From positions 372,001 through 436,000 of the forward strand of contig JAZGUH010000715.1 in NCBI GenBank assembly GCA_037893225.1: a stretch of 64,000 bases of DNA. Direction: 5' to 3'. The notes below the pieces were generated by a model. It saw nothing but the letters and a program-made list of their open reading frames with translations, did no database searches and was not told the DNA's origin. This document shows positions 1 to 64,000 of the stretch, piece after piece. The stretch comes from Hippasteria phrygiana. Taxonomy: Eukaryota; Echinodermata; Asteroidea; Valvatida; Goniasteridae. The position numbers and the translations under genes were made by a program. The first letter of the stretch is position 1. Each line of letters opens with the position of its first letter.

Positions 1-27
1 CCAGCTGGTCATTGACACAGAAGCAAG

Positions 28-1041
28 ATGAAGTTCAACTGCGTTTTCTGTAAATCCATCTTCCGAAACTGGAGGGACCTGAGACGCCATACAGAGCAAA
101 TGCATCGTAGCCGGGACGATAGCTGGAGATGCGGCTTGTGCAACTACAAGACCCACAATGGAGACGACTACGACCGCCATCGCCGACGAATGCATGGCGG
201 AGGCGAGCGAAGGCGAGTTAGGCCGTGGACAGGAAAACAGAGTCCAAGAACGAGGGACGCAGGGAGGAGTGACCGGCGAGCGAGAGAGGAACCGAGGCCA
301 CGGCCAACAGGAAATCTGCCCTCTGCACCAAGCAATCCCCCTCCTCAACCTCAGGCGACCCTACAGCGAGTGGATGAGGAATACATCCAACTCCATCCCT
401 CTCCTTCTGCAGACGAGTTGGACGCTTCATCCACCGAGCCAACTGGTCCGACCCTTACCACGGCAGAGCTGATGGAAATAATGGAGAGCCTGACGACCCC
501 CAGCCCCCTATCTCAAGAAGCAAGCAGCCCCCCAAAGAAGGAAGTACCATCCCCTCTTCCCGCCGACCAGTCTATTGATGTCCCGCCGACTCCCCTCTCC
601 CCCATGACCCAGTGGGTGGAAACAATGGAAGAAAAGCTTCAAGACCTGCTTCCCCATCCTGAGTCTGAGGGAAGTTCACTGGCAGTGGCGGTGGCATTAG
701 ACCCATCACCAGCTAGTACCAACGAGCCTCCCGCCGAGCCCGACACAAAGAAATCCCCTGCAGTTGAGGAAACTCCGGTAAACCCCCCCGAAGATGAGAT
801 TCTGAGCTCCACCGTGACCCCTGCTGTAGCCAATGAAAGCCTAGCGAGGCCCCCGACTCCGGAACCTGAAATTCCTCAGGGCCTGCCCCCAAACGACCCC
901 CGGTTCGGCAGAAGTCGCCACAAGACAGCGCCAAGGACCACCGCGGGAGCAGAAGTGGAGTGGATGAGGAAGCAAGCCTGCGAGGACCCCAACGCAAGAA
1001 GGAAGAGGGAGGATGTACTCTATCCATTGATTTTGGCATGA
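28..1041 (+). CDS. C2H2 zinc-finger, proline-rich protein (uncertain, possibly transposon-derived)
   Basis: A 337-codon ORF from an ATG at 28. The first 56 residues hold two C2H2 fingers of the form C-x2-C-x12-H-x4-H: one begins FNCVFCKSIF and the other WRCGLCNYKT. A basic, arginine-rich patch follows, then about 230 residues rich in Pro, Ser, Thr and Glu with no fold I recognise. The fingers suggest nucleic-acid binding; the tail looks disordered. The ORF lies at the window edge, so upstream exons could be missing and the ATG may be internal. Short zinc-finger plus disordered-tail proteins occur both as host genes and as first ORFs of retroelements, and I cannot decide between them. A second frame stays open from 960 to 1178 and could be the true continuation after a frameshift or splice. 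Confidence 0.5.
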   Translation: MKFNCVFCKSIFRNWRDLRRHTEQMHRSRDDSWRCGLCNYKTHNGDDYDRHRRRMHGGGERRRVRPWTGKQSPRTRDAGRSDRRAREEPRPRPTGNLPSAPSNPPPQPQATLQRVDEEYIQLHPSPSADELDASSTEPTGPTLTTAELMEIMESLTTPSPLSQEASSPPKKEVPSPLPADQSIDVPPTPLSPMTQWVETMEEKLQDLLPHPESEGSSLAVAVALDPSPASTNEPPAEPDTKKSPAVEETPVNPPEDEILSSTVTPAVANESLARPPTPEPEIPQGLPPNDPRFGRSRHKTAPRTTAGAEVEWMRKQACEDPNARRKREDVLYPLILA

Positions 1042-1179
1042 CGATCCACATGGTGACGGAAACGGCCACCTTCCCCGACGGCCGTATATTTTCATCTAGC
1101 TTTACGGAGTACACCCTGCCCTCTAATCCGGTGGCCCCACGAATCTGGAACCGGGATCATCAAGTTCACGAGGCGTAAA

Positions 1180-3170
1180 TATAATAGGACCCCCCTAATT
1201 CTTATTAAATTGTATGTGTTAGGCCCCTATTATAAATTAAAATTGAATTAAAACGTTTTGGGCCCTCAATGTAGATTAAAATGTTAGCATTTTATTTTAA
1301 AGGATACTGGCCTAAAACCGAGACAAAATGGCCTGAGATTTTACTAGTAAAATACCAGTTTGAGAAACTGTAAATTAATCATTCCTCGATTCTATGAAAC
1401 CTGAGGCTTCGTTTTATGCTTGTTATATTTCCAAAATGTCTAGGGAAGTGCACAAAAACTGGTGTCAAACTTGACTTTATTATTTTTATTGGCCGATAAA
1501 ATTGACGAGTCCATTTATATTTCTGTCATATCTGTGCGTTATCGATAGCCAGCATAAAACTGTGTAGTGAAATTAATACAATTTTGATACATTTCCCATA
1601 CGCGCACCGCTGAAGTGGTCAAAAAGTGGCGAAAAGTGGCTATTTGACTTTGGCGCCCTTTTCACGCCGCCTTCCCATGATGCACTGCTCAAGTTTTACT
1701 AAAGAAGTTAGAACAAGATGGCGGACAGTGATTGTGCGTGGAATGCAGCAAATTTTTGCAAGAAAAGTTAGTTTAATGAACATTTCGGAACTGTTAGCTG
1801 TATTTTCTGATCATAAACTTATAGATGCTGAGGCAGAGAATGTTTAAGGTAAATTAAGTGTCGTTTCTGGACGTTTTTGACAAGAAATTTTATTATAGAT
1901 GTCGGGATTTTTTCTCGATTAGGCTGCGTCAGCACAGCGTATTTACGTATTGTAACAAGTGCAAGTGTATTGTACCATGGATCCGTCCTCCATGATTGTA
2001 CTAGTCTAACGTTAGGCTAACATTATACATGTAATAGGTTCTGGCACGGCTGAATTTAAGTGTATTTCCTTGCTCTATGATTTAACTGAACTGTACTGAG
2101 AAGTGATGTATGAAAAATAGACCAACTTAATTGACCACCGTTGACTACTACATACTAACGTTAGTACTAAGGAAATGTAAACTCTAGCCAGTCTAGGACT
2201 AACGTTAGGGGCCTAAACATGCTAAAGATAAATTGAAAGTTAAATTAAAAATTATATTCGAATTCAACATTGAGGATACATTAAACATGTTAAATTACTT
2301 TGGTTGCGGACTATAACTTTGAAGAATTTCTAAATTGAACTCTAAAACTAACAAGCTTTTTGACATAAGCCTAACTACAATCAATTTAAATTTGAAATTG
2401 TTCATCAAATTTGTGTTCAGGGTATTGATTTGTTACATGTTTAGAGTTGCGGCCGAAATACCCTAAACATTTCAATATTGTTTGGAATTTTAAACATATT
2501 GGATTAGATTTAAAATTTGAAAGTGGATTTGTATGTAAGTGACCGGAATTAAGGGAGATGCTGGAAGTTTTGTGTAACATTGAGCTTTTGTGTATTTAAC
2601 AATTTCAGATTTTTGTCATACATGTAGTTTGATGCTAATTTTAAATGCGAGGACGCATTTGTATCTTAAGTAGGGGAGAGTGTAACAAAAATCGCTTATT
2701 TTTATTACAACCTACCCATGAGTGAAATAGATTCAGCCAAGTAACATTAGAGTTTGTCTTTAAACGATACAGTCAAAGATGATGCTTATTTGAAAGTTCA
2801 CATTTTATTGTCACTGACTGGACTTACCCACTGTTCGTGAGAATTCATGACAAATCCTTGATGATTATAGATGCATTTAATTAACTTAGATGACTTACCA
2901 ATGAACTTAAAGTTGTTATTCCCTACAGAAAGTTGAGCGAGTTTACGACAGTGATGTATGCATAACGTAACTGGTTAAGGACCGCTGTGAGTTTGTTCAC
3001 AATGCACGTAATGCCGAACACACACATATCTTTTGTGCAGTAATTAGGATTTGTACGTAAAACAAATACTGTACATACTTCTATGCAATCGACTGATCGA
3101 TGTGAGTGACTAATTTGCATACGCTACGCGCAGTCTGGCCAATCCGAGTGCGTTGCCCTAGATTTACGCT
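1180..3170. other. Non-coding stretch with one possible start exon
   Basis: AT-rich sequence with no convincing gene. At 1718 an ATG in a strong Kozak context (aagATGGCGGAC) opens 17 codons before a stop at 1769-1771; a weak donor (GTTAGT) overlaps the end, so it could be the first coding exon of a gene whose other exons I cannot find. The palindrome CTAACGTTAG recurs near 2010, 2157 and 2202. Confidence 0.35.
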
Positions 3171-3178
3171 GCCAAAAA

Positions 3179-3187
3179 GTATATAAG
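3179..3187 (+). promoter_or_regulatory. Candidate TATA box (gtatataag)
   Basis: A good TATA element lies about 20 bp upstream of an 11-bp hairpin and a short tandem repeat. An AATAAA occurs near 3550. This order (TATA, repeats, polyadenylation signal) is what a solo LTR of a retrotransposon would show, but I could not fix LTR ends or a target duplication. Confidence 0.4.
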
Positions 3188-3207
3188 GCGCACGTTTTTT
3201 ACATTCG

Positions 3208-3236
3208 GGGAACTGTTCGCTTCCAGAACAGTTCCC
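3208..3236 (+). other. Stem-loop, 11-bp perfect stem
   Basis: GGGAACTGTTC at 3208-3218 pairs perfectly with GAACAGTTCCC at 3226-3236 across a 7-nt loop. It is placed where the 5' end of a transcript from the TATA box at 3179 would be. Confidence 0.6.
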
Positions 3237-3249
3237 AGCGAAGAAGAAC

Positions 3250-3392
3250 AAGACGGCTAGCAAGTGCCATGAAGAGTAAGTCGGCTACAAGAGCCGTGAA
3301 GATTAATACAAGAATAAGTCGGCTACAAGAGCCGTGAAGATTAATAGAAGAATAAGTCGGTTACAAGAGCCGTGAAGTTAATAGCATGTTAA
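3250..3392 (+). repeat. Short tandem repeat, about 38-bp unit
   Basis: The motif AAGTCGGCTACAAGAGCCGT starts at 3278, 3315 and (one change) 3354, with a degenerate copy near 3250. Units are separated by an AT-rich spacer (GATTAATA). It directly follows the hairpin and is non-coding as far as I can see. Confidence 0.7.
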
Positions 3393-4439
3393 TTGAGCCA
3401 CGTATTATGAATGCAAGCGCCAAGCACAGTTTGCGTTAGGCCAGTTTCCCCACTGATGGCGATATGCAAAAGGTCACTCAACTCGATCCAACAGTGAACA
3501 TTGAATGTAATTTCTCCATTGATGATTTGATTTCACCGTGAGATTCTTCGAATAAATTATACTGATTTGCCGTTGAAATACAAGATGGTTTCCTCGCTAC
3601 AATTTCTACATTGTCTGCTGAGCATCATTGTCTGACCCGTGTGTCAAGTTGTTTATGTATGTCCGTTCATGAATACTGCAATTGTCGACATAATTAATTA
3701 GGATTGGTTCTACGGTGTGACTGAAACAACGATGATGGCCCTGATTCTCAACTATACCCCCTCCCCTATGGCCCCGTCCATATAGTTTGACCTTCGAGAC
3801 GCCCTTCCCCTAAACCCCTTTTCCAATCCCCGCCCATTTTGTAAACCTTCTTCACACGTACACGGGCAGCTACCGGATTCTGTGAAGCACGCCCTCTGTA
3901 GCCAACGTGCGCTGAGCCTCCGCAGTGAACAGCCATCGAGCCGTAAGTATACGGTGGGTATCGCATCTACCGGGGGTGTGAACAATCATTCTCTGAACGG
4001 GTGTTCCGGGCCCGTTACAGTATCAACCAGTTGAGTTGGCGCTGTCCGACAGCATTTATTTCACATCTTGGGGACAGTGCATGTTGAAAGGATGTGGTCA
4101 CTGGACTCACATTAAATTTTGTTGTGATGTCAAGCGTCTGAGAGCAAAAGACACGTTCTTCTGCCCCTGTCATGGTATGCCCTGCATACCAACAGTGGAG
4201 GAGTAACTGTGTCCTAACAGAAAACTGTATATTCATGTACATTGTATATCAATTTGACAAATTTGTCATTATTATCTTAGGAGCTACTGTCTACACTCCA
4301 AGTACTGACTCTAAATCTTGGCAATTTTCACAATTTCTCAGTATTTTAACTTTTCCTTCATTACGTCGACAAGATGTAGCCTATTCTACAAGTTAAGTAG
4401 GGCTTACAAGTCACGTCGCACTGCACAATTTGTAAAAAT

Positions 4440-5590
4440 ATGGTTCCACGGGGCTCTCATAGAGTGTGACGCAATGACCCTCGCGCTATCGGACCTGTAG
4501 TTCTAAAGATTTGGGCCTTAGAAAAATGCACATTTAATGTGACGTTATATATCACGTGATGACGTCATCATTTCGTCAGTTTAGTTTGCATCTATCACAC
4601 ATCATGGTCTTAGCACATACCGAAATGCAGCCCAATCGGACCTGCAGTTCTGTAGATGTAGGCCTTTAAAAATGCACGATTAATCACGTTGGAATTGTCT
4701 GAAATCATAGTCACAACTCACAAGATGGCGCTATACACATTTCCAGCTCAGACACTTTAGCAGAATATCTAAATTCCACCTCATTCTTGGAAATTCTGCA
4801 ACCGCTAAGGTTGTCTGCTGCCCTCAAGACATTGGTGTATATGCACTGACATGCGGGATGAATTCGACTGCTTCCCGCACCATACGATATCCTAATCCTG
4901 TATTAGAAGTCCGAACGACAACGGAAGGACCGATAACGAGTCTAAATCAGTCCACACATAAATTCACAACGCGCTACAAAATACCCACGGTTATCGCCTT
5001 CCCAGAATTCTTACGTTATCTTATTGCTTTTCGCTAAATTTTGAAATGGGCCTTATTATTTCATACTGGAATGAGCCACGATCATTTCCGCTTGCAGTAA
5101 GGTCGACCAAAATACAATAAATGAAATGAATTGTCTTATTCTTGCTGTCATAGGAGGTTGCTAAACACGCAAAATTGCTTTTTAAGTTAATGGCCTCCAG
5201 ATGACGTCATGATGACGTCACAAACATTTTACTCAAACAGAAAAAATGTTGCCGCCCAACTAATACTTTGCAATAGATATAAACTTCACATCTCGATTGG
5301 TTTTTCAGATATTGAGCCTGCAAGCGTGGAAAATTAAATATTCATGAGGCCACAATTTGAAAACTACTGACGTCATTGCTTTAGGACCATCTACGCTACA
5401 TGGCCTTTGTTGTGCCAACTCGATTTGACAATGCGAGCTTCAACAGTATGAAATTAGGTGGAAAAGGGAGTTGTGTACAAAACCTATGGCAAAAATGGCA
5501 GAAGAAAAATAATAAAAAGAAAAAGAAAAAAACAAATCTTAACGAAAACAATAGCTGCTCCGGGGCGCTGCGCACCGGAGCAGCTAATAA
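4440..5590 (+). repeat. Dispersed repeat with TGACGTCA motifs and A-rich, hairpin 3' end
   Basis: The text near 4480-4690 (TCGGACCTG..GTTCT..GATG, then atcacgtgatgacgtcatca) matches the family found in three tandem copies at 42.8-44.6 kb. More TGACGTCA palindromes lie at 5201-5222. The stretch ends with an A/G-rich tract (5506-5540) and a perfect 11-bp stem-loop (5553-5563 with 5575-5585, AGCTGCTCCGG). The 42.8 kb copy also ends in an A-rich tract plus hairpin, so both look like one mobile family. The left boundary is not defined. Confidence 0.5.
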
Positions 5591-8160
5591 GGTAATGTTA
5601 CAATTCGGATGTGTTGATAGAATTTGTTCAATCAAATCCGCCTAACAAAATACTTTTTAAACTGTTAACAAGAAACAAACGTTGAGGTATGCATTTTTTT
5701 GGGTGGATAATAAAACATAGATCCTGTCAATAGTCTAGTCCAGGATAGCAATCCACATTCTACAATGTAACAAACTATGTAGAGAACAAGTTGCTAACGG
5801 TGGCTTTATATAATTATAAATCAGCTATAAATAATGGATAGACATATGCTATTGGAATGAACAGAAAATTAAGGTATTTGCACAGGATGAGAAATTGCTG
5901 TGATTTGCGTCATTGCAATGTTAACTCAAATATAAGGGTTAACCCTTCCAGCTAACTGCATGCGATGTACATGTTGCCTGGGGATCAAATTTGCCAGTGA
6001 TCCCATCTGCACAAGAGAGTGGAAGGTTGTGGGTTCGAATTCCACCCAAACAGTATGTGATTTGTTTATACCTCACATAGACTGGAAAGCACTGAGCATG
6101 CAATGCTAATTGTAAAGCATGTACATGTAATACTAGGTCGGGAAGGGCAAACCCTTATTTGAAATTTAAATAACAGAATGATATTAGGACACACAGGGCT
6201 CTGTTTTTTCATCAGATTGGAAATGTTTTCAATTTGATTTCCAAAATGTCAAAGGAATGCTTCTTACAAAGACTACATGTAAACTACAAAAACAGCACGT
6301 ACATGTATATTGTTTATACAATGTAATTATTCTTTTGTGTCCGGTTGAAACATGACAAGTAATACAACTGAGGTAATGTTACCACTGATGTCGTTCACCT
6401 TTTTGAGGGTTGTGTTGATTTCTTTAGACTTTATAAGACATTTTTCATAAATTGCCAATAAATATTATCCATGCTTTTAAAAAAAAAATAGCATTTGTTT
6501 CAAAAAGCACATTTTCTTCAACAGATAACATTACAAAATGTTTTTATGAATTTTTGCAACCCTCTATTTTTTTTAACCTAAAGATGTTCGCACACTCGGA
6601 GAATTGTGTGGATCAAACTTTTAGACATGGCATTTGCCATAAAGTCTAAAACTTGTAATAAGTGATCCTATTGATTTATCTTCACAGGTAATTCTATAGA
6701 ATTGTCAATCAAGTGGCATGTTTGAATTAATTTTGTTCATAGTGAATTTTACTGAAAGCATGGATAATACAGGGAAATGCATGGAAATACTTGAAGCAAA
6801 TACTTTAAAAATACATGTGCATGCACATGTTTTGAAATTCCTAATCCGTATACGTGTATCTACTTATTGGCAAATGTTGAGGAATCCCCCCCCCCCCCCC
6901 CCCCCCCCGGAGATGTGTTATCTTTTTTAGTTCAATGCATACATTAAAATAGTTTCTACATGCGTTAAGCCAACAATATTTCATTTTACATTAACCTCAG
7001 TGAACTTAAAAATGACCTAATAAAAAATATAAAGCAAAATCACATATTACACATTTTCAAACCCACGTACATGTAGTTTGTGTACTCCAGCTTTATCGTC
7101 GAAAAAAAATGTGGGGATTATAATGCCTCAACAAAACATTTTCATTAAATTTCAATTTATAAGTCGAACCATATTTGACGGAAATTTATCTGGTAAAAAT
7201 AATAGAATACCTATATTAATAAAATCTTTGAAAATAACAATTCACATAGCTGTGTTTACTATATAAAACAAATTAATAATTTCCTTGAACATGAAAAAGA
7301 AATTCCCATCGTATCATAATATTTGAGGCACAATATACTGAGCTTGATATATTTTTCAATATATTTTTGGTCAAGCGAGGGCGCTGTTTTTCCTATGTTT
7401 TTCTTTAAAGTGAAAAATGTGAAGATTTTTTCGGGAATTACACATTAATGTGCAATTTTTGAGCGTATGATCAAGTGAATCCTTGATTATAAAATATACA
7501 CATGTTATCTACCATTTGAGCCATATTGTGTGTCCCCCCGAAACGTTGGAGAACAGAAATCGCTTTCTGAAAGGATTTCAGGCCCATGCCCTACAGTCTT
7601 CAACCTTTAATTTTGAGAATTTTCTTGGGACATTTTAGTGCAATATAGCCTAGGAGTAGAAAGATTGTGTTTTCTGTGTTCTTGCCACATTAGTCATGTT
7701 ATTGTTAGTACATGTCACGCATGTAAATTTTCTTCCTCATTTTTTACAGATTTTGCTGACATAGGCAGGCTAAATCTTGAAATAACAGGTTGTGCCACAC
7801 AGTTGTTATCAAGGAGGGTTGGTTATTTTCCAAGATTTGCTGTTCCTTACCGATTTTGGTGGGAGGTATTAATTACCCCTTGCGTACATGTACGGACACG
7901 ACGGATGATGACGCTAGCCCATGTCGTCCCCCCCAAAAAAGTGCCACCACGGGCACCAGGCCGGATGACAGCCGCCGTTGACGTTTGTGCAGTTTCAATC
8001 CATTGTTGGATTATTGTTTATGTCATGCTTGACTGCACAAACTCATTGTAGCGGTTTGATTTGGCTGCCAGAACCACTGCAACACCCCGACGTCTCCCGT
8101 AAAATACCGTGCCCAAGGGGTTAATTAAAGCATGGAGGAAGGATCCTCCATAGACCTTAA
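5591..8160. other. Non-coding stretch
   Basis: AT-rich sequence without a gene that I can support. It includes a pure C tract at 6888-6908 that creates an artificial poly-proline ORF. Open frames at 7638-8051 have no recognisable domain. Confidence 0.5.
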
Positions 8161-8292
8161 CGCAAATACCGCCTGGATGAGACGTCACAATGGTTACTAG
8201 CCGTGCGAAAGAAACGCGCACCAAAATCGCTCCCATTTCCTTCCCACAATCCCTTGTGACCATTGTGACGTCTCGACCAGGCAGTATTTGCG
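8161..8292. mobile_element. Small MITE-like inverted repeat
   Basis: The arm at 8161-8193 (CGCAAATACCGCCTGGATGA then GACGTCACAATGGT) is the near-perfect reverse complement of 8260-8292. The spacer is about 66 bp. Copies of TTAAAGCATGGAGG and CTTGCTCTATGG flank it on both sides. Confidence 0.6.
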
Positions 8293-8407
8293 ACATGGTC
8301 TATGACCTTGCTCTATGATTAAAGCATGGAGGTAGTAAAGCAATTCTTTCCTGCTTGGTCTAACCATAGAGCAAGGATAAGGAACCCTTGCTCTATGGTC
8401 TAACTCT

Positions 8408-9515
8408 AACGTTAGCCTAGTCCGAGTAACTTGGACCCTTCATATCGCCTTTTTTAACATTTGGACATGATCTGGCGATTAGTAGGGTCCAAGTCGATTG
8501 TGCGATAGAGAATGGCCAAACACAAAATCCCCCCAAAAAACATCAGAATTCAACCTTACAACGGCCACCAAAATACTAGATACGCCACCACCTGACCAAG
8601 TGGAGTTCCGTGATCAGATAAATGTACCAAGGTTTACTTAACATCCAAATAAAAAGTGAAATTTTACCGTTTATTTCCCAGAGACCCCCGCAGAACATGT
8701 CTTTTCGCCGTTTTGAAGTTCAAAAAGTGACTCCTCCATCTTGCATGACGTACGTCACCCTGATGCGCAGCGCCCGCATGCACCTAGTCTAGGTTCCAAG
8801 ACGTTCTTAGCGGTGCGACGTATAGCGCGCACGGCCGGCCGACAGCGCCCTCGCGCCAAGGCGTGTGTTTGTGTTTGTGTAGCTAGAGGGTGCTGCCATG
8901 CCGTGCGCGCTGTACGTCGTACCGCGCTAAGGACGTCTTGAAACCAAGACTAGCATGCACCGCGCGACAACCTGTTTATGCCGGCGACTGTTTCGTGAAG
9001 AATTTCCTACCTCATGACGCGCGTGAAACCTCGAATCAATATACTACACATGCTACATGTATATGATCTACACACGAACACGTACAGCGACCGTTTTACC
9101 ACTCGCGAAGCAGTCGCCGGCAGGTTGTCGGGCGGTGCATGCGGCCGCGGGCGCTGCGCATCAGGGTGACGTACGTCATGCAAGATGGAGGAGTCACTTT
9201 TTGAACTTCAAAACGGCGAAAAGACATGTTCTGCGGGGGTCTCTGGGAAATAAACGGTAAAATTTCACTTTTAATTTTGGATGTTAAGTAAACCTTGGTA
9301 CATTTATCTGATCACGGAACTCCACTTGGTCAGGTGGTGGCGTATCTAGTATTTTGGTGGCCGTTGTAAGGTTGAATTCTGATGTTTTTGGGGGGGATTT
9401 TGTGTTTGGCCATTCTCTATCGCACAATCGACTTGGACCCTACTATCGCCAGATCATGTCCAAATGTTAAAAAAGGCGATATGAAGGGTCCAAGTTACTC
9501 GGACTAACGTTAGCC
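8408..9515. mobile_element. 1.1 kb palindromic (foldback) MULE-like element with 10-bp target duplication
   Basis: The arm starting AGTCCGAGTAACTTGGACCC at 8419 is mirrored by GGGTCCAAGTTACTCGGACT ending at 9505. The arms run about 365 bp each (to roughly 8787 and from roughly 9137) and are nearly identical. AACGTTAGCC stands at 8408-8417 and again at 9506-9515, directly outside both ends, as expected of a target-site duplication. Long arms plus a 9-11 bp duplication is the pattern of Mutator-like (MULE) elements. No transposase is present, so the element is non-autonomous. A second nested palindrome fills the middle (about 8786-8957). Confidence 0.75.
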
Positions 9516-10240
9516 CTAGTTTCCGGACATTACCCGCATGCACAATGCTTAAAAACTTACCCAAACTGTCTTTTTTTTTCAACCAATGGAAGCCCTCGAT
9601 GTTCAGAGCAAGCTCTTGTTTGGAATCTGTGTGCTTCAACTAATCAAGTTGAACGCTGTTCCTAACGTTACTATTTCCCTAAATCCTTGCTTCTGTTTAG
9701 ACTCTGAAAATATAAAAAATTGGGCGAGCTGTTTTGCATGATGTCATTCTATTTTTATCTCGAAGTACACACCCAACCTCGTTCCCATGGTGTCGAGCAG
9801 CGCCCTCACCGACACCACAGCTGCTCTATGGAATTATTTAAATGTCCAAGATTTTTGGACACGCATGCAAATTAGGCTCCTATATGAGCGATGTATTCTG
9901 GGCACGTACATGTAGTCTGATGGCAATACTTTACATCTTCGTCGCATTCCCAGCATTGATTAGCTTGACTGTAAAATCGTGCAAAAAGGCCGCAAAAAAC
10001 TACGTGCAGTTCATGGGTTCTCAGAGTCAGATGGTTGGTTTAGCCCATGGAGGTATTCGTGCTTTTAATACCTCCATGGTTTAGCCATAGAGCTTGCTCT
10101 ATGGTTTAGCATAGTCAACGAAGCGTCATTTATCTCAAAATGCCAAAAAACTAATTTACATACCCCTGTGATACCAGTTTTCCTTGTGGTGTTTCCGTAC
10201 GTGGCGCACACTCAGGCAAATTAGGCATACTGCTCTCTGA
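9516..10240. other. Non-coding stretch
   Basis: No supported gene. A short palindrome around CATGGAGGTATT/AATACCTCCATG lies at 10037-10079 and the CTCTATGG motif seen at 8.3 kb recurs at about 10090-10112. Confidence 0.45.
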
Positions 10241-10845
10241 TTGGTCAAATACTGGCCGCTGAGCACGCGCAAAAGACACGGACACTATTTGGCATGTATT
10301 ATTACATGCCAATTAATAGTGTCCACTGCTAAAAAGTGTCCGCTCATGCATGCGTTGCAACGTTGCATATTATGCACAGCACAATATGAACACCCAGACA
10401 CACACAAAGCACGCTACCAAATACTGTCATTTTCTTGCCAAATACTGTCCGTTCCTTGCCAAATACTTTTTTTACTGTACCTCATTACGTATTCATGTAT
10501 GTACCAGCGACTATTTTGAATCGTTGGATGAGTTTTTATCCACTTTTTTTTTCTTGACGGCCCGTTCAACTCTATCATACTGTCTGCTTGTTACATATGT
10601 TCCCCCTTCGTAAAAATAAACCCAAAATGATGATATTAAAAGATGCGAATGAGTTAACTTATCGTCACGCAGCGTTGATAGCTTGACGGCAAGGACGCGA
10701 TGGATGCACGCGCGCTACGCCGCCCGGACACTATTTAGCAAGCTTTCGGTTTCGCGATGACGTAATACCCACTTGACCAATCAGAGAGCAGTATGCTAAT
10801 GAGCGGACAATATATGGCACCGGACACTTTTTGGCATGACATGCA
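10240..10845. repeat. Cluster of inverted GGACACT repeats
   Basis: GGACACTATTTGGCATG near 10280 faces its inverted copy about 30 bp on; further copies lie near 10336, 10728 and 10822 in both orientations. CTCTCTGATTGGTCAA at about 10232 is mirrored by TTGACCAATCAGAGAG near 10775. The whole looks like a degraded foldback element of about 600 bp. Open frames inside it have no recognisable domain. Confidence 0.5.
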
Positions 10846-11250
10846 CTCAGTGTGAAAGCTTTGGTTAAAAAGCAATTGCGGAAACCTTTTTGTTGTCCAA
10901 AACGTCCCACGATTGTCGCTTTTGGAATACAAGATGCAAGTATCGATTTGACGGGTGTAATTTTTGAGGGGCTGGGCGTCGCCATTGCAGAAATTGTTGA
11001 GAATATATACTACAGAAAAGTCACTTTAACGTTAAAAAATACCAACAAAAGTTTCACTTTTGGCGCGCCGGCAAAACAATTCATCAAGAAATACAGTGGA
11101 ATCACCAACTGTACGGTTTTAATTTCTCTATATGCTAATAAGCTAATGCTGTATTTTCACTATCCAATCAGGGCACGAGTAAGGAGTTCCCATCCCAGGG
11201 CTTACTATTGAAAACGAGGTTGAAAATAAAGTAAGCTATGGAAACGAACT

Positions 11251-12805
11251 CAGCCGCGAACTCAGCCGCGAACTCAAAAAAACAGAACACATGCAGCAGA
11301 AGGAGCTGCAAAAAATCAACAGATTCTGGAAATACTTTTTTGGTACAGCCAACGAAATTATCTAAATCTTCCACTAAACACAGGTTTTTAGGTTATACAT
11401 TTCCAACCAAGATCAAACAGCACACTTTAGTACCAAAAGAAAGCCAGTAGTATGTTCTTTTAGATTATGAAAGAAAATTGGGAAATATTTAGAATATGTG
11501 TGGTACACTTTTTGTTAAAGAGGCATACTCAAGTACGGGTAAATTACAATACGTACTTCATATTTTGTTAAAAATGACGTGAATTTAATTGACGATTTGA
11601 GTACTAATTAGTAAGCCGAATTAGCTCTATCCAAAATTAAGTCTGCCCATGAATATGTTCTTTTAAATTATTAAATAAACAAGGGAAATATTTGGAACCC
11701 GTGCGGTACACTTTCTGTTAAAGAGGACTAGGTATATACGGGTAAATTACAATACGTTCATATTGGGTGGAAAATGATTTGATTTTAATTAAGCATATGA
11801 GTACTAATTAGTTTGCCGAATTAGCTCTATCCAAAATTGAGTGTGGCCAGGGGTATGTTGTTTTAAATTATTAAATAAAAAAGAGAAATATTTGGAATAT
11901 GTGCGGTACACTTTTTGTTAAAGAGACATACTCAAGTACGGGTAAATTGCAATACGTTCATTTTGGGTGGAAATGATATATCTTTAATCGACCATTTACG
12001 TATTAATTAGTTGGCTGAATTAGCTCTATCCAAAATTAAGTCTGCCCAGGTATATGTTCTTTCAGATTATGAAAGAAAATTGGGAAATATTTGGAATATG
12101 TGCGGTACACTTTTTGTTAAAGAGACATACACAAGTACGGTTAAATTACAATACGTTCATTTTGGGTGGAAATGATGTATCTTTAACCGACCATTTGAGT
12201 ATTAATTAGTTGGCTGAATTAGCTCTATCCAAAATTAAGTCTGCCCAGGTATCTGTTCTTTCAGATTATGAAAGAAAATTGGGAAATATTTGGAATATGT
12301 GCGGTACACTTTTTGTTAAAGACATATCCAAGTACGGGTAAAATAGAATACGTTCATATTGGGTGGAAAATGATGTGATTTTAATTGACCATTTGAGTAC
12401 TAATTAGTTTTCCGAATTAGCTCTATCCAAAATTAAGTGTGCCCAGGGGTATGTTGTTTTAAATTATCAAATAAAAAAGTAAAATATTTGGAATATGTGC
12501 GGTACACTTCCTTTTTAGTAAAAGGTACTGTGACAGTCTTAAACCAATCACATGTACTACAAAATTGCTTCATTTGAAACAGTTACCTTATGAAGATTGA
12601 ATAGGTAAATTAATTTCTTCTGGTACTAAAGTGTGCTATAGGATCTCGGTAGGAAATATATAACCTAAAAAACTGTGTTTAGTGGAAGATTTAGATAATT
12701 TCGTTGGCTGTATCAGAAAAGTGTTTCCAGAATCTGTTGATTTTTTGCAGCTCCTTCTGCTGCATGTGTTCTGGTTTTTTGAGTTCGCGGCTGAGTTCGC
12801 GGCTG
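11251..12805. mobile_element. Foldback element enclosing a 200-bp satellite array
   Basis: Arms of about 195 bp: 11251-11447 (CAGCCGCGAACTCAGCCGCG at the outer end) is the reverse complement, with some changes, of about 12615-12805. Between them lie some 5.4 head-to-tail copies of an AT-rich unit, marked by AAGTACGGGTAAAT or variants at 11531, 11732, 11934, 12133 and 12330, so the period is 197-202 bp. Each unit contains GCGGTACACTTT. No coding capacity. No clear target duplication seen. Confidence 0.7.
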
Positions 12806-13163
12806 GGAAATCGGGCCCAATTCGCGGCTAGCTTCCGACTGGTGCACTGGCGATATGTGTCGCGAGGTAGAGAATGGTACCTGGCGACCATCTGATAGGT
12901 TTACAAGGTCACTGGCTGCGGCGCCAGCCTAAAGACTCTTGCAGCGTATTTTGCGCATTATTTAGACGGTGGTATTTACTATTGGAAATACGTCTATGTT
13001 TCGCGGGTCAGATGTCAGGGGTCAGAGGCCAATTTTGTTTTGTAATCACTACTCACTAATTACAACACATTATACGTGTTTTTTTGAATGAACAACTCTT
13101 ATACAAGATAACGAACATTTGCAAACAGCAAAATTTCATGACATTTGAAGGCAATGTGTCTTT
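12806..13163. other. Non-coding spacer
   Basis: Between the satellite element and the TTAA end of the large transposon. No gene or repeat structure that I can support. Confidence 0.5.
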
Positions 13164-13201
13164 TTAAAGGAAACATGCTTCTCAAATTGACTGGATCACA
13201 T

Positions 13202-13207
13202 TTTATT
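13202..13207 (-). terminator. AATAAA polyadenylation signal for the minus-strand THAP transcript
   Basis: AATAAA on the minus strand, about 340 bp after the THAP stop and only 34 bp inside the proposed left end of the transposon. The position fits a transcript that ends just within the element. Confidence 0.4.
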
Positions 13208-13541
13208 TCATAAATAAATTCATTTATATGTATTAAATGTGAATTAAAAGCCAAACTGGTTCAAGTGAAGTTTTAGTGTGATTATTTGCCGCTCAAAAAT
13301 TGACCCCCCTTTTTGAAATTTGTTGACTCAAATTGAGGGCGCTGTTCGTGACGTAGACCGAGGCACCTAAATTCATGGATCGACTCGATAGTCTGGACCC
13401 GGCCTCTATATACACACACTAGGTCTACACGTGCCATTTCGTAAGTTGCAACAACTAACATCGAACTTACCCTGATTTTCTCCCTTTTAGCGAAGGCTCC
13501 TCGGGGAATGGGCCGTTTAACTGCTTTCGCCTATATCTTAC

Positions 13542-13847
13542 TCACATCTGGGAACTTTGTTGGGATGGCATGGACTTGAGCATATTTTTAATGGTCATCC
13601 CAAAGGATTTGAAAATACCAGTATCGAAACACGACGGCCCAAAGTGGTCGCTACATAACGCTGAAAAGCTGCTGGGGCTGGACCACTTTGCTCTTGTCAC
13701 CTTCACTTTCGCCGTCCAAATTCTCCAATATTTCGCATCAGTTGCAAATAAATGAAGGCTTACTCCATCCGTCGTTGTTTTGCTGCACCCAGCAGCCACA
13801 CATCTTGTCCACGGCTGTTTCACGTAAATACACTGTACGTAATAAAG
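13542..13847 (-). CDS. THAP-type zinc finger protein (short, 5' end uncertain)
   Basis: The frame is open from 13847 to a TGA at 13542-13544. It shows a THAP C2CH finger: RCVAAGC (C-x4-C), a central Trp pair (YWRIW), a second basic Trp segment (RAKW), then the LCSDHF motif (C-x2-H) and a following FDTG. THAP domains bind DNA sequence-specifically and occur in host regulators and in transposases such as P elements. No in-frame ATG precedes the domain; the frame begins after a TAA, with only a GTG at 13821-13823, so a first exon joined at the acceptor-like TACGTACAG is likely. A strong donor (GTGAGT) overlaps the stop, so a downstream exon is also possible. It sits divergently beside the transposase and could be the terminus-binding partner of the same element. 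That role is inference. Confidence 0.6.
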   Translation of the reverse strand, partial: LYYVQCIYVKQPWTRCVAAGCSKTTTDGVSLHLFATDAKYWRIWTAKVKVTRAKWSSPSSFSALCSDHFGPSCFDTGIFKSFGMTIKNMLKSMPSQQSSQM

Positions 13848-14444
13848 TTAAACGAACGCGCGCGCGAGTTTCTTCACTCCACTGAGGGATGATGACGTCA
13901 TGCAAACATGGCGCCGCCCATGGCCGTGAAAAACAATACGAGAATCATCACAAATTTTCCCCCCAAAAAACGGTTTCCTCGATTCAAAGTCATACAATAC
14001 ATCATCAGATAATCCTTGCATAAAATATTTCGTGAGATTCTGTATTTGTTTTGTTAAATTGATGATCATTCCGGACAAAAATCATCGTTTTGTGCGCTTG
14101 CATGTGTGCGAATAAATGTTTTGTTCACGACGATTTTTCGCTTAGAAAACAGCCCATCATTATGTTAAATGAGTTTTCCCAAATAAATCTTACATGGCAA
14201 ACGGTACAAAATATCATTATATACATCTGTGGCAATTTTTGTTTCTGGGCCAAATTGAATTAATTTGTTTCCGATTTTTTTTATGCACTGTATGTTTGTG
14301 GTCACACGAGAGCACAGCGTACAATCCAATAGGAAAATCCGCGCGAAATTCAAAACGTGTTAGTGTTCCTTTCTCCATGCAAAGACTAACGTTACTACAT
14401 GTATTCTGGCCTACGTTTACGTGCATTCAGAGGCTAATTTCAGC
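13848..14444. promoter_or_regulatory. Divergent upstream region between THAP ORF and transposase
   Basis: About 600 bp separates the two oppositely directed ORFs. It contains one TGACGTCA palindrome near 13892-13900 and no clear TATA box. It must hold promoters for both genes if the element is autonomous; no finer structure is visible. Confidence 0.35.
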
Positions 14445-17400
14445 ATGAGCTTTAATTTTCATATCGATGCACTTTCCAAATTATGCAGAGTTTGTGGAAA
14501 AAGACTGATAAAACCATCAAGCGAACAACGGACATTACAGTGTTGTGAGTATCGGAAGCAAATATATTCAGTGTTTGACATAAGTACATGGGAGGACAGA
14601 CACGAGGAGCACCCTCCAAGGCTTTGCAAAAATTGTGCTAGGAAAATTAGACATGAGGAAGCTGGGACAAGAACATACGTTGAGTTAAATAAATCCACAG
14701 CTCTTCCAAAGTGGATAAAACATACAAGAGTTGGAATTTGCAGCATTTGCACAGACTTTTCAAAACAGTCCAAAGGAGGACGCCCCTCTAGGCTGAAACG
14801 AAATCTGAGACAACTTGAGAATCCAGAACCACCCCTACCATTTCGCCTGTCAGAAGACAATATATTCACATCTGTCATACGAGCAAGTGATGGACTGAGA
14901 GTTATTTCCCCAACACTTGATATTTTGGGGAAAGAGGGCGAAGACTTTCTATACATTTGTGCCCTTTGTCAGTGCATCATCTCCCCTGCCTCTGTGCAAA
15001 CACCATGTCAGCACTATTTCTGTGCACAGTGCTTGTCAGATTATTTCAAGTACATGAAAAGTGCATCACTGCAATGCCCCATTTGTAAAGTGACAGTACA
15101 TTTTGACGAGATTGCTGACAGCCCAAGACTTCTCAAGGTGCAGATTAACAATTTAACTGTAGTTTGTGTCAAGTGTACAAAAATAGGGAAGCTTGAAAAA
15201 TTCTTCAATCATTCGTGCACATCCACACAAGAATCAAGGAAACGCACAGATGTGACCATTGTTGCCACAACCCTCCCCCCTACAAGAGACCAAGAGATAA
15301 TTGAGGCTGCAAATCTTCTTAGAGAGGAGGCTGTCCGACATACAAAAGGACAGCCAATTCCATATGCTATAGAGCAGGCAACAGACCGATGGACTTGGAT
15401 GAAACTGCAACAGGGGGACAAAGTTGCATCACTGAAAACTGGAGGCAAGGTACTTGTAACACAAACACTTTGCAACAACTGATAGACACAAATATGAACA
15501 ATTTATAATTTCAATTTCATTTCCAACTTTATTTCATAAAATGAACAATTTCTCTACCCCATGAATTTAAAATGATAATTTTCTTAAGATGCATACATGT
15601 ATGTGTTGGGTGCAATCAGTTGATCTGCGCGATTGGTCGATTGCGCTGCACTTTCTCGCAATCTGTTGTCCAGGCAAGCATCGGTCGATCGTGCAAGCAC
15701 AGCAGACTTTGCTCGATTAAAACTCAGTAGTTTTGCGACGTGATCTGCTGATCATGCTCAGTAAAAGTTGTGCGATCGGTCGCTTGTGTACAACAGACTT
15801 TTAATCAGCAGTTGGTTTTTGCACAATATGGTTGCACGATTGACCGATACTTGCATGAATGATAGATCAAGACTTTCCAAAGTGCAATTGCAAGATTGCG
15901 CAGATCTACTGATCCCCAACATACATGTCCTATCAACTTGTTTCAATCAATTTTCTTTTTAAAAGCACTTTATCAAAAACAAAACATATCAATACTTTCA
16001 AAGTTTGTTTACAATAATGTACACGATAAAGTTTAAATTTTATCCTAACTGCATCAGATTTTTGTTCTGTTTTTTTTTCAGCCTGCAATCATCAAACAGG
16101 TATCGAGCAGCGCTGTGTTGTCTGATGAACCTCCACTGAAGCGAAGGTCTGCCCACTCCAACAATGACAGATACGAGCCCCCTTCCCCGATGCCCGTCAA
16201 CAAGTCCTTAGCAATGATGAGGGACTGCCACCTAAGCTGGGACCAACTGCGGAAAGTTCGCAGGTACACATACACCACACATTCAAATCATTTGATTTGT
16301 AATGTGTACTAGAGTGCACAAAGGAACATCATGTACATTCTTGTATATAAACATAACACTTACATATTTTCATACTGTCAGGTATGTTGGTCCTTCAACC
16401 ATTGCGTCGGAACGTTCAATGCGTGAGCAACAGCAAGATCTCCTGAAGGACTACATTGTCGGCGAAACAGTGCCACTACAGTTTTCCAGTGCTAAGGCAG
16501 ATGCTGTGGATGGTTATGAGTTCCGCGAAGCTCCCTTTGTCATGGTCAAAAACCTGCCAGCGATGGTACTCGACTACCTAAACAGGCTGGACCGGTACGG
16601 CATGTTTCTCATAGTGTCCCCACATGCAACAGCACATGAAAAATTGCCATCCTTTATTGTTTACATATTACTGCGTTTGTTTTTAGCTACTGTACAAGTA
16701 TATGTACCTAACTGTAATATCCCTTATGTTACTTAAACTTTTAAAACTCAACTAACAGTGAGTTTAGATTTGTATGCACAACTTGTAGTTCATGCGCAAA
16801 CCTCTGTAGTACATGCAGTTGTAGCACCAACTGCACGGTCCTATTCTATGATTCCAACATGGCACCCACGTGAGAAGTAGCTATTGTGTGTATTCTGTTT
16901 AAAATACCAAGTTTTTGCAGAGCATTAGACATCACACTAACAAGCTAACATTACTTTTTAAAAATGCATATAAATAAACAATCAGTACCTGCATATTACA
17001 AATGAAACAATAATATACTGCAGTAAACTAATTTCAAACTGGAATAACCTGCAATAATTGATGATAGTAAAGGGGGCCCTAATATGTTTCAATCTAAGGA
17101 GAATCTTTCTTTAATCTTTCAGAAAGATTCTTCTGGGATCAAAAGGTCAGGCCCTCCTTACTATCAGTAAATTAATACATTACCATTATTTGGTTTTTTA
17201 CTTGATATAGGTGTGGATCCTTAACTTGGCACAATGGTGTGATTCCTTCTAATGAGATCTGGATCAAGATCGGTGGGGATAAAGGTGGCAGCACGTTCAA
17301 GATGGCGTTTGAGATCGCAAATGTTCCAAGGCCCAACAGCCTCAATAACACTGTTGTGTTTGCTTGCTTTGAGGCGGACGATTCCTACATAAATCTGGAG

Positions 17401-20393
17401 AGAACATTACCGAGAGTAACTGACCAAGTGTCTGACCTTTCCAAGCAGAATTGGCAGTAAGTTTTCAAATTTATGTAAACACAGATACAACTTTGCTTCA
17501 TGCATAAAGTTATTTTGAGGGAAAAAAACAATGTTGTGATTATAGGCATAGACACATTACTCAATGGTGCACAGGGGATTTTGGTTGAATGGGGGGTTGG
17601 TGGGGGGCGCATGTTTACAAAAATTGTTTTTAACATTTTTGTCAAAAAAGGTTGTCCCAGAAAATATGTGTCTCTGCTGATTCATGCGACAAATTCAAAT
17701 CACAAAAATGCAAACCTTGAGGGGTACGAGCCACCCCCCCCCCCCCCCCCCCCCCCCACCGGCGGTGCACCACTGTACATTTACTGACAGTGATTGTGAT
17801 GCAACAGCATTCGCAAACCATTTAAATGTAATCATTTAAATGTATTGACAAGCATGATGCATGGCTTTGTTTGTTTGTTTTGTTTCACAGCGGACACACA
17901 TTTCGTCTTTTCTGCTTTGGAGATTATGCACTCCTGACAAAGCTCTATGGTATCTGTGGATCAAATGGTAATTGGGGACTTATTTTCTTAAAAAAAAGGA
18001 GTATTATTTAAAGATCAATATATCCCCCAGTAAGTTTCCCCTGTGGATTGTTTGACAACAATTATTTTGTTTGGGAATTTTTCATTTATCAAAGTAATAC
18101 ACATGTATACTGTAGTACACATGTACACGTTTTTAGCTGTGTAAACAATGTACATGTTCATACACGTAAATTTATAGAAATTAATGTTTTCAATTTTTGT
18201 CATTTATTTTTAGCCCGTTACTGTTGCATCTACTGCCATGCCAGTAAGAAGCAAATGCAACAGCCTCTGTGCCAGAGGGGACCATGCCAAGCTCGAACAC
18301 TGGAGACAATCAACCAGCAGTATGACAACTTTGTGGATGATGGACAAAAGAGACAGAGGGCTAAGGACATCTCATATAGTGTGGTTAATAGGCCAATGCT
18401 TCCTATTGAGGTGGACCATGTGAGTTCTTTTTCTTGTTACATGTATATTGCATATGACTATTGTACATTTTCAACTAAAGCATGTTTTAACTGCTTTTAG
18501 TTGAAAAAATAATGCATGAAAAATTTGGTAGTACATTTCGTGCACTAAATTGTAGCGAGACAAAAGATACTACTAATATGAGATTTTGGCCCACTGTAAA
18601 TTTTAGTTTTCCAAGACCTAGCAAGGGATAACTCTTGTAATTAAAAAAAAAATGTTTCATGTTCTTTCAGGTAATCATTCCCACCCTTCACATATCTCTA
18701 GGAGTTTTTAAGAAACTCTATGATATGTTCGAGGAAGAATGTCATAACCTTGATGTTGATATAGTGAACGAACGGATTGAGGCAGAGGAAGCAGATTCCA
18801 CCACGACCAATTTTGAATGCCAAGTAGCATCAGAAGCCATAAGGAAGGTTCAGCTTGAGAAAAATGTCGAAGAAAAACTGTCTAAATTGGACCAACTCGA
18901 AGAAGAAATACCCATCAACCAGTTACAGGACCCAGGGTCTAGTGCGGTAAAAACAGTGCAGCAACTTAGAGCAGATATAGCTGAAATGGTAAACCATCAA
19001 ATTGTTTACAACTTCAACAATATGTGCATACTGTACATGCACAACACTTGTACATGGATGTATGTTATTTCATGGGGTTAATTATTAATTTTTAGAACAC
19101 GACTTGCCATCTGCGACCCGGTGCTCAAACTTTACGTGCAATTTTAGACAGCAGATTAGATTTGATCTTCTGATCGCAAACGCCACTGCGTGAAAGGATT
19201 TGAGATTTAGTAGAAATGTTAGTACTAAATTTAATTTGTTTTGTTTGTTTTAATCAACACAGCAACAACAAGCTGCTGGATCTGAACTAACCTTTGGTAC
19301 AGGACCCATTGCAAGCAGTCTGGACAACGTCCTTAAATCCCACCATGTTCATCGTCAAGCTTATCATGGGAAGTCGTTCATTGGCAATCACGTCCACAGA
19401 TGTTGTCAGGTAAAGAGAAACAAATGTACATAATTTAATTGAAATATCAAATTCAATTCAACAACTTACAAAAACCTGTGGTACATTTTATAAGGTGACA
19501 TTCTTAGTGATATTCCTTTTTGTGATATGAAATACATGTTTTAAATTCCTTTCAGCCAAAAGTCATCGAAGATCTCACTGAAAGGCCAAGGAAAGTAATT
19601 GAGGAAAGCATGGATGATCTGCCAATTGCAGCACACAGACGTCTACAGAGAACGGCAGGGAAGATTTGTGTTTCATTCAGAAACATTTTCCTAAAATTTG
19701 CTGATGTCCATCATGCAATCAACCATGCCAATAAACTGGACAAATTCAACATTGAGCGGACAGGTATATTAATTTTACAGCTGTATGCAGTGGCGCACCC
19801 AGGAGGGGGGGGGGGGGGCAGCAACGTCAAAAACTCCATCCCCCCCCCCCCCCCCACACTTTTCTAAATTATTTTCCGGGGCAAAACAATCTGGAGCAAC
19901 ATTTTTTGAAAAATGTCAACATTCTTAAAAAAAACAAATTGGTGAGCCCCCCCCCCCCCCCCCCCAAAGTCAAATCCTGGGTGCGCCACTGGCTGTATGT
20001 AAAAAAGAATTGATGTATCTCACATTTGTACAGACATTCATCTTACAGTTGATATGTGTTTTCCTTTATACATTTGTAGATGTATGCATCCAACAGTTCT
20101 TGCATTCATACCGGGAGTTGTTTCCTTCAGCAAGTATTACACCAAAACTTCACTTACTTGAGGACCATGCCGTACATCAGCTGCGAAGCTTCCGAGTTGG
20201 TCTTGGGCTCCTAAATGAGCAGGGAGGCGAACTTCTCCACACAGAATTTAACCGGGCCAGCACAGCTGTACAAGGAATGCGAAATGACTTGGGTAAACTG
20301 ATGAGCGTGATGCGCCGCCACCTGACGAGCACGTTCCCTGAAGTCCACACAGAAATGCCGGCACATCACTCAATCAGAAAAAATGAGTCATAA
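14445..20393 (+). CDS. RAG1-like transposase (N-RAG-TP type), 10 exons, 971 codons, intact
   Basis: Exons: 14445-15449, 16082-16263, 16382-16594, 17211-17456, 17891-17967, 18214-18419, 18671-18988, 19263-19409, 19556-19763, 20080-20393. All have GT/AG borders and phases that join without stops. Residues 1-105 hold C-x2-C pairs (C14/C17, C61/C64, C99/C102) like the RAG1 N-terminal zinc region, then a basic GGRPSR motif (111-116). A C3HC4 RING finger follows (C172, C175, C188, H190, C193, C196, C211, C214) and a zinc finger (C241, C244, H256, C258). The core shows IKIGGDKGG (D490), FCFGDYALL (D560), YCCIYCHA (C579-x2-C582), H892-x4-H897 and LNEQGGE (E914). C-x2-C, H-x4-H and a final NE in this order match the RAG1 core, so D490/D560/E914 are the probable catalytic triad. 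N-RAG-TP is an established invertebrate transposon family with a RAG1-like N-terminus. The ATG at 14445 is the first good one in frame. Confidence 0.8.
15603..15925. mobile_element. MITE in transposase intron 1
   Basis: Ends are inverted: GTTGGGTGCAATCAGTTGAT..CTGCGC near 15605 against GCGCAGATCTACTGATCCCCAAC ending near 15921. The interior consists of degenerate GATCGnnCGATTGG-like words. It lies wholly inside the first intron of the RAG1-like gene. Confidence 0.55.
17575..17788. mobile_element. G/C-tract MITE in transposase intron 4
   Basis: CAATGGTGCAC near its left end is mirrored by GTGCACCACTG at the right, with G-rich sequence next to the left arm and a pure C run next to the right. 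It resembles the hAT-type MITEs at 19788, 29858 and 31139, which share a CAGTGGCG-like end. The target duplication is imperfect. Confidence 0.5.
19780..19999. mobile_element. hAT-type MITE (204 bp) with 8-bp target duplication in transposase intron 9
   Basis: The element is 19788-19991. CAGTGGCGCACCCAGGA at the left is mirrored by TCCTGGGTGCGCCACTG at the right. GCTGTATG stands at 19780-19787 and 19992-19999, a perfect 8-bp target duplication typical of hAT elements. Poly-G and poly-C runs follow the arms. Insertion is after exon 9 and leaves the splice signals intact. Confidence 0.85.
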
Positions 20394-22868
20394 AATTATA
20401 ATGCAATCCAGTGTGTTTGTTTACATGTAATCTACCGGTAAAGTACATGTACATGTATATGTACTTAAAATTACCGAAAGTTCATTAAATGTGCCAGAAA
20501 CGTTTAAAACAGAAGACTAGATTTTAACAAGGCAGATGTGGCACACTCCTCATGGACACAAACATGCCAAGTGGGTTAAGCCTTGTCCATAGTTGCCCAT
20601 AGGCTATGAAAAGTATACTCTCTCTTTTGAATTATACAATGAATCTACATTCAGCATCTATGTCTTTTTGTTGCTCTTCCTAGTTGTGGTACAAACAATG
20701 ACAGGTATCATACATGTACCCCGAACAAGTGGTATTGTTTAGTACTTACCGGCACTACTATAGTACCACTGTAGTTCCTTCGCTCTTCCCAAGAATAAAC
20801 CCAAATCCATACAGCCATAAAGAATTGATCAAAATATAATGAAATAACCTAAAATCTTCATCTATCTAGCCATGAAACAAAGAAGTCAACAGATTCAAAA
20901 ATTCATCATCTTGACAGTGTTCTAGGGCTACTCGGTCACCGAGTCAGTGCATATGACAACATATCCTCTTAACTGTGACATGTTGATTTAGATTTGAAAG
21001 TGCAGTAAATCAGTGCAATGTTGATTTACTCACTGTGCATAGAGTCAGCATGCATGGATACAAAAAAAAATACAACTATGTGCACTTCAAAGAATGTCAT
21101 CAGCAGTACAATACATTTGAACATGTCAAATTCTTGGATGGATAAAATGAACAGATTTTCAGGTTTGAAAATTCTTGAATTTTTCTCCAAGCTGATGCGT
21201 CACTCTCTACTTGTGTAGAGTATCCAATGGGTTCACGACATAATTTGAATTTCTTTATGACCATATGGAGGGCCAAAGGCTGTCAGGCTGGAGCAGGATG
21301 ATGACTTCTCACTCTGCAAAAAACACAAAGAGGAAGATGAGGAATGGAAGTAGAAAATTTGGAATAATTCTTTAAAAATCTAAAATAAATAAAAGGGATA
21401 ATGTTTATCACAAAGTTAATGAAGTGAATACATAGAGCATGTACATAGAATACATGCAAGTGTCCCAACATGATTGTCAATTTACATGTGTAAAATATTG
21501 GTTTCAGAAAAGAACGGTCAATAATTGACGCGTGTATTATACGTTGTACATTTAAGTGACCGTTTCACATTTAATAATTTAAGTGCAAATTCGTTTTGTG
21601 CGGCTGATGATGTTGAATTTCGTGGTGTATATAACAGTCATTACATATTGTTGAAATGTGCGGCTAAGAATACAGTGCAGACTGGTCAGACAATGTATAG
21701 AGTTGGAGTATTAAACTTGGACTCAACAACTGGCATGAGCCTGCCAGTTGTTGAGTCCAAGTAAATCCAACCAATTCATACATGCAATAAAACATTCCCG
21801 GCCAACACGCCTTTTTGAGTTACACAAAGGTTTTTGTTGTTTCCCTCTTTTGTTTTCATTTTATTATAACACTTCTACAGGATCTTCTGTTCTGATATGA
21901 ATATTGCCTAGGCCTACTTATTTGTCAAATGTAACAATATAATTAAGTTATTCATCAATTTGGCATAATGCAACTCGGAGGCACATGACAGCACACGCGC
22001 GTTTACATGCACAAACACTGTACATTGTACCATGTTTTCTTCCTCCATATGTACACGCATGTATGTGTGCAGTCACGGTTGGTAGTGTACAGGTATACTA
22101 GGTCTACATACATAACCGTCCGTGACCGTGTAATTATACGCACGTTTCCTATGCACAGAAGTTGTCAAAATGCCTTGGCCCAAACTTACTATTTGAACTA
22201 AACTGTAACAGAGAACATCTCTTACCCTTGTGTAAATTGATCTTCCTCCAGAAAACTCCAGAAAAGACGACAGAAACACTTGAAAATGACCGCTATTCTA
22301 ACTCGCTGCAAAGGACAGTCAACAAGTGTCGTGCGGTCCCGTTGTTTTTCAACGATATAAAGGGCACAACCTGGTTAAATCTGTGGGGTTCACCAACCCA
22401 TTGTTGTTTATGCCATATTTATGAATATTCATATCTTTGCAGCAAAGGTCACACATTATCCAATCAATGTGATAGGAAATTGTAACCAAGGCCAACGCTT
22501 CCTGGCGAGTGACCCGCTCGCAACGAACAAGCACACGAAAAGTGCTCATTTGCATATCAAAACAGCCTGTACGGGACTTGACAAAGGAGGGCGCACTTGC
22601 CAGCGCTCGAAACAGCCGTGTGTCGGCATGGCCGAAAAACACTATATTTTGCTTAGATTTTGGTCGAAGAATTTTCGTCGTAAAATGTACACACAATGCA
22701 TACCCGTGATGAATGGTCCCACTCAGGGGGCGGAGTAGCTTGGACAAACATTTTCAAAAATTGTTTTCTCATATTTAATCTGGGAAATAATTGTCTCTGG
22801 ACACAAAATATCAGTCAAGATAATACTTTATTGTTTTAAGCAGAAATAATGCAATATAAATCCTAAAT
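20394..22868. other. 3' flank inside the large transposon
   Basis: About 2.5 kb after the transposase stop. An AATAAA lies at 20794-20799. A 132-codon minus-strand frame at 22349-22747 has no recognisable domain. The main structure is the hairpin at 21715. Confidence 0.45.
21715..21762. other. Perfect 21-bp hairpin
   Basis: The 21 bases at 21715-21735 (ACTTGGACTCAACAACTGGC plus A) are the exact reverse complement of 21742-21762, with a 6-nt loop TGAGCC. It lies in the 3' non-coding part of the large transposon. It could be a precursor of a small RNA, a DNA cruciform or a tiny foldback insertion; the sequence alone does not say. Confidence 0.8.
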
Positions 22869-22883
22869 CATGTTTCCTTTAAG

Positions 22884-23631
22884 CCCCGTTCTCACTTGAA
22901 CGATTTTTTGTACAACTGCGGTGCGACTAAAATATCGTACAGCCGTGCGATTTCCGTATGAATTTTCCCGTTTCTTTCCCGCGCAGTCTCACTTGTACAA
23001 CTGCCGTTCAACTCTCGTGCGACTGCCGTTCAACTCTCGTGCGACTTTTCCTCCCGAAACATCCGATAACGGTTCAAGTTCCGTGCGACTGCCGTACAAC
23101 CTGTACGAGTCCCGCCGTGCGATTTTTGTTCAACTCGTGTGCGACCTGTGTACCGTGCCGCCGTACAACCAATCAGAGCGCCGTGCGACCGCCGTTCGAT
23201 CTGCGCCGGAATCGCATACTAAAGCAGGGCCTTTGCCGTCTATCTTCATTAAACCGCACTTGATGTTCGACAGTCAACAAGTACATGTATTCAACACAAC
23301 ACAACGATGCCACCGAAGAAGAGTGATGGCAAGCAGGCAGGCAGCAAGAACGGCACGGCCGAGCAGTGCGACTCTCTTTGGACTCCCGTGCGACCTATCA
23401 GACTGCCGTGCGACTGCCGTGCGACCCCCATGCGACAACCGTATGGAAATTGTCAACATTTGAGAAAACTCGCACGGGCATGCGACCCGTCCGAATTACA
23501 CAGGACACCCCTACAAAAACCTGTGCGAATCAACAGATCAGACTGCCGTGCGACTCCCGTACGCCCTGTGCGATTTGGTAGTCGCACGGCATTCGCGCAG
23601 AAAATCATTCAAGTGAGAACGGCCGGGGTAT
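22884..23631. mobile_element. Foldback/MITE with GTGCGACTGCCGT micro-repeats
   Basis: CCGTTCTCACTTGAACGAT at the left end is mirrored (one change) by ATCATTCAAGTGAGAACGG at the right. The roughly 740 bp interior is a patchwork of degenerate CCGTGCGACTGCCGTTCAAC words, so open frames crossing it (up to 180 codons) are artefacts of the repeat. It abuts the TTAA at the right end of the large transposon. Confidence 0.65.
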
Positions 23632-24212
23632 TATGAGTTCAGCGTGTGATTATCAGAAATATGAAATACATTTTTTACATCTCTTTTATTTTCAATTTCC
23701 ATCCTGACAAATTAAATTGGCAGATGTACCGGCCATTTAATACTGTAAAAAAACATTTTTTAAACTGATGCAATATACATGTACGTGTATATGTACACTG
23801 TAAGTTTTATTGAAATCATTACATATACATGCATTTAAAAGAATGTATATACATTTACTTATACAAACTGGCTGGACGTCCTCCAGAATTTTTTTTAAGT
23901 TTAACACCTCCATGTTTACACACCAGTGTTCTGGCTCATACTAGTGTACATGTACAATACATATTATGTAATATAAATACCTTCTCATGAATGGTTACCT
24001 TCACGCAAGCGCATAGATTTGACTATGTGTGTGGAAGGGGGGGGGGGGGGATTGGACATATACGCTGTTTATTACACATGCATCAATTATGGTCCATACA
24101 CAAACCCACATTAACCCTCTTTTTGACAATTCTACTGTAATTTCTACATGAAATCTATATACTCCGTATTGATTGCCTCCTGGTCCTATTTTAATTTTTC
24201 TCTTCTTTGTCT
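23632..24212. other. Non-coding stretch
   Basis: AT-rich with TACATGTA runs and a poly-G tract at about 24038-24050. No supported gene. Confidence 0.45.
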
Positions 24213-24800
24213 GGTTTTATGGAATTCCATTGCTGCCATTTACACGTCGCATTTGAGGCAGTGTTACTAGGGTCCGCAGCCGTTTGCGCCGTCAACGGCG
24301 CATAGTCGCGTCGTACCGTCGTACTGTAGCATAGTTTTGTACTGTTTGTATAGGGCCGTCGGAAAGTCGCGTCATGCCGTCGCATAATCGCGTCGTGCCG
24401 TCGCATTGTGCCGTCGCATAGTCGCGTCGTGGCATCGCATTGTCGCGTCGTGCTGTCGCGTCGCGCCGTCGCGTCGTCGCATAGTCGTGTCGTGCCGTCG
24501 CATAGTTGATTTCGGGTCCTCAGCCGTTTACGCCGTAAACCCTGAAAATCAACAATGCGATGGCACAGCGCGACTATGCAACGCGACATTGCGACGGCGC
24601 GACACAACTATGCGCCGGCACGACGCGACTATCCAAAGACCCTATACAAACAGTACAAAACTATGCGACGGTACGACGCGACGCGACTATGCAACGCAAC
24701 TATCCGACGCGCCGTTGAAGGCGCAAACGGCTGCGGACCCAAGTAACACTGCCACAAATGCGAAGCGTAAATGGCAGCAATGGAATTCCATAGGTTTTAT
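24213..24800. mobile_element. Foldback element with GCGTCGTGCCGTCGCATAGT micro-repeats
   Basis: Arms of about 80 bp: GGAATTCCATTGCTGCCATT at 24221 is mirrored at 24770-24789, and GGGTCCGCAGCCGTTTGCGCC by its inverse near 24719-24741. The interior is built of GTCGCATAGTCGCGTCGTGCC words in both orientations. GGTTTTAT at 24213-24220 recurs at 24793-24800, a possible 8-bp target duplication (3 bp off on the right). Confidence 0.65.
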
Positions 24801-25496
24801 TGTCTGGGGGTGATCTTGTCATATTGAAAGTGTGTGTGGGTGGAGATATATTCCCCATCCCCTGAACCCCGAAATCTATATGTTAGTTGCCTTCACTTAT
24901 CAACACTTCTTCATGTCGAAAAATTTTCATTGGATTATATTTAACCATAAAAGTTGGGCTATTATGTACACATGTATCACCATTTGTTAATCTTTTCTGA
25001 TTTGTTTTCCTGTGGGACGGTATGAAAATTGTTTTGAAAAAATAAATGAAATGTAATGAAATCAATTGTGATGTAGTTCTTTTAACCAATATATGTACAT
25101 GTACACCGACGACTGCATGTATTTTTCCTATTACATGGCTGTCATCCAAGGTTATACTTTTAAATTTACATTCGAAGTATTAAAATACCTCACATGTTCA
25201 CTCATCATCCTTCTCATTTGTTAATGTTGAAGAAGTTTAAAAATACTTTCCTCACTTGGCCAGTACCACTGTGGACACTCCTTGGGATTTTTCCCAGGAT
25301 CTTTCGAATTTTGATGGGAAAAATATGGATTGCACATGTGCAAAGTGCTTCTTCTGGTGCTCTGTCAAATGCATCTGTACAGTGTTTTCCATTGCCTTGG
25401 GAATTCTTGGGAATTTTACTGGATGAATCTTGGGAATTTCAAATAAGTAGCACGCTGGCCAGTACTGCCCTTTAGTCAAGGCGCGAGTGGCTACTA

Positions 25497-25606
25497 GTGT
25501 TGTAGTCGAGACCCCGAAGTCCGAGACCAAGACCGAGACCTGATGGACCGAGACCGAGACCTGATGGCCCGAGACCTGATGGCCCGAGACCAAGACCTCG
25601 AGACCT
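25497..25606 (+). repeat. GAGACC short-repeat element, left half
   Basis: GTTGTAGTCGAGACC is followed by variants of CCGAGACCGAGACCTGATGG. Its mirror image lies at 29168-29300. Confidence 0.6.
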
Positions 25607-26936
25607 TGTATGTCATTTACATAATAAAAGAATGCAAAATGATCACAAATTTCCATATGCATTATGTGCAAAGGAGTATACATGTACATGTCGTTCCCAA
25701 CTTCCCATACATGAAGCTAATATAATGCGCTACATGTACGTTTGGGCACGCGTACACGGCAAAGAAACAAGGTTGTCATCATGTCATGTACTGCACGTTT
25801 ATAAATCTTTAGTCGAGTAGAGCGTACTGTAATCGATTCTCGACCAGTGCGAGAGGCGAAGCCACGAGTGCCTTAAGTCTGGTTACCAGACCAATATATT
25901 CTGACTATTTCTGATGAATAAATCAGGTATACCCAGCACGATATGGGGCAGAGGGGTACCCCCTTTTTGTCCCTATACCCTATACACTCTCCAGACTATT
26001 GTTACCTAACACATCCCCTAGAGATCTGAAAAGAATTCCTGAGATTCTGGGAACACAATGACCAACATAAAAGAGGGGGGTTCCCTCTGCCCCATATCCT
26101 GCATCATATGAAATAAGGTCCCATATGATGCATGATATATAATTCTTGACATTATACATACTACGTATCTTTCTTTTCTTAAAAAATTACCCATGCATCA
26201 TCTGGGCTCTGTTTGGGCAACTCGTACCCGCGTCAAGTCGTACCCGCGTCACCCTCGGGTGCGCGTGCACACAAGCAAACGTAACACAAGCACATCTTGG
26301 TTTCGCACGAAATTATCATTCATTTTCATTTTATATTATAATCTGAGAATAAACATACAGTATACGGTGATCGTGCCTTTTCCATTTCTGTGGAACAGAC
26401 TTCCCGTTTATTTAAGGATTATTAATGATTTTGGAATTTTTAAATCCCATCTTAAAACATTTCTTTTTAATCAGTTATTGTTAATCAGTTTCTGTTAATG
26501 TAGTTGTGTTTTTTTAGGAGTCATGGTAATGTTATGCTTTTCAATTTAGGAACTTTTTATGATAATCAAAAAATTGAAAGGTCTGCCTTTGATGACCACA
26601 TGCATTGCGTACTTAACAGGACAATGGTCATATAACTTTTTTACAAGTCATGTAGCGCATTCATGCTCATGAGTGCTTGTTCAAGTAAACCAGTTAAGCA
26701 TGCTGCGTGTGCGCATGTGCGCTTACAGATTGGCACTTATAGGGTACTGGGCAACAAAGGGCAACAATACGGACAATGGACCCCACTACTCTGTCTTTAG
26801 AAAATGAAGTACCCCACAGCCGTAACGCTATGTATTTCAAGATTTCTAAGGGGACAAAGGAAGGGAAGTAGGGTCAAACAATAGAGGTACCCAACAACCA
26901 ATCTAGTGTCTGGTTTAACCGGCTCCCCAAAAAGAC

Positions 26937-27083
26937 ACACACACACAGTCATGTAAACGGGTGCAATCGTGGACCTCCCATTGGTTTTGTACACGATTTT
27001 CAATCGTGGACCCCTTTGTCTACGCCCGAATTCTTTTGTCCTAGGTCCACGATTGCCGGCATATACAAACTCACACACACACA
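26937..27083. mobile_element. MITE-like element flanked by CA repeats (copy 1)
   Basis: TGCAATCGTGGACC (26962-26975) is mirrored by GGTCCACGATTGC (27044-27056). Short ACACAC tracts flank both sides. The same element with a longer centre is at 52.7 kb. Confidence 0.6.
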
Positions 27084-27188
27084 GGATGATGACTCCAAGG
27101 TGCAACGTGGTGGTTTTGTTTACATTTCATGCTGCCTGGTCAAATTGGAGGAAAAAAGTCTATTCCCAGTGTGGTGTGTGCCAATAAT

Positions 27189-30100
27189 TCATTTTTTTCG
27201 TTTCTGAACTTTACACTTATCATCCTTCTGTCCATATTCAGTTTTATATTTCTCCAGTGCATCTAGGTAGCTTACAGGGGGCCAGCGGTTCTCTGTAATG
27301 TACTCCAGGTTCTCCCCTTCCAGTGTCTTGAACTGCGCTCTCTGTTGGAAGGCGACGAAGTTCGAGGAAATGAAGTGAAGACACCACGCAGCAAGCTGTC
27401 TGGCATTACACATCTGTCCAACAATGAAACATGAATAAATGAGCTGTTTGCATCAATGAAAAGTTATGCATGCATTCCCCCTTCATCCCATATTCACCCC
27501 ACTAGCTATATATGCTGTGTAATTTTACTGCAAAAAACGTAAACAAAAAGAAGTTAAATACATGTAAGTTTGTTTGTTTGTTTGTTTGTTTGTTTGTTTG
27601 TTTGGATCAAAACCAGGAGTGACCTTTGAAAAAAAAATAGCAGAAAAGAAAGTAGTTTTGGCAACATTATGTACATTTTGGGATCATGTTGCAATAGAAG
27701 ACTTTTGAGACGCTGGTCGACATACTGGTTCTTTTCCATTGTTCTCACCAACTGTGCGCATGCTCAAAAGTACGTGCACATGCTCAGAACAAGTAAAAAG
27801 GACCGGTATGTCTGCTTCCACCAGCATCTCAAAAGTTTACTCTTTTAACCATTGTTATGCAGGCATGAGAATCTTCCGGTTTTAAAAGGAATTCCTTGCG
27901 AAAAAATAAAATGTATGAAATTATTCAGATGGTTACTTTGATTTCTTAATCTTTTACATGTAGGTGCTTTTATTGCATGTTGATCTCCCAAAACAGCCTT
28001 CAGCAGGTATCAAACACGCTAAAACCCAGGAGCTTCCTAAGGTGACCCTTAAGCTTGACCACCGGCTGTTGGACGCTCCATTCGCTTCGCTCACTACGCT
28101 TTATTTGGTTACAAAATATTTTCCCGTTTCTTATCAACACCCATTCTCATGCCTGATAGTACATAACCATATAAAATATAGGGACATCATTTATCTATCG
28201 TTATTCCATTTAGGAGGGGTGCATGCACTATTCATAGAGTTTTTATACATGAAGTTGTCCATTAAAAGCTAATCTAGGTAAGCAAAAACAGAGATAAATG
28301 AAAAAAAAGATAAATGAAAAAAAAAGGGAAAAAGTGATTCTTTCTACAAAAAAGCTGCAGGACTTGAGTTGCACCTGTGCAGTTTGTAACAGTCCAATCA
28401 CGTCCACGTGCGCCTCTGCTATGCTACTGATGGATTCGGGCACATCAACATCCTTGATGATGTGCAGCTCACAGAGATTCTTGAGGTGATCTTGGCCATA
28501 CCGATCAGCAGCTATGAGGATTCCCACGGCATCTCCTTCCTCAATCGGGGCGTGGTCCATGTACATATATTCCAGGAGGGCTAAGAAACATTCCTGGCTC
28601 ACATCTTCTATTCTAATCTATACAGGACATGGAATATAAAAGTTCACATATAAAGTTGCTTCCTCGTCTTTTTGTTAAGTCGGATTAAATCACAGGGTAA
28701 TGTTTTAACTGACCTACCGCTAATAATTTGCTAGTTAGCCACGTCCCTTAGGCAACTCTATGGGAATTATCTTTGTCTAACACTTTGCACGTTCTATATG
28801 TACAATGTATGTGTCGAATTCCAGCAAATGCGATAGGACATTTCACAAGACAATTCACATGCAATTCAGCATAGGTTAAAACTGAAACAAAGAGGTATGG
28901 CATTATTCATATTATAACACCTCACCAAGTGATTCTGTGTCTTGATTGGCCGAGAGCCAGTCACATGGCATGCGCTACTTTCCTTGCACGGCCAAAAGTA
29001 CAATACCCATAGCAACTATTAAGTAAACGCATAGCACTGGTATTGTGGGCAAATACATGTGTGTGCGCATAGAACGTTGTGTATGTTTTTGAACCTTTTG
29101 ATCGAAAGCACGGCACAAAACCCGATCAGGGAAATCGGCTTTATTAAACACCATAATTTATTTTTTTGGTCTCTGTCTCGGTCTCGTCCTGCAAAAGTCT
29201 CGGTCTCGGAAGTGTTGGTCTCGGTCTCGAAAGCCTTTGTCTCGGTCTCGGTCTCGAAATCCTTGGTCTCGGTCTCGGACATGAAGGTCTCGACTACAAC
29301 ATTGTATAGTAAGGATAAAGGACAAGTATTTCAAAGACTCATTTAGGAGCAGATTTCTATCTTCCTACCAAGTGATCTCCAGTTTTCGGGAGGTTTGGCC
29401 GGTTTTCCAGTGTTATTGGACAGTTTTCAGATAAAAACGCAGAACACCAGAGGACACCTGGTGGTTGGCTTAAAACATACTTCCTTGTGAAGTTAATTAC
29501 CTCATCTTTGCTACTCTCAGCAAAGACACCGCTAAACATTCCAGCCATGAACTTACAGCGGGCCGACAGCATTATCTTGTGGGCATAGATGGTCGTATCT
29601 GCGTGAAGACAAAATTGGATTACATGTACTTTAGTAATATGTAGATTGAGTAGAAGATCTGGCTCTTAACAGACTGATTCATTAATCCCCACGCATTGAT
29701 GCACTGATCAATTACAACTGCACCACACGTCAATTTCGAATGTCAGACAATGCTTGCAGCTGCGATTGGTTAAAACAGCAAGGGATGATGAGGCTTTTTG
29801 ATTGGTCTTTTGCATTTTAGGAGCAGCATGTTTTTCTCAAAGCATTTTACTATCCGACATTGGCGTATCCAGCAATGGGGGGGGGAGGGGGGGGGGGGGA
29901 AACTTCTTCCCTTCCCTTCCCTTCCCTTCCCTTCCCTTCCCTTCCCTTCCCTTCCCTTCCCTTCCCTTCCCTTCCCTTCCCTTCCCCCCCCGGCGGCATT
30001 TGAGGCGTCATAAAAAACAAAAAGATAGTGTTTTTGCGACGGTTTTAAGACGATTCAGACATTGTTTGCCCTCCCTGGCACAAAAAGCTGGATACGCTAC

Positions 30101-33100
30101 TGCTATCCAATGAACAATGGCCGCACTCTGGAGAACTCACACGTACTGTACAGGAAGCGCGCACAGCGATCCCATGCGGAGAGGCTACAATATGCAAATC
30201 AGTTTGTCTTGGCTGATGTTTTTCTTTGTTTTGTGGCTGGATTTCCAGCAATGACATCGTATGCGAATAAGAATGAGATTATTCAGCACTTGGTAATAGA
30301 GGTTTGGAGTTCGCAGACAAATTTCAGCGACAAAATCACAACAATTGCCGGAAAACAATCGCGACCGCGGGCGTTGTTCCAAGGCGTTTGACCAACACAA
30401 CCTAATTTGCATATTGTAGCCTTGCTGCGTGAGGCTTTTAACAGTCCTTCGTGTACGAGTGTGAGTGCACGGAGCGCGGCTACTGTTAGCAGCCGGCCAT
30501 CGATAGTTGGACAATCGTTGCACAATTGTCGAAACTTGATAGAACAGGCAGGTTCAAAAACCGTGGTAATTCAGGGTTTTAAGGGTACATTGCATTGCAT
30601 GGCACTCCAACCTCTTAAAACTTCTAGGGTAAGCTCAAGCTACCACATCTATAATTTTGCATTTCGCCCTTTTCGTTTCAAACATTACATGTCTGAAACA
30701 TCAGAAAGTTCATAAATCTGAAATGTTTATGTTTTCAGATATTTTAAATTTCTGAATCGTAAATCCATCTTGTGTTCGAGATATTAGATGTCTAAAATGC
30801 AAGCCTATTGTTTACATTTCAGAACATAGTGACACCAACAAAAGCATTTAATAAAAACAAAAAATTCTATCTTCACAATGACCACGCGGTACCCGCTGCT
30901 GCATTGGATTCGAATCGGCAAGCCGACCCTGTCAAGCTCGGTAATCAAGTGGTTAAGACGTCTGCACTATTAAGTAGGAAGTCGTGGGTTCAATACCCAA
31001 GCCTGTGATTTTTTCACACAGGCTCTACCTCGGAAAGCACCGAGTATACAGTGCTTCAAACATTACGTCAGGATAGGGCAAAACGAGAAAAATCTCTGTT
31101 CTAATTTAAAAGCATTTCAGACATTTCTGGTTCATAGACAGTGGCGTAGCCAGGCTCTTCCTGGGGGAGGGGGGGGGGGACAAACAGGGGGCATGGCTAT
31201 TTTCAAGGGGGAAAATACAACTTTATTAAATAGGTCCACGCTATAGTAACGCATACACTACAGATGGCGACACCCCCCCACCAAAAAAAATCCCAATTTT
31301 CCAGGGGGGGGGGGGGAAAGAAAGGGGAGCAAGAGGGGGGGGGGAAGAGGGGGGGGGGGGGCAAGAGGGGGGGGGGCAAGAGGGGGGGGGGGCAGTTTTC
31401 CCCCTTGGCTACGCCACTGTTCACAGAAAATGCCAAATCTGATTGCCATTTTGTGATTCCCAGCAGAGTAGCAATGACTAATTTTTAGCACAAAGTGCAT
31501 GCCAAGACTAGATGTTGCTGCCCAAAACATTTGTTCAGACTCTAGGAAGTATCCAGCGTTCCTCCTCCAAACAAACTCATCATTCCCCCCCCCCCCTCTC
31601 CACACACACACACAAGTAGTATACAGCTATCTAGTGTAAGCTTGTGCGGTTTTAGATTAAACCAGAACCGAAAAAAACGGCCAAGTTTGACTCGGTTTAA
31701 CCGGTTTACCGACCTTGAAAACAAAGGGCGCTGCCATCTTGTCATTGCTGGCTTCGAGCGCGCGGAAACACCGGATGCATTCCCCTCCCGCGAACGACGC
31801 TAACGCCCACCACTCTCTTGTCGATCCTAAAAATTATTTCCTCGCGAAGCTAGCCATCGTTCGCGTGACTGGGAACGCAGCGCTGGCTTCCGTAATCACG
31901 AGCTTTTGTCACGCTAATAGTGGTACATGCGGAGCGGAACCAACGAAGCTGACAATCCCTGCGACCAGCGAACACGTGCAAAATTGAACGTATTACACAT
32001 GTGAGGGAATTCCCCTGCATGTGCAATGTGAGAATCAGACTCGCCAAGTCGAAGCAGCTTATTTGGTTCAATTGGCTGTTTGTCAATTTTCGTGACTCGT
32101 TTAATACGTTAGCGATATGAGTGTTTCCAATAGAGTACTAGGTCGAAGTCTAATGAGATTTGTGACGTAGACCGTAGACGCGCACAAGCTCGTGAGTATA
32201 GTATAGTAAATCCAGTGGTGTTCTTTTCCGCCGGCAGGCCAGCCCACCGTGCATGCAGCACGTATGTGGCATGTGGCATGTGGTGTGCATGTGCAGGCAA
32301 GCGCTGTGTCCAGCATGGGCTCGTGCTTGCGATGCGTGAAATTAATAAGCCTCACGATTCGGGAAATGTCATTTGCACCTAAGACGAAGACTGTTCAGTG
32401 TTCTTCAGACAAGTACGGTAATCTTTTCTTTGTGGTTTTGGAAGTATTGTTTGACATTTTTTTCACTCTGATTTTCTGAAATGAATGAAATATTGTTGCA
32501 GACGATTTGGAGGTTTTTTAAAAATCAAAACCGGACGTGATTGGTTTTATAATTATAAAACCGGAAAAAAACGGTTTACCAGTAAACCGCACAAGCTTAA
32601 TCTAGTGCTGCAGCCGAATCGCCGAACCGAACTAAAAATGGCCGAACATGGCCTGCCGAACCGAACCGAACCGAACTGAACCGAACCAAAATTGTCGGTT
32701 CGGAAGTTCGGCAAGCTTTACGTGCACATACATGTATTGATAGCGCTAGGAATGCATGCGATAAGCATGGGCGGCAGGGATGATATGACTGAATTTACGT
32801 GTTGATAAGGCCCTTCTTTTCGGCCTTAGCAGGTTTGGAATCGACCACTTGTACATGTACATGTACCATGTAAATTGCATTAGCCCATGTACTGCATGCA
32901 ATGTAGAGAGTCAATAGAATTAAACAAAAAAAGATAGTCTTTTCCATTCCAGGAAGGTAAAAAAAGACACGAGGTAAAAATCATATAATCATATAGGACA
33001 TAGTCGCGACTGCTTGCATCCGGCCATGTAAGTTTCCATCCCTACACCCCGCATTAAAAATGTAGTGTGCTCGAAAGCGAGCCCTGCCCAGTATGCAATG

Positions 33101-36100
33101 ATTGGCTGTTCACATGGCGACACAACATGAATATACATTACTCATTTTGTGGGGATGCACAGAGTCCAGGGATGAGATTCTGAGAAAATATAGTTTGAAA
33201 TTTGTGACCGCGTAAGGCGTGAAACCCTTTATGGCGTGGAGCCAAAGCCCCAGAAACATTATATTCCAAGTACTCTGTGGTGCAATCTAAAGCTCTAATG
33301 GACACCTTTTAAAAGAACAAAAATATTTGCAAAATTGTACCCACAAAAATGGTGGTAGGATGCTACATGTACATATGTACATTCCTTCCTAAGCAACTCC
33401 TGCCTTGTGAATTTTGTTGCAGCACTTTATCCGTCAGTCCTTCTCTGCTCGCAAAAAGGAATGTTGGGAACAAAAATGTTCTAGACTAAAATTACATTTT
33501 GTCAAGAGTTTTGATTCAAATTAGAACAAAGATGTTTTCTCTTTTGCCCTGTCCCGACGTAATATATGAAGCACTGTATACTCAGTGCTTTCCGAGAGCC
33601 TGTGTGAAAACATTCACAGGCTTAATCGGGCGGGATTCGAAGTTTTGATTTGTACTTTTTACCATAATTTAGAAAAACAGCTGTCATTTTGCTTATCATG
33701 CACATTGTGCTAACAATCATGTACTCATACATCAACATGCATGACTCAGCACGCAGTTGCCACATCGCCCCCATGCATTGGCCCACGAACCTCTCATACA
33801 CACCGAACCGGTCAATTCACAGTTTTCCCGGAGTTGTGTATACCATGAATGCTTGGTAGTGGTACAATCGCATTTCTTCATAGTGATTTTGTCAGTAGTC
33901 TTTATAAAAATAACAATTGACTGCAAGCTCTAATTGTCTTTAATCTATTGGGTAGATTCATTTTAGCGTTCAAAATTGTCTTTAAAATTGGACGTTGATA
34001 TCCAATAATGCTGTATGGCTACGGACTGAGTATGCTTGCACAATGCATAACATATTTTGCAGCGTGGTACGTGTAGTTAACTACATGTATATGTACAAAA
34101 TGTATGTACGCTACAGGTAGGTGAAGCATGTGTGCATTGTGATTCACCTGCTGTTAGTCTATTACACACGCATCGCGATGTTTTGGGTTGTATGCATTTT
34201 CTGCATGGAAATCTGAACATTCCTTCTCTTTGTTTCCCCGCCACTGAATCTCTACTCGCTATAGTCCATTTTTACAAGCAGATTTCCATTTAACTTCAGA
34301 AAATTTAACTCCAAGCCTACATGTACATGTAGCTCTGCCTTCCCAGCTATGCTCTGAATCACTCGATGAAATCTTGACCAAATGTTAAATATATGCATTT
34401 ATGATAATTAGCTGCAGTAACCATTTAAACACTGAATATGCATTTCTGAAAATTAGATACAATCAAGCTTTGGAGCGGCGGTGGTCCGCGGGGGTGTGGC
34501 CATTGTCAGGGATGCCAGTAGGTCTTGGCTGCAGGGCCGGGAAAAAATTGCGTGTCCGGAATCTGAGCCACGCTACAATTACATAGGCCTATGCGTAATA
34601 CATACTATATGTACAATTGTACATTGACTGTACAATAAACTTTGCCTCTATTTTTACGAAGTGCTCGATATATTTTTCCAATGAGAATGTTTCCAAAGCG
34701 AACGCCGTAGATCTATCGTACAACAATGAACAGTACTAGTATACGCAAGATCACATCGTAGATGTTCAATACGATATGCATAATCATTTCAACTTCCATT
34801 TTGACAAACGATCCCCGCAGTTGTTATTCCGCCATGTTGTATACAGGCTGCACACGCTCGCGAAACCATTTTATACACGAACATAACTGGTTCCCTACTT
34901 TGACTGCGTAAAGTGAATACGGGATGCATGGGAATCAACAAAATCAGCAATCTCTGTGGAAATGAACTTGACCAAGTCGTCGATTGATTGTATTTTGTTC
35001 TGCACGCACATTGTGTGTACGCACATTGTGTGTACGCACCAGTGGTACGCAACGTACACATAAATTGTGACCGTTCCTCACAGACTGGAATTTACCAGTT
35101 GCGTGTACATAGTATGTAAGTCTAGTGTCCGCTGCATACGTATGCAGGACGCTGCTTATACAGTGCCCCGTGCTACGTGTAAATCGAATCGTTGTACACG
35201 TGTATTGCGGCATAGCGCATGAAGGTAGGAAAGCGCTGTATGGTCTTACGGTAAAATTTCTATTAATATATATTATTGTTCCGGCCCACAAATGACGAAG
35301 GCCGGAGGTTTTTCCCAAAAATATGAAAAAGCCGGAAGTCTGGCATCCCTGCATTGTGCCAGTCATTGTGAATTTTGCCTCCTGCGGGTTTGGCAATGTG
35401 CCAATCAACATGTAAGGACTGGGTGGGGATCGAGCTAGGGCCAGGGAATTCCCGGAAGGACATTCTTTCACTGTATGTACATCACATACATGTACATTGT
35501 ATGCATGTACAATCAATCGGCGCGATTGCAATTGGAGAGATATTTTTTCAATGTACATGTACAGGTACTTCCAAACCCGAACCGAACCGATGATTGGGGA
35601 AACAAATTTCAGAACTGAACCCGAACCGAACCGAACCGAACCTGGAGTATCAGTTGCAGCACTACTGCTATCACCAAATTTTAGGACTAGACGAGAGCAG
35701 CACTGAATTAACAGAAGTCAGTCCAGTTCTTAACTACAGCAGGCCATACAATAACAAACGTGTGACGTCACTTGGCATGACAACTACTTCAAACTTCTAT
35801 AAACTTCAAGTACATGTATCATGATTGCCTCATGATTTTCAGACCTTGTTGAATATTCAAATTTCGGTTACACAAAAAGCTTAACCCTAACTCCCTAGGG
35901 CATGGGAAAAATCATATTAAAATTGGAGGATTCAGGACTGTTAGGGTTAAAGACTTAATACTGTTTTATCAGGGTCGGTCAAAAGTTAAGAAAATAAGGG
36001 ATGGAGGATGGGGACGGGTTTATATGTACATGTACCTTCCACTTTGAATCTGATATCGGACAGTGCCGGTCTGTTCAGGAAAAGCCACTTTGCTCGCTGT

Positions 36101-39100
36101 GCGGTCTGGTCTTTTAGGTAAGTCCCAATGCTGGGATTCAGGAACTCTTCTTCGTTCTGTAAGTTCTTGGTGATATCGTCCAGCTGTGGTAGGCGGAACG
36201 TGCTGGAGGCTTTCCTCAGTGCGACCTGGTCCTCCATACTAGCCTCCTCTGTGATGTTGGGCAGTCCTAGATATCAGCAAAAACACGGAAAGAATATGTG
36301 ACTTGGGAAAATATTGAAAATCAAGATTATGGTGTTTCCTAAAAGTATCGTAATAGATTTGATGTACTCCTAGCACACACCATAACCTTTTGAATGCTGT
36401 TATAGAGTCATGCTCCTTAAAAATGGGAAATGAAGTACAAAGTAAGTGAATCATGCAAACTACATTTTTAGTGCACAGAATAAAATTACCACAAAAACAA
36501 TCTCCATATTGTATTCAGTTATCAATCTTTGGGATATTAATACAGGCATTTATCTAGACTTGTAACAGCCGCCAAATATGGGGCCCTGTTAGTACGGGTA
36601 TGGTGCTTTTCCCTGGTCTAAGTGCGTGCAAGTGTTGTAATGATTTCCATACTGCAAGATTTGGAAGCTGTTTTCATTCTTGTTAAGTTTAAATCGTGGA
36701 AAAATCTTTTGCATTTTCAAAGTGAACAAAGAAACTGGCAGGAGCGAGATTCGAACCTGCGACCTCCGGAATACCGTACCGGCGCTCTACCAACTGAGCT
36801 ATCTTGCCCTATGTTGGCGGTCTCCCAAAATGTTTTCAGTATCTTTGTTCGGGTGGGCACTAGTCAGACATGCCAGAAGTCATAAACCCAGAATGCCATA
36901 TAGCCAGGGATCACACCCAATTTTACGATACAACCTGGGAAGCGACATTGTGGGGATCACTCAATGAGGATACGACTTCTTAACTTATAATTCGTCAAAC
37001 AATCCACAAGGGAAACTGACTAGGTAAATTTTGAATACATATTTAAAGTGAACAAAAAACTGGCAGGAGCGGGATTCGAACCTGCGAACTCCGGGTTACC
37101 GTACCGGCGCTCTACCAACCGAGCTATCTTCCCTATGTTGGCGGTCTCCCAAATTGTCAGTATCTTTGTTCACTTTGAAAATGTATTCAAAATTTACCTA
37201 GTCAGTTTCCCTTGTGGATTGTTTGACGAATTGTAAGTTAAAAAGTCGTATCCTCATTGAGTGATCCCCACAATGTCGCTTCCCAGGTTGTATCGTAAAA
37301 TTGGGTGTGATCCCTGGCTATACGGCATTCTGGGTTTATGACTTCTGACTAGCGCCCACCCGAACAAAGATACTGACAATTTGGGAGACCGCCAACATAG
37401 GGCAAAATAGCTCAGTTGGTAGAGCGCCGGTACGGTAACTCGGAGGTCGCAGGTTCGATTCCCGCTCCTGCCAGTTTCTTTGTTTACTTTGAAATTTCTT
37501 CTTAATGCAATTTTACCCAAAACAAGGCTAAAAGCAACTCAAGGAACAGAGCTATAAAAAGAATGAGAATCAAAGATACAAGAGGTAGGAATAATATTCC
37601 TCTTGAAGCAGAAAAGATTGTAAGATGAAGGGAAACATGCAGCAGGCAAAGAATTCCATTTTAAAACAAAATGATAATGGCGGGACTGGAAACCAGTCCA
37701 ACATCTATCTAGCAATCTTTCCCTAGTAACCTGTGTGGATGAGTCTCATTTACCTGTGTACAAACATTCCAAGACGTGACGGAAGGTGTTATAAGAGATA
37801 TCGGCACTGATGGTGACCTGGGTCATAGGTTTCTCAAACTGATGACTGGGATCTGGTGTGGCTACATCAAGGATACCAGCCAAACCAGCAATCTTGCCCT
37901 CGTTGACATCCTCCCAGGTGAAGTTCCAGACTTTTGAACTGCTTGCTGTATCCTGGAAAGGGAAACACAGGATGTGCCTGAAACTGATTAAGAAACTTAA
38001 AACAAGGAATGAGTCGAGTCTATAGTTTCCATAGTCACAATGAAGGCTGCAGACTGTCAGGGTAGTGACTGTCACAAGTGAAGTGAGATTATGAAATTAT
38101 TTTGGTCAAATTATGGGGTTTTGTTTATAATAGAATTTCAGGTGAATTTTAAATAAAAGGAACAAGCACTTAAAATAGACACCATTTGATGGAGTGAGTC
38201 TTCATTAGAAGAAATCTTTTGGAATTTTTCTAATTGGTCATTGCATTTGAAGTTACAAGCAATTAAGTTTCGTAAAATGAGGGTTTTTTTTAGCAAAGAG
38301 GTCAAAGGTCATATTTTGCTTTTCTGTATTTCTGTTTTGGCACCGAAAAGATGACTGGAGAAGTGTTATTCTTTCTTTTATCCTTGTCACATGGTATCAG
38401 ACTTGCTCGACATTTAGTTTAAGCTTTGGTATGAAATATAGCTTTTCAAAAGTGCAAACAGAAGTTATAATAATGATCTATTTTGTATAATTAATTAACT
38501 AATTAGGGGTAAATTATGCAAATTTGTCATGTAGACATAGAGAACCTTAGTCAAAAACAAATATCTTAATGAAATTTTAAACAAGTCTGCAAAATCTGGC
38601 TGTTGGGAATGCAAGTAGATCTATACATTTTTAAATAATTACAAAATTTGCATAATTAATTAGCAAATTATGTAAAAATGAGAAGGAAAACGTTTTCGGT
38701 TTTCAATTTGCTGGAAAAAAACGTAATAAATGCAAGCTTTGTTTTGAGAAGAAAGTTCTGAGAAGTGAACCCGACTTCTTTTCTTCATTAACTAATTTGC
38801 ATATTTATACGATATGTGATAAAACAGCACTTTGCAATGTTTTTCGGGAAAACAGTGGTACAGGTACATTTGTATGTATACATATACGGGGGTACATATT
38901 TCGGATGAGGGAAACTGAGAATTCTTCCACGGCACATTTTCGTTTTTATGTGTAAGTTTATTTTGAAAATAATTCGCAGGCAGATCAGATGATGATTAAA
39001 CATTTCTTAAACATCCATTTACTGGTAATCCGCCAAAAATATTGCTGCAGAAAATGTCTGCAAACACAAAAAAATTCCAAACACCCCCATTAAACAAATG

Positions 39101-42100
39101 GTATCGCCCACTAAAAGCAAAATACGAACGACGAAACAACGGAACAACGAAAATGTAGAGAATAAAACATGAATTATAGTCAAACCAAAAACCATACATT
39201 AATGTATGGTTATGAGGAAATCCTCTTTTTAAGTAGGAACCCGATTGAACGCATGATCTTTGCCGTTAAAAAGCAGTTGCAATGTGCTGCAGATCGGCCA
39301 TGCAGTTTGACTCGACCACGCACACACGTACAACACACGCCGTTGCACGGAGCTTCCGTGCAGCATGGGTCGTTGCGGCGTTTTAATGCTCAGACCCCGA
39401 AAACCACCCCTCAAAGAACGGCGTTTCGGTAAAAATCCTTTGCTCATATGACATTTGTATTTTGCTTTTCTAAATCTGTAATAAGCACTTATCTATACAC
39501 ACCTTAGCGCTTCCAGATTCGTCCTCTCAAAATGTGATTTTTGACGGTCTGAACATTTTAAACAACGCGATCAAGTGGAAACCATTGTTCGATTTTCAAG
39601 CGGTAAAGTAGAAGGATGCTGAAGGTCTTTCTCTCTCCGATGATGACGTATTCTTAGGGATTGGACAAATAGGAATCTAGCGAATTTTGACCGAAGGTTA
39701 CCTATCAAAAAACCCGAAATTGCGATGTGGCCGAAAGTGCGTGCCACGGACTGTGTTGACCGGAAGTACGCGCTGTCATAGGAATTGTACAGCGATGTGT
39801 GTGCTGTGCGTGTAAAGGAATGTGAGCACAGATTTCGGCAACGGAAGTGCTTGTGTGAGTGAAGTGCCTATTTATAAATGTATTCCGATCAAGAAGTTAT
39901 GACATGGATGCCGCGGCCGGTCGAGCATTGACACGAAGACACGACATCCACGAGCTACACAGGCGCATTTGCACAAACTTGACAAAGATGTAGAGCATTA
40001 AAAAGTATACTTCCCCTAGTCCATTCAACGTTAACAGAAAAAGATCGACACAGTCACGGTTTTAAACTGAGCTTTACTGGAAATATTTAATTACGTAGTA
40101 AATAAAGTAGTTTATTCATTAAACAAACTGCAATAGACAGTACCACCATGGAGCTACAAAAAGCGAAGGTAGAATTTGACTACAAGAAAGTTTAAAATGC
40201 TATCGTTGGTACCCTGCGCTTGCAGAATAGAAAGCAAATACATTGCGGGCACCATCCAAAATGGATGCCGTGCATGCTGCGTGCAGCACGGCCGTGTTTT
40301 CGAGCGAACTTACTCTGTGCAAAGCGCGCCCGTTTGTAAGCATGGTGAACAGCATACTGTCGGTGGGTAAAAAGGCCAGGTGCTGGCTACGCTGACGCTG
40401 CGCGGGATCGCGGACTCATTTGCGGTAAATTTCGAACGCAACTTATTGGACCGTTTTGTCTTTGTATTTTGAAACAAATATTTATTTTACTACAATTTCC
40501 AGGAATTTCAAGGACTTTTTTAAAAATTGAGCGTTTTCCAGTACTTCCAGGATTGGTACAAAATTTCAGGATTTTCTAGGTTTTCCAGGAGGCGTGCGAA
40601 CCCCGTACTGTAGTAGGCAATGAAATTCAACACACCTGGTCTGGCGGTTTTAGGCCAAAGACACGGCAGAAAAAGTTGCAGGCACTGCACAGCACAACCT
40701 TGTGGGCATAGAGGCTCTTCTCCTCAACGATGAAGGTGACATCAGAGTGTGTCGGCTGCTCTAATGCCTTGCCAAAGTCGCTCCCCATTGTTGACGTCAG
40801 GATTTCAATCAACGGTGCTTTACCTTTAAGTTATACAAGTTTGTTCTTATTATCAAATATACCACAAGGGAGACTAATTACGTCATTTTGATCAATTTAT
40901 AAATTGAAAAGAAAAGGAGCAGGATTTCACCCTGCAACCTCCGGATTACCGTACTGGTGGCTCTTCCAATTGAGCTACATGTACATGTACAATGTATCTT
41001 GCCCTACATGTATGTTGACAATCTCCAAATTTGTCAGTATCAGTTGAGAGAGATCATGCTCTAACTTGATGACACAAATTGGGGAGTAGCAATTTGGAAA
41101 TCACTCAACAAGGATACAGCTCTTTAAAGGCTCACATTGGTCGTACTTGTACTTAACCCATTCTTGATTAACTGGAGTACAGTAGTGTTCTCGGGTCATC
41201 GATTTCGGAGAGCTTGGTGGCACCATTCAAGATGGCGACACCCATGAACGATGCAGCAAAAATCAAAACAATCTTCATAGCTTTTATGTGGTTTGATTCG
41301 ATATTTCCGTTTGCTACAACTTCTCTTATTCGAAAAAAGCGTTTCCAATGATACTTGAATGTCCTGGGCTGTCACTGTCAGCCATCTTTGTTCTTCCTGC
41401 TATTTATCCATTCCTCATCAGATAACGGAGAGTGAAAGTCCTGTTCGCGAACAGTGTTCATGTGTTTGTTCAGTCAACACAAGAGCGGGGTTTCAGATAT
41501 GCCCACTGCCTTGGATGTGCCCAACTGGAGTCATTTTTCCTAAAATTGCTATCGCTGGAAAGATAATTTAAAATGCAGAGTTCTACTTTGTGGTATCGGT
41601 AATGAAATATAATTCACTCATGAATATATTGACAATAATGGGTTAGCTGTTATCAGCTAGTCTTACCTGCGGGGGGCATCTCTGGTGGGCGGGGTATAGG
41701 CTTCCTCTGACCAAATCCAAAAAAGGATCTAACGCCTTTCTTCTTACGTGCTCTTTCCTCATCTGATACGGCCATGTAAACCTTCAAAACAAAGGATGAA
41801 AACCTCAGAGTTTTGTCATTTTCCATGATCATGCATGTATGTACATGTACAGTACGTTAACCCCTTGAGTACGGATGACGGCTATAGCCGCAGTTTAAAA
41901 AAAAAAAGAGGCTGGCTGGTTGACGTCTATACCCACATTATTCATTCCATTGTTCGCCTATTGTGTGCGTTACGTTTGGCTGCACAAACCCGTCTGGCAT
42001 ACATGTACCAGCGCCCTATTATATAAATGTCATATTTAAGAGGTTAAAAAGCTGACTTCATGTATACATGTACATGTTGCATCCCTGCATGGGCCAAAAC

Positions 42101-45100
42101 ATGAGATTCAATATAATAATTTTAACAGCTTTGTATGTGTGTACATATGCAGTACATGGTATGTTGCAGACAAAGAAAAAAATATTTTTAGCTCATTAAT
42201 TTCAGATCACTGTGAATTGACAATGGTGAAAAATCAGTAAAATAGTAAAATCAGGCTTGGCTGGAAGCACAATACAGACACAACAGACAAGACAAATGCA
42301 TTCACAAAAATATATTTTGATTCTGTTGGATGATCAGATCAACAGTGGGCGCTTTTTTCCCATTCCTTCCTGTGGACGCGATCATGTGTCCAGGCCATTA
42401 TTCAACCCCATTCACAAGAAATCACTGATTTGTATCACTATAAAAGAAGCGTCCTTAACAACTGTCACCAGTTAAGGTCTTACAGATCGCGCCGAGTGCT
42501 TACAAGGTACATGTATCACGATTTTGTAATGTCGAGAGAGCAGGAAACTACATCATTAAATCCCAACATACTGTGACAAATTTAAAGAATATATTGATCA
42601 CAAATTTGATGCCATATCTACAAATGTAGTACCAAAGAAGACTCAGACCTAAAAGAACTGATGAAGAACAAGCTCCAAGCTAAAGAGCTCAACCGACCGG
42701 GCAACGCTGCTCAATTTAAGTTTTGTGAGAAACTTCAGATTATCTTAGATAAAATAAAAGTTGAAACTAGGACTCTATGTCTCTTTGCTGAACAGAACAT
42801 AGGGCTTTTCCGCATTATTTTTTTATGATGTCACTGCGATTTTTGCTTGCTTGTGACAAGTCTGCCTACCCACCAGGCTTCATGACAATTGGACCTACAT
42901 GTACCAATTTACATGTCTTACGAGAAATTATGCCTTTGATGACGTCATTATGATGGTGCACATATTTTGCATTTTTTGTTACATATGTAGGACCTAACAA
43001 ACCTATTACAAAAAGAATTTCGATATTAGCATGTTCTGTTGATGAGATATGGCTTAAAGAAAATTTTAAGGTTCAAAAAATTAAAAATTACTATAATTTC
43101 GTATGATGATGTCATCGTGACGTCACCTCAATTTTCATCAACAACAAATGCTTGCCTACCAACTTACTACGTTTGAGCGTAATCGGACCTACGGTTCTCT
43201 AGATACGGGTCATTGAAAAATGCACATTTAAGATGACATCACGTGACACGTGATGACGTCATCACCCCGTCACTCTTCGCCATACAATTTCAGCTTAGGG
43301 TCTATGTTTGTGTTAAGTCTGATTAAGATCTGAGGTTGTTTAGTGACCAAAGTGCCACTTACAAAATTCGTGTACAAAGTCTATGGGATTTTGGATATTC
43401 ATTGAAAATCAGCCGATGACGTCATCATGACGTCACTTCGGATTTTACATGCTAGTGGCACTATCTACCTACCTGCCAATTTTTATGATGATCGGAACTA
43501 CCCTTATATGTGTTTCCAAAAAGCACATTTTTGATGACGTCATAATGACGTCACACATTTTTTACATTTATGTGTAAGAATATAGAAGCTAACAAAGCTA
43601 TTACAAAAAGAATTTTGAATTTAGCATGTTCTGTTGATGAGATATGGCTTTAAGAAACTTTGAAGTTCAAAAACTTTAATATTACTGTAAAATCGTATGA
43701 TGACGTCATCATGACGTCACCTAAATTTTCATCTATAACACGAGCTACCATACCAACATACCAGGTTTGAAGGCAATCGGACCTACCGTTCTCTAGATAT
43801 GGGCCCTTGAAAAATGCATCTTTAAGATGACGTCACATGACACGTGATGACGTCATCATGACGTCACGTTTCGGCATACATTTTCAGCTTAGGATCTATG
43901 TTTGTGTTAAGCCTGATTAAGATCTGATGTTTAGTGACCAAAGTGGCTCTTACAAAATTCGTGTACAAAGTCTATGGGATTTGGGATAGAACTAAAAAAA
44001 TCATAGAAAATCAGCCGATGACGTCATCATGACGTCACCTCGGATTTAACATGCTACTAGCACTATCTACCTGCCCACTAATTTTTATGACGATCGGACC
44101 TACCCTTATATGTGTTTCAAAAAAAGCATATTTTGATGACGTCACACATTTTTCACATTTATGTGAAAGAATATAGGAGCTAACAAAGCTATTACAAAAA
44201 GAATTTTGAATTTAGCATGTTCGGTTGGTGAGATATGGCTTTAAGAAACTTTGAAGTTCAAAAACTAAAAAAATACTATAAATTTGTATGATGACGTCAT
44301 CTTGACGTCACCTCAATTTTGATCTATAACACGAGCTAGCCTACCAACATACCAGGTTTCAAAGAAATCGGACCTACTGTTCTCTAGATATGGGCCCTTG
44401 AAAAACGCACCTTTAAGATGACGTCACGTGACACGTGATGACGTCATCATGACGTCACTCTTCGACAAAGAACGTCAGCTTAGGTTCTATGTTTGAGGTA
44501 AGTTTGGTTAAGATCTGAGGTTTTTTAAGACCTAAAGTGCCACCGACAAAATTTGTGTACAAAGTCTATGGGATTTTGGTCAGAACTAAAAGAAGAAGAA
44601 GAAGAAAAAAAAAAAAAAATCAGAACAAAACCAAGGCCTTTTCCGACTGACTCTGTCGGAAAAGCCAATTATCAAATCTGGGGACACAGAGAAAGCCATC
44701 AAAACCATCCAAGAAGCTGAGGATCTGATTGCAGAAAGGAAGACGAAGAACAAGATCGCCAATGAAAGCAAGGCCGGCTGGACAACAGTCCAGCATCTAG
44801 ATAAAGGAAGAAAGGAAGGGCTTTCTTCAGAACAACATAAGCATTTTCAGGCATGCAACTTGGATTGAACAAAAAAAACGAGGAAATTCCAATCTTTACA
44901 AGACTTTGCATAGTGTTTTTCAATTTTCAATGGCATACATGTGTAAGTGTGAAGTGAAAAACGAGGAAATCAGCTGATCCGAGGAAAAGTTGCATGCCTG
45001 CGTTTTTTTAAGCAGCAGAAGACACATCCTTGAAAAAATAAGAATCATCACGCACATCTCGGACAACAGCCGCAGAATCCTGATAATTGTAGTCTTTTTC

Positions 45101-48100
45101 GAGGTAAATAAAATGTTTAAACTTCAAAGTGAACAAAGAAACCTGGCAGGAGCAAGATTTGAACCTGCGTAATACGGAATACCTTACTGGCACTCTACCA
45201 ACTGAGCTATCTTGCCCTAAGTTGGCGGTCCAAATTGTCAGCTTTCTTTGATCGGGGGCACTAGTCAGAAGTCATAAACACAGAATGCCTTACAGTCAGA
45301 GATCATGGCCAATTTTACGATACAACCTGGGAAGTGACATTGTGTCTTTCACACATAAGACGTGTTAAATAACGCTTGACTTCCTCTTCTTTCTTTGTCG
45401 TTCATTTAAGTCGCCTTGTACCGACCCTTTTCCGGTGCTTTAATAAACCCTAAGATTCAATGTTGTGGTTTCCCACAGAGTGATTTACATTTTCGTCCAT
45501 TAGAAATAAACTGTTTTACATGCGTATGAATGCAGGGAAGTAGCATGAAAATGCACTTAAAGCTTCCATGTCCGTGCTCTGACTGATTTCAACTAAACTG
45601 AATTCCCAAATGAAGTCATGAAAGAAAACTGTACTTTTTAACAAAAAGGCTGACACATCGTCACCGTTTTCACGAAGAGATACACATGTGGATTTTGAAG
45701 AAAAAGCATTTTCGAGATAATCGCAAGAGAAGTTTCTCCTATTTTTAAAACTGCACAAAATACTACTTTGCAACAACTTTGTGCAGTAAGGAAACATTCA
45801 CATGATTCTATGAGAGGTGAATTTTTTACGTGAACCCAGTAATTAGAATAAACACGGTGCTTAATTAGCCTAAATTAATTAGTAAATATGCGTGTCCTTC
45901 GTGAAAACGAAAATTCAGGTTTTCTTACATACATGTACATGTAATTGTGGCCCTTTCTGTTCAATGTGTTTTTCCATATGGAAGGGGTGCACGTGAAAAC
46001 TAAAATCTTGGTTGACCTACTTTTACGCCTTTCCGTGCAATACGTTTTGTACGCGTTCAAGGGGCAGGCATCTTTGCGTCTCTTCGTGAAAACGCCAAAT
46101 GCAATTATCGAGATGTCTGCCCTTTGCATAATTAATGTAATTTGTATATTAATGATGTTTTGCTTACAGAAGCATGTCAAAATGGTTAAGTAGAGTGTTT
46201 TAAAGCAAAATAGTCAAACAAACAAAATCAAAATCGAAAACATTGTCATTTTTTACATGTGTGTCTCTTCGTGAAAACGGTGACGACATGAAGGCATAAA
46301 TGGATGCGCCATCGATGCCCACTTTGTGCATAATGTATGTAGTCAATTCTGAATGGAATCATGATTCCTGCTTGGAACGTTGGAGTCACCCAAGCCTAAA
46401 CAGCTAAAGTTCATGCACTGTGTACATGCTGTGAGTCAGGTTGGTGACCCCATGCCAACTCATGCCTGGAAACGCCTGGAAACTGTCAGTCACGACATGT
46501 ATGTACATGTACGTGTACCTGCCTGGGTTTCTCGAGAGGAATTTTGGGGGGTTCTTCCCACACCTAAAACTGACATTTCCTTTTTTGTCTTTTCTCAATG
46601 GGTTTGTGGCTAATATACATGTACATGTAGTGATTAATCTTTTCCTGTTTTTTTCTAAGAATCCTTGGTTTAAAGCCATAATTTGTATTAAAAAAAAAAA
46701 AAAAAAAGTATCTGCTGCCAGTGACAGATTTAGACTTACAGCTTTTTCAAAGCAGCCTTTGACATTTATCTGGTTTATTGTACTTATTTCAGTGTATGAC
46801 AAGTTGAGCTTCTGCGCCATCTTGAAACCCTCGTCAAAGGTGATGCAACTGCGTTGAGGATTTTCCCGGAGATCTGTCCAAGCAAAAACAGTAGTAATTT
46901 CTGTGACGGCACACTTCACATTTAAAAATAGTCAGTATTTTCATCAGGCTGTTCTCATTAATCACCACCGCTTGACAAATTTGCCAATTACAGTCACGCA
47001 TGCCACACATCTGTTACTTTTGTCAGACAATAGCCATGGTTGTGATTGGTCAATGCATCACAAGGGGCAGTGCTGAGCGGATGGTCTGTCTATAAGAGAA
47101 CAGCAGGTTTTCATGAGAACAGGCACCGTTTGCAATGGAACGTATGTACACATGTACATGTTCAACACATTTTGAGATGCTTCTCAATGGATCCCATTCT
47201 TTGTAACATGAAAAAACAAAAGATGAACAGATTTATTTTGTCCAGAAAAACTTGTACATGTACTTGCCTATCTTTGTTGCAACCAGGAGGATTGGCGTAT
47301 AGGGCATATGGTGACGGATCTCCGGCACCCATTTAGATTCAACTTTTCGTAATGAAGCCGTACTGCCGACAGAGAAACACACTCCAAAGATGTCAGTTCC
47401 CGGGTAGGACAGCGAACGCAGGCGTTCATGGTACTCCTAGAAAAGAGAAGAAACATTTAAATGCCGGTAATAGAAACACGTTAGAAATATTGGCACACAT
47501 GTACATGTACATGTAGTTGCAATACCCTATGCTTTTTTTCAGCAGAAATCATTATGGTGTCACAACTTGGAACACACAAATGACAAGTAAAATGTAGCAC
47601 TTGAAATTCAAACGGATTACATCATGCACAATTGTACTTCTACATGTACATGTACATACATATTTGAGCTGTCATGTCAGATAATTTAACACCTGATTTA
47701 ACTTTTTATTAAAATTTAATTCTACTTAAATTCTACTTCAATCCAAAAGTGGATCAATGTGTGATCTAATCAAAGCTTGACTCAATGTGTGATCTAATCA
47801 AAGCTTGACTCAATGTGTGATCTAATCAAAGCTTGACTCAATGTGTGATCTAATCAAAGCTTGACTCAATGTGTGATCTAATCAAAGCTTGACTCAAGCC
47901 CTGGCTGCAGCCAAAATTGGACCCTGGACTCCGGCATGTTTTTTAATGTCTTGATTGCCTTTGAACATTCGGACTCGGCTGAGTTTGGACTACCAGAGCC
48001 CAAACATAATGTCCAAGAGCATTAAGACTTTAAATAAGTACTTTGGAATCCAACTAATTAAAAAAAATGTTTCCTTTTTCTTGTACTGTTTTTGTTTCAC

Positions 48101-49614
48101 AGTTTTAGATCTGGACTCTACACCAGGCCTGCAACTTCTTGGTGGGGCAAGGCAATCTTTTTCTTTGCAAAGGGCACTTGTATTAGAAAATCAAATGGTC
48201 TATGGGAATATTTCAATAGACATATCAAGGCAATGAGAAAGACCGGAGCATCAGATTGCCTCCGATGCTTCTGTGATATTTTTCCCCTGCGACAAAATAC
48301 AATAGTTGGAAATGCACTACATGCATGGTCACCAAAACGATATCCAAAGCCGAAATGGTTTCTCGTAGCACTCTCTCCAAAAAACAATATAATTTTCAAT
48401 TGAATTTTATCTATGTACAACTTACATGTACATTATACATACACTGTACGAGGTGAGATCAAAAAGTTCCGAGACTGTTCCTGTTGCGAACGAACGGAGC
48501 GCAGCACAAGTACAGTACTGTGCATATATACATGTATGTGTAGCAGGTGTAAGCAATAACTTTCATAAGTATTCCAAGTTATGTACATTACTTGATCAAC
48601 ATCAGCACCTGTGTTACACGCATTTTTGTAACCACTGGTAATTGCGCATTTGTGATTTCACCATGGACATGAAACTTTAGCAGAAGCAGCACCGCACCGA
48701 GTCTGCGAGGATCTCCGTCAACAGGCCCGGGATGACCCAAACTTCATGTCGAAGATCATTATCAGCAGTGACGAGAGTTGGGTCTACGGCTACGACCCAG
48801 AGACCAAACAGCAGTCTACGCAGTGGAAGAGCCCGCAGTCTCAAAGACCGAAGAAGGTGCGTCAACTGATGAGGTCAGTAGCGCACCCAAGAGCACGTTC
48901 ATCGTTTTCCTTGACATTCGCGGGGTTTTGCACCGTGAATTCCTCCCCAGGGTCAGACTGCACTGAGTTCTGCTACATGTATACCATTCTATGAGACGCC
49001 TGAGGCAGAACATTCGGCGCAAACAGCCTTAACTGTGGGTGCTCCAACATGACAACGCGCCCGCTCACAGCGCGTTGAAAACGTGCGAGTTTCTCGCCCG
49101 TAACAACACAACCGTCGCTCCCAACAGCCCCTACTTGCCGGATTTGGCTCCCTGCGACTTCTTTCTGTTCCCCAAAAGTTCAAGCCGAAGGGTCTCCGTT
49201 TTGACACTGTGGAGGAGATTCAGCGAGAATCGCAGATGGTGCTTGATTGACGCGCTTACGGAATATGATTTCCAAGGAGTGTTCCAAGCGTGGCAGAAGC
49301 GCTGGGAGTGGTGTATCACTGCACAAGAGGACTACATGTACATGTACTTTAAAGGGGATAGCAGCTAGATTTTAATTACGGACAGTTTTTGCTTGTATAG
49401 GCGCAGTCTCGGAACTTCTTGATCGTACATCGAAATGAGCTGTTTCACACAGTTTGAGACAGTAGGCTTTCCCTGCAACCATGACGTTAAGGCTGTATTC
49501 TTCAAATATCGATGGAATGTAGCCACTGGGAAAGGAGTTGGTTGTGTAAGTGATAAGTAGGGAGGTCCTGCCAACATCCCTATCGCCGACCAGCACAAGT
49601 TTCACATCTTCCAT
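27189..49614 (-). CDS. Rho-related BTB-domain protein of RacA/RhoBTB type, 10 coding exons, 595 codons
   Basis: Exons in order: 49614-49429, 47436-47268, 46873-46740, 41781-41667, 40823-40636, 37952-37754, 36266-36036, 29598-29501, 28617-28375, 27413-27189. All phases join without stops. Residues 1-163 are a Rho-like G domain whose numbering matches Cdc42 through the switch I stretch (YIPSIFEEY, 32-40). A basic, proline-rich linker follows (164-205), then two BTB domains (about 215-335, [19 protein letters not shown]; about 395-480, [10 protein letters not shown] then TIYAHKIML) and a C-terminal region ending [16 protein letters not shown], close to the RhoBTB tail. There is no CAAX box. Length is near that of the RacA class (about 600). 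RhoBTB proteins act as cullin-3 adaptors. G-domain residues are degenerate (see findings). TTTTCCCAG just before the ATG suggests an upstream non-coding exon. It may be one member of the family rather than the strict RHOBTB orthologue. Confidence 0.9.
27414..28374. other. Last intron of the RacA/RhoBTB gene
   Basis: Contains a (GTTT)n microsatellite at 27569-27604 and no other supported feature. Confidence 0.6.
27569..27604. repeat. (GTTT)n microsatellite
   Basis: About nine tandem GTTT units. Confidence 0.9.
29168..29300 (+). repeat. GGTCTC short-repeat element, right half
   Basis: Tandem variants of GGTCTCGGTCTCG end with GGTCTCGACTACAAC, the exact mirror of the start of the repeat at 25497. 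It lies in a RacA/RhoBTB intron. Confidence 0.6.
29850..30110. mobile_element. hAT-type MITE with (CCCTT)n core
   Basis: The element is 29858-30102. CATTGGCGTATCCAGC at the left faces GCTGGATACGCTACTG at the right. CTATCCGA/CTATCCAA flank it, an 8-bp duplication with one change. A tandem CCCTT array occupies about 29910-29985. Confidence 0.75.
31131..31427. mobile_element. hAT-type MITE with poly-G core
   Basis: The element is 31139-31419. CAGTGGCGTAGCCAGG is mirrored by TGGCTACGCCACTG. TTCATAGA/TTCACAGA flank it (8 bp, one change). The interior is G-rich (GGGGGAAGAGG-like) and produces spurious glycine- and proline-rich frames. Confidence 0.8.
31629..32607. mobile_element. 963-bp non-autonomous transposon with perfect 8-bp target duplication
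   Basis: The element is 31637-32599. TAAGCTTGTGCGGTTTTAG at the left is mirrored by TAAACCGCACAAGCTTA at the right. ATCTAGTG stands at 31629-31636 and 32600-32607. No transposase is encoded. An 8-bp duplication suggests the hAT superfamily. Confidence 0.8.
32608..32716. repeat. Degenerate (CCGAA)n repeat
   Basis: Several GAACCGAACC units with the mirror GGTTCGGAAGTTCGGC at the right end. It abuts the target duplication of the preceding element. A similar tract lies at 35570-35645. Confidence 0.65.
32717..34500. other. Intron sequence of the RacA/RhoBTB gene
   Basis: AT-rich and non-coding as far as I can see; several TGTACATG runs. The motif TATACTCAGTGCTTTCCGAG near 33578 is the inverse of CGGAAAGCACCGAGTATACA at about 31033, so 31.0-31.1 and 33.5-33.6 kb form a distant inverted pair. 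Confidence 0.4.
34501..35357. mobile_element. 845-bp non-autonomous transposon with 6-bp direct repeats
   Basis: The element is 34507-35351. CAGGGATGCCAG at the left is mirrored by CTGGCATCCCTG at the right. CATTGT stands directly outside both ends (34501-34506 and 35352-35357). CAGGG termini are hAT-like; the 6-bp duplication matches that of the hAT transposon at 57.2 kb. Confidence 0.75.
35570..35645. repeat. Degenerate (CCGAA)n repeat
   Basis: Two blocks of CCCGAACCGAACCGA separated by about 40 bp; same word as at 32.6 kb. Confidence 0.6.
36736..36808 (-). repeat. tRNA-like SINE head
   Basis: A 73-nt cloverleaf-like sequence with a pol III A box (TAGCTCAGTTGG) and a perfect B box (GGTTCGAATC). 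The acceptor stem has mismatches and the anticodon loop lacks the usual U33, so it is a SINE promoter part and not a working tRNA gene. Confidence 0.7.
37061..37132 (-). repeat. tRNA-like SINE head
   Basis: Same tRNA-like unit, lacking one base in the 5' acceptor strand; A and B boxes are present (GCTCGGTTGG, GGTTCGAATCC). Confidence 0.65.
37401..37473 (+). repeat. tRNA-like SINE head
   Basis: Same unit on the plus strand, ending in CCA, with A box TAGCTCAGTTGG and B box GGTTCGATTCC. It is the mirror of the 36736 copy. Confidence 0.7.
37953..40635. other. RacA/RhoBTB intron, no element recognised
   Basis: AT-rich from 38.1 to 39.2 kb. From 39.25 to 40.45 kb the sequence is richer in CpG (for example ATGCCGCGGCCGGTCG near 39909) and could be a CpG-island-like segment, but there is no gene start that I can support. 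Confidence 0.35.
40915..41004 (-). repeat. Degraded tRNA-like SINE head
   Basis: Recognisable B-box half and CTCCGGATTACCGTAC core, interrupted near its 5' end by an ACATGTACATGTAC insertion. Confidence 0.55.
41857..42047. mobile_element. TTAA-ended MITE (piggyBac-like)
   Basis: TTAACCCCTTGAGTACGG at the left and the inverse of TTAACCTCTTAAATATGA at the right. Both ends are TTAA followed by CC(C/T)CTT, the style of piggyBac-type non-autonomous elements. Confidence 0.5.
42560..44868 (+). pseudogene. Decayed retroelement gag-like ORF, split by an insertion
   Basis: The left part (about 42580-42808) reads [12 protein letters not shown], then after a frameshift [33 protein letters not shown]. 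The right part (44660-44868) continues with [19 protein letters not shown] and [17 protein letters not shown]. From memory this pairing (a PGN..QF.FN-like motif, then a helical GD/ER segment and a 'GW..V' motif) occurs in the gag-like ORF upstream of reverse transcriptase in tyrosine-recombinase (DIRS-like) retroelements of invertebrates; that assignment is tentative. The two halves are separated by the 1.86 kb repeat element at 42809-44666. It is inside a RacA/RhoBTB intron. Confidence 0.45.
42809..44666 (+). mobile_element. Tandem-repeat transposon with 3' hairpin and dense TGACGTCA sites
   Basis: The left end GGCTTTTCCG (42809) is mirrored by CGGAAAAGCC (ending 44666). Just inside the right end a second copy makes a hairpin (GGCCTTTTCCGAC / GTCGGAAAAGCC) preceded by an AAGAAGAAGAA tract. 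Three head-to-tail units of about 595 bp fill the element, marked by ATTACAAAAAGAATTT at about 43008, 43603 and 44190. TGACGTCA or one-off variants occur well over ten times, mostly as GATGACGTCATCATGACGTC. No ORF of its own. Central tandem repeats, inverted subterminal sequence and a 3' stem-loop recall Helentron-type non-autonomous elements, but this is inference. Confidence 0.6.
44869..46739. other. RacA/RhoBTB intron with SINE and inverted repeat
   Basis: Besides the tRNA-like unit at 45144, CACCGTTTTCACGAAGAGA near 45661 is mirrored by TCTCTTCGTGAAAACGGTG near 46264. The word TTCGTGAAAACG also recurs near 45898 and 46083. It looks like a foldback element of about 0.6-0.9 kb. Confidence 0.45.
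45144..45216 (-). repeat. tRNA-like SINE head
   Basis: 73-nt tRNA-like unit with A box (TAGCTCAGTTGG) and B-box-like GGTTCAAATC, flanked on the left by the same GTGAACAAAGAAA seen at the 36.7 kb copy. Confidence 0.65.
47753..47894. repeat. 28-bp minisatellite, five copies
   Basis: Five nearly identical copies of TCAATGTGTGATCTAATCAA followed by AGCTTGAC. Located in the first coding intron of the RacA/RhoBTB gene. Confidence 0.9.
48447..49427 (+). mobile_element. Defective mariner element with TA target duplication
   Basis: The element is 48449-49425 with TA on both sides. The left end CGAGGTGAGATCAAAAAGTT and the right end (inverse) CGATCAAGAAGTTCCGAGAC are inverted repeats; the right one lacks 7 bases near its tip. 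At 977 bp it is shorter than the usual 1.3 kb mariner and its transposase is broken. The right end lies 2 bases inside the donor site of the first coding exon of the RacA/RhoBTB gene. Confidence 0.85.
48664..49368 (+). pseudogene. Mariner transposase remnant (DD34D)
   Basis: Fragments in two frames: [18 protein letters not shown] (first Asp), then shifted [17 protein letters not shown], an in-frame TAA at about 49029-49031, LQHDNAPAH (second Asp) and [15 protein letters not shown] (third Asp). Between the second and third Asp are exactly 34 residues, the mariner DD34D spacing. The N-terminal DNA-binding half is mostly missing. It cannot encode a working transposase. Confidence 0.85.
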
Positions 49615-50433
49615 CACTTGTCAAACTGGGAAAATGGGGAGATGAGGAAGTAAATCAAGATAATTAAAAAACTACATGTATTTGGATGGCAACCAGGCAA
49701 CCCATGGTTCTTTACAAAAATACCTTCGAGCCGAGTGTTGAATACTGAATACTCTGAACTCAATGTCAATAAATTTACACTAAGCTTAAAAGTCAAACAA
49801 AGACATGCATGAGACGAGGAGAGGGGATGCTGGCCAATTCCACTCAAGACAAGTCGTCCGCTTAGTAGCCCGCCATTCAAAATTGTTTTAAAATTTCAAT
49901 TTGTTTTTGTGGAAAATGTGTTTGGGTGGGTGGGTGGGTCAAGGAAAATTGTTAAAAATCGAAATTTACTTTTTAATAAAAACAAAGACAAATTAAAGAA
50001 ATGCTCTTTTGATTTGCCAATTCCACTCCCTCATTTCGATTTCGTTTTTTCAACCCTATACCTGTACGGCCTATGCGTAATCTACGTTAGTTCAACAGAG
50101 TGGTTATTCTATACTTCACAGACTGTTAATTCTTAGCTTTTTTGCATTTTGGCACAGCACTGCCATACCGGGCTGCACATTTATTGATCAGATATAAAGG
50201 CATTCCTAAAGGAGGAAACATCATCTTACAACTACCACCGTCTTTGTTTTAAATGTACAATTGAAGCGTGAATTCTTCTTTTTCGCCAAAAATGCTTGGC
50301 AAATGCTTTATGTAATGTCCTTCAGAGATTCAAAAGGACGAAGTAACATTTGTATCACAAAGCTTTTTTAGAGTATTTGAAATGTAAATAACGGTGTATG
50401 AGGCTAGACCTATTTAATTTTTCTGTAAAACCC
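49615..50433. other. Upstream flank of the RacA/RhoBTB coding region
   Basis: Should contain the 5' UTR exon(s) and promoter. An acceptor-like TTTTCCCAG lies 11 bp before the ATG. No TATA box or CpG island is evident. Confidence 0.4.
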
Positions 50434-51622
50434 CTGTCACACCTACCGCGATCAGCCGGCGACCACTTTGCGCTTCCGGACTTTGAAAATGTTCACCAAA
50501 GCGCAGTGACATCGCCGAAAATTGTGAAATCCATGACACAAGGGGCCAATTTCATAAAGCTGTTAAGCACACAAATTTGCTTTCCTTGATAAAAACTGGA
50601 TTACCAACCAGATTTCCATGTGTGGAATATTGCTTTTGACTGACATTCAGCTGTTGTTTGCTTAGCATGAAAATTACATGGACTTTTGGCTGGTTACCTG
50701 TTTTTACTAAGCAAGACGTTTTCATGCTAAGCAAATTTTGGTGCTTAACAGCTCTATGAAATTGGCCCCAGGTACAATGTAGCTTAACAGTAGCTTACAG
50801 AGTACGCTCTTGACTCGCTTATCCCCTATGCGTTCCCATTTGATCTTCAGTGTGCTCTCAATGCACTCCCACTGCGCTCTGTGCGCAGTGCGTCCAAGTC
50901 GCTCTCGCTGCGCTCTCACTACGCTCTCAATACGTTTGCAACTCCCTCAAAGTTCTGCGCGTGCGCGGCGTGTATATAGAGCCTCCTGCGACCTGATCAG
51001 TCTACTTTCTACTTTCAGCCGTTGTGTGTGCACCATGCCAAAAAGAACCATGTTCATGTAGTCCGCCGCCAGAGGGAAGATCTCAGTGTCCAGAGGACGA
51101 GGCAGGGGTCGAGGAAGGCCGTCTCCATCACAGTCTCCACGGTCGTATTACGAGCGTTATATACTCATGGCAGCGCAGTGTGGACGTAGAATGAGCGGAA
51201 ACAAAAGCATAGTGGAAGCGCAGTAACGGCGCAATAAGAACAGGAGAGGCACGTTTTGAGAGCCCAATGAGCGTACGGCAGTCGCACATCAATCGCAAGG
51301 GAAGATTTATGCGACCCCAAGTCGCTTCTATGCATTGTTGCTACATACGTCCACGATACGCTCATGTAGTTCGCTTTGCGCTGCCATGGCGACTGTACTG
51401 CGTCATTACACCGCTCTCGTCAGAGGGCCGACCCACTGCGCTTGTTTTGATCATGCACAAAACAAGTGCCGAGGTTTGGCGCTCAAGGTAGTTCATGGTG
51501 ACCCTACCGTCCTTGACTTGTCACAAAATCGTTCTCAGAGACCTTACTGCACTTTTCCTCATGCTTTCATACTTTTCAGGTCGCAGTGGGAGCGCAAGCG
51601 TGATCGCGGGTAGGTGTGACAG
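50434..51622. mobile_element. 1.2 kb inverted-repeat element with nested MITE
   Basis: CTGTCACACCTACCGCGATCA at 50434 is mirrored by TGATCGCGGGTAGGTGTGAC plus AG ending at 51622. The interior is rich in degenerate TGCGCTCTCACTGCGCTC words and has a TATATAGAGC box near 50970. Another element (50542-50769) is nested inside it. Open frames here are repeat artefacts. Confidence 0.7.
50542..50769. mobile_element. Nested MITE, 228 bp
   Basis: GGGGCCAATTTCATAAAGCT at the left is mirrored by AGCTCTATGAAATTGGCCCC at the right, and the GTTAAGCAC words just inside also pair. It is wholly inside the 50434-51622 element, so it is the younger insertion. Confidence 0.75.
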
Positions 51623-52489
51623 CATTTTAAGTCATGCATTAAAATATACCCAATCCAGTACGCACTGTATACTGGTTTCCGTAGCAGAGACAGGGAACCG
51701 TGCTAATAACCATACACATTGCTTGCGTGTTGCTAAGCCCTGTGGAAAACGTTACGTGTACATGTACTTGCGTGATTTTCACATGCATGTCAACTTCAAA
51801 TAAGGTATTGTGAGTTTCAGAAGTTGTAAAAAAAAAATTACTTTACTTGACTTGGTAAAAAAGTCGGCTACAACACTGGCCGCCGCATGGGTATATGCAT
51901 GGTGGACCATTTCTCCATAATGGGTGGACGATCTGAGTGGCGATATTGTGACAGAGAGCTTTGGCAGTGTTACATGTAAGTTTTTGAAAGTTGTTTATGC
52001 GTTTGTACAAATGTACATTAGGATTTCGAGATCGCTAACCTTTCACAACATTTTTATCATGCCGTAATTTGTAGACGATTTTATCGCCATTTCGGTGATA
52101 TACATTTGTAGCAGGGATTTTGACAACGAAAAAAATCAGTATCGCCAGCGCTAGGTCAGAAGCTGATTATGAAACACAAGAAGTCATCAGAGCATCAGTA
52201 CCAGTTCCCTAAAAAGAACCGGCTCCCGGAAAATTCAATGAAAAACATTTCAGCCCTTGAAATTACATGTAAAGTAAACGGTGTCACCTTGTCACGAGGC
52301 CCATCCTCCATGTATTTTGACGTGCGATACTGTTATATCATGTGTCTTTTTACTGTGAAACTGATGGAGATTCCGTTTTTAAAGCAAAATTAGCATTAAT
52401 TAATTTATTTTCTGTTCCTTGCCTATGATTTCATTTACCGCAACAATCGGCAAGCGTGTAGAATAGAAAGATACTGTGTACACGTGTTA
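51623..52489. other. Non-coding stretch
   Basis: No gene or repeat that I can support. Confidence 0.45.
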
Positions 52490-52995
52490 GTGTACACACA
52501 TGCAAGTGTGTAAACACCTTCAACCGTGGACCTCCTATTGTCCCTCTTTTGTTGGTACTTGAACTTTTTCGGAAGGCCTCCCATATGTTTTGTACACAAT
52601 TTTCAATCGCGGACCTTGACACAATCGTTGACCCTATTGTCCTCTCTCATTGTGTGTTTTTGTTAAAGGTCCACAGTTTGAATAGCTATGTATACAAACG
52701 CGCGCACACACACACAGTCATGTAAACGGGTGCAATCGTGGACCTCCCATTGTTCCTCTTTTGTTTATAATACTAACTTTTTCGGAAGGCCTCCCATTGG
52801 TTTTGTACACGATTTTCAATCGTGGACGTTAGGTCAAACGTGGACCCCTTTGTCTACGCTCGAATTCTTTTGTCCTAGGTCCACGATTGCCGGCATATAC
52901 AAACTCACACACACAAGTGTGTAAATACCAGCAATCGCAGACCTATTGTCCCTCTTTTGTTTGTACTTGAACTTTTTCGGAAGGCCTTCTATTGG
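52490..52995. repeat. Cluster of about 2.3 copies of the CA-flanked MITE
   Basis: The best copy has TGCAATCGTGGACC at 52731-52744 and GGTCCACGATTGC at 52879-52891, matching the 26.9 kb element over the ends and TTTTGTACACGATTTTCAAT. A diverged copy precedes it (52490-52690) and a partial one follows (52921-52990), each with the extra word CTTTTTCGGAAGGCCT. Confidence 0.6.
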
Positions 52996-53454
52996 AACCG
53001 GTTCTGAGTACTGCTGGGAATCGGCTCTGATGGACCCGGCCGGGTACAGTTACAAAATACCCAGCTCTAAATGAGCTTACGTTGCATGAACATGATTATG
53101 CGCGACTGCGACTTTTCATTCCCCGCCCACGACTCTCATATAAGCCTACATGTATAATGTCAGTTATACATGTACATTTTACATGAGCACCAATACGACA
53201 TGCCTACAATTTTCGCATTGGCTTACGTTTAATTATTTATATTTATGCCCCTCTTTATTTAAGCTGTTGCTTTTGCGGGTGCGGCTTTTAAATGTCCACA
53301 ATAGAATAGATTGCACACACATCTCTACTTTAGATGGTCTGAAGCTTGGCTAAATTTGGTCATTCTATTTTGTACTACATGAGGCTACTTGAGGAATCAG
53401 GTTAAATTCAATGAGGAAGTTATTTATTTGCAAAAATACCTTCATCAGTCTTAA

Positions 53455-53655
53455 TTATAGGTTAGGGCGACACATAATGCTACAAAAGAGTGGGTTAGGG
53501 CGACAGTGTTGATTAGGGTGACATATAACCGTCGTCCTTTCCAAAATGTCGCCCTATAATGGAGTGTTTTTCACTATAAGGAAAAGCGAAAAAGTGCTAT
53601 AATAGGGCGACACCTAGTGTTGCCCTATTGAGGTTATTATTAGAAGTGTCGCCCG
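53455..53655. mobile_element. MITE-like element with TAGGGCGACA repeats
   Basis: GGTTAGGGCGACAC at the left faces AGTGTCGCCC at the right; inside, TGTCGCCCTATAATGG (about 53548) pairs with CTATAATAGGGCGACA (about 53597-53612). No ORF. Confidence 0.55.
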
Positions 53656-56600
53656 TTTATTGCATCAGTAATAGGCCTAACTATTACTACTATTGTCACT
53701 TTTTAAAACGATTTAACAGATCTTGAGTTTTTAGCCAACCGTGAAAATCAGGAAATATCTCTTCACAGGTATACCGGGTATTTGCATTTTTGTTTTATTG
53801 AAAGAAAAAAATCCAGCATTGAACTGTAGAAAAAAATTGTGGGCAAAATACAGAACACAGCAATCACAAAATAAGAGGTCAACCACTTAATTGTTGTGCA
53901 TATCTCCCATGTACTCAGTCATATTAATACCGTAAAATGTGGTAACTTTGGCACCCTGGGTAACTTTGGCAAAAAGCCAATTTGTGGCCAGCCAGCATCT
54001 TTACGTCTGTGCATTTTTACATGTACGTGCACGCAATATATCTCCGAGGACAAGAGAAGAAAGGAAACACAAAGAATCCTTTCAGTCCTCGAACGTAGAG
54101 TCTTTTGTTGAAATCGGTCCTCGAACGTAAGGATACGTGCTTAGTCTATGGGGTTTGGCTATATCAAGGGAACAAAAGGAAACACAAAGCTTCGTCCTCG
54201 GACGTATTAGGGAAGTACGACTGTATGTGCAGTGTGCAGTGTGCACGTCGCGCGTGGAGATCCAAGACTAGCCCAGATCGGTCTAGCCAACCCCCAGAGT
54301 AATTGACCTACATGTACATGTATCTCCGTTTGTGAGTTAGCCCCGCCGCTTAGACAACTTTACACACCTGCAGCACGTTGATGCGATGCGCGAAACGTGC
54401 AGCAGTGTATTACGGTGAATCATTGCATACACACTCTCTCTGATGACCGGATATGTCTCAGATTTCTAAAAAAACTTTGCCCACTTGTACATGCAGGCTT
54501 TCGTGCGACTACTTTTTGCAAAAAGTGGAAAAATAGCTTTTCCCAATTTCCAGCCAATCATTATAATGCCTTTCTGAATAATGCAAACTCCCCAGACCCC
54601 ACTCACTTTCACCATTTGTTCACCGTCCGAGAATCGGAAAAACTCAAGAAATATAACATGTATAAACAGAACAAACTACGCTAAACGGGCTTGGCCAATG
54701 TGCTGCAAACAAAATTAGTATAACGTGTTGAGCATTTGCGTTAAATTTGACGTGTATTTGCAGACTGCGTTTCATCGAACAGGTCACACATCATAGGCGC
54801 ACATGCGGCCGAATAATGCGCATCTTTGGAATGTTTTTTGTTTGTCCAAGATTTGGAATATCATGTGATGTTCAACAGACGCTACGATTGGATAATGGTC
54901 ATGAACAGCGATACATGTAGGTCAATTGTGTCATTCAATACATTTATAATATTATCTATTGTACCGGGCCAGTATCGGGTTCAATGCTAGTATGCTCTAT
55001 TAGCCTCGTGACCGCAAAGGGTGCGAGTCTGTGTGATTTCCCCGCAATTGTTTTGACTAGCCAGAGTGATTGCACGTATGTTCACGTCCTATGGGCTCCG
55101 TGCGCAACAAAAGAGGGCGCTGTCCACATAGCAACCGCACTTCCGTGGGGAGTACGTCGCTGGTATTACGCACTGTGCTCCTCGTTCATTTGATACTCGT
55201 ATACCAGTGGGATTGCTTTGTCTGTTTGGCGACTCTCAATAATTGAGTTTTCAATAAGAATATCACAGCGGGAACCAGACACTTAAATTGAAGTCAGGTA
55301 AGATGGCGTCGATTGACCCCCCCCAACTCGCCTTTTCTTTCCGCTGAGGGGGTAGTTGTGCACGGAGCTCATAGGGCCAATGTACATTTAGTTTTTTGAC
55401 ATCGCGCATGCGTAGTATAGCAAAACTGCGGATGAAGGCTGTTTTTCTCGCAAGCAGACGACGCTCGATGAAAATAGCATAGTGTAAATATATAGTGAAT
55501 TTTAATAAACATTTTCAACTGAAAAATTTGAAACTGCCGATTTACTTGTCCATCTTTCGTTTAGAATTTTTACCCTTTAATCATTTTTCATGACAAAAAT
55601 TCCAACGTTCCCTGAAAGAGCAATGATATACAATTTGTTTGACATAGGTTACATTCGTATACATACAAACTTGTTAAATATTATTCATTCAAATCATCTA
55701 CTATTATCGTCCGCGAAACCGTTGTAGCAGTTGTTTTTCGTTGAAAATCTAAGTGTACATTAGTTTCGATTACGAGTATCGAATACTTGGTCTTATGTCA
55801 AATACATTATTTGCGTGTAAGATTTACACCCTTATCCGATCTCAATTGGTATCGACACTGAAGTCTTTTCGGTACAGCCGGTTTCAATGCTTTGCAAGGG
55901 TGGGTTTTGTCCGCTTAACCCTGCGGTGTGCCATGACAATATACATGTACACGCACTGTTGCACCACGTCGGTGCCGTGGCACATCGCAGAGTTAAAGAG
56001 TGGCGGTATGTTGTTGATATATTAATTGCTAATTACACAAGCTTACAACAAATTGCCGGCTAGGTGGAGAATAACGCATAATTCATTTTGCTCATCCAAA
56101 ACTTTGTGACTAAAAACTCTCTCGACAGGCATACATTGTAAGCACAGTTATGGTCTCTCATGACCCAACTATCCAACTGTTCACCACCCCACCCCACCCA
56201 CCCACCCCCCAAAAACAAATATAAATAAATAAATTTAATAAAATAAAAAATACAAATTGTGCCACAGAAAAACAAAATTTGAAACAATTTAATAGGAAAC
56301 TGACATACATTGTACCCAAAGGATTAAATATGTGTATTTTCAATATTCAATGACAAATCCTTTATTTTCAGACAATGTCAGACCGATGCAAAAATCTTTT
56401 AATTAATTTCTCGACTTCTAACACTATTACAATCTTACATGAAATGTAAATTTATAAAAAATCAAGTAGCTGGTTTCATGAATCTGGCCTTTTATGCAGG
56501 CTTAAGTGAAATGTGGAAAAGGGGGGGGGGAGGGGCCAGGGGAGGGTATAATTTTGTTATATCCAAGTTTAAAATGTCTTCTTACAAATGTACATATGCT

Positions 56601-57184
56601 TCATACATGCTATGGCTAAACAGAAAATAGTCTTCAAGCCTCTGCTTTTCTCAATTATCAGCAAAATTATTAAAATTTTAATTACTCACTATTTACAAAA
56701 AATGTACAAGTTTGAAGAAGAGGTACATGTATGTGCTTGATGTCAAGTGTAAGTTGTGAAATACATTTTTTAATGTTTCTCTTTCTGAGACTTTTCCCAA
56801 ACAACATTACAGTCAGGCTCTTCAACACAATTCCAAAGTGTTCAAAATTCAAGTGCAGCTAAATGCATTTAAGTTCTGAACAGAGTCTTTTTACAATACA
56901 GCAGTATCTGTCCCCAAATTGTGAATGTCTAGAAGTGCAACCAAAACAAATAGACTATTAGACTGTGGAGTGCAATGTCCACTTGTCAATAGCAAAAATG
57001 TCAACGGTGGTTCAAACAACATCCAAGCAGACCACATACATGTACATTTAGGGCTCGAATCCAATCTGGACATAAACTTTTATCAGGGCTTCCAACAAAA
57101 AGGAATGTTTTCATACATCTACGTATATACATGTACATGTAGTAGTAGCAAAAACACCTTTCAAGTCAATTTATCACTCAGTGT
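53656..57184. other. 3.5 kb without a supported gene
   Basis: Contains two copies of AAAGGAAACACAAAG followed by CCTCGAACGTA-like words near 54058 and 54175, an ATG in good context (aagATGGCGTCG, about 55303) that stops within 20 codons, the small TTAA element at 55915 and low-complexity AT sequence at 56.2 kb. Confidence 0.4.
55915..55996. mobile_element. 82-bp TTAA-ended inverted repeat
   Basis: TTAACCCTGCGGTGTGCCA at the left and TGGCACATCGCAGAGTTAA at the right pair with two to three changes. TTAA followed by CCCT is piggyBac-like; it is a tiny non-autonomous element. Confidence 0.55.
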
Positions 57185-60100
57185 CAGGCCTTGAATTTGG
57201 AAATTTTTAGGGCAAGGCCACTTTGGCCTTGAATGAAGCAAAATTATCGAGGGCACCAAGGCCAGTAGGTAGGGCACCAAGGCCAAATAATATATGGAAA
57301 AGGGGCACGGAGGCTAAATGCAAATATTAATACTAATTATATTTGTATGCCCCGCTGTGTACTTGCATTGGTTGAGGCCCTAATTGGACTACTCTGCATC
57401 ATCCTCATTGATGATGTCAGAGTCTAACGCTACATCAGGAATGAGATCACTGTCAGTGTCAGAAGTAGCACTGGCAGTGCTTGATGCATCGGAGTCGGCC
57501 ATGTCGTTCACTTGAGAAGACCTGGGACCATATGGCTTGATATGAGGGCGTTTGAAGCGTCTCCCACTTGACCACCATCTTGCTACAGCTGCTTCAGGGT
57601 TGAAGAATTGTGGCTCAGGCCCCTGACTGCAGATCCGAAGCAAATCCTCAATGGTGCTTGTTTTCAGGCTGAGGCGCCAGTCTCCCAGGATTCGCTTAAT
57701 ACATGAGAACTGGCGTTCAACTTGGGATGTTGCAACAGGCAGTACCAATACGATGCGTACAAGATGTAGGAAGTTGCAGTATTTGGTACTCTTCTCCACC
57801 AACATCTTTTTCCAGAGTGGGAGGAACTTGTCATTCTTGTGATGCTTTTTGATATCATGTTTAACCTTCATCCACTCTCGTTCAACCTGTGTGATGTCAC
57901 ATCCTTTCTTGATGAGCAGTGGTTTGAAGTGGTCACACATCTCTTGAATTTCATCCAAGCCATAGTCAATCAGTTCATCTGACTCTGATGGGAAGTTTTG
58001 TGGATCCAATACTTCAGTCGCCATGAGCACAGGGTCATCCTTAAAGCTGGCAAACCTGTTGCCAATACATGTGATGATCTTGTCCACAATGTCCTCTGTC
58101 TGTCTGTTGAAGGTGTCTGTAGCTTGGGCTGCAATTTCAACATCCTTAAAGATGAAGGTTGACCGGCTGTCATCACCAACTGCTTCGTTTACTGCAGCGA
58201 GAACAGGTCTCAAATAGGGACCTGCTTTGTTTTTTTTCCTTCTTAGTGATGCCTGTGCCAGCACCACACTGCCTCTAACAGAAGAAAGAGGCAGGTCATC
58301 CCGCTGAAACTCCAAGGAAAGCTCGGCCATATCATCTACTAAGTCCTGGTATAAGGCCATATGAAGCACAAACTTGCAGGATTTGAGAAGCTTGAGGTAG
58401 CTCTTCATCTTTGCCGCATCAGCAGCAGGTATATCTTTACGCTGGCCAGTAGCTTGCTCCTCAAATTGTGTGGCCACACACTGGTAGTTAGTAGCTAGGC
58501 ATGTGAGGGCTTTTCGCCTATGGTCAATCCATCGCGTACCCTGTGACCGCACTGGTTTTACAACATGCTTCTTCAGCATGTCAGCCACAGCTTTCAGCTC
58601 CCGCCACCTCTTTGGAGATCTCTTGTACAGATAGTACAGTCTCATCATGAGCTCATCAATCTACACAGATTTAAAAAAGAAAAGAAAAAAAAGCCAAATT
58701 AATTCTTATAAATACATAATTTAACAATCATTTACATTCTGGCAGGCATAACAGATTTTTAGATAAATATCCTCAAACTTTCAGATGTGTATTTTTGTAA
58801 TTTAAGTAATTTGTGTTTATCTCTGCCCTTGCTAATAACAATTTATTGTATTTTCTCCATCAGAAAACTAACCTGGGTGAAATATGTATCCTTAAATGCA
58901 TCTTTTAAGGATAGCTCCAAGCGGTGTGCTACACAGTGCATCTTAATCATCCATGGGGCTACGGTACTGTGTTGGAACTTTGTCAAGATGCCATTGACCC
59001 TGCCAAAGTTAACTGAGGCACCATCTGCAGCTACAGAAACCAAACTACTGCTCAAGTCCAGATGACACTCCTCACACTTCTGGTTGATGGCCTTGTAAAC
59101 CCCATCTGAATCACATTTGCTGGGCTCAGTAATTCTGTGCAGTGGAGAAATAAATAAAATAATATATTACAATATATAAGGAAAAAAGCTATTTATCCAA
59201 GTTTTTATCGTTAAAACCAAATTTCAGATAAATTGAACTCAGTGTGAAAACATCACTGTTAAGTAAAGAAACTGAAGGACTAAAATGTATGCATGTTCAA
59301 TTGTGCTACTCATTGTCACACAAACTTACCCAAGCAGCTTTATCTTAGGAACACCATCCTCAATTATTTTTATGCTTACTACCTCCTTTTCAGACTGTGA
59401 TTTATCCGAGCTCCCATCAAAAAGCAGTGCGCAATAAAAACTGTCCTCGTGGAACTGCCTCTGTATGTCGTCACGCATGACTCCGGCAATCTGGCCAATA
59501 AATGACCTACATGCTTTGTTATTGTTGTAGGTGGTTCCCATGTGGACCCCATGTTTCTGCTCAATGGCAATGAGTGTTGGGTATAGTGTAAATGGCAGCT
59601 CGCAGTAGGCGATAGTATAGGCGATATCGAAGAGGCGACACATTCTCTCCTTTGTTTGTAGTGTCATTTCATTTAGGTTTTGGAGGACAGATGCTTCCTT
59701 CCTCTTGCCCTCCTTGGCCCTTACTGCAAGCATATGTGTCCTAGAAAGACTGTTTTTGCAGTGTCTTTCTTGATGCTCACAACAATAAGTGCACCAAAGT
59801 TTTTTTTACATATCCATTACTGCTGTTATACTGGATCCAATCAAATCCCCAGTCATCAACTGTCGCAGTCTTTGTCTTGCGGATAATGTTTGCCTGGCTG
59901 GTGGCAGTGTGTGATGAAGATGGACCTGGCTGGTCATCAGTTTCCATTTGATCTGCAGTGCCAGAGGATGGGGGTGACACCCCAACCTGTAATGGTTCCG
60001 ATGATGGTTTTGGTGATGCAGGTTTCCTATAATCAGAAAATACATAGGGAATTAAGGAGGTCTTAAAAGTAAAAGTAGAAATACTATTAACTTTTGATTA

Positions 60101-61344
60101 AAATATGTTTTAGATCAGTGCAGACAAAACAAGTTACATTGTAGGGGCCTACACACGTTACTCCGCATTAATTTGTCAAGTACAAAAAAAATTGACCAGA
60201 GGTCTCCCTGTGGGTGGTAAACCCGATCAAACAATTTGCATGAATAAGGATATTGATCATATCTTATTCATAAACAAACTGCTTTAAAAAACATTAAAAG
60301 CCGTCTACTTAAACAAACGACTAGACTAAACCCAAATAAAATATAAATAAACTAAATAAAATATATAAAATACAACTGAAAAGTTCATAGGACTTCCAAG
60401 TATTAAAATATAATTTGTATCACATTTGTAGCCAATTGCCAGCTTCAATCAAAATCACACCATGCAGCATAATGAATGTTTAAAAAATCAACAGCGAGCA
60501 GAGTTTTATTTTACAAAAATACATCAAAACGAACTTACCTGAAAAAGAAATCAATTTTGTTGCATTTGCTGGCTGACTTCTCTAGTTCGGTTTGGGCCGC
60601 CCGTTTCAATCGCTCTTTGCGCGGCATTGTTGAATTTTCCGACAAAAGTTTTCGTTTCAGAATGTAGGGTAAATAAGTTATTTATCCAAAACTTTTGACA
60701 ATCAGAACACCACGTGCACGCGTGTTATGACTACCCGTCGTTTGCCTCGTACACGAACCTCAATGCGTATTGTGTACCGCGCGTGCAAGTACTGAGAAAG
60801 AGAAAGTCGGTTGACTTTGCACGTAAGATCTGCCGTACGTACTCCTGCTGGTATGTGTGTGCGTACGAATACAGACATATATTTTTGCGGCGGGAGTGTC
60901 GCTGCTTGAAGTATCGGCACACTCCGAAACTGTGCAGCGCGCTGAAGGCTAGGCGCGCTACCATGCCATACCGTATCTGTGCGTACAGGGGATGGGAATC
61001 GCGAAGCCAGATTCAGTTTGTGGTTACATGTCGTTTACTATCGGCGGTGTGTACGTGTACGTGTACGTATGTGATTCAGCGAGATTTTAAGACAACTGAT
61101 CAGACTGGAATGACATCGAAATACAGTGACAATGTGTGTAAAAACAACTGAAATTAAGGATTGTAGTGGCTGTAATATAGGCTTATGGATGTTTTTGCAA
61201 AAAGGGCACGACGGCCAAGGTAAATATAGGGCAAGGCAAAACTGGCCGTGAAGACGGGGATTTTTTGTGGGGCACCTCTGCCAGTAAGAGGGCAACGACG
61301 GCACTGGCCGTCGTGGCCGTCATTCATTTCAAGCCCTGCAGTGT
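57179..61344 (-). mobile_element. hAT-type transposon, 4.15 kb, with 6-bp direct repeats
   Basis: The element is 57185-61338. The ends CAGGCCTTGAATTTGG and (inverse) CAGGGCTTGAAATGAA are inverted repeats. CAGTGT stands directly outside both (57179-57184, 61339-61344). Both subterminal zones carry repeated GGGCA..AAGGCC / GGCCGTCGTGGCCGTC words. It encloses a 4-exon transposase-like gene. Ends and gene together make a near-complete autonomous copy. Confidence 0.75.
57389..60627 (-). CDS. hAT-family transposase (ZNF862/KIAA1586-like), one frameshift
   Basis: Exons: 60627-60539 (MPRKERLKRAAQTELEKSAS), 60026-59330, 59134-58873, 58660-57389, with GT/AG borders. Exon 2 carries one extra base in an 8-T run (59800-59807); with seven the frame continues through KLWCTYCCEHQERH, a C-x2-C..H metal site, and the product would be 772 codons. 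Later motifs: LLFDGSSDKSQSEKE, VAADGASVNFG and HCVAHRLELSL (catalytic-core blocks of hAT proteins), and the C-terminal dimerisation block VLPVATSQVERQFSCIKRIL. An acidic tail closes it. The family includes domesticated genes, but terminal repeats and flanking direct repeats show this is a transposon copy. The homopolymer shift could be a sequencing error or a young mutation. Confidence 0.8.
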
Positions 61345-61453
61345 GTAAAAGTGCAAATTCTGGCTTTTACTGCAGTGAAGGAGTCCACTTGGGCTAGTAC
61401 GGTATTCCACGGCATATATCCGTACGGTAATGCACACGACTAGATAAGCATAC

Positions 61454-61740
61454 TGTAGCGCCGGTGCCGGTCGGTCGGCGGAGGGCGCTAGACCGGTACC
61501 ACAGCAGGGCGGTTGTAGCAGAGCCCCTGCTGGTCGGCTGGAAGGCCTGTTGCCGTGCGGCGCACGCGCAGTGACCCGTTTCCCCGAGCAACAAGCAGTG
61601 TGCGATTCCCCCCATTTTGTGTGAAGTCCTGAGTGTGTTTTGTGCTCGAATAAACGGCCTAGAGCCTTGATAACCTGAAGAAAGTGTGCCGGAGTGTTCT
61701 TTTCAAGTGTACCAGAGTCCCGCGCACGGTCTACGCTACA
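61454..61740 (+). mobile_element. 5' LTR of a Ty3/gypsy-type retrotransposon
   Basis: 287 bp bounded by TGTAGCG and CGCTACA, a perfect 7-bp inverted pair with the canonical TG..CA ends. AATAAA at 61649-61654 is the polyadenylation signal. The primer-binding site follows one base later. The 3' LTR lies outside the window, so the target duplication cannot be checked. Confidence 0.85.
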
Positions 61741-61741
61741 T

Positions 61742-61759
61742 TGGTGGCAGCGGTGGGAT
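61742..61759 (+). other. Primer-binding site complementary to tRNA-Leu
   Basis: TGGTGGCAGCGGTGGGAT begins with TGG and is the complement of a tRNA 3' end reading ATCCCACCGCTGCCA+CCA, which I recall as the end of animal tRNA-Leu with an AAG/TAA anticodon. Spacing from the LTR is 1 bp. Confidence 0.8.
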
Positions 61760-61802
61760 ACCAGAAAGGAACAAATCAGGTAAAACTTTGAGTTCTTGCG
61801 AC

Positions 61803-64000
61803 ATGAATCCACTGGGAAGGGATAGTCTGGTGTCCGACTCGCCACACGGCGCGGACACAGACTGGGATACAGCTCCACACAACGCAGGCCAATCGGGAGA
61901 TAAGAACGGCGGACCGTTCGTGACCCTGAGTGAGTTGGAATCCTTCTTGAGGGATAATCAAGGGAGTCTTCCTCGGGATAAGAGGGAGACTGGGGGGTCA
62001 TTGGGATCGGAATCTCTCATGTGGGAGGACGGGGAGAATAGAAAGCCCGAGATTGTAGATCAGAGAAGGGGAATTCATTACATTCTATGTTGCATTTGCA
62101 TCGATTCCCCCCAGACTAGTTACGAGTCCCTCAGTGGGCTGTCCCACGCCGCTGACTTCGGGGTGACAGACGCTCTGTTCCACCCGGAACGTTGCCGAGT
62201 CGCACCAGCCGGTGTGGCGGGGACAGTGCTTCACGGCGGGACACCGCACAACCCTTGTTCCGGCATGCCGGACGCCGGGCCCCGCGAGGGGCCGCCCTGT
62301 GCTGCGACGGCGACGGGGCAAATGCTGCGTTCCACACGGAACGCCGCCAAGCCACGTTCGCCGGTGCAGCGGGGGCGGAGCCTCGTGTGGGAACGGCCTG
62401 TGAGAGTCACGCCGGTGTGCCCGATGGGGGGGGGGGCCTCGCGGGGGGGCCGCCCTGCGCTGTACACGGCGGCGGGGCAAACGCTGCGTTCCACTCGGAA
62501 CGCCGCCGGGCCGCGTTCGCGGGGGCGGAGCCTCGTGTGGAGGGGGCCTTTGAGTTTCGCACCAGTACGCCACAGGAGGGACCGCACCGCGCTGGGTACG
62601 GCGGCGTGGCGGACACGCCGTTCCACACGGAACGCGGTCGCGCCGCGTCTGCCGACGCAGCAGGGGTTCGTCCGGAGACGCCCCACATTTGCTACACTGG
62701 CGTGAGTACCGGGAGCCACGAGGAACCAACCCCCGGGGCAGACACTAGCACAATGGGAACCATACCCCACACGGGAACGCCCCAGTCTACATGCCCCACG
62801 ACGGCAACGGTAGAGCCCCCATAACGGTGCCGGTGTGGCCAATCACTCCGCACGGGAGTCTATGGAGGGGAGCCACTCCGGGTGGGAGTCAATGGTGCGG
62901 AGGCAATCCGCACGGGAGTCTGTGGAGGAGAGCCACTCCGCGTGGGAGTCAATGGCGCGGAGGCACTCCGCGTGGGAGTCAATGGCGCGGAGGCAATCCG
63001 CACGGGAGTCTATGAAGGGGAGCCACTCCGTGTGGGAGTCAATGGCGCGGAGGCAATCCGCACGAGAGTCTATGGAGGAGAGCCACTCCGCGTGGGAGTC
63101 AATGGCACGGAGTCACTCTGCACGGGAGTCTATGGCGCGGAGTCACTCCGCACGGGAGTCTATGGAGGAGAGCCACTCCACGTGGGAGTCAATGGCGCGG
63201 AGGCAATCCGTACGGGAGTCCACGGAGTGAGACAGGCCAATCGGGAGGGGGGACCCGGGATCGCGGGGTGGCACCACACGGAGCCCCCATGCAGGACCGA
63301 GGCACCCTCCACCACAAAGGGGGTGCAGACTACCCCTGGTACCCACGGTGCCGCCGGGCGATCGGGAGACATACCAACACCACCACCCGGGATGAGCAAG
63401 GAGACAGCGGGACCGGGACATCCCGACCCGGGGAGTCGGAGGCCAGTGATGCTTCCTGACAGGTTCGACGGGGGCTCGTCGTGGTCCGACTACTTTATCC
63501 ATTTCGAGAGTGTTGCGGCGGTCAACCATTGGAGCGAGGCCGAGAAAGCAATGTTCCTGGCTTCCCATTTGAGGGGCACGGCCCGGGAGGTACTTGCGGA
63601 TATGGAGCCGGAGGCGCGAGAGGAATATTCCTCCCTCCTCGAGAACTTCGAACGACGGTTCGGGGTGGCCGCCCAGATCCCATTGCACCGGGCGCAGTTG
63701 TCTACGCGCGTGAGAGGCCGCGGTGAGTCACTTGGTAGCTTGGGACAATCAATTCGGCGGTTAGTCAACCAGAGCTACCTGAAGCTACCCACACAGGCCC
63801 GCGAAGATCTGGCGGTGGAGGCCTTTCGCAACGCACTAGGGAACGAGCAGTTGCAATTCCACATCTTCTCCAGAAAAGCGGCGACATTGACCGAGGCAGT
63901 CACCCTTGCGGCCGAGATGGAGGCCTTTCTCGAGTCACAGGCGCACAGGAAAGGGAGGCCAGGGACCAAAGACGTTCGGCTGGTAGTCCAACCTCCAACC
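61803..64000 (+). pseudogene. gag polyprotein of the gypsy element, broken, runs off the window
   Basis: The ATG at 61803 opens MNPLGRDSLVSD; the frame then shifts in the Ala/Arg-rich repeat zone (about 62180-62330), continues in the frame that carries NAAFHTERR and NAAFHSERR repeats, meets one TAA at 62822-62824 and stays open from there to the window end. From 63449 the sequence MLPDRFDGGSSWSDYFIHFE, FLASHLRGTAREVLADMEP and LLENFERRFG is the Retrotrans_gag fold (capsid-like), with RLVNQSYLKLPTQ after it. Protease, reverse transcriptase and integrase would lie beyond 64000. A very long repetitive N-terminal extension before the capsid domain is unusual for gypsy gag. The frameshift and stop mean this copy is probably dead. 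Confidence 0.75.
62845..63225 (+). repeat. 60-bp in-frame minisatellite within gag
   Basis: About six to seven 60-bp units, each made of two related 30-bp halves. In the gag frame they read GVNGAEAIRTGVYGGEPLRV with small changes. Upstream (62170-62640) is a separate set of longer, looser repeats around FHTERR. Confidence 0.85.

Follow-up and report, generated by a model that had tools for sequence, protein, structure and literature searches.

The window analysed here is a stretch of 64,000 nucleotides of Hippasteria phrygiana (C715:372001-436000), and it contains a transposon with one recognised gene, encoding a transposase of 971 amino acids. Judged from its sequence, this is very probably a DNA transposon that is autonomous and moves by cut and paste, a member of the RING-bearing subgroup of Chapaevs that was mobile very recently. 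The original prediction was confined to the gene (14445-20393), which stands, but the true unit is the larger transposon. The features are as follows, in window positions:

13545-13808, - strand: interrupted target, a THAP-domain reading frame (Pfam THAP E=2.5e-8); its ATG lies past the right end of the transposon, at 22629-22627 (-)
13806-13809: left copy of the target site duplication (TSD), TGTC, 4 bp; other copies have GGTA (C692) and TGGC (C465)
13810-22620, + strand: whole Chapaev-type transposon, 8,811 bp; homology to the C692 and C465 copies begins and ends here, and the flanks are unrelated
13810-13821, + strand: left terminal inverted repeat, CACGGCTGTTTC, equal to the right end in 12/12 bases
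14445-15449, + strand: exon 1 (aa 1-335), with Chapa zinc domain, GGRP linker, RING and C-x2-C/H finger; phase-0 donor after ..KTGGK
14454-14768, + strand: RAG1_imp_bd/Chapa zinc domain (aa 4-108), PF12560 E=2.2e-4, 21.3 bits against a curated cut-off of 23.3
14958-15089, + strand: C3HC4 RING (aa 172-215), single-sequence score below the Pfam cut-off
16082-16263, + strand: exon 2 (aa 336-395), in which similarity to DUF1280 starts, at aa 375
16382-16594, + strand: exon 3, DUF1280/core
17211-17456, + strand: exon 4, KIGGDKGG with D490, putative first catalytic Asp
17891-17967, + strand: exon 5, GDY with D560, putative second catalytic Asp
18214-18419, + strand: exon 6, C579-x2-C582
18671-18988, + strand: exon 7, LH motif (PTLHISLG) and the long helices that separate the second Asp from the last Glu (helices from the model of homologue P0001)
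19263-19409, + strand: exon 8
19556-19763, + strand: exon 9
20080-20393, + strand: exon 10, H892-x4-H897 and E914QGGE918
20394-22620: 3' remainder of the transposon; a second gene was not recognised, and stop-to-stop frames on the two strands are at most 119 aa long
22609-22620, - strand: right terminal inverted repeat, GAAACAGCCGTG on the + strand
22621-22624: right copy of the TSD, TGTC, 4 bp

As had been proposed, the ten exons join in phase without a stop, giving 2,916 nt (971 codons plus the stop codon), and every intron of this predicted splicing runs from GT to AG. D490, D560, C579, C582, H892, H897 and E914 all fall in the joined protein where they had been placed, and intron 1 has inverted-repeat arms at 15615-15647 and 15881-15913, in keeping with the MITEs proposed for the introns. 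All 14 aligned sequences, the window protein among them, have D490; D560, C579 and C582 are invariant in 12 of 12 rows reaching those positions, and H892, H897 and E914 in 11 of 11. The choice of E914 as the final Glu fared less well; it is conserved, but E918 nearly matches it (11 of the 12 rows with a residue there) and is the better catalytic candidate by helix position and spacing. Related families of the same genome have the same exon blocks. The gene is more than a chance arrangement, because its frame and splice sites recur in three more copies, its exon blocks are shared and these residues are invariant.

The TSDs differ by site and measure 4 bp in the three of three copies with both ends sequenced. 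In the window the transposon splits the THAP frame after its start codon and ahead of the first Cys. Joined minus one TSD, the flanks read ATG CCG ACA AGA TGT.., so the insertion landed in codons 2-3 of that frame. Within 20394-22620 no RAG2-like partner was seen; one split into short exons would escape such a search. The window also holds 192-bp inverted arms (11251-11442 and 12614-12805, 94%) around 5.3 copies of a 199-bp tandem repeat (11451-12509), probably another non-autonomous mobile element. At 57392-58660 (-) lies a reading frame of 423 aa whose product has a hAT dimerisation domain (E=1.1e-5), and at 36736-37473 there are three clustered tRNA-Thr(GGT) genes, two on the minus strand and one on the plus.

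Copies of the transposon and other Chapaevs of the genome

The genome searched comprises 944 Mb in 1,285 contigs and contains at least 103 matches to Pfam DUF1280 (profile search, counted exon by exon); eight loci around such matches and six adjoining stretches were extracted for comparison. Three loci (C692, C465 and C461) are 99.3-99.6% identical to the window over 8.7-8.8 kb. Matches to the first two extend from window 13806/13807 to 22622/22623, including chance TSD bases, and their flanks are unrelated; that to C461 extends from 13962, where the left side meets an assembly gap, to 22621 on the right. Over aligned bases, C692, C465 and C461 have 3, 14 and 17 substitutions relative to the window copy, with exons free of indels, and all four copies retain the open reading frame with every splice site in place. 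The corresponding amino-acid differences number 1, 3 and 3, with as many non-synonymous codons and 0, 2 and 1 synonymous ones, respectively; residue 929 is T in the window copy only and R in the other three. Introns align almost completely in the three other copies (3,004-3,031 of 3,033 bases), which indicates that the intron inserts predate the spread of these copies. An older partial relative on C521 is 94.7% identical over 3.3 kb, from window 15453 in intron 1 to the contig end, and is without exon 1. Its exons 2-6 differ from those of the window at 11 of 963 bases and its introns at 84 of 2,231, with a dN/dS of 0.76 that is indistinguishable from 1 (p=0.7). Since three copies at unrelated sites share such identity and the same open frame, the transposon must have moved recently. 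The transposase is apparently intact, a reading argued from this recency, the selection measure being not significant.

Other Chapaev genes of the genome are of more than one kind. Seven of 13 loci (L023-L029, on contigs C113, C624, C378, C47, C2, C374 and C169) belong to a lineage with a different N-terminus, in which the RING motif is absent. Five of them have a single open frame of 977-988 aa, and the 988-aa frames of C113, C624 and C378 are identical in their first 60 residues; from its sequence this second, RING-less DUF1280 lineage also looks young. L030, L033, L034 and L035 have a long first exon that encodes a RING. The window protein matches L032 only in parts, from aa 335 onward, and has no match in L031. 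A sister RING family (L016) has the ends CACGGCTGTCCCGC and the TSD AGCT.

Family assignment and resemblance to RAG1

The window protein matches Pfam DUF1280 (PF06918) at residues 375-544 with E=2.5e-20, as do 14 of 14 members of alignment A1, itself included. RING models and RAG1_imp_bd (2.2e-4) also appear, both below cut-offs, and no RAG1-core Pfam family at E<=10. DUF1280 is described as corresponding to Chapaev transposases, placed in one clade with RAG1 (PMC3985635), and the hallmarks given for Chapaevs are a 3-4 bp TSD, CAC/GTG ends, C(2)C, LH and H(4)H (PMC4079192). The element has all of them, namely a 4-bp TSD, CAC..GTG ends, C579/C582, PTLHISLG and H892/H897, together with the Chapa zinc domain (4-108) followed by a RING (172-215) of the RING-bearing Chapaevs. 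Its 4-bp TSDs do not agree with the 3-bp TWA TSD of Chapaev3. In a protein search, the full-length relatives came from Asterias amurensis, and Branchiostoma yielded weaker ones.

The original prediction was of a RAG1-like transposase. The order of zinc motifs and RING and the fold of the core bear this out, but the element does not belong to RAG1, ProtoRAG or Transib, given the 4-bp TSD, the ends and DUF1280. With a 14-sequence profile, mouse RAG1 100-429 was matched in PDB at E=6.8e-21, whereas the RAG1 core scored -4.0 bits. In hhalign the N-terminal half aligns to mouse RAG1 with P=3.8e-18 (246 columns, 21% identity); taken by itself, the segment in front of the RING reaches 1.3e-10 and that of the RING 2.1e-10; the best of 60 shuffles gave 2e-5 with Cys and His fixed, and the best of 60 full shuffles 0.055. 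Against RAG1 698-1006 the result was P=0.12 over 27 columns, no better than 4 of 60 shuffles, although D560 is aligned there with D708 of RAG1, and C579/C582 with C727/C730. In the model of P0001, the homologue from A. amurensis, the core has the RAG1-core fold at 16% identity by structure. No counterpart of the nonamer-binding domain was seen in the VIA alignment, which starts at RAG1 459. The terminal heptamer of recombination signal sequences has a CACAGTG-like consensus, and the end found here, CACGGCT, has only the initial CAC in common with it. The C-x2-C/H-x4-H pair is present as predicted, but it does not point to RAG1 in particular, since C(2)C and H(3-4)H are given as common to EnSpm, Mirage, Chapaev, Transib and RAG1 (PMC12730594), that is, to the CACTA-Mirage-Chapaev-Transib clade.

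These results bear directly on two other identities. A true RAG-like transposon (ProtoRAG/RAG1L, Transib superfamily), which would represent the missing RING-bearing 'TransibVDJ' type, is highly improbable. It is largely ruled out by the ends and by a TSD of 4 bp against the 5 bp of Transibs, and the Pfam, profile and hhalign results for the core speak against it as well, as does the absence of a second long frame for RAG2L. Still less credence can be given to a domesticated host gene present in one copy. Such a gene would have ten exons and a frame without interruption, as seen here, but three near-identical copies sit at unrelated sites, two of them with matching ends and their own TSDs (the third has the left-end assembly gap), and the insertion lies inside a THAP frame. 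The preferred reading is that of a mobile Chapaev transposon. By its mechanism, the transposase would dimerise via the RING/zinc region, and the dimer would hold the two 12-bp ends in a synaptic complex of the RAG1/Transib type. Cleavage would be carried out by a DDE RNase-H site (D490, D560 and E918 or E914), probably with a hairpin step on flanking DNA by analogy with RAG and Transib, and insertion would follow with a 4-bp stagger. The RING may serve as a ubiquitin ligase, as in RAG1.

The first exon and the history of the RAG1 N-terminal half

The RAG1-like half corresponds to exactly one exon, and the same single-exon N-terminal half and donor appear in 8 of 13 sibling loci under a strict pattern, three of the eight being the near-identical copies. 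We have also inspected a database set of 32 relatives from three protein searches, among which ten have the RING motif without the GGDxG core motif and three have neither. Nine of these ten RING-only proteins, P0023 being the exception, run via TGG[RK] or a variant (TQGK, TLGK) into Val-Ser, the translation of a GTNAGN donor, and end 0-28 residues further on. The same read-through signature was found in none of the 19 relatives with the core motif. Most likely, to judge from these sequences, the nine short 'RAG1-like' database proteins are unspliced first exons of RING-Chapaevs, probably misannotated pieces of genes; one of them, P0028 of Patiria miniata, carries the name V(D)J recombination-activating protein 1-like.

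N-RAG-TP of Aplysia (Panchin and Moroz, 2008) is described as a mobile element similar to the RAG1 N-terminus (PMC8355894, PMC2996935, PMC13337447), composed entirely of N-terminal-like sequence (PMC8355894). It thus carries a RAG1 N-terminal-like half on a mobile element, as the window element does; by description, however, that sequence makes up the whole of N-RAG-TP, whereas here it is exon 1 of a full transposase. We tentatively suggest, as a possibility of somewhat less than even chance, that genes and elements of a lone 'RAG1 N-terminal' type, with N-RAG-TP perhaps among them, are no transposon of their own but RING-Chapaev first exons with the core in later exons; in that case a single phase-0 exon, the N-terminal half of RAG1, would have been taken up by a Transib-type transposase or from one. 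In the literature searched, mostly open-access and probably without Repbase Reports, no statement of this exon-1 point was found.

Two histories may account for the RAG1-like half. In one, RAG1 and Chapaev inherited both N-terminal half and core from a common ancestor, the RING being lost in Transib and some RAG1L (Kapitonov and Koonin, 2015). The shared core fold and domain order argue for it, as do RAG1L of amphioxus and molluscs described with C1-C3 and RING (PMC7204232), and we give it an even chance. The other, to which we give a slightly smaller one, holds that the two halves of RAG1 arose separately and that the N-terminal half moved as one exon between RING-Chapaev and a Transib-type transposase. 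The single phase-0-donor exon of the window and its siblings favours this, and so do the unequal distances of the halves. Within Chapaevs, the core is more conserved than the N-terminal half in 28 of 28 pairs of eight sequences (for P0012 and P0013 the comparison covers just 177 core columns, and P0007 is without RING). Mouse RAG1 is 17-26% identical in its N-terminal half to 15 aligned relatives, like the distances between Chapaev subfamilies (about 16-31%), but its core is only 16% identical by structure, against about 28-40% between subfamilies, figures that come from different alignment methods. RAG1 is placed in the N-terminal tree with 47% support and saturated distances, which weakens the case for separate origins, as does the difference in methods; with both in mind, the unequal distances are taken as hints at separate histories.

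A very young and apparently intact RING-Chapaev whose ends are mapped and which exists in four near-identical copies makes the biochemistry of a RAG1-like transposase directly testable. Its exon structure offers a concrete route by which the RAG1 N-terminal half could have travelled as a unit. The finding questions the two-transposon account (Transib plus N-RAG-TP), as repeated in a 2026 review (PMC13337447).

Compared with known systems, vertebrate RAG1 and the RAG1L of amphioxus ProtoRAG have in common with the element the order of zinc motifs, the RING, the RNase-H core fold and the C-x2-C/H-x4-H pair; they differ in their ends and their 5-bp TSD against 4 bp here, and no RAG2-like partner was recognised in the element. 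Transib is without the N-terminal zinc/RING half and has a 5-bp TSD. P0001 and P0002 of A. amurensis, annotated only as uncharacterized protein, align across 99% and 98% of the length at 48% and 46% identity, with architecture and motifs alike. RING-bearing Chapaev transposons were reportedly described by Kapitonov and Jurka in 2007. Chapaevs with a RAG1-like zinc (Chapa) domain and a RING were already known (Kapitonov and Koonin, 2015; PMC4411706), this being the one source for the architecture in the literature searched. The element shares with them Chapa, RING and DDE core, CAC..GTG ends, C(2)C, LH and H(4)H, and no difference in kind was seen; it is an unusually complete copy of a known kind, with ten exons, the RAG1-like front half in a single one, and four near-identical open-frame copies of 8.8 kb.
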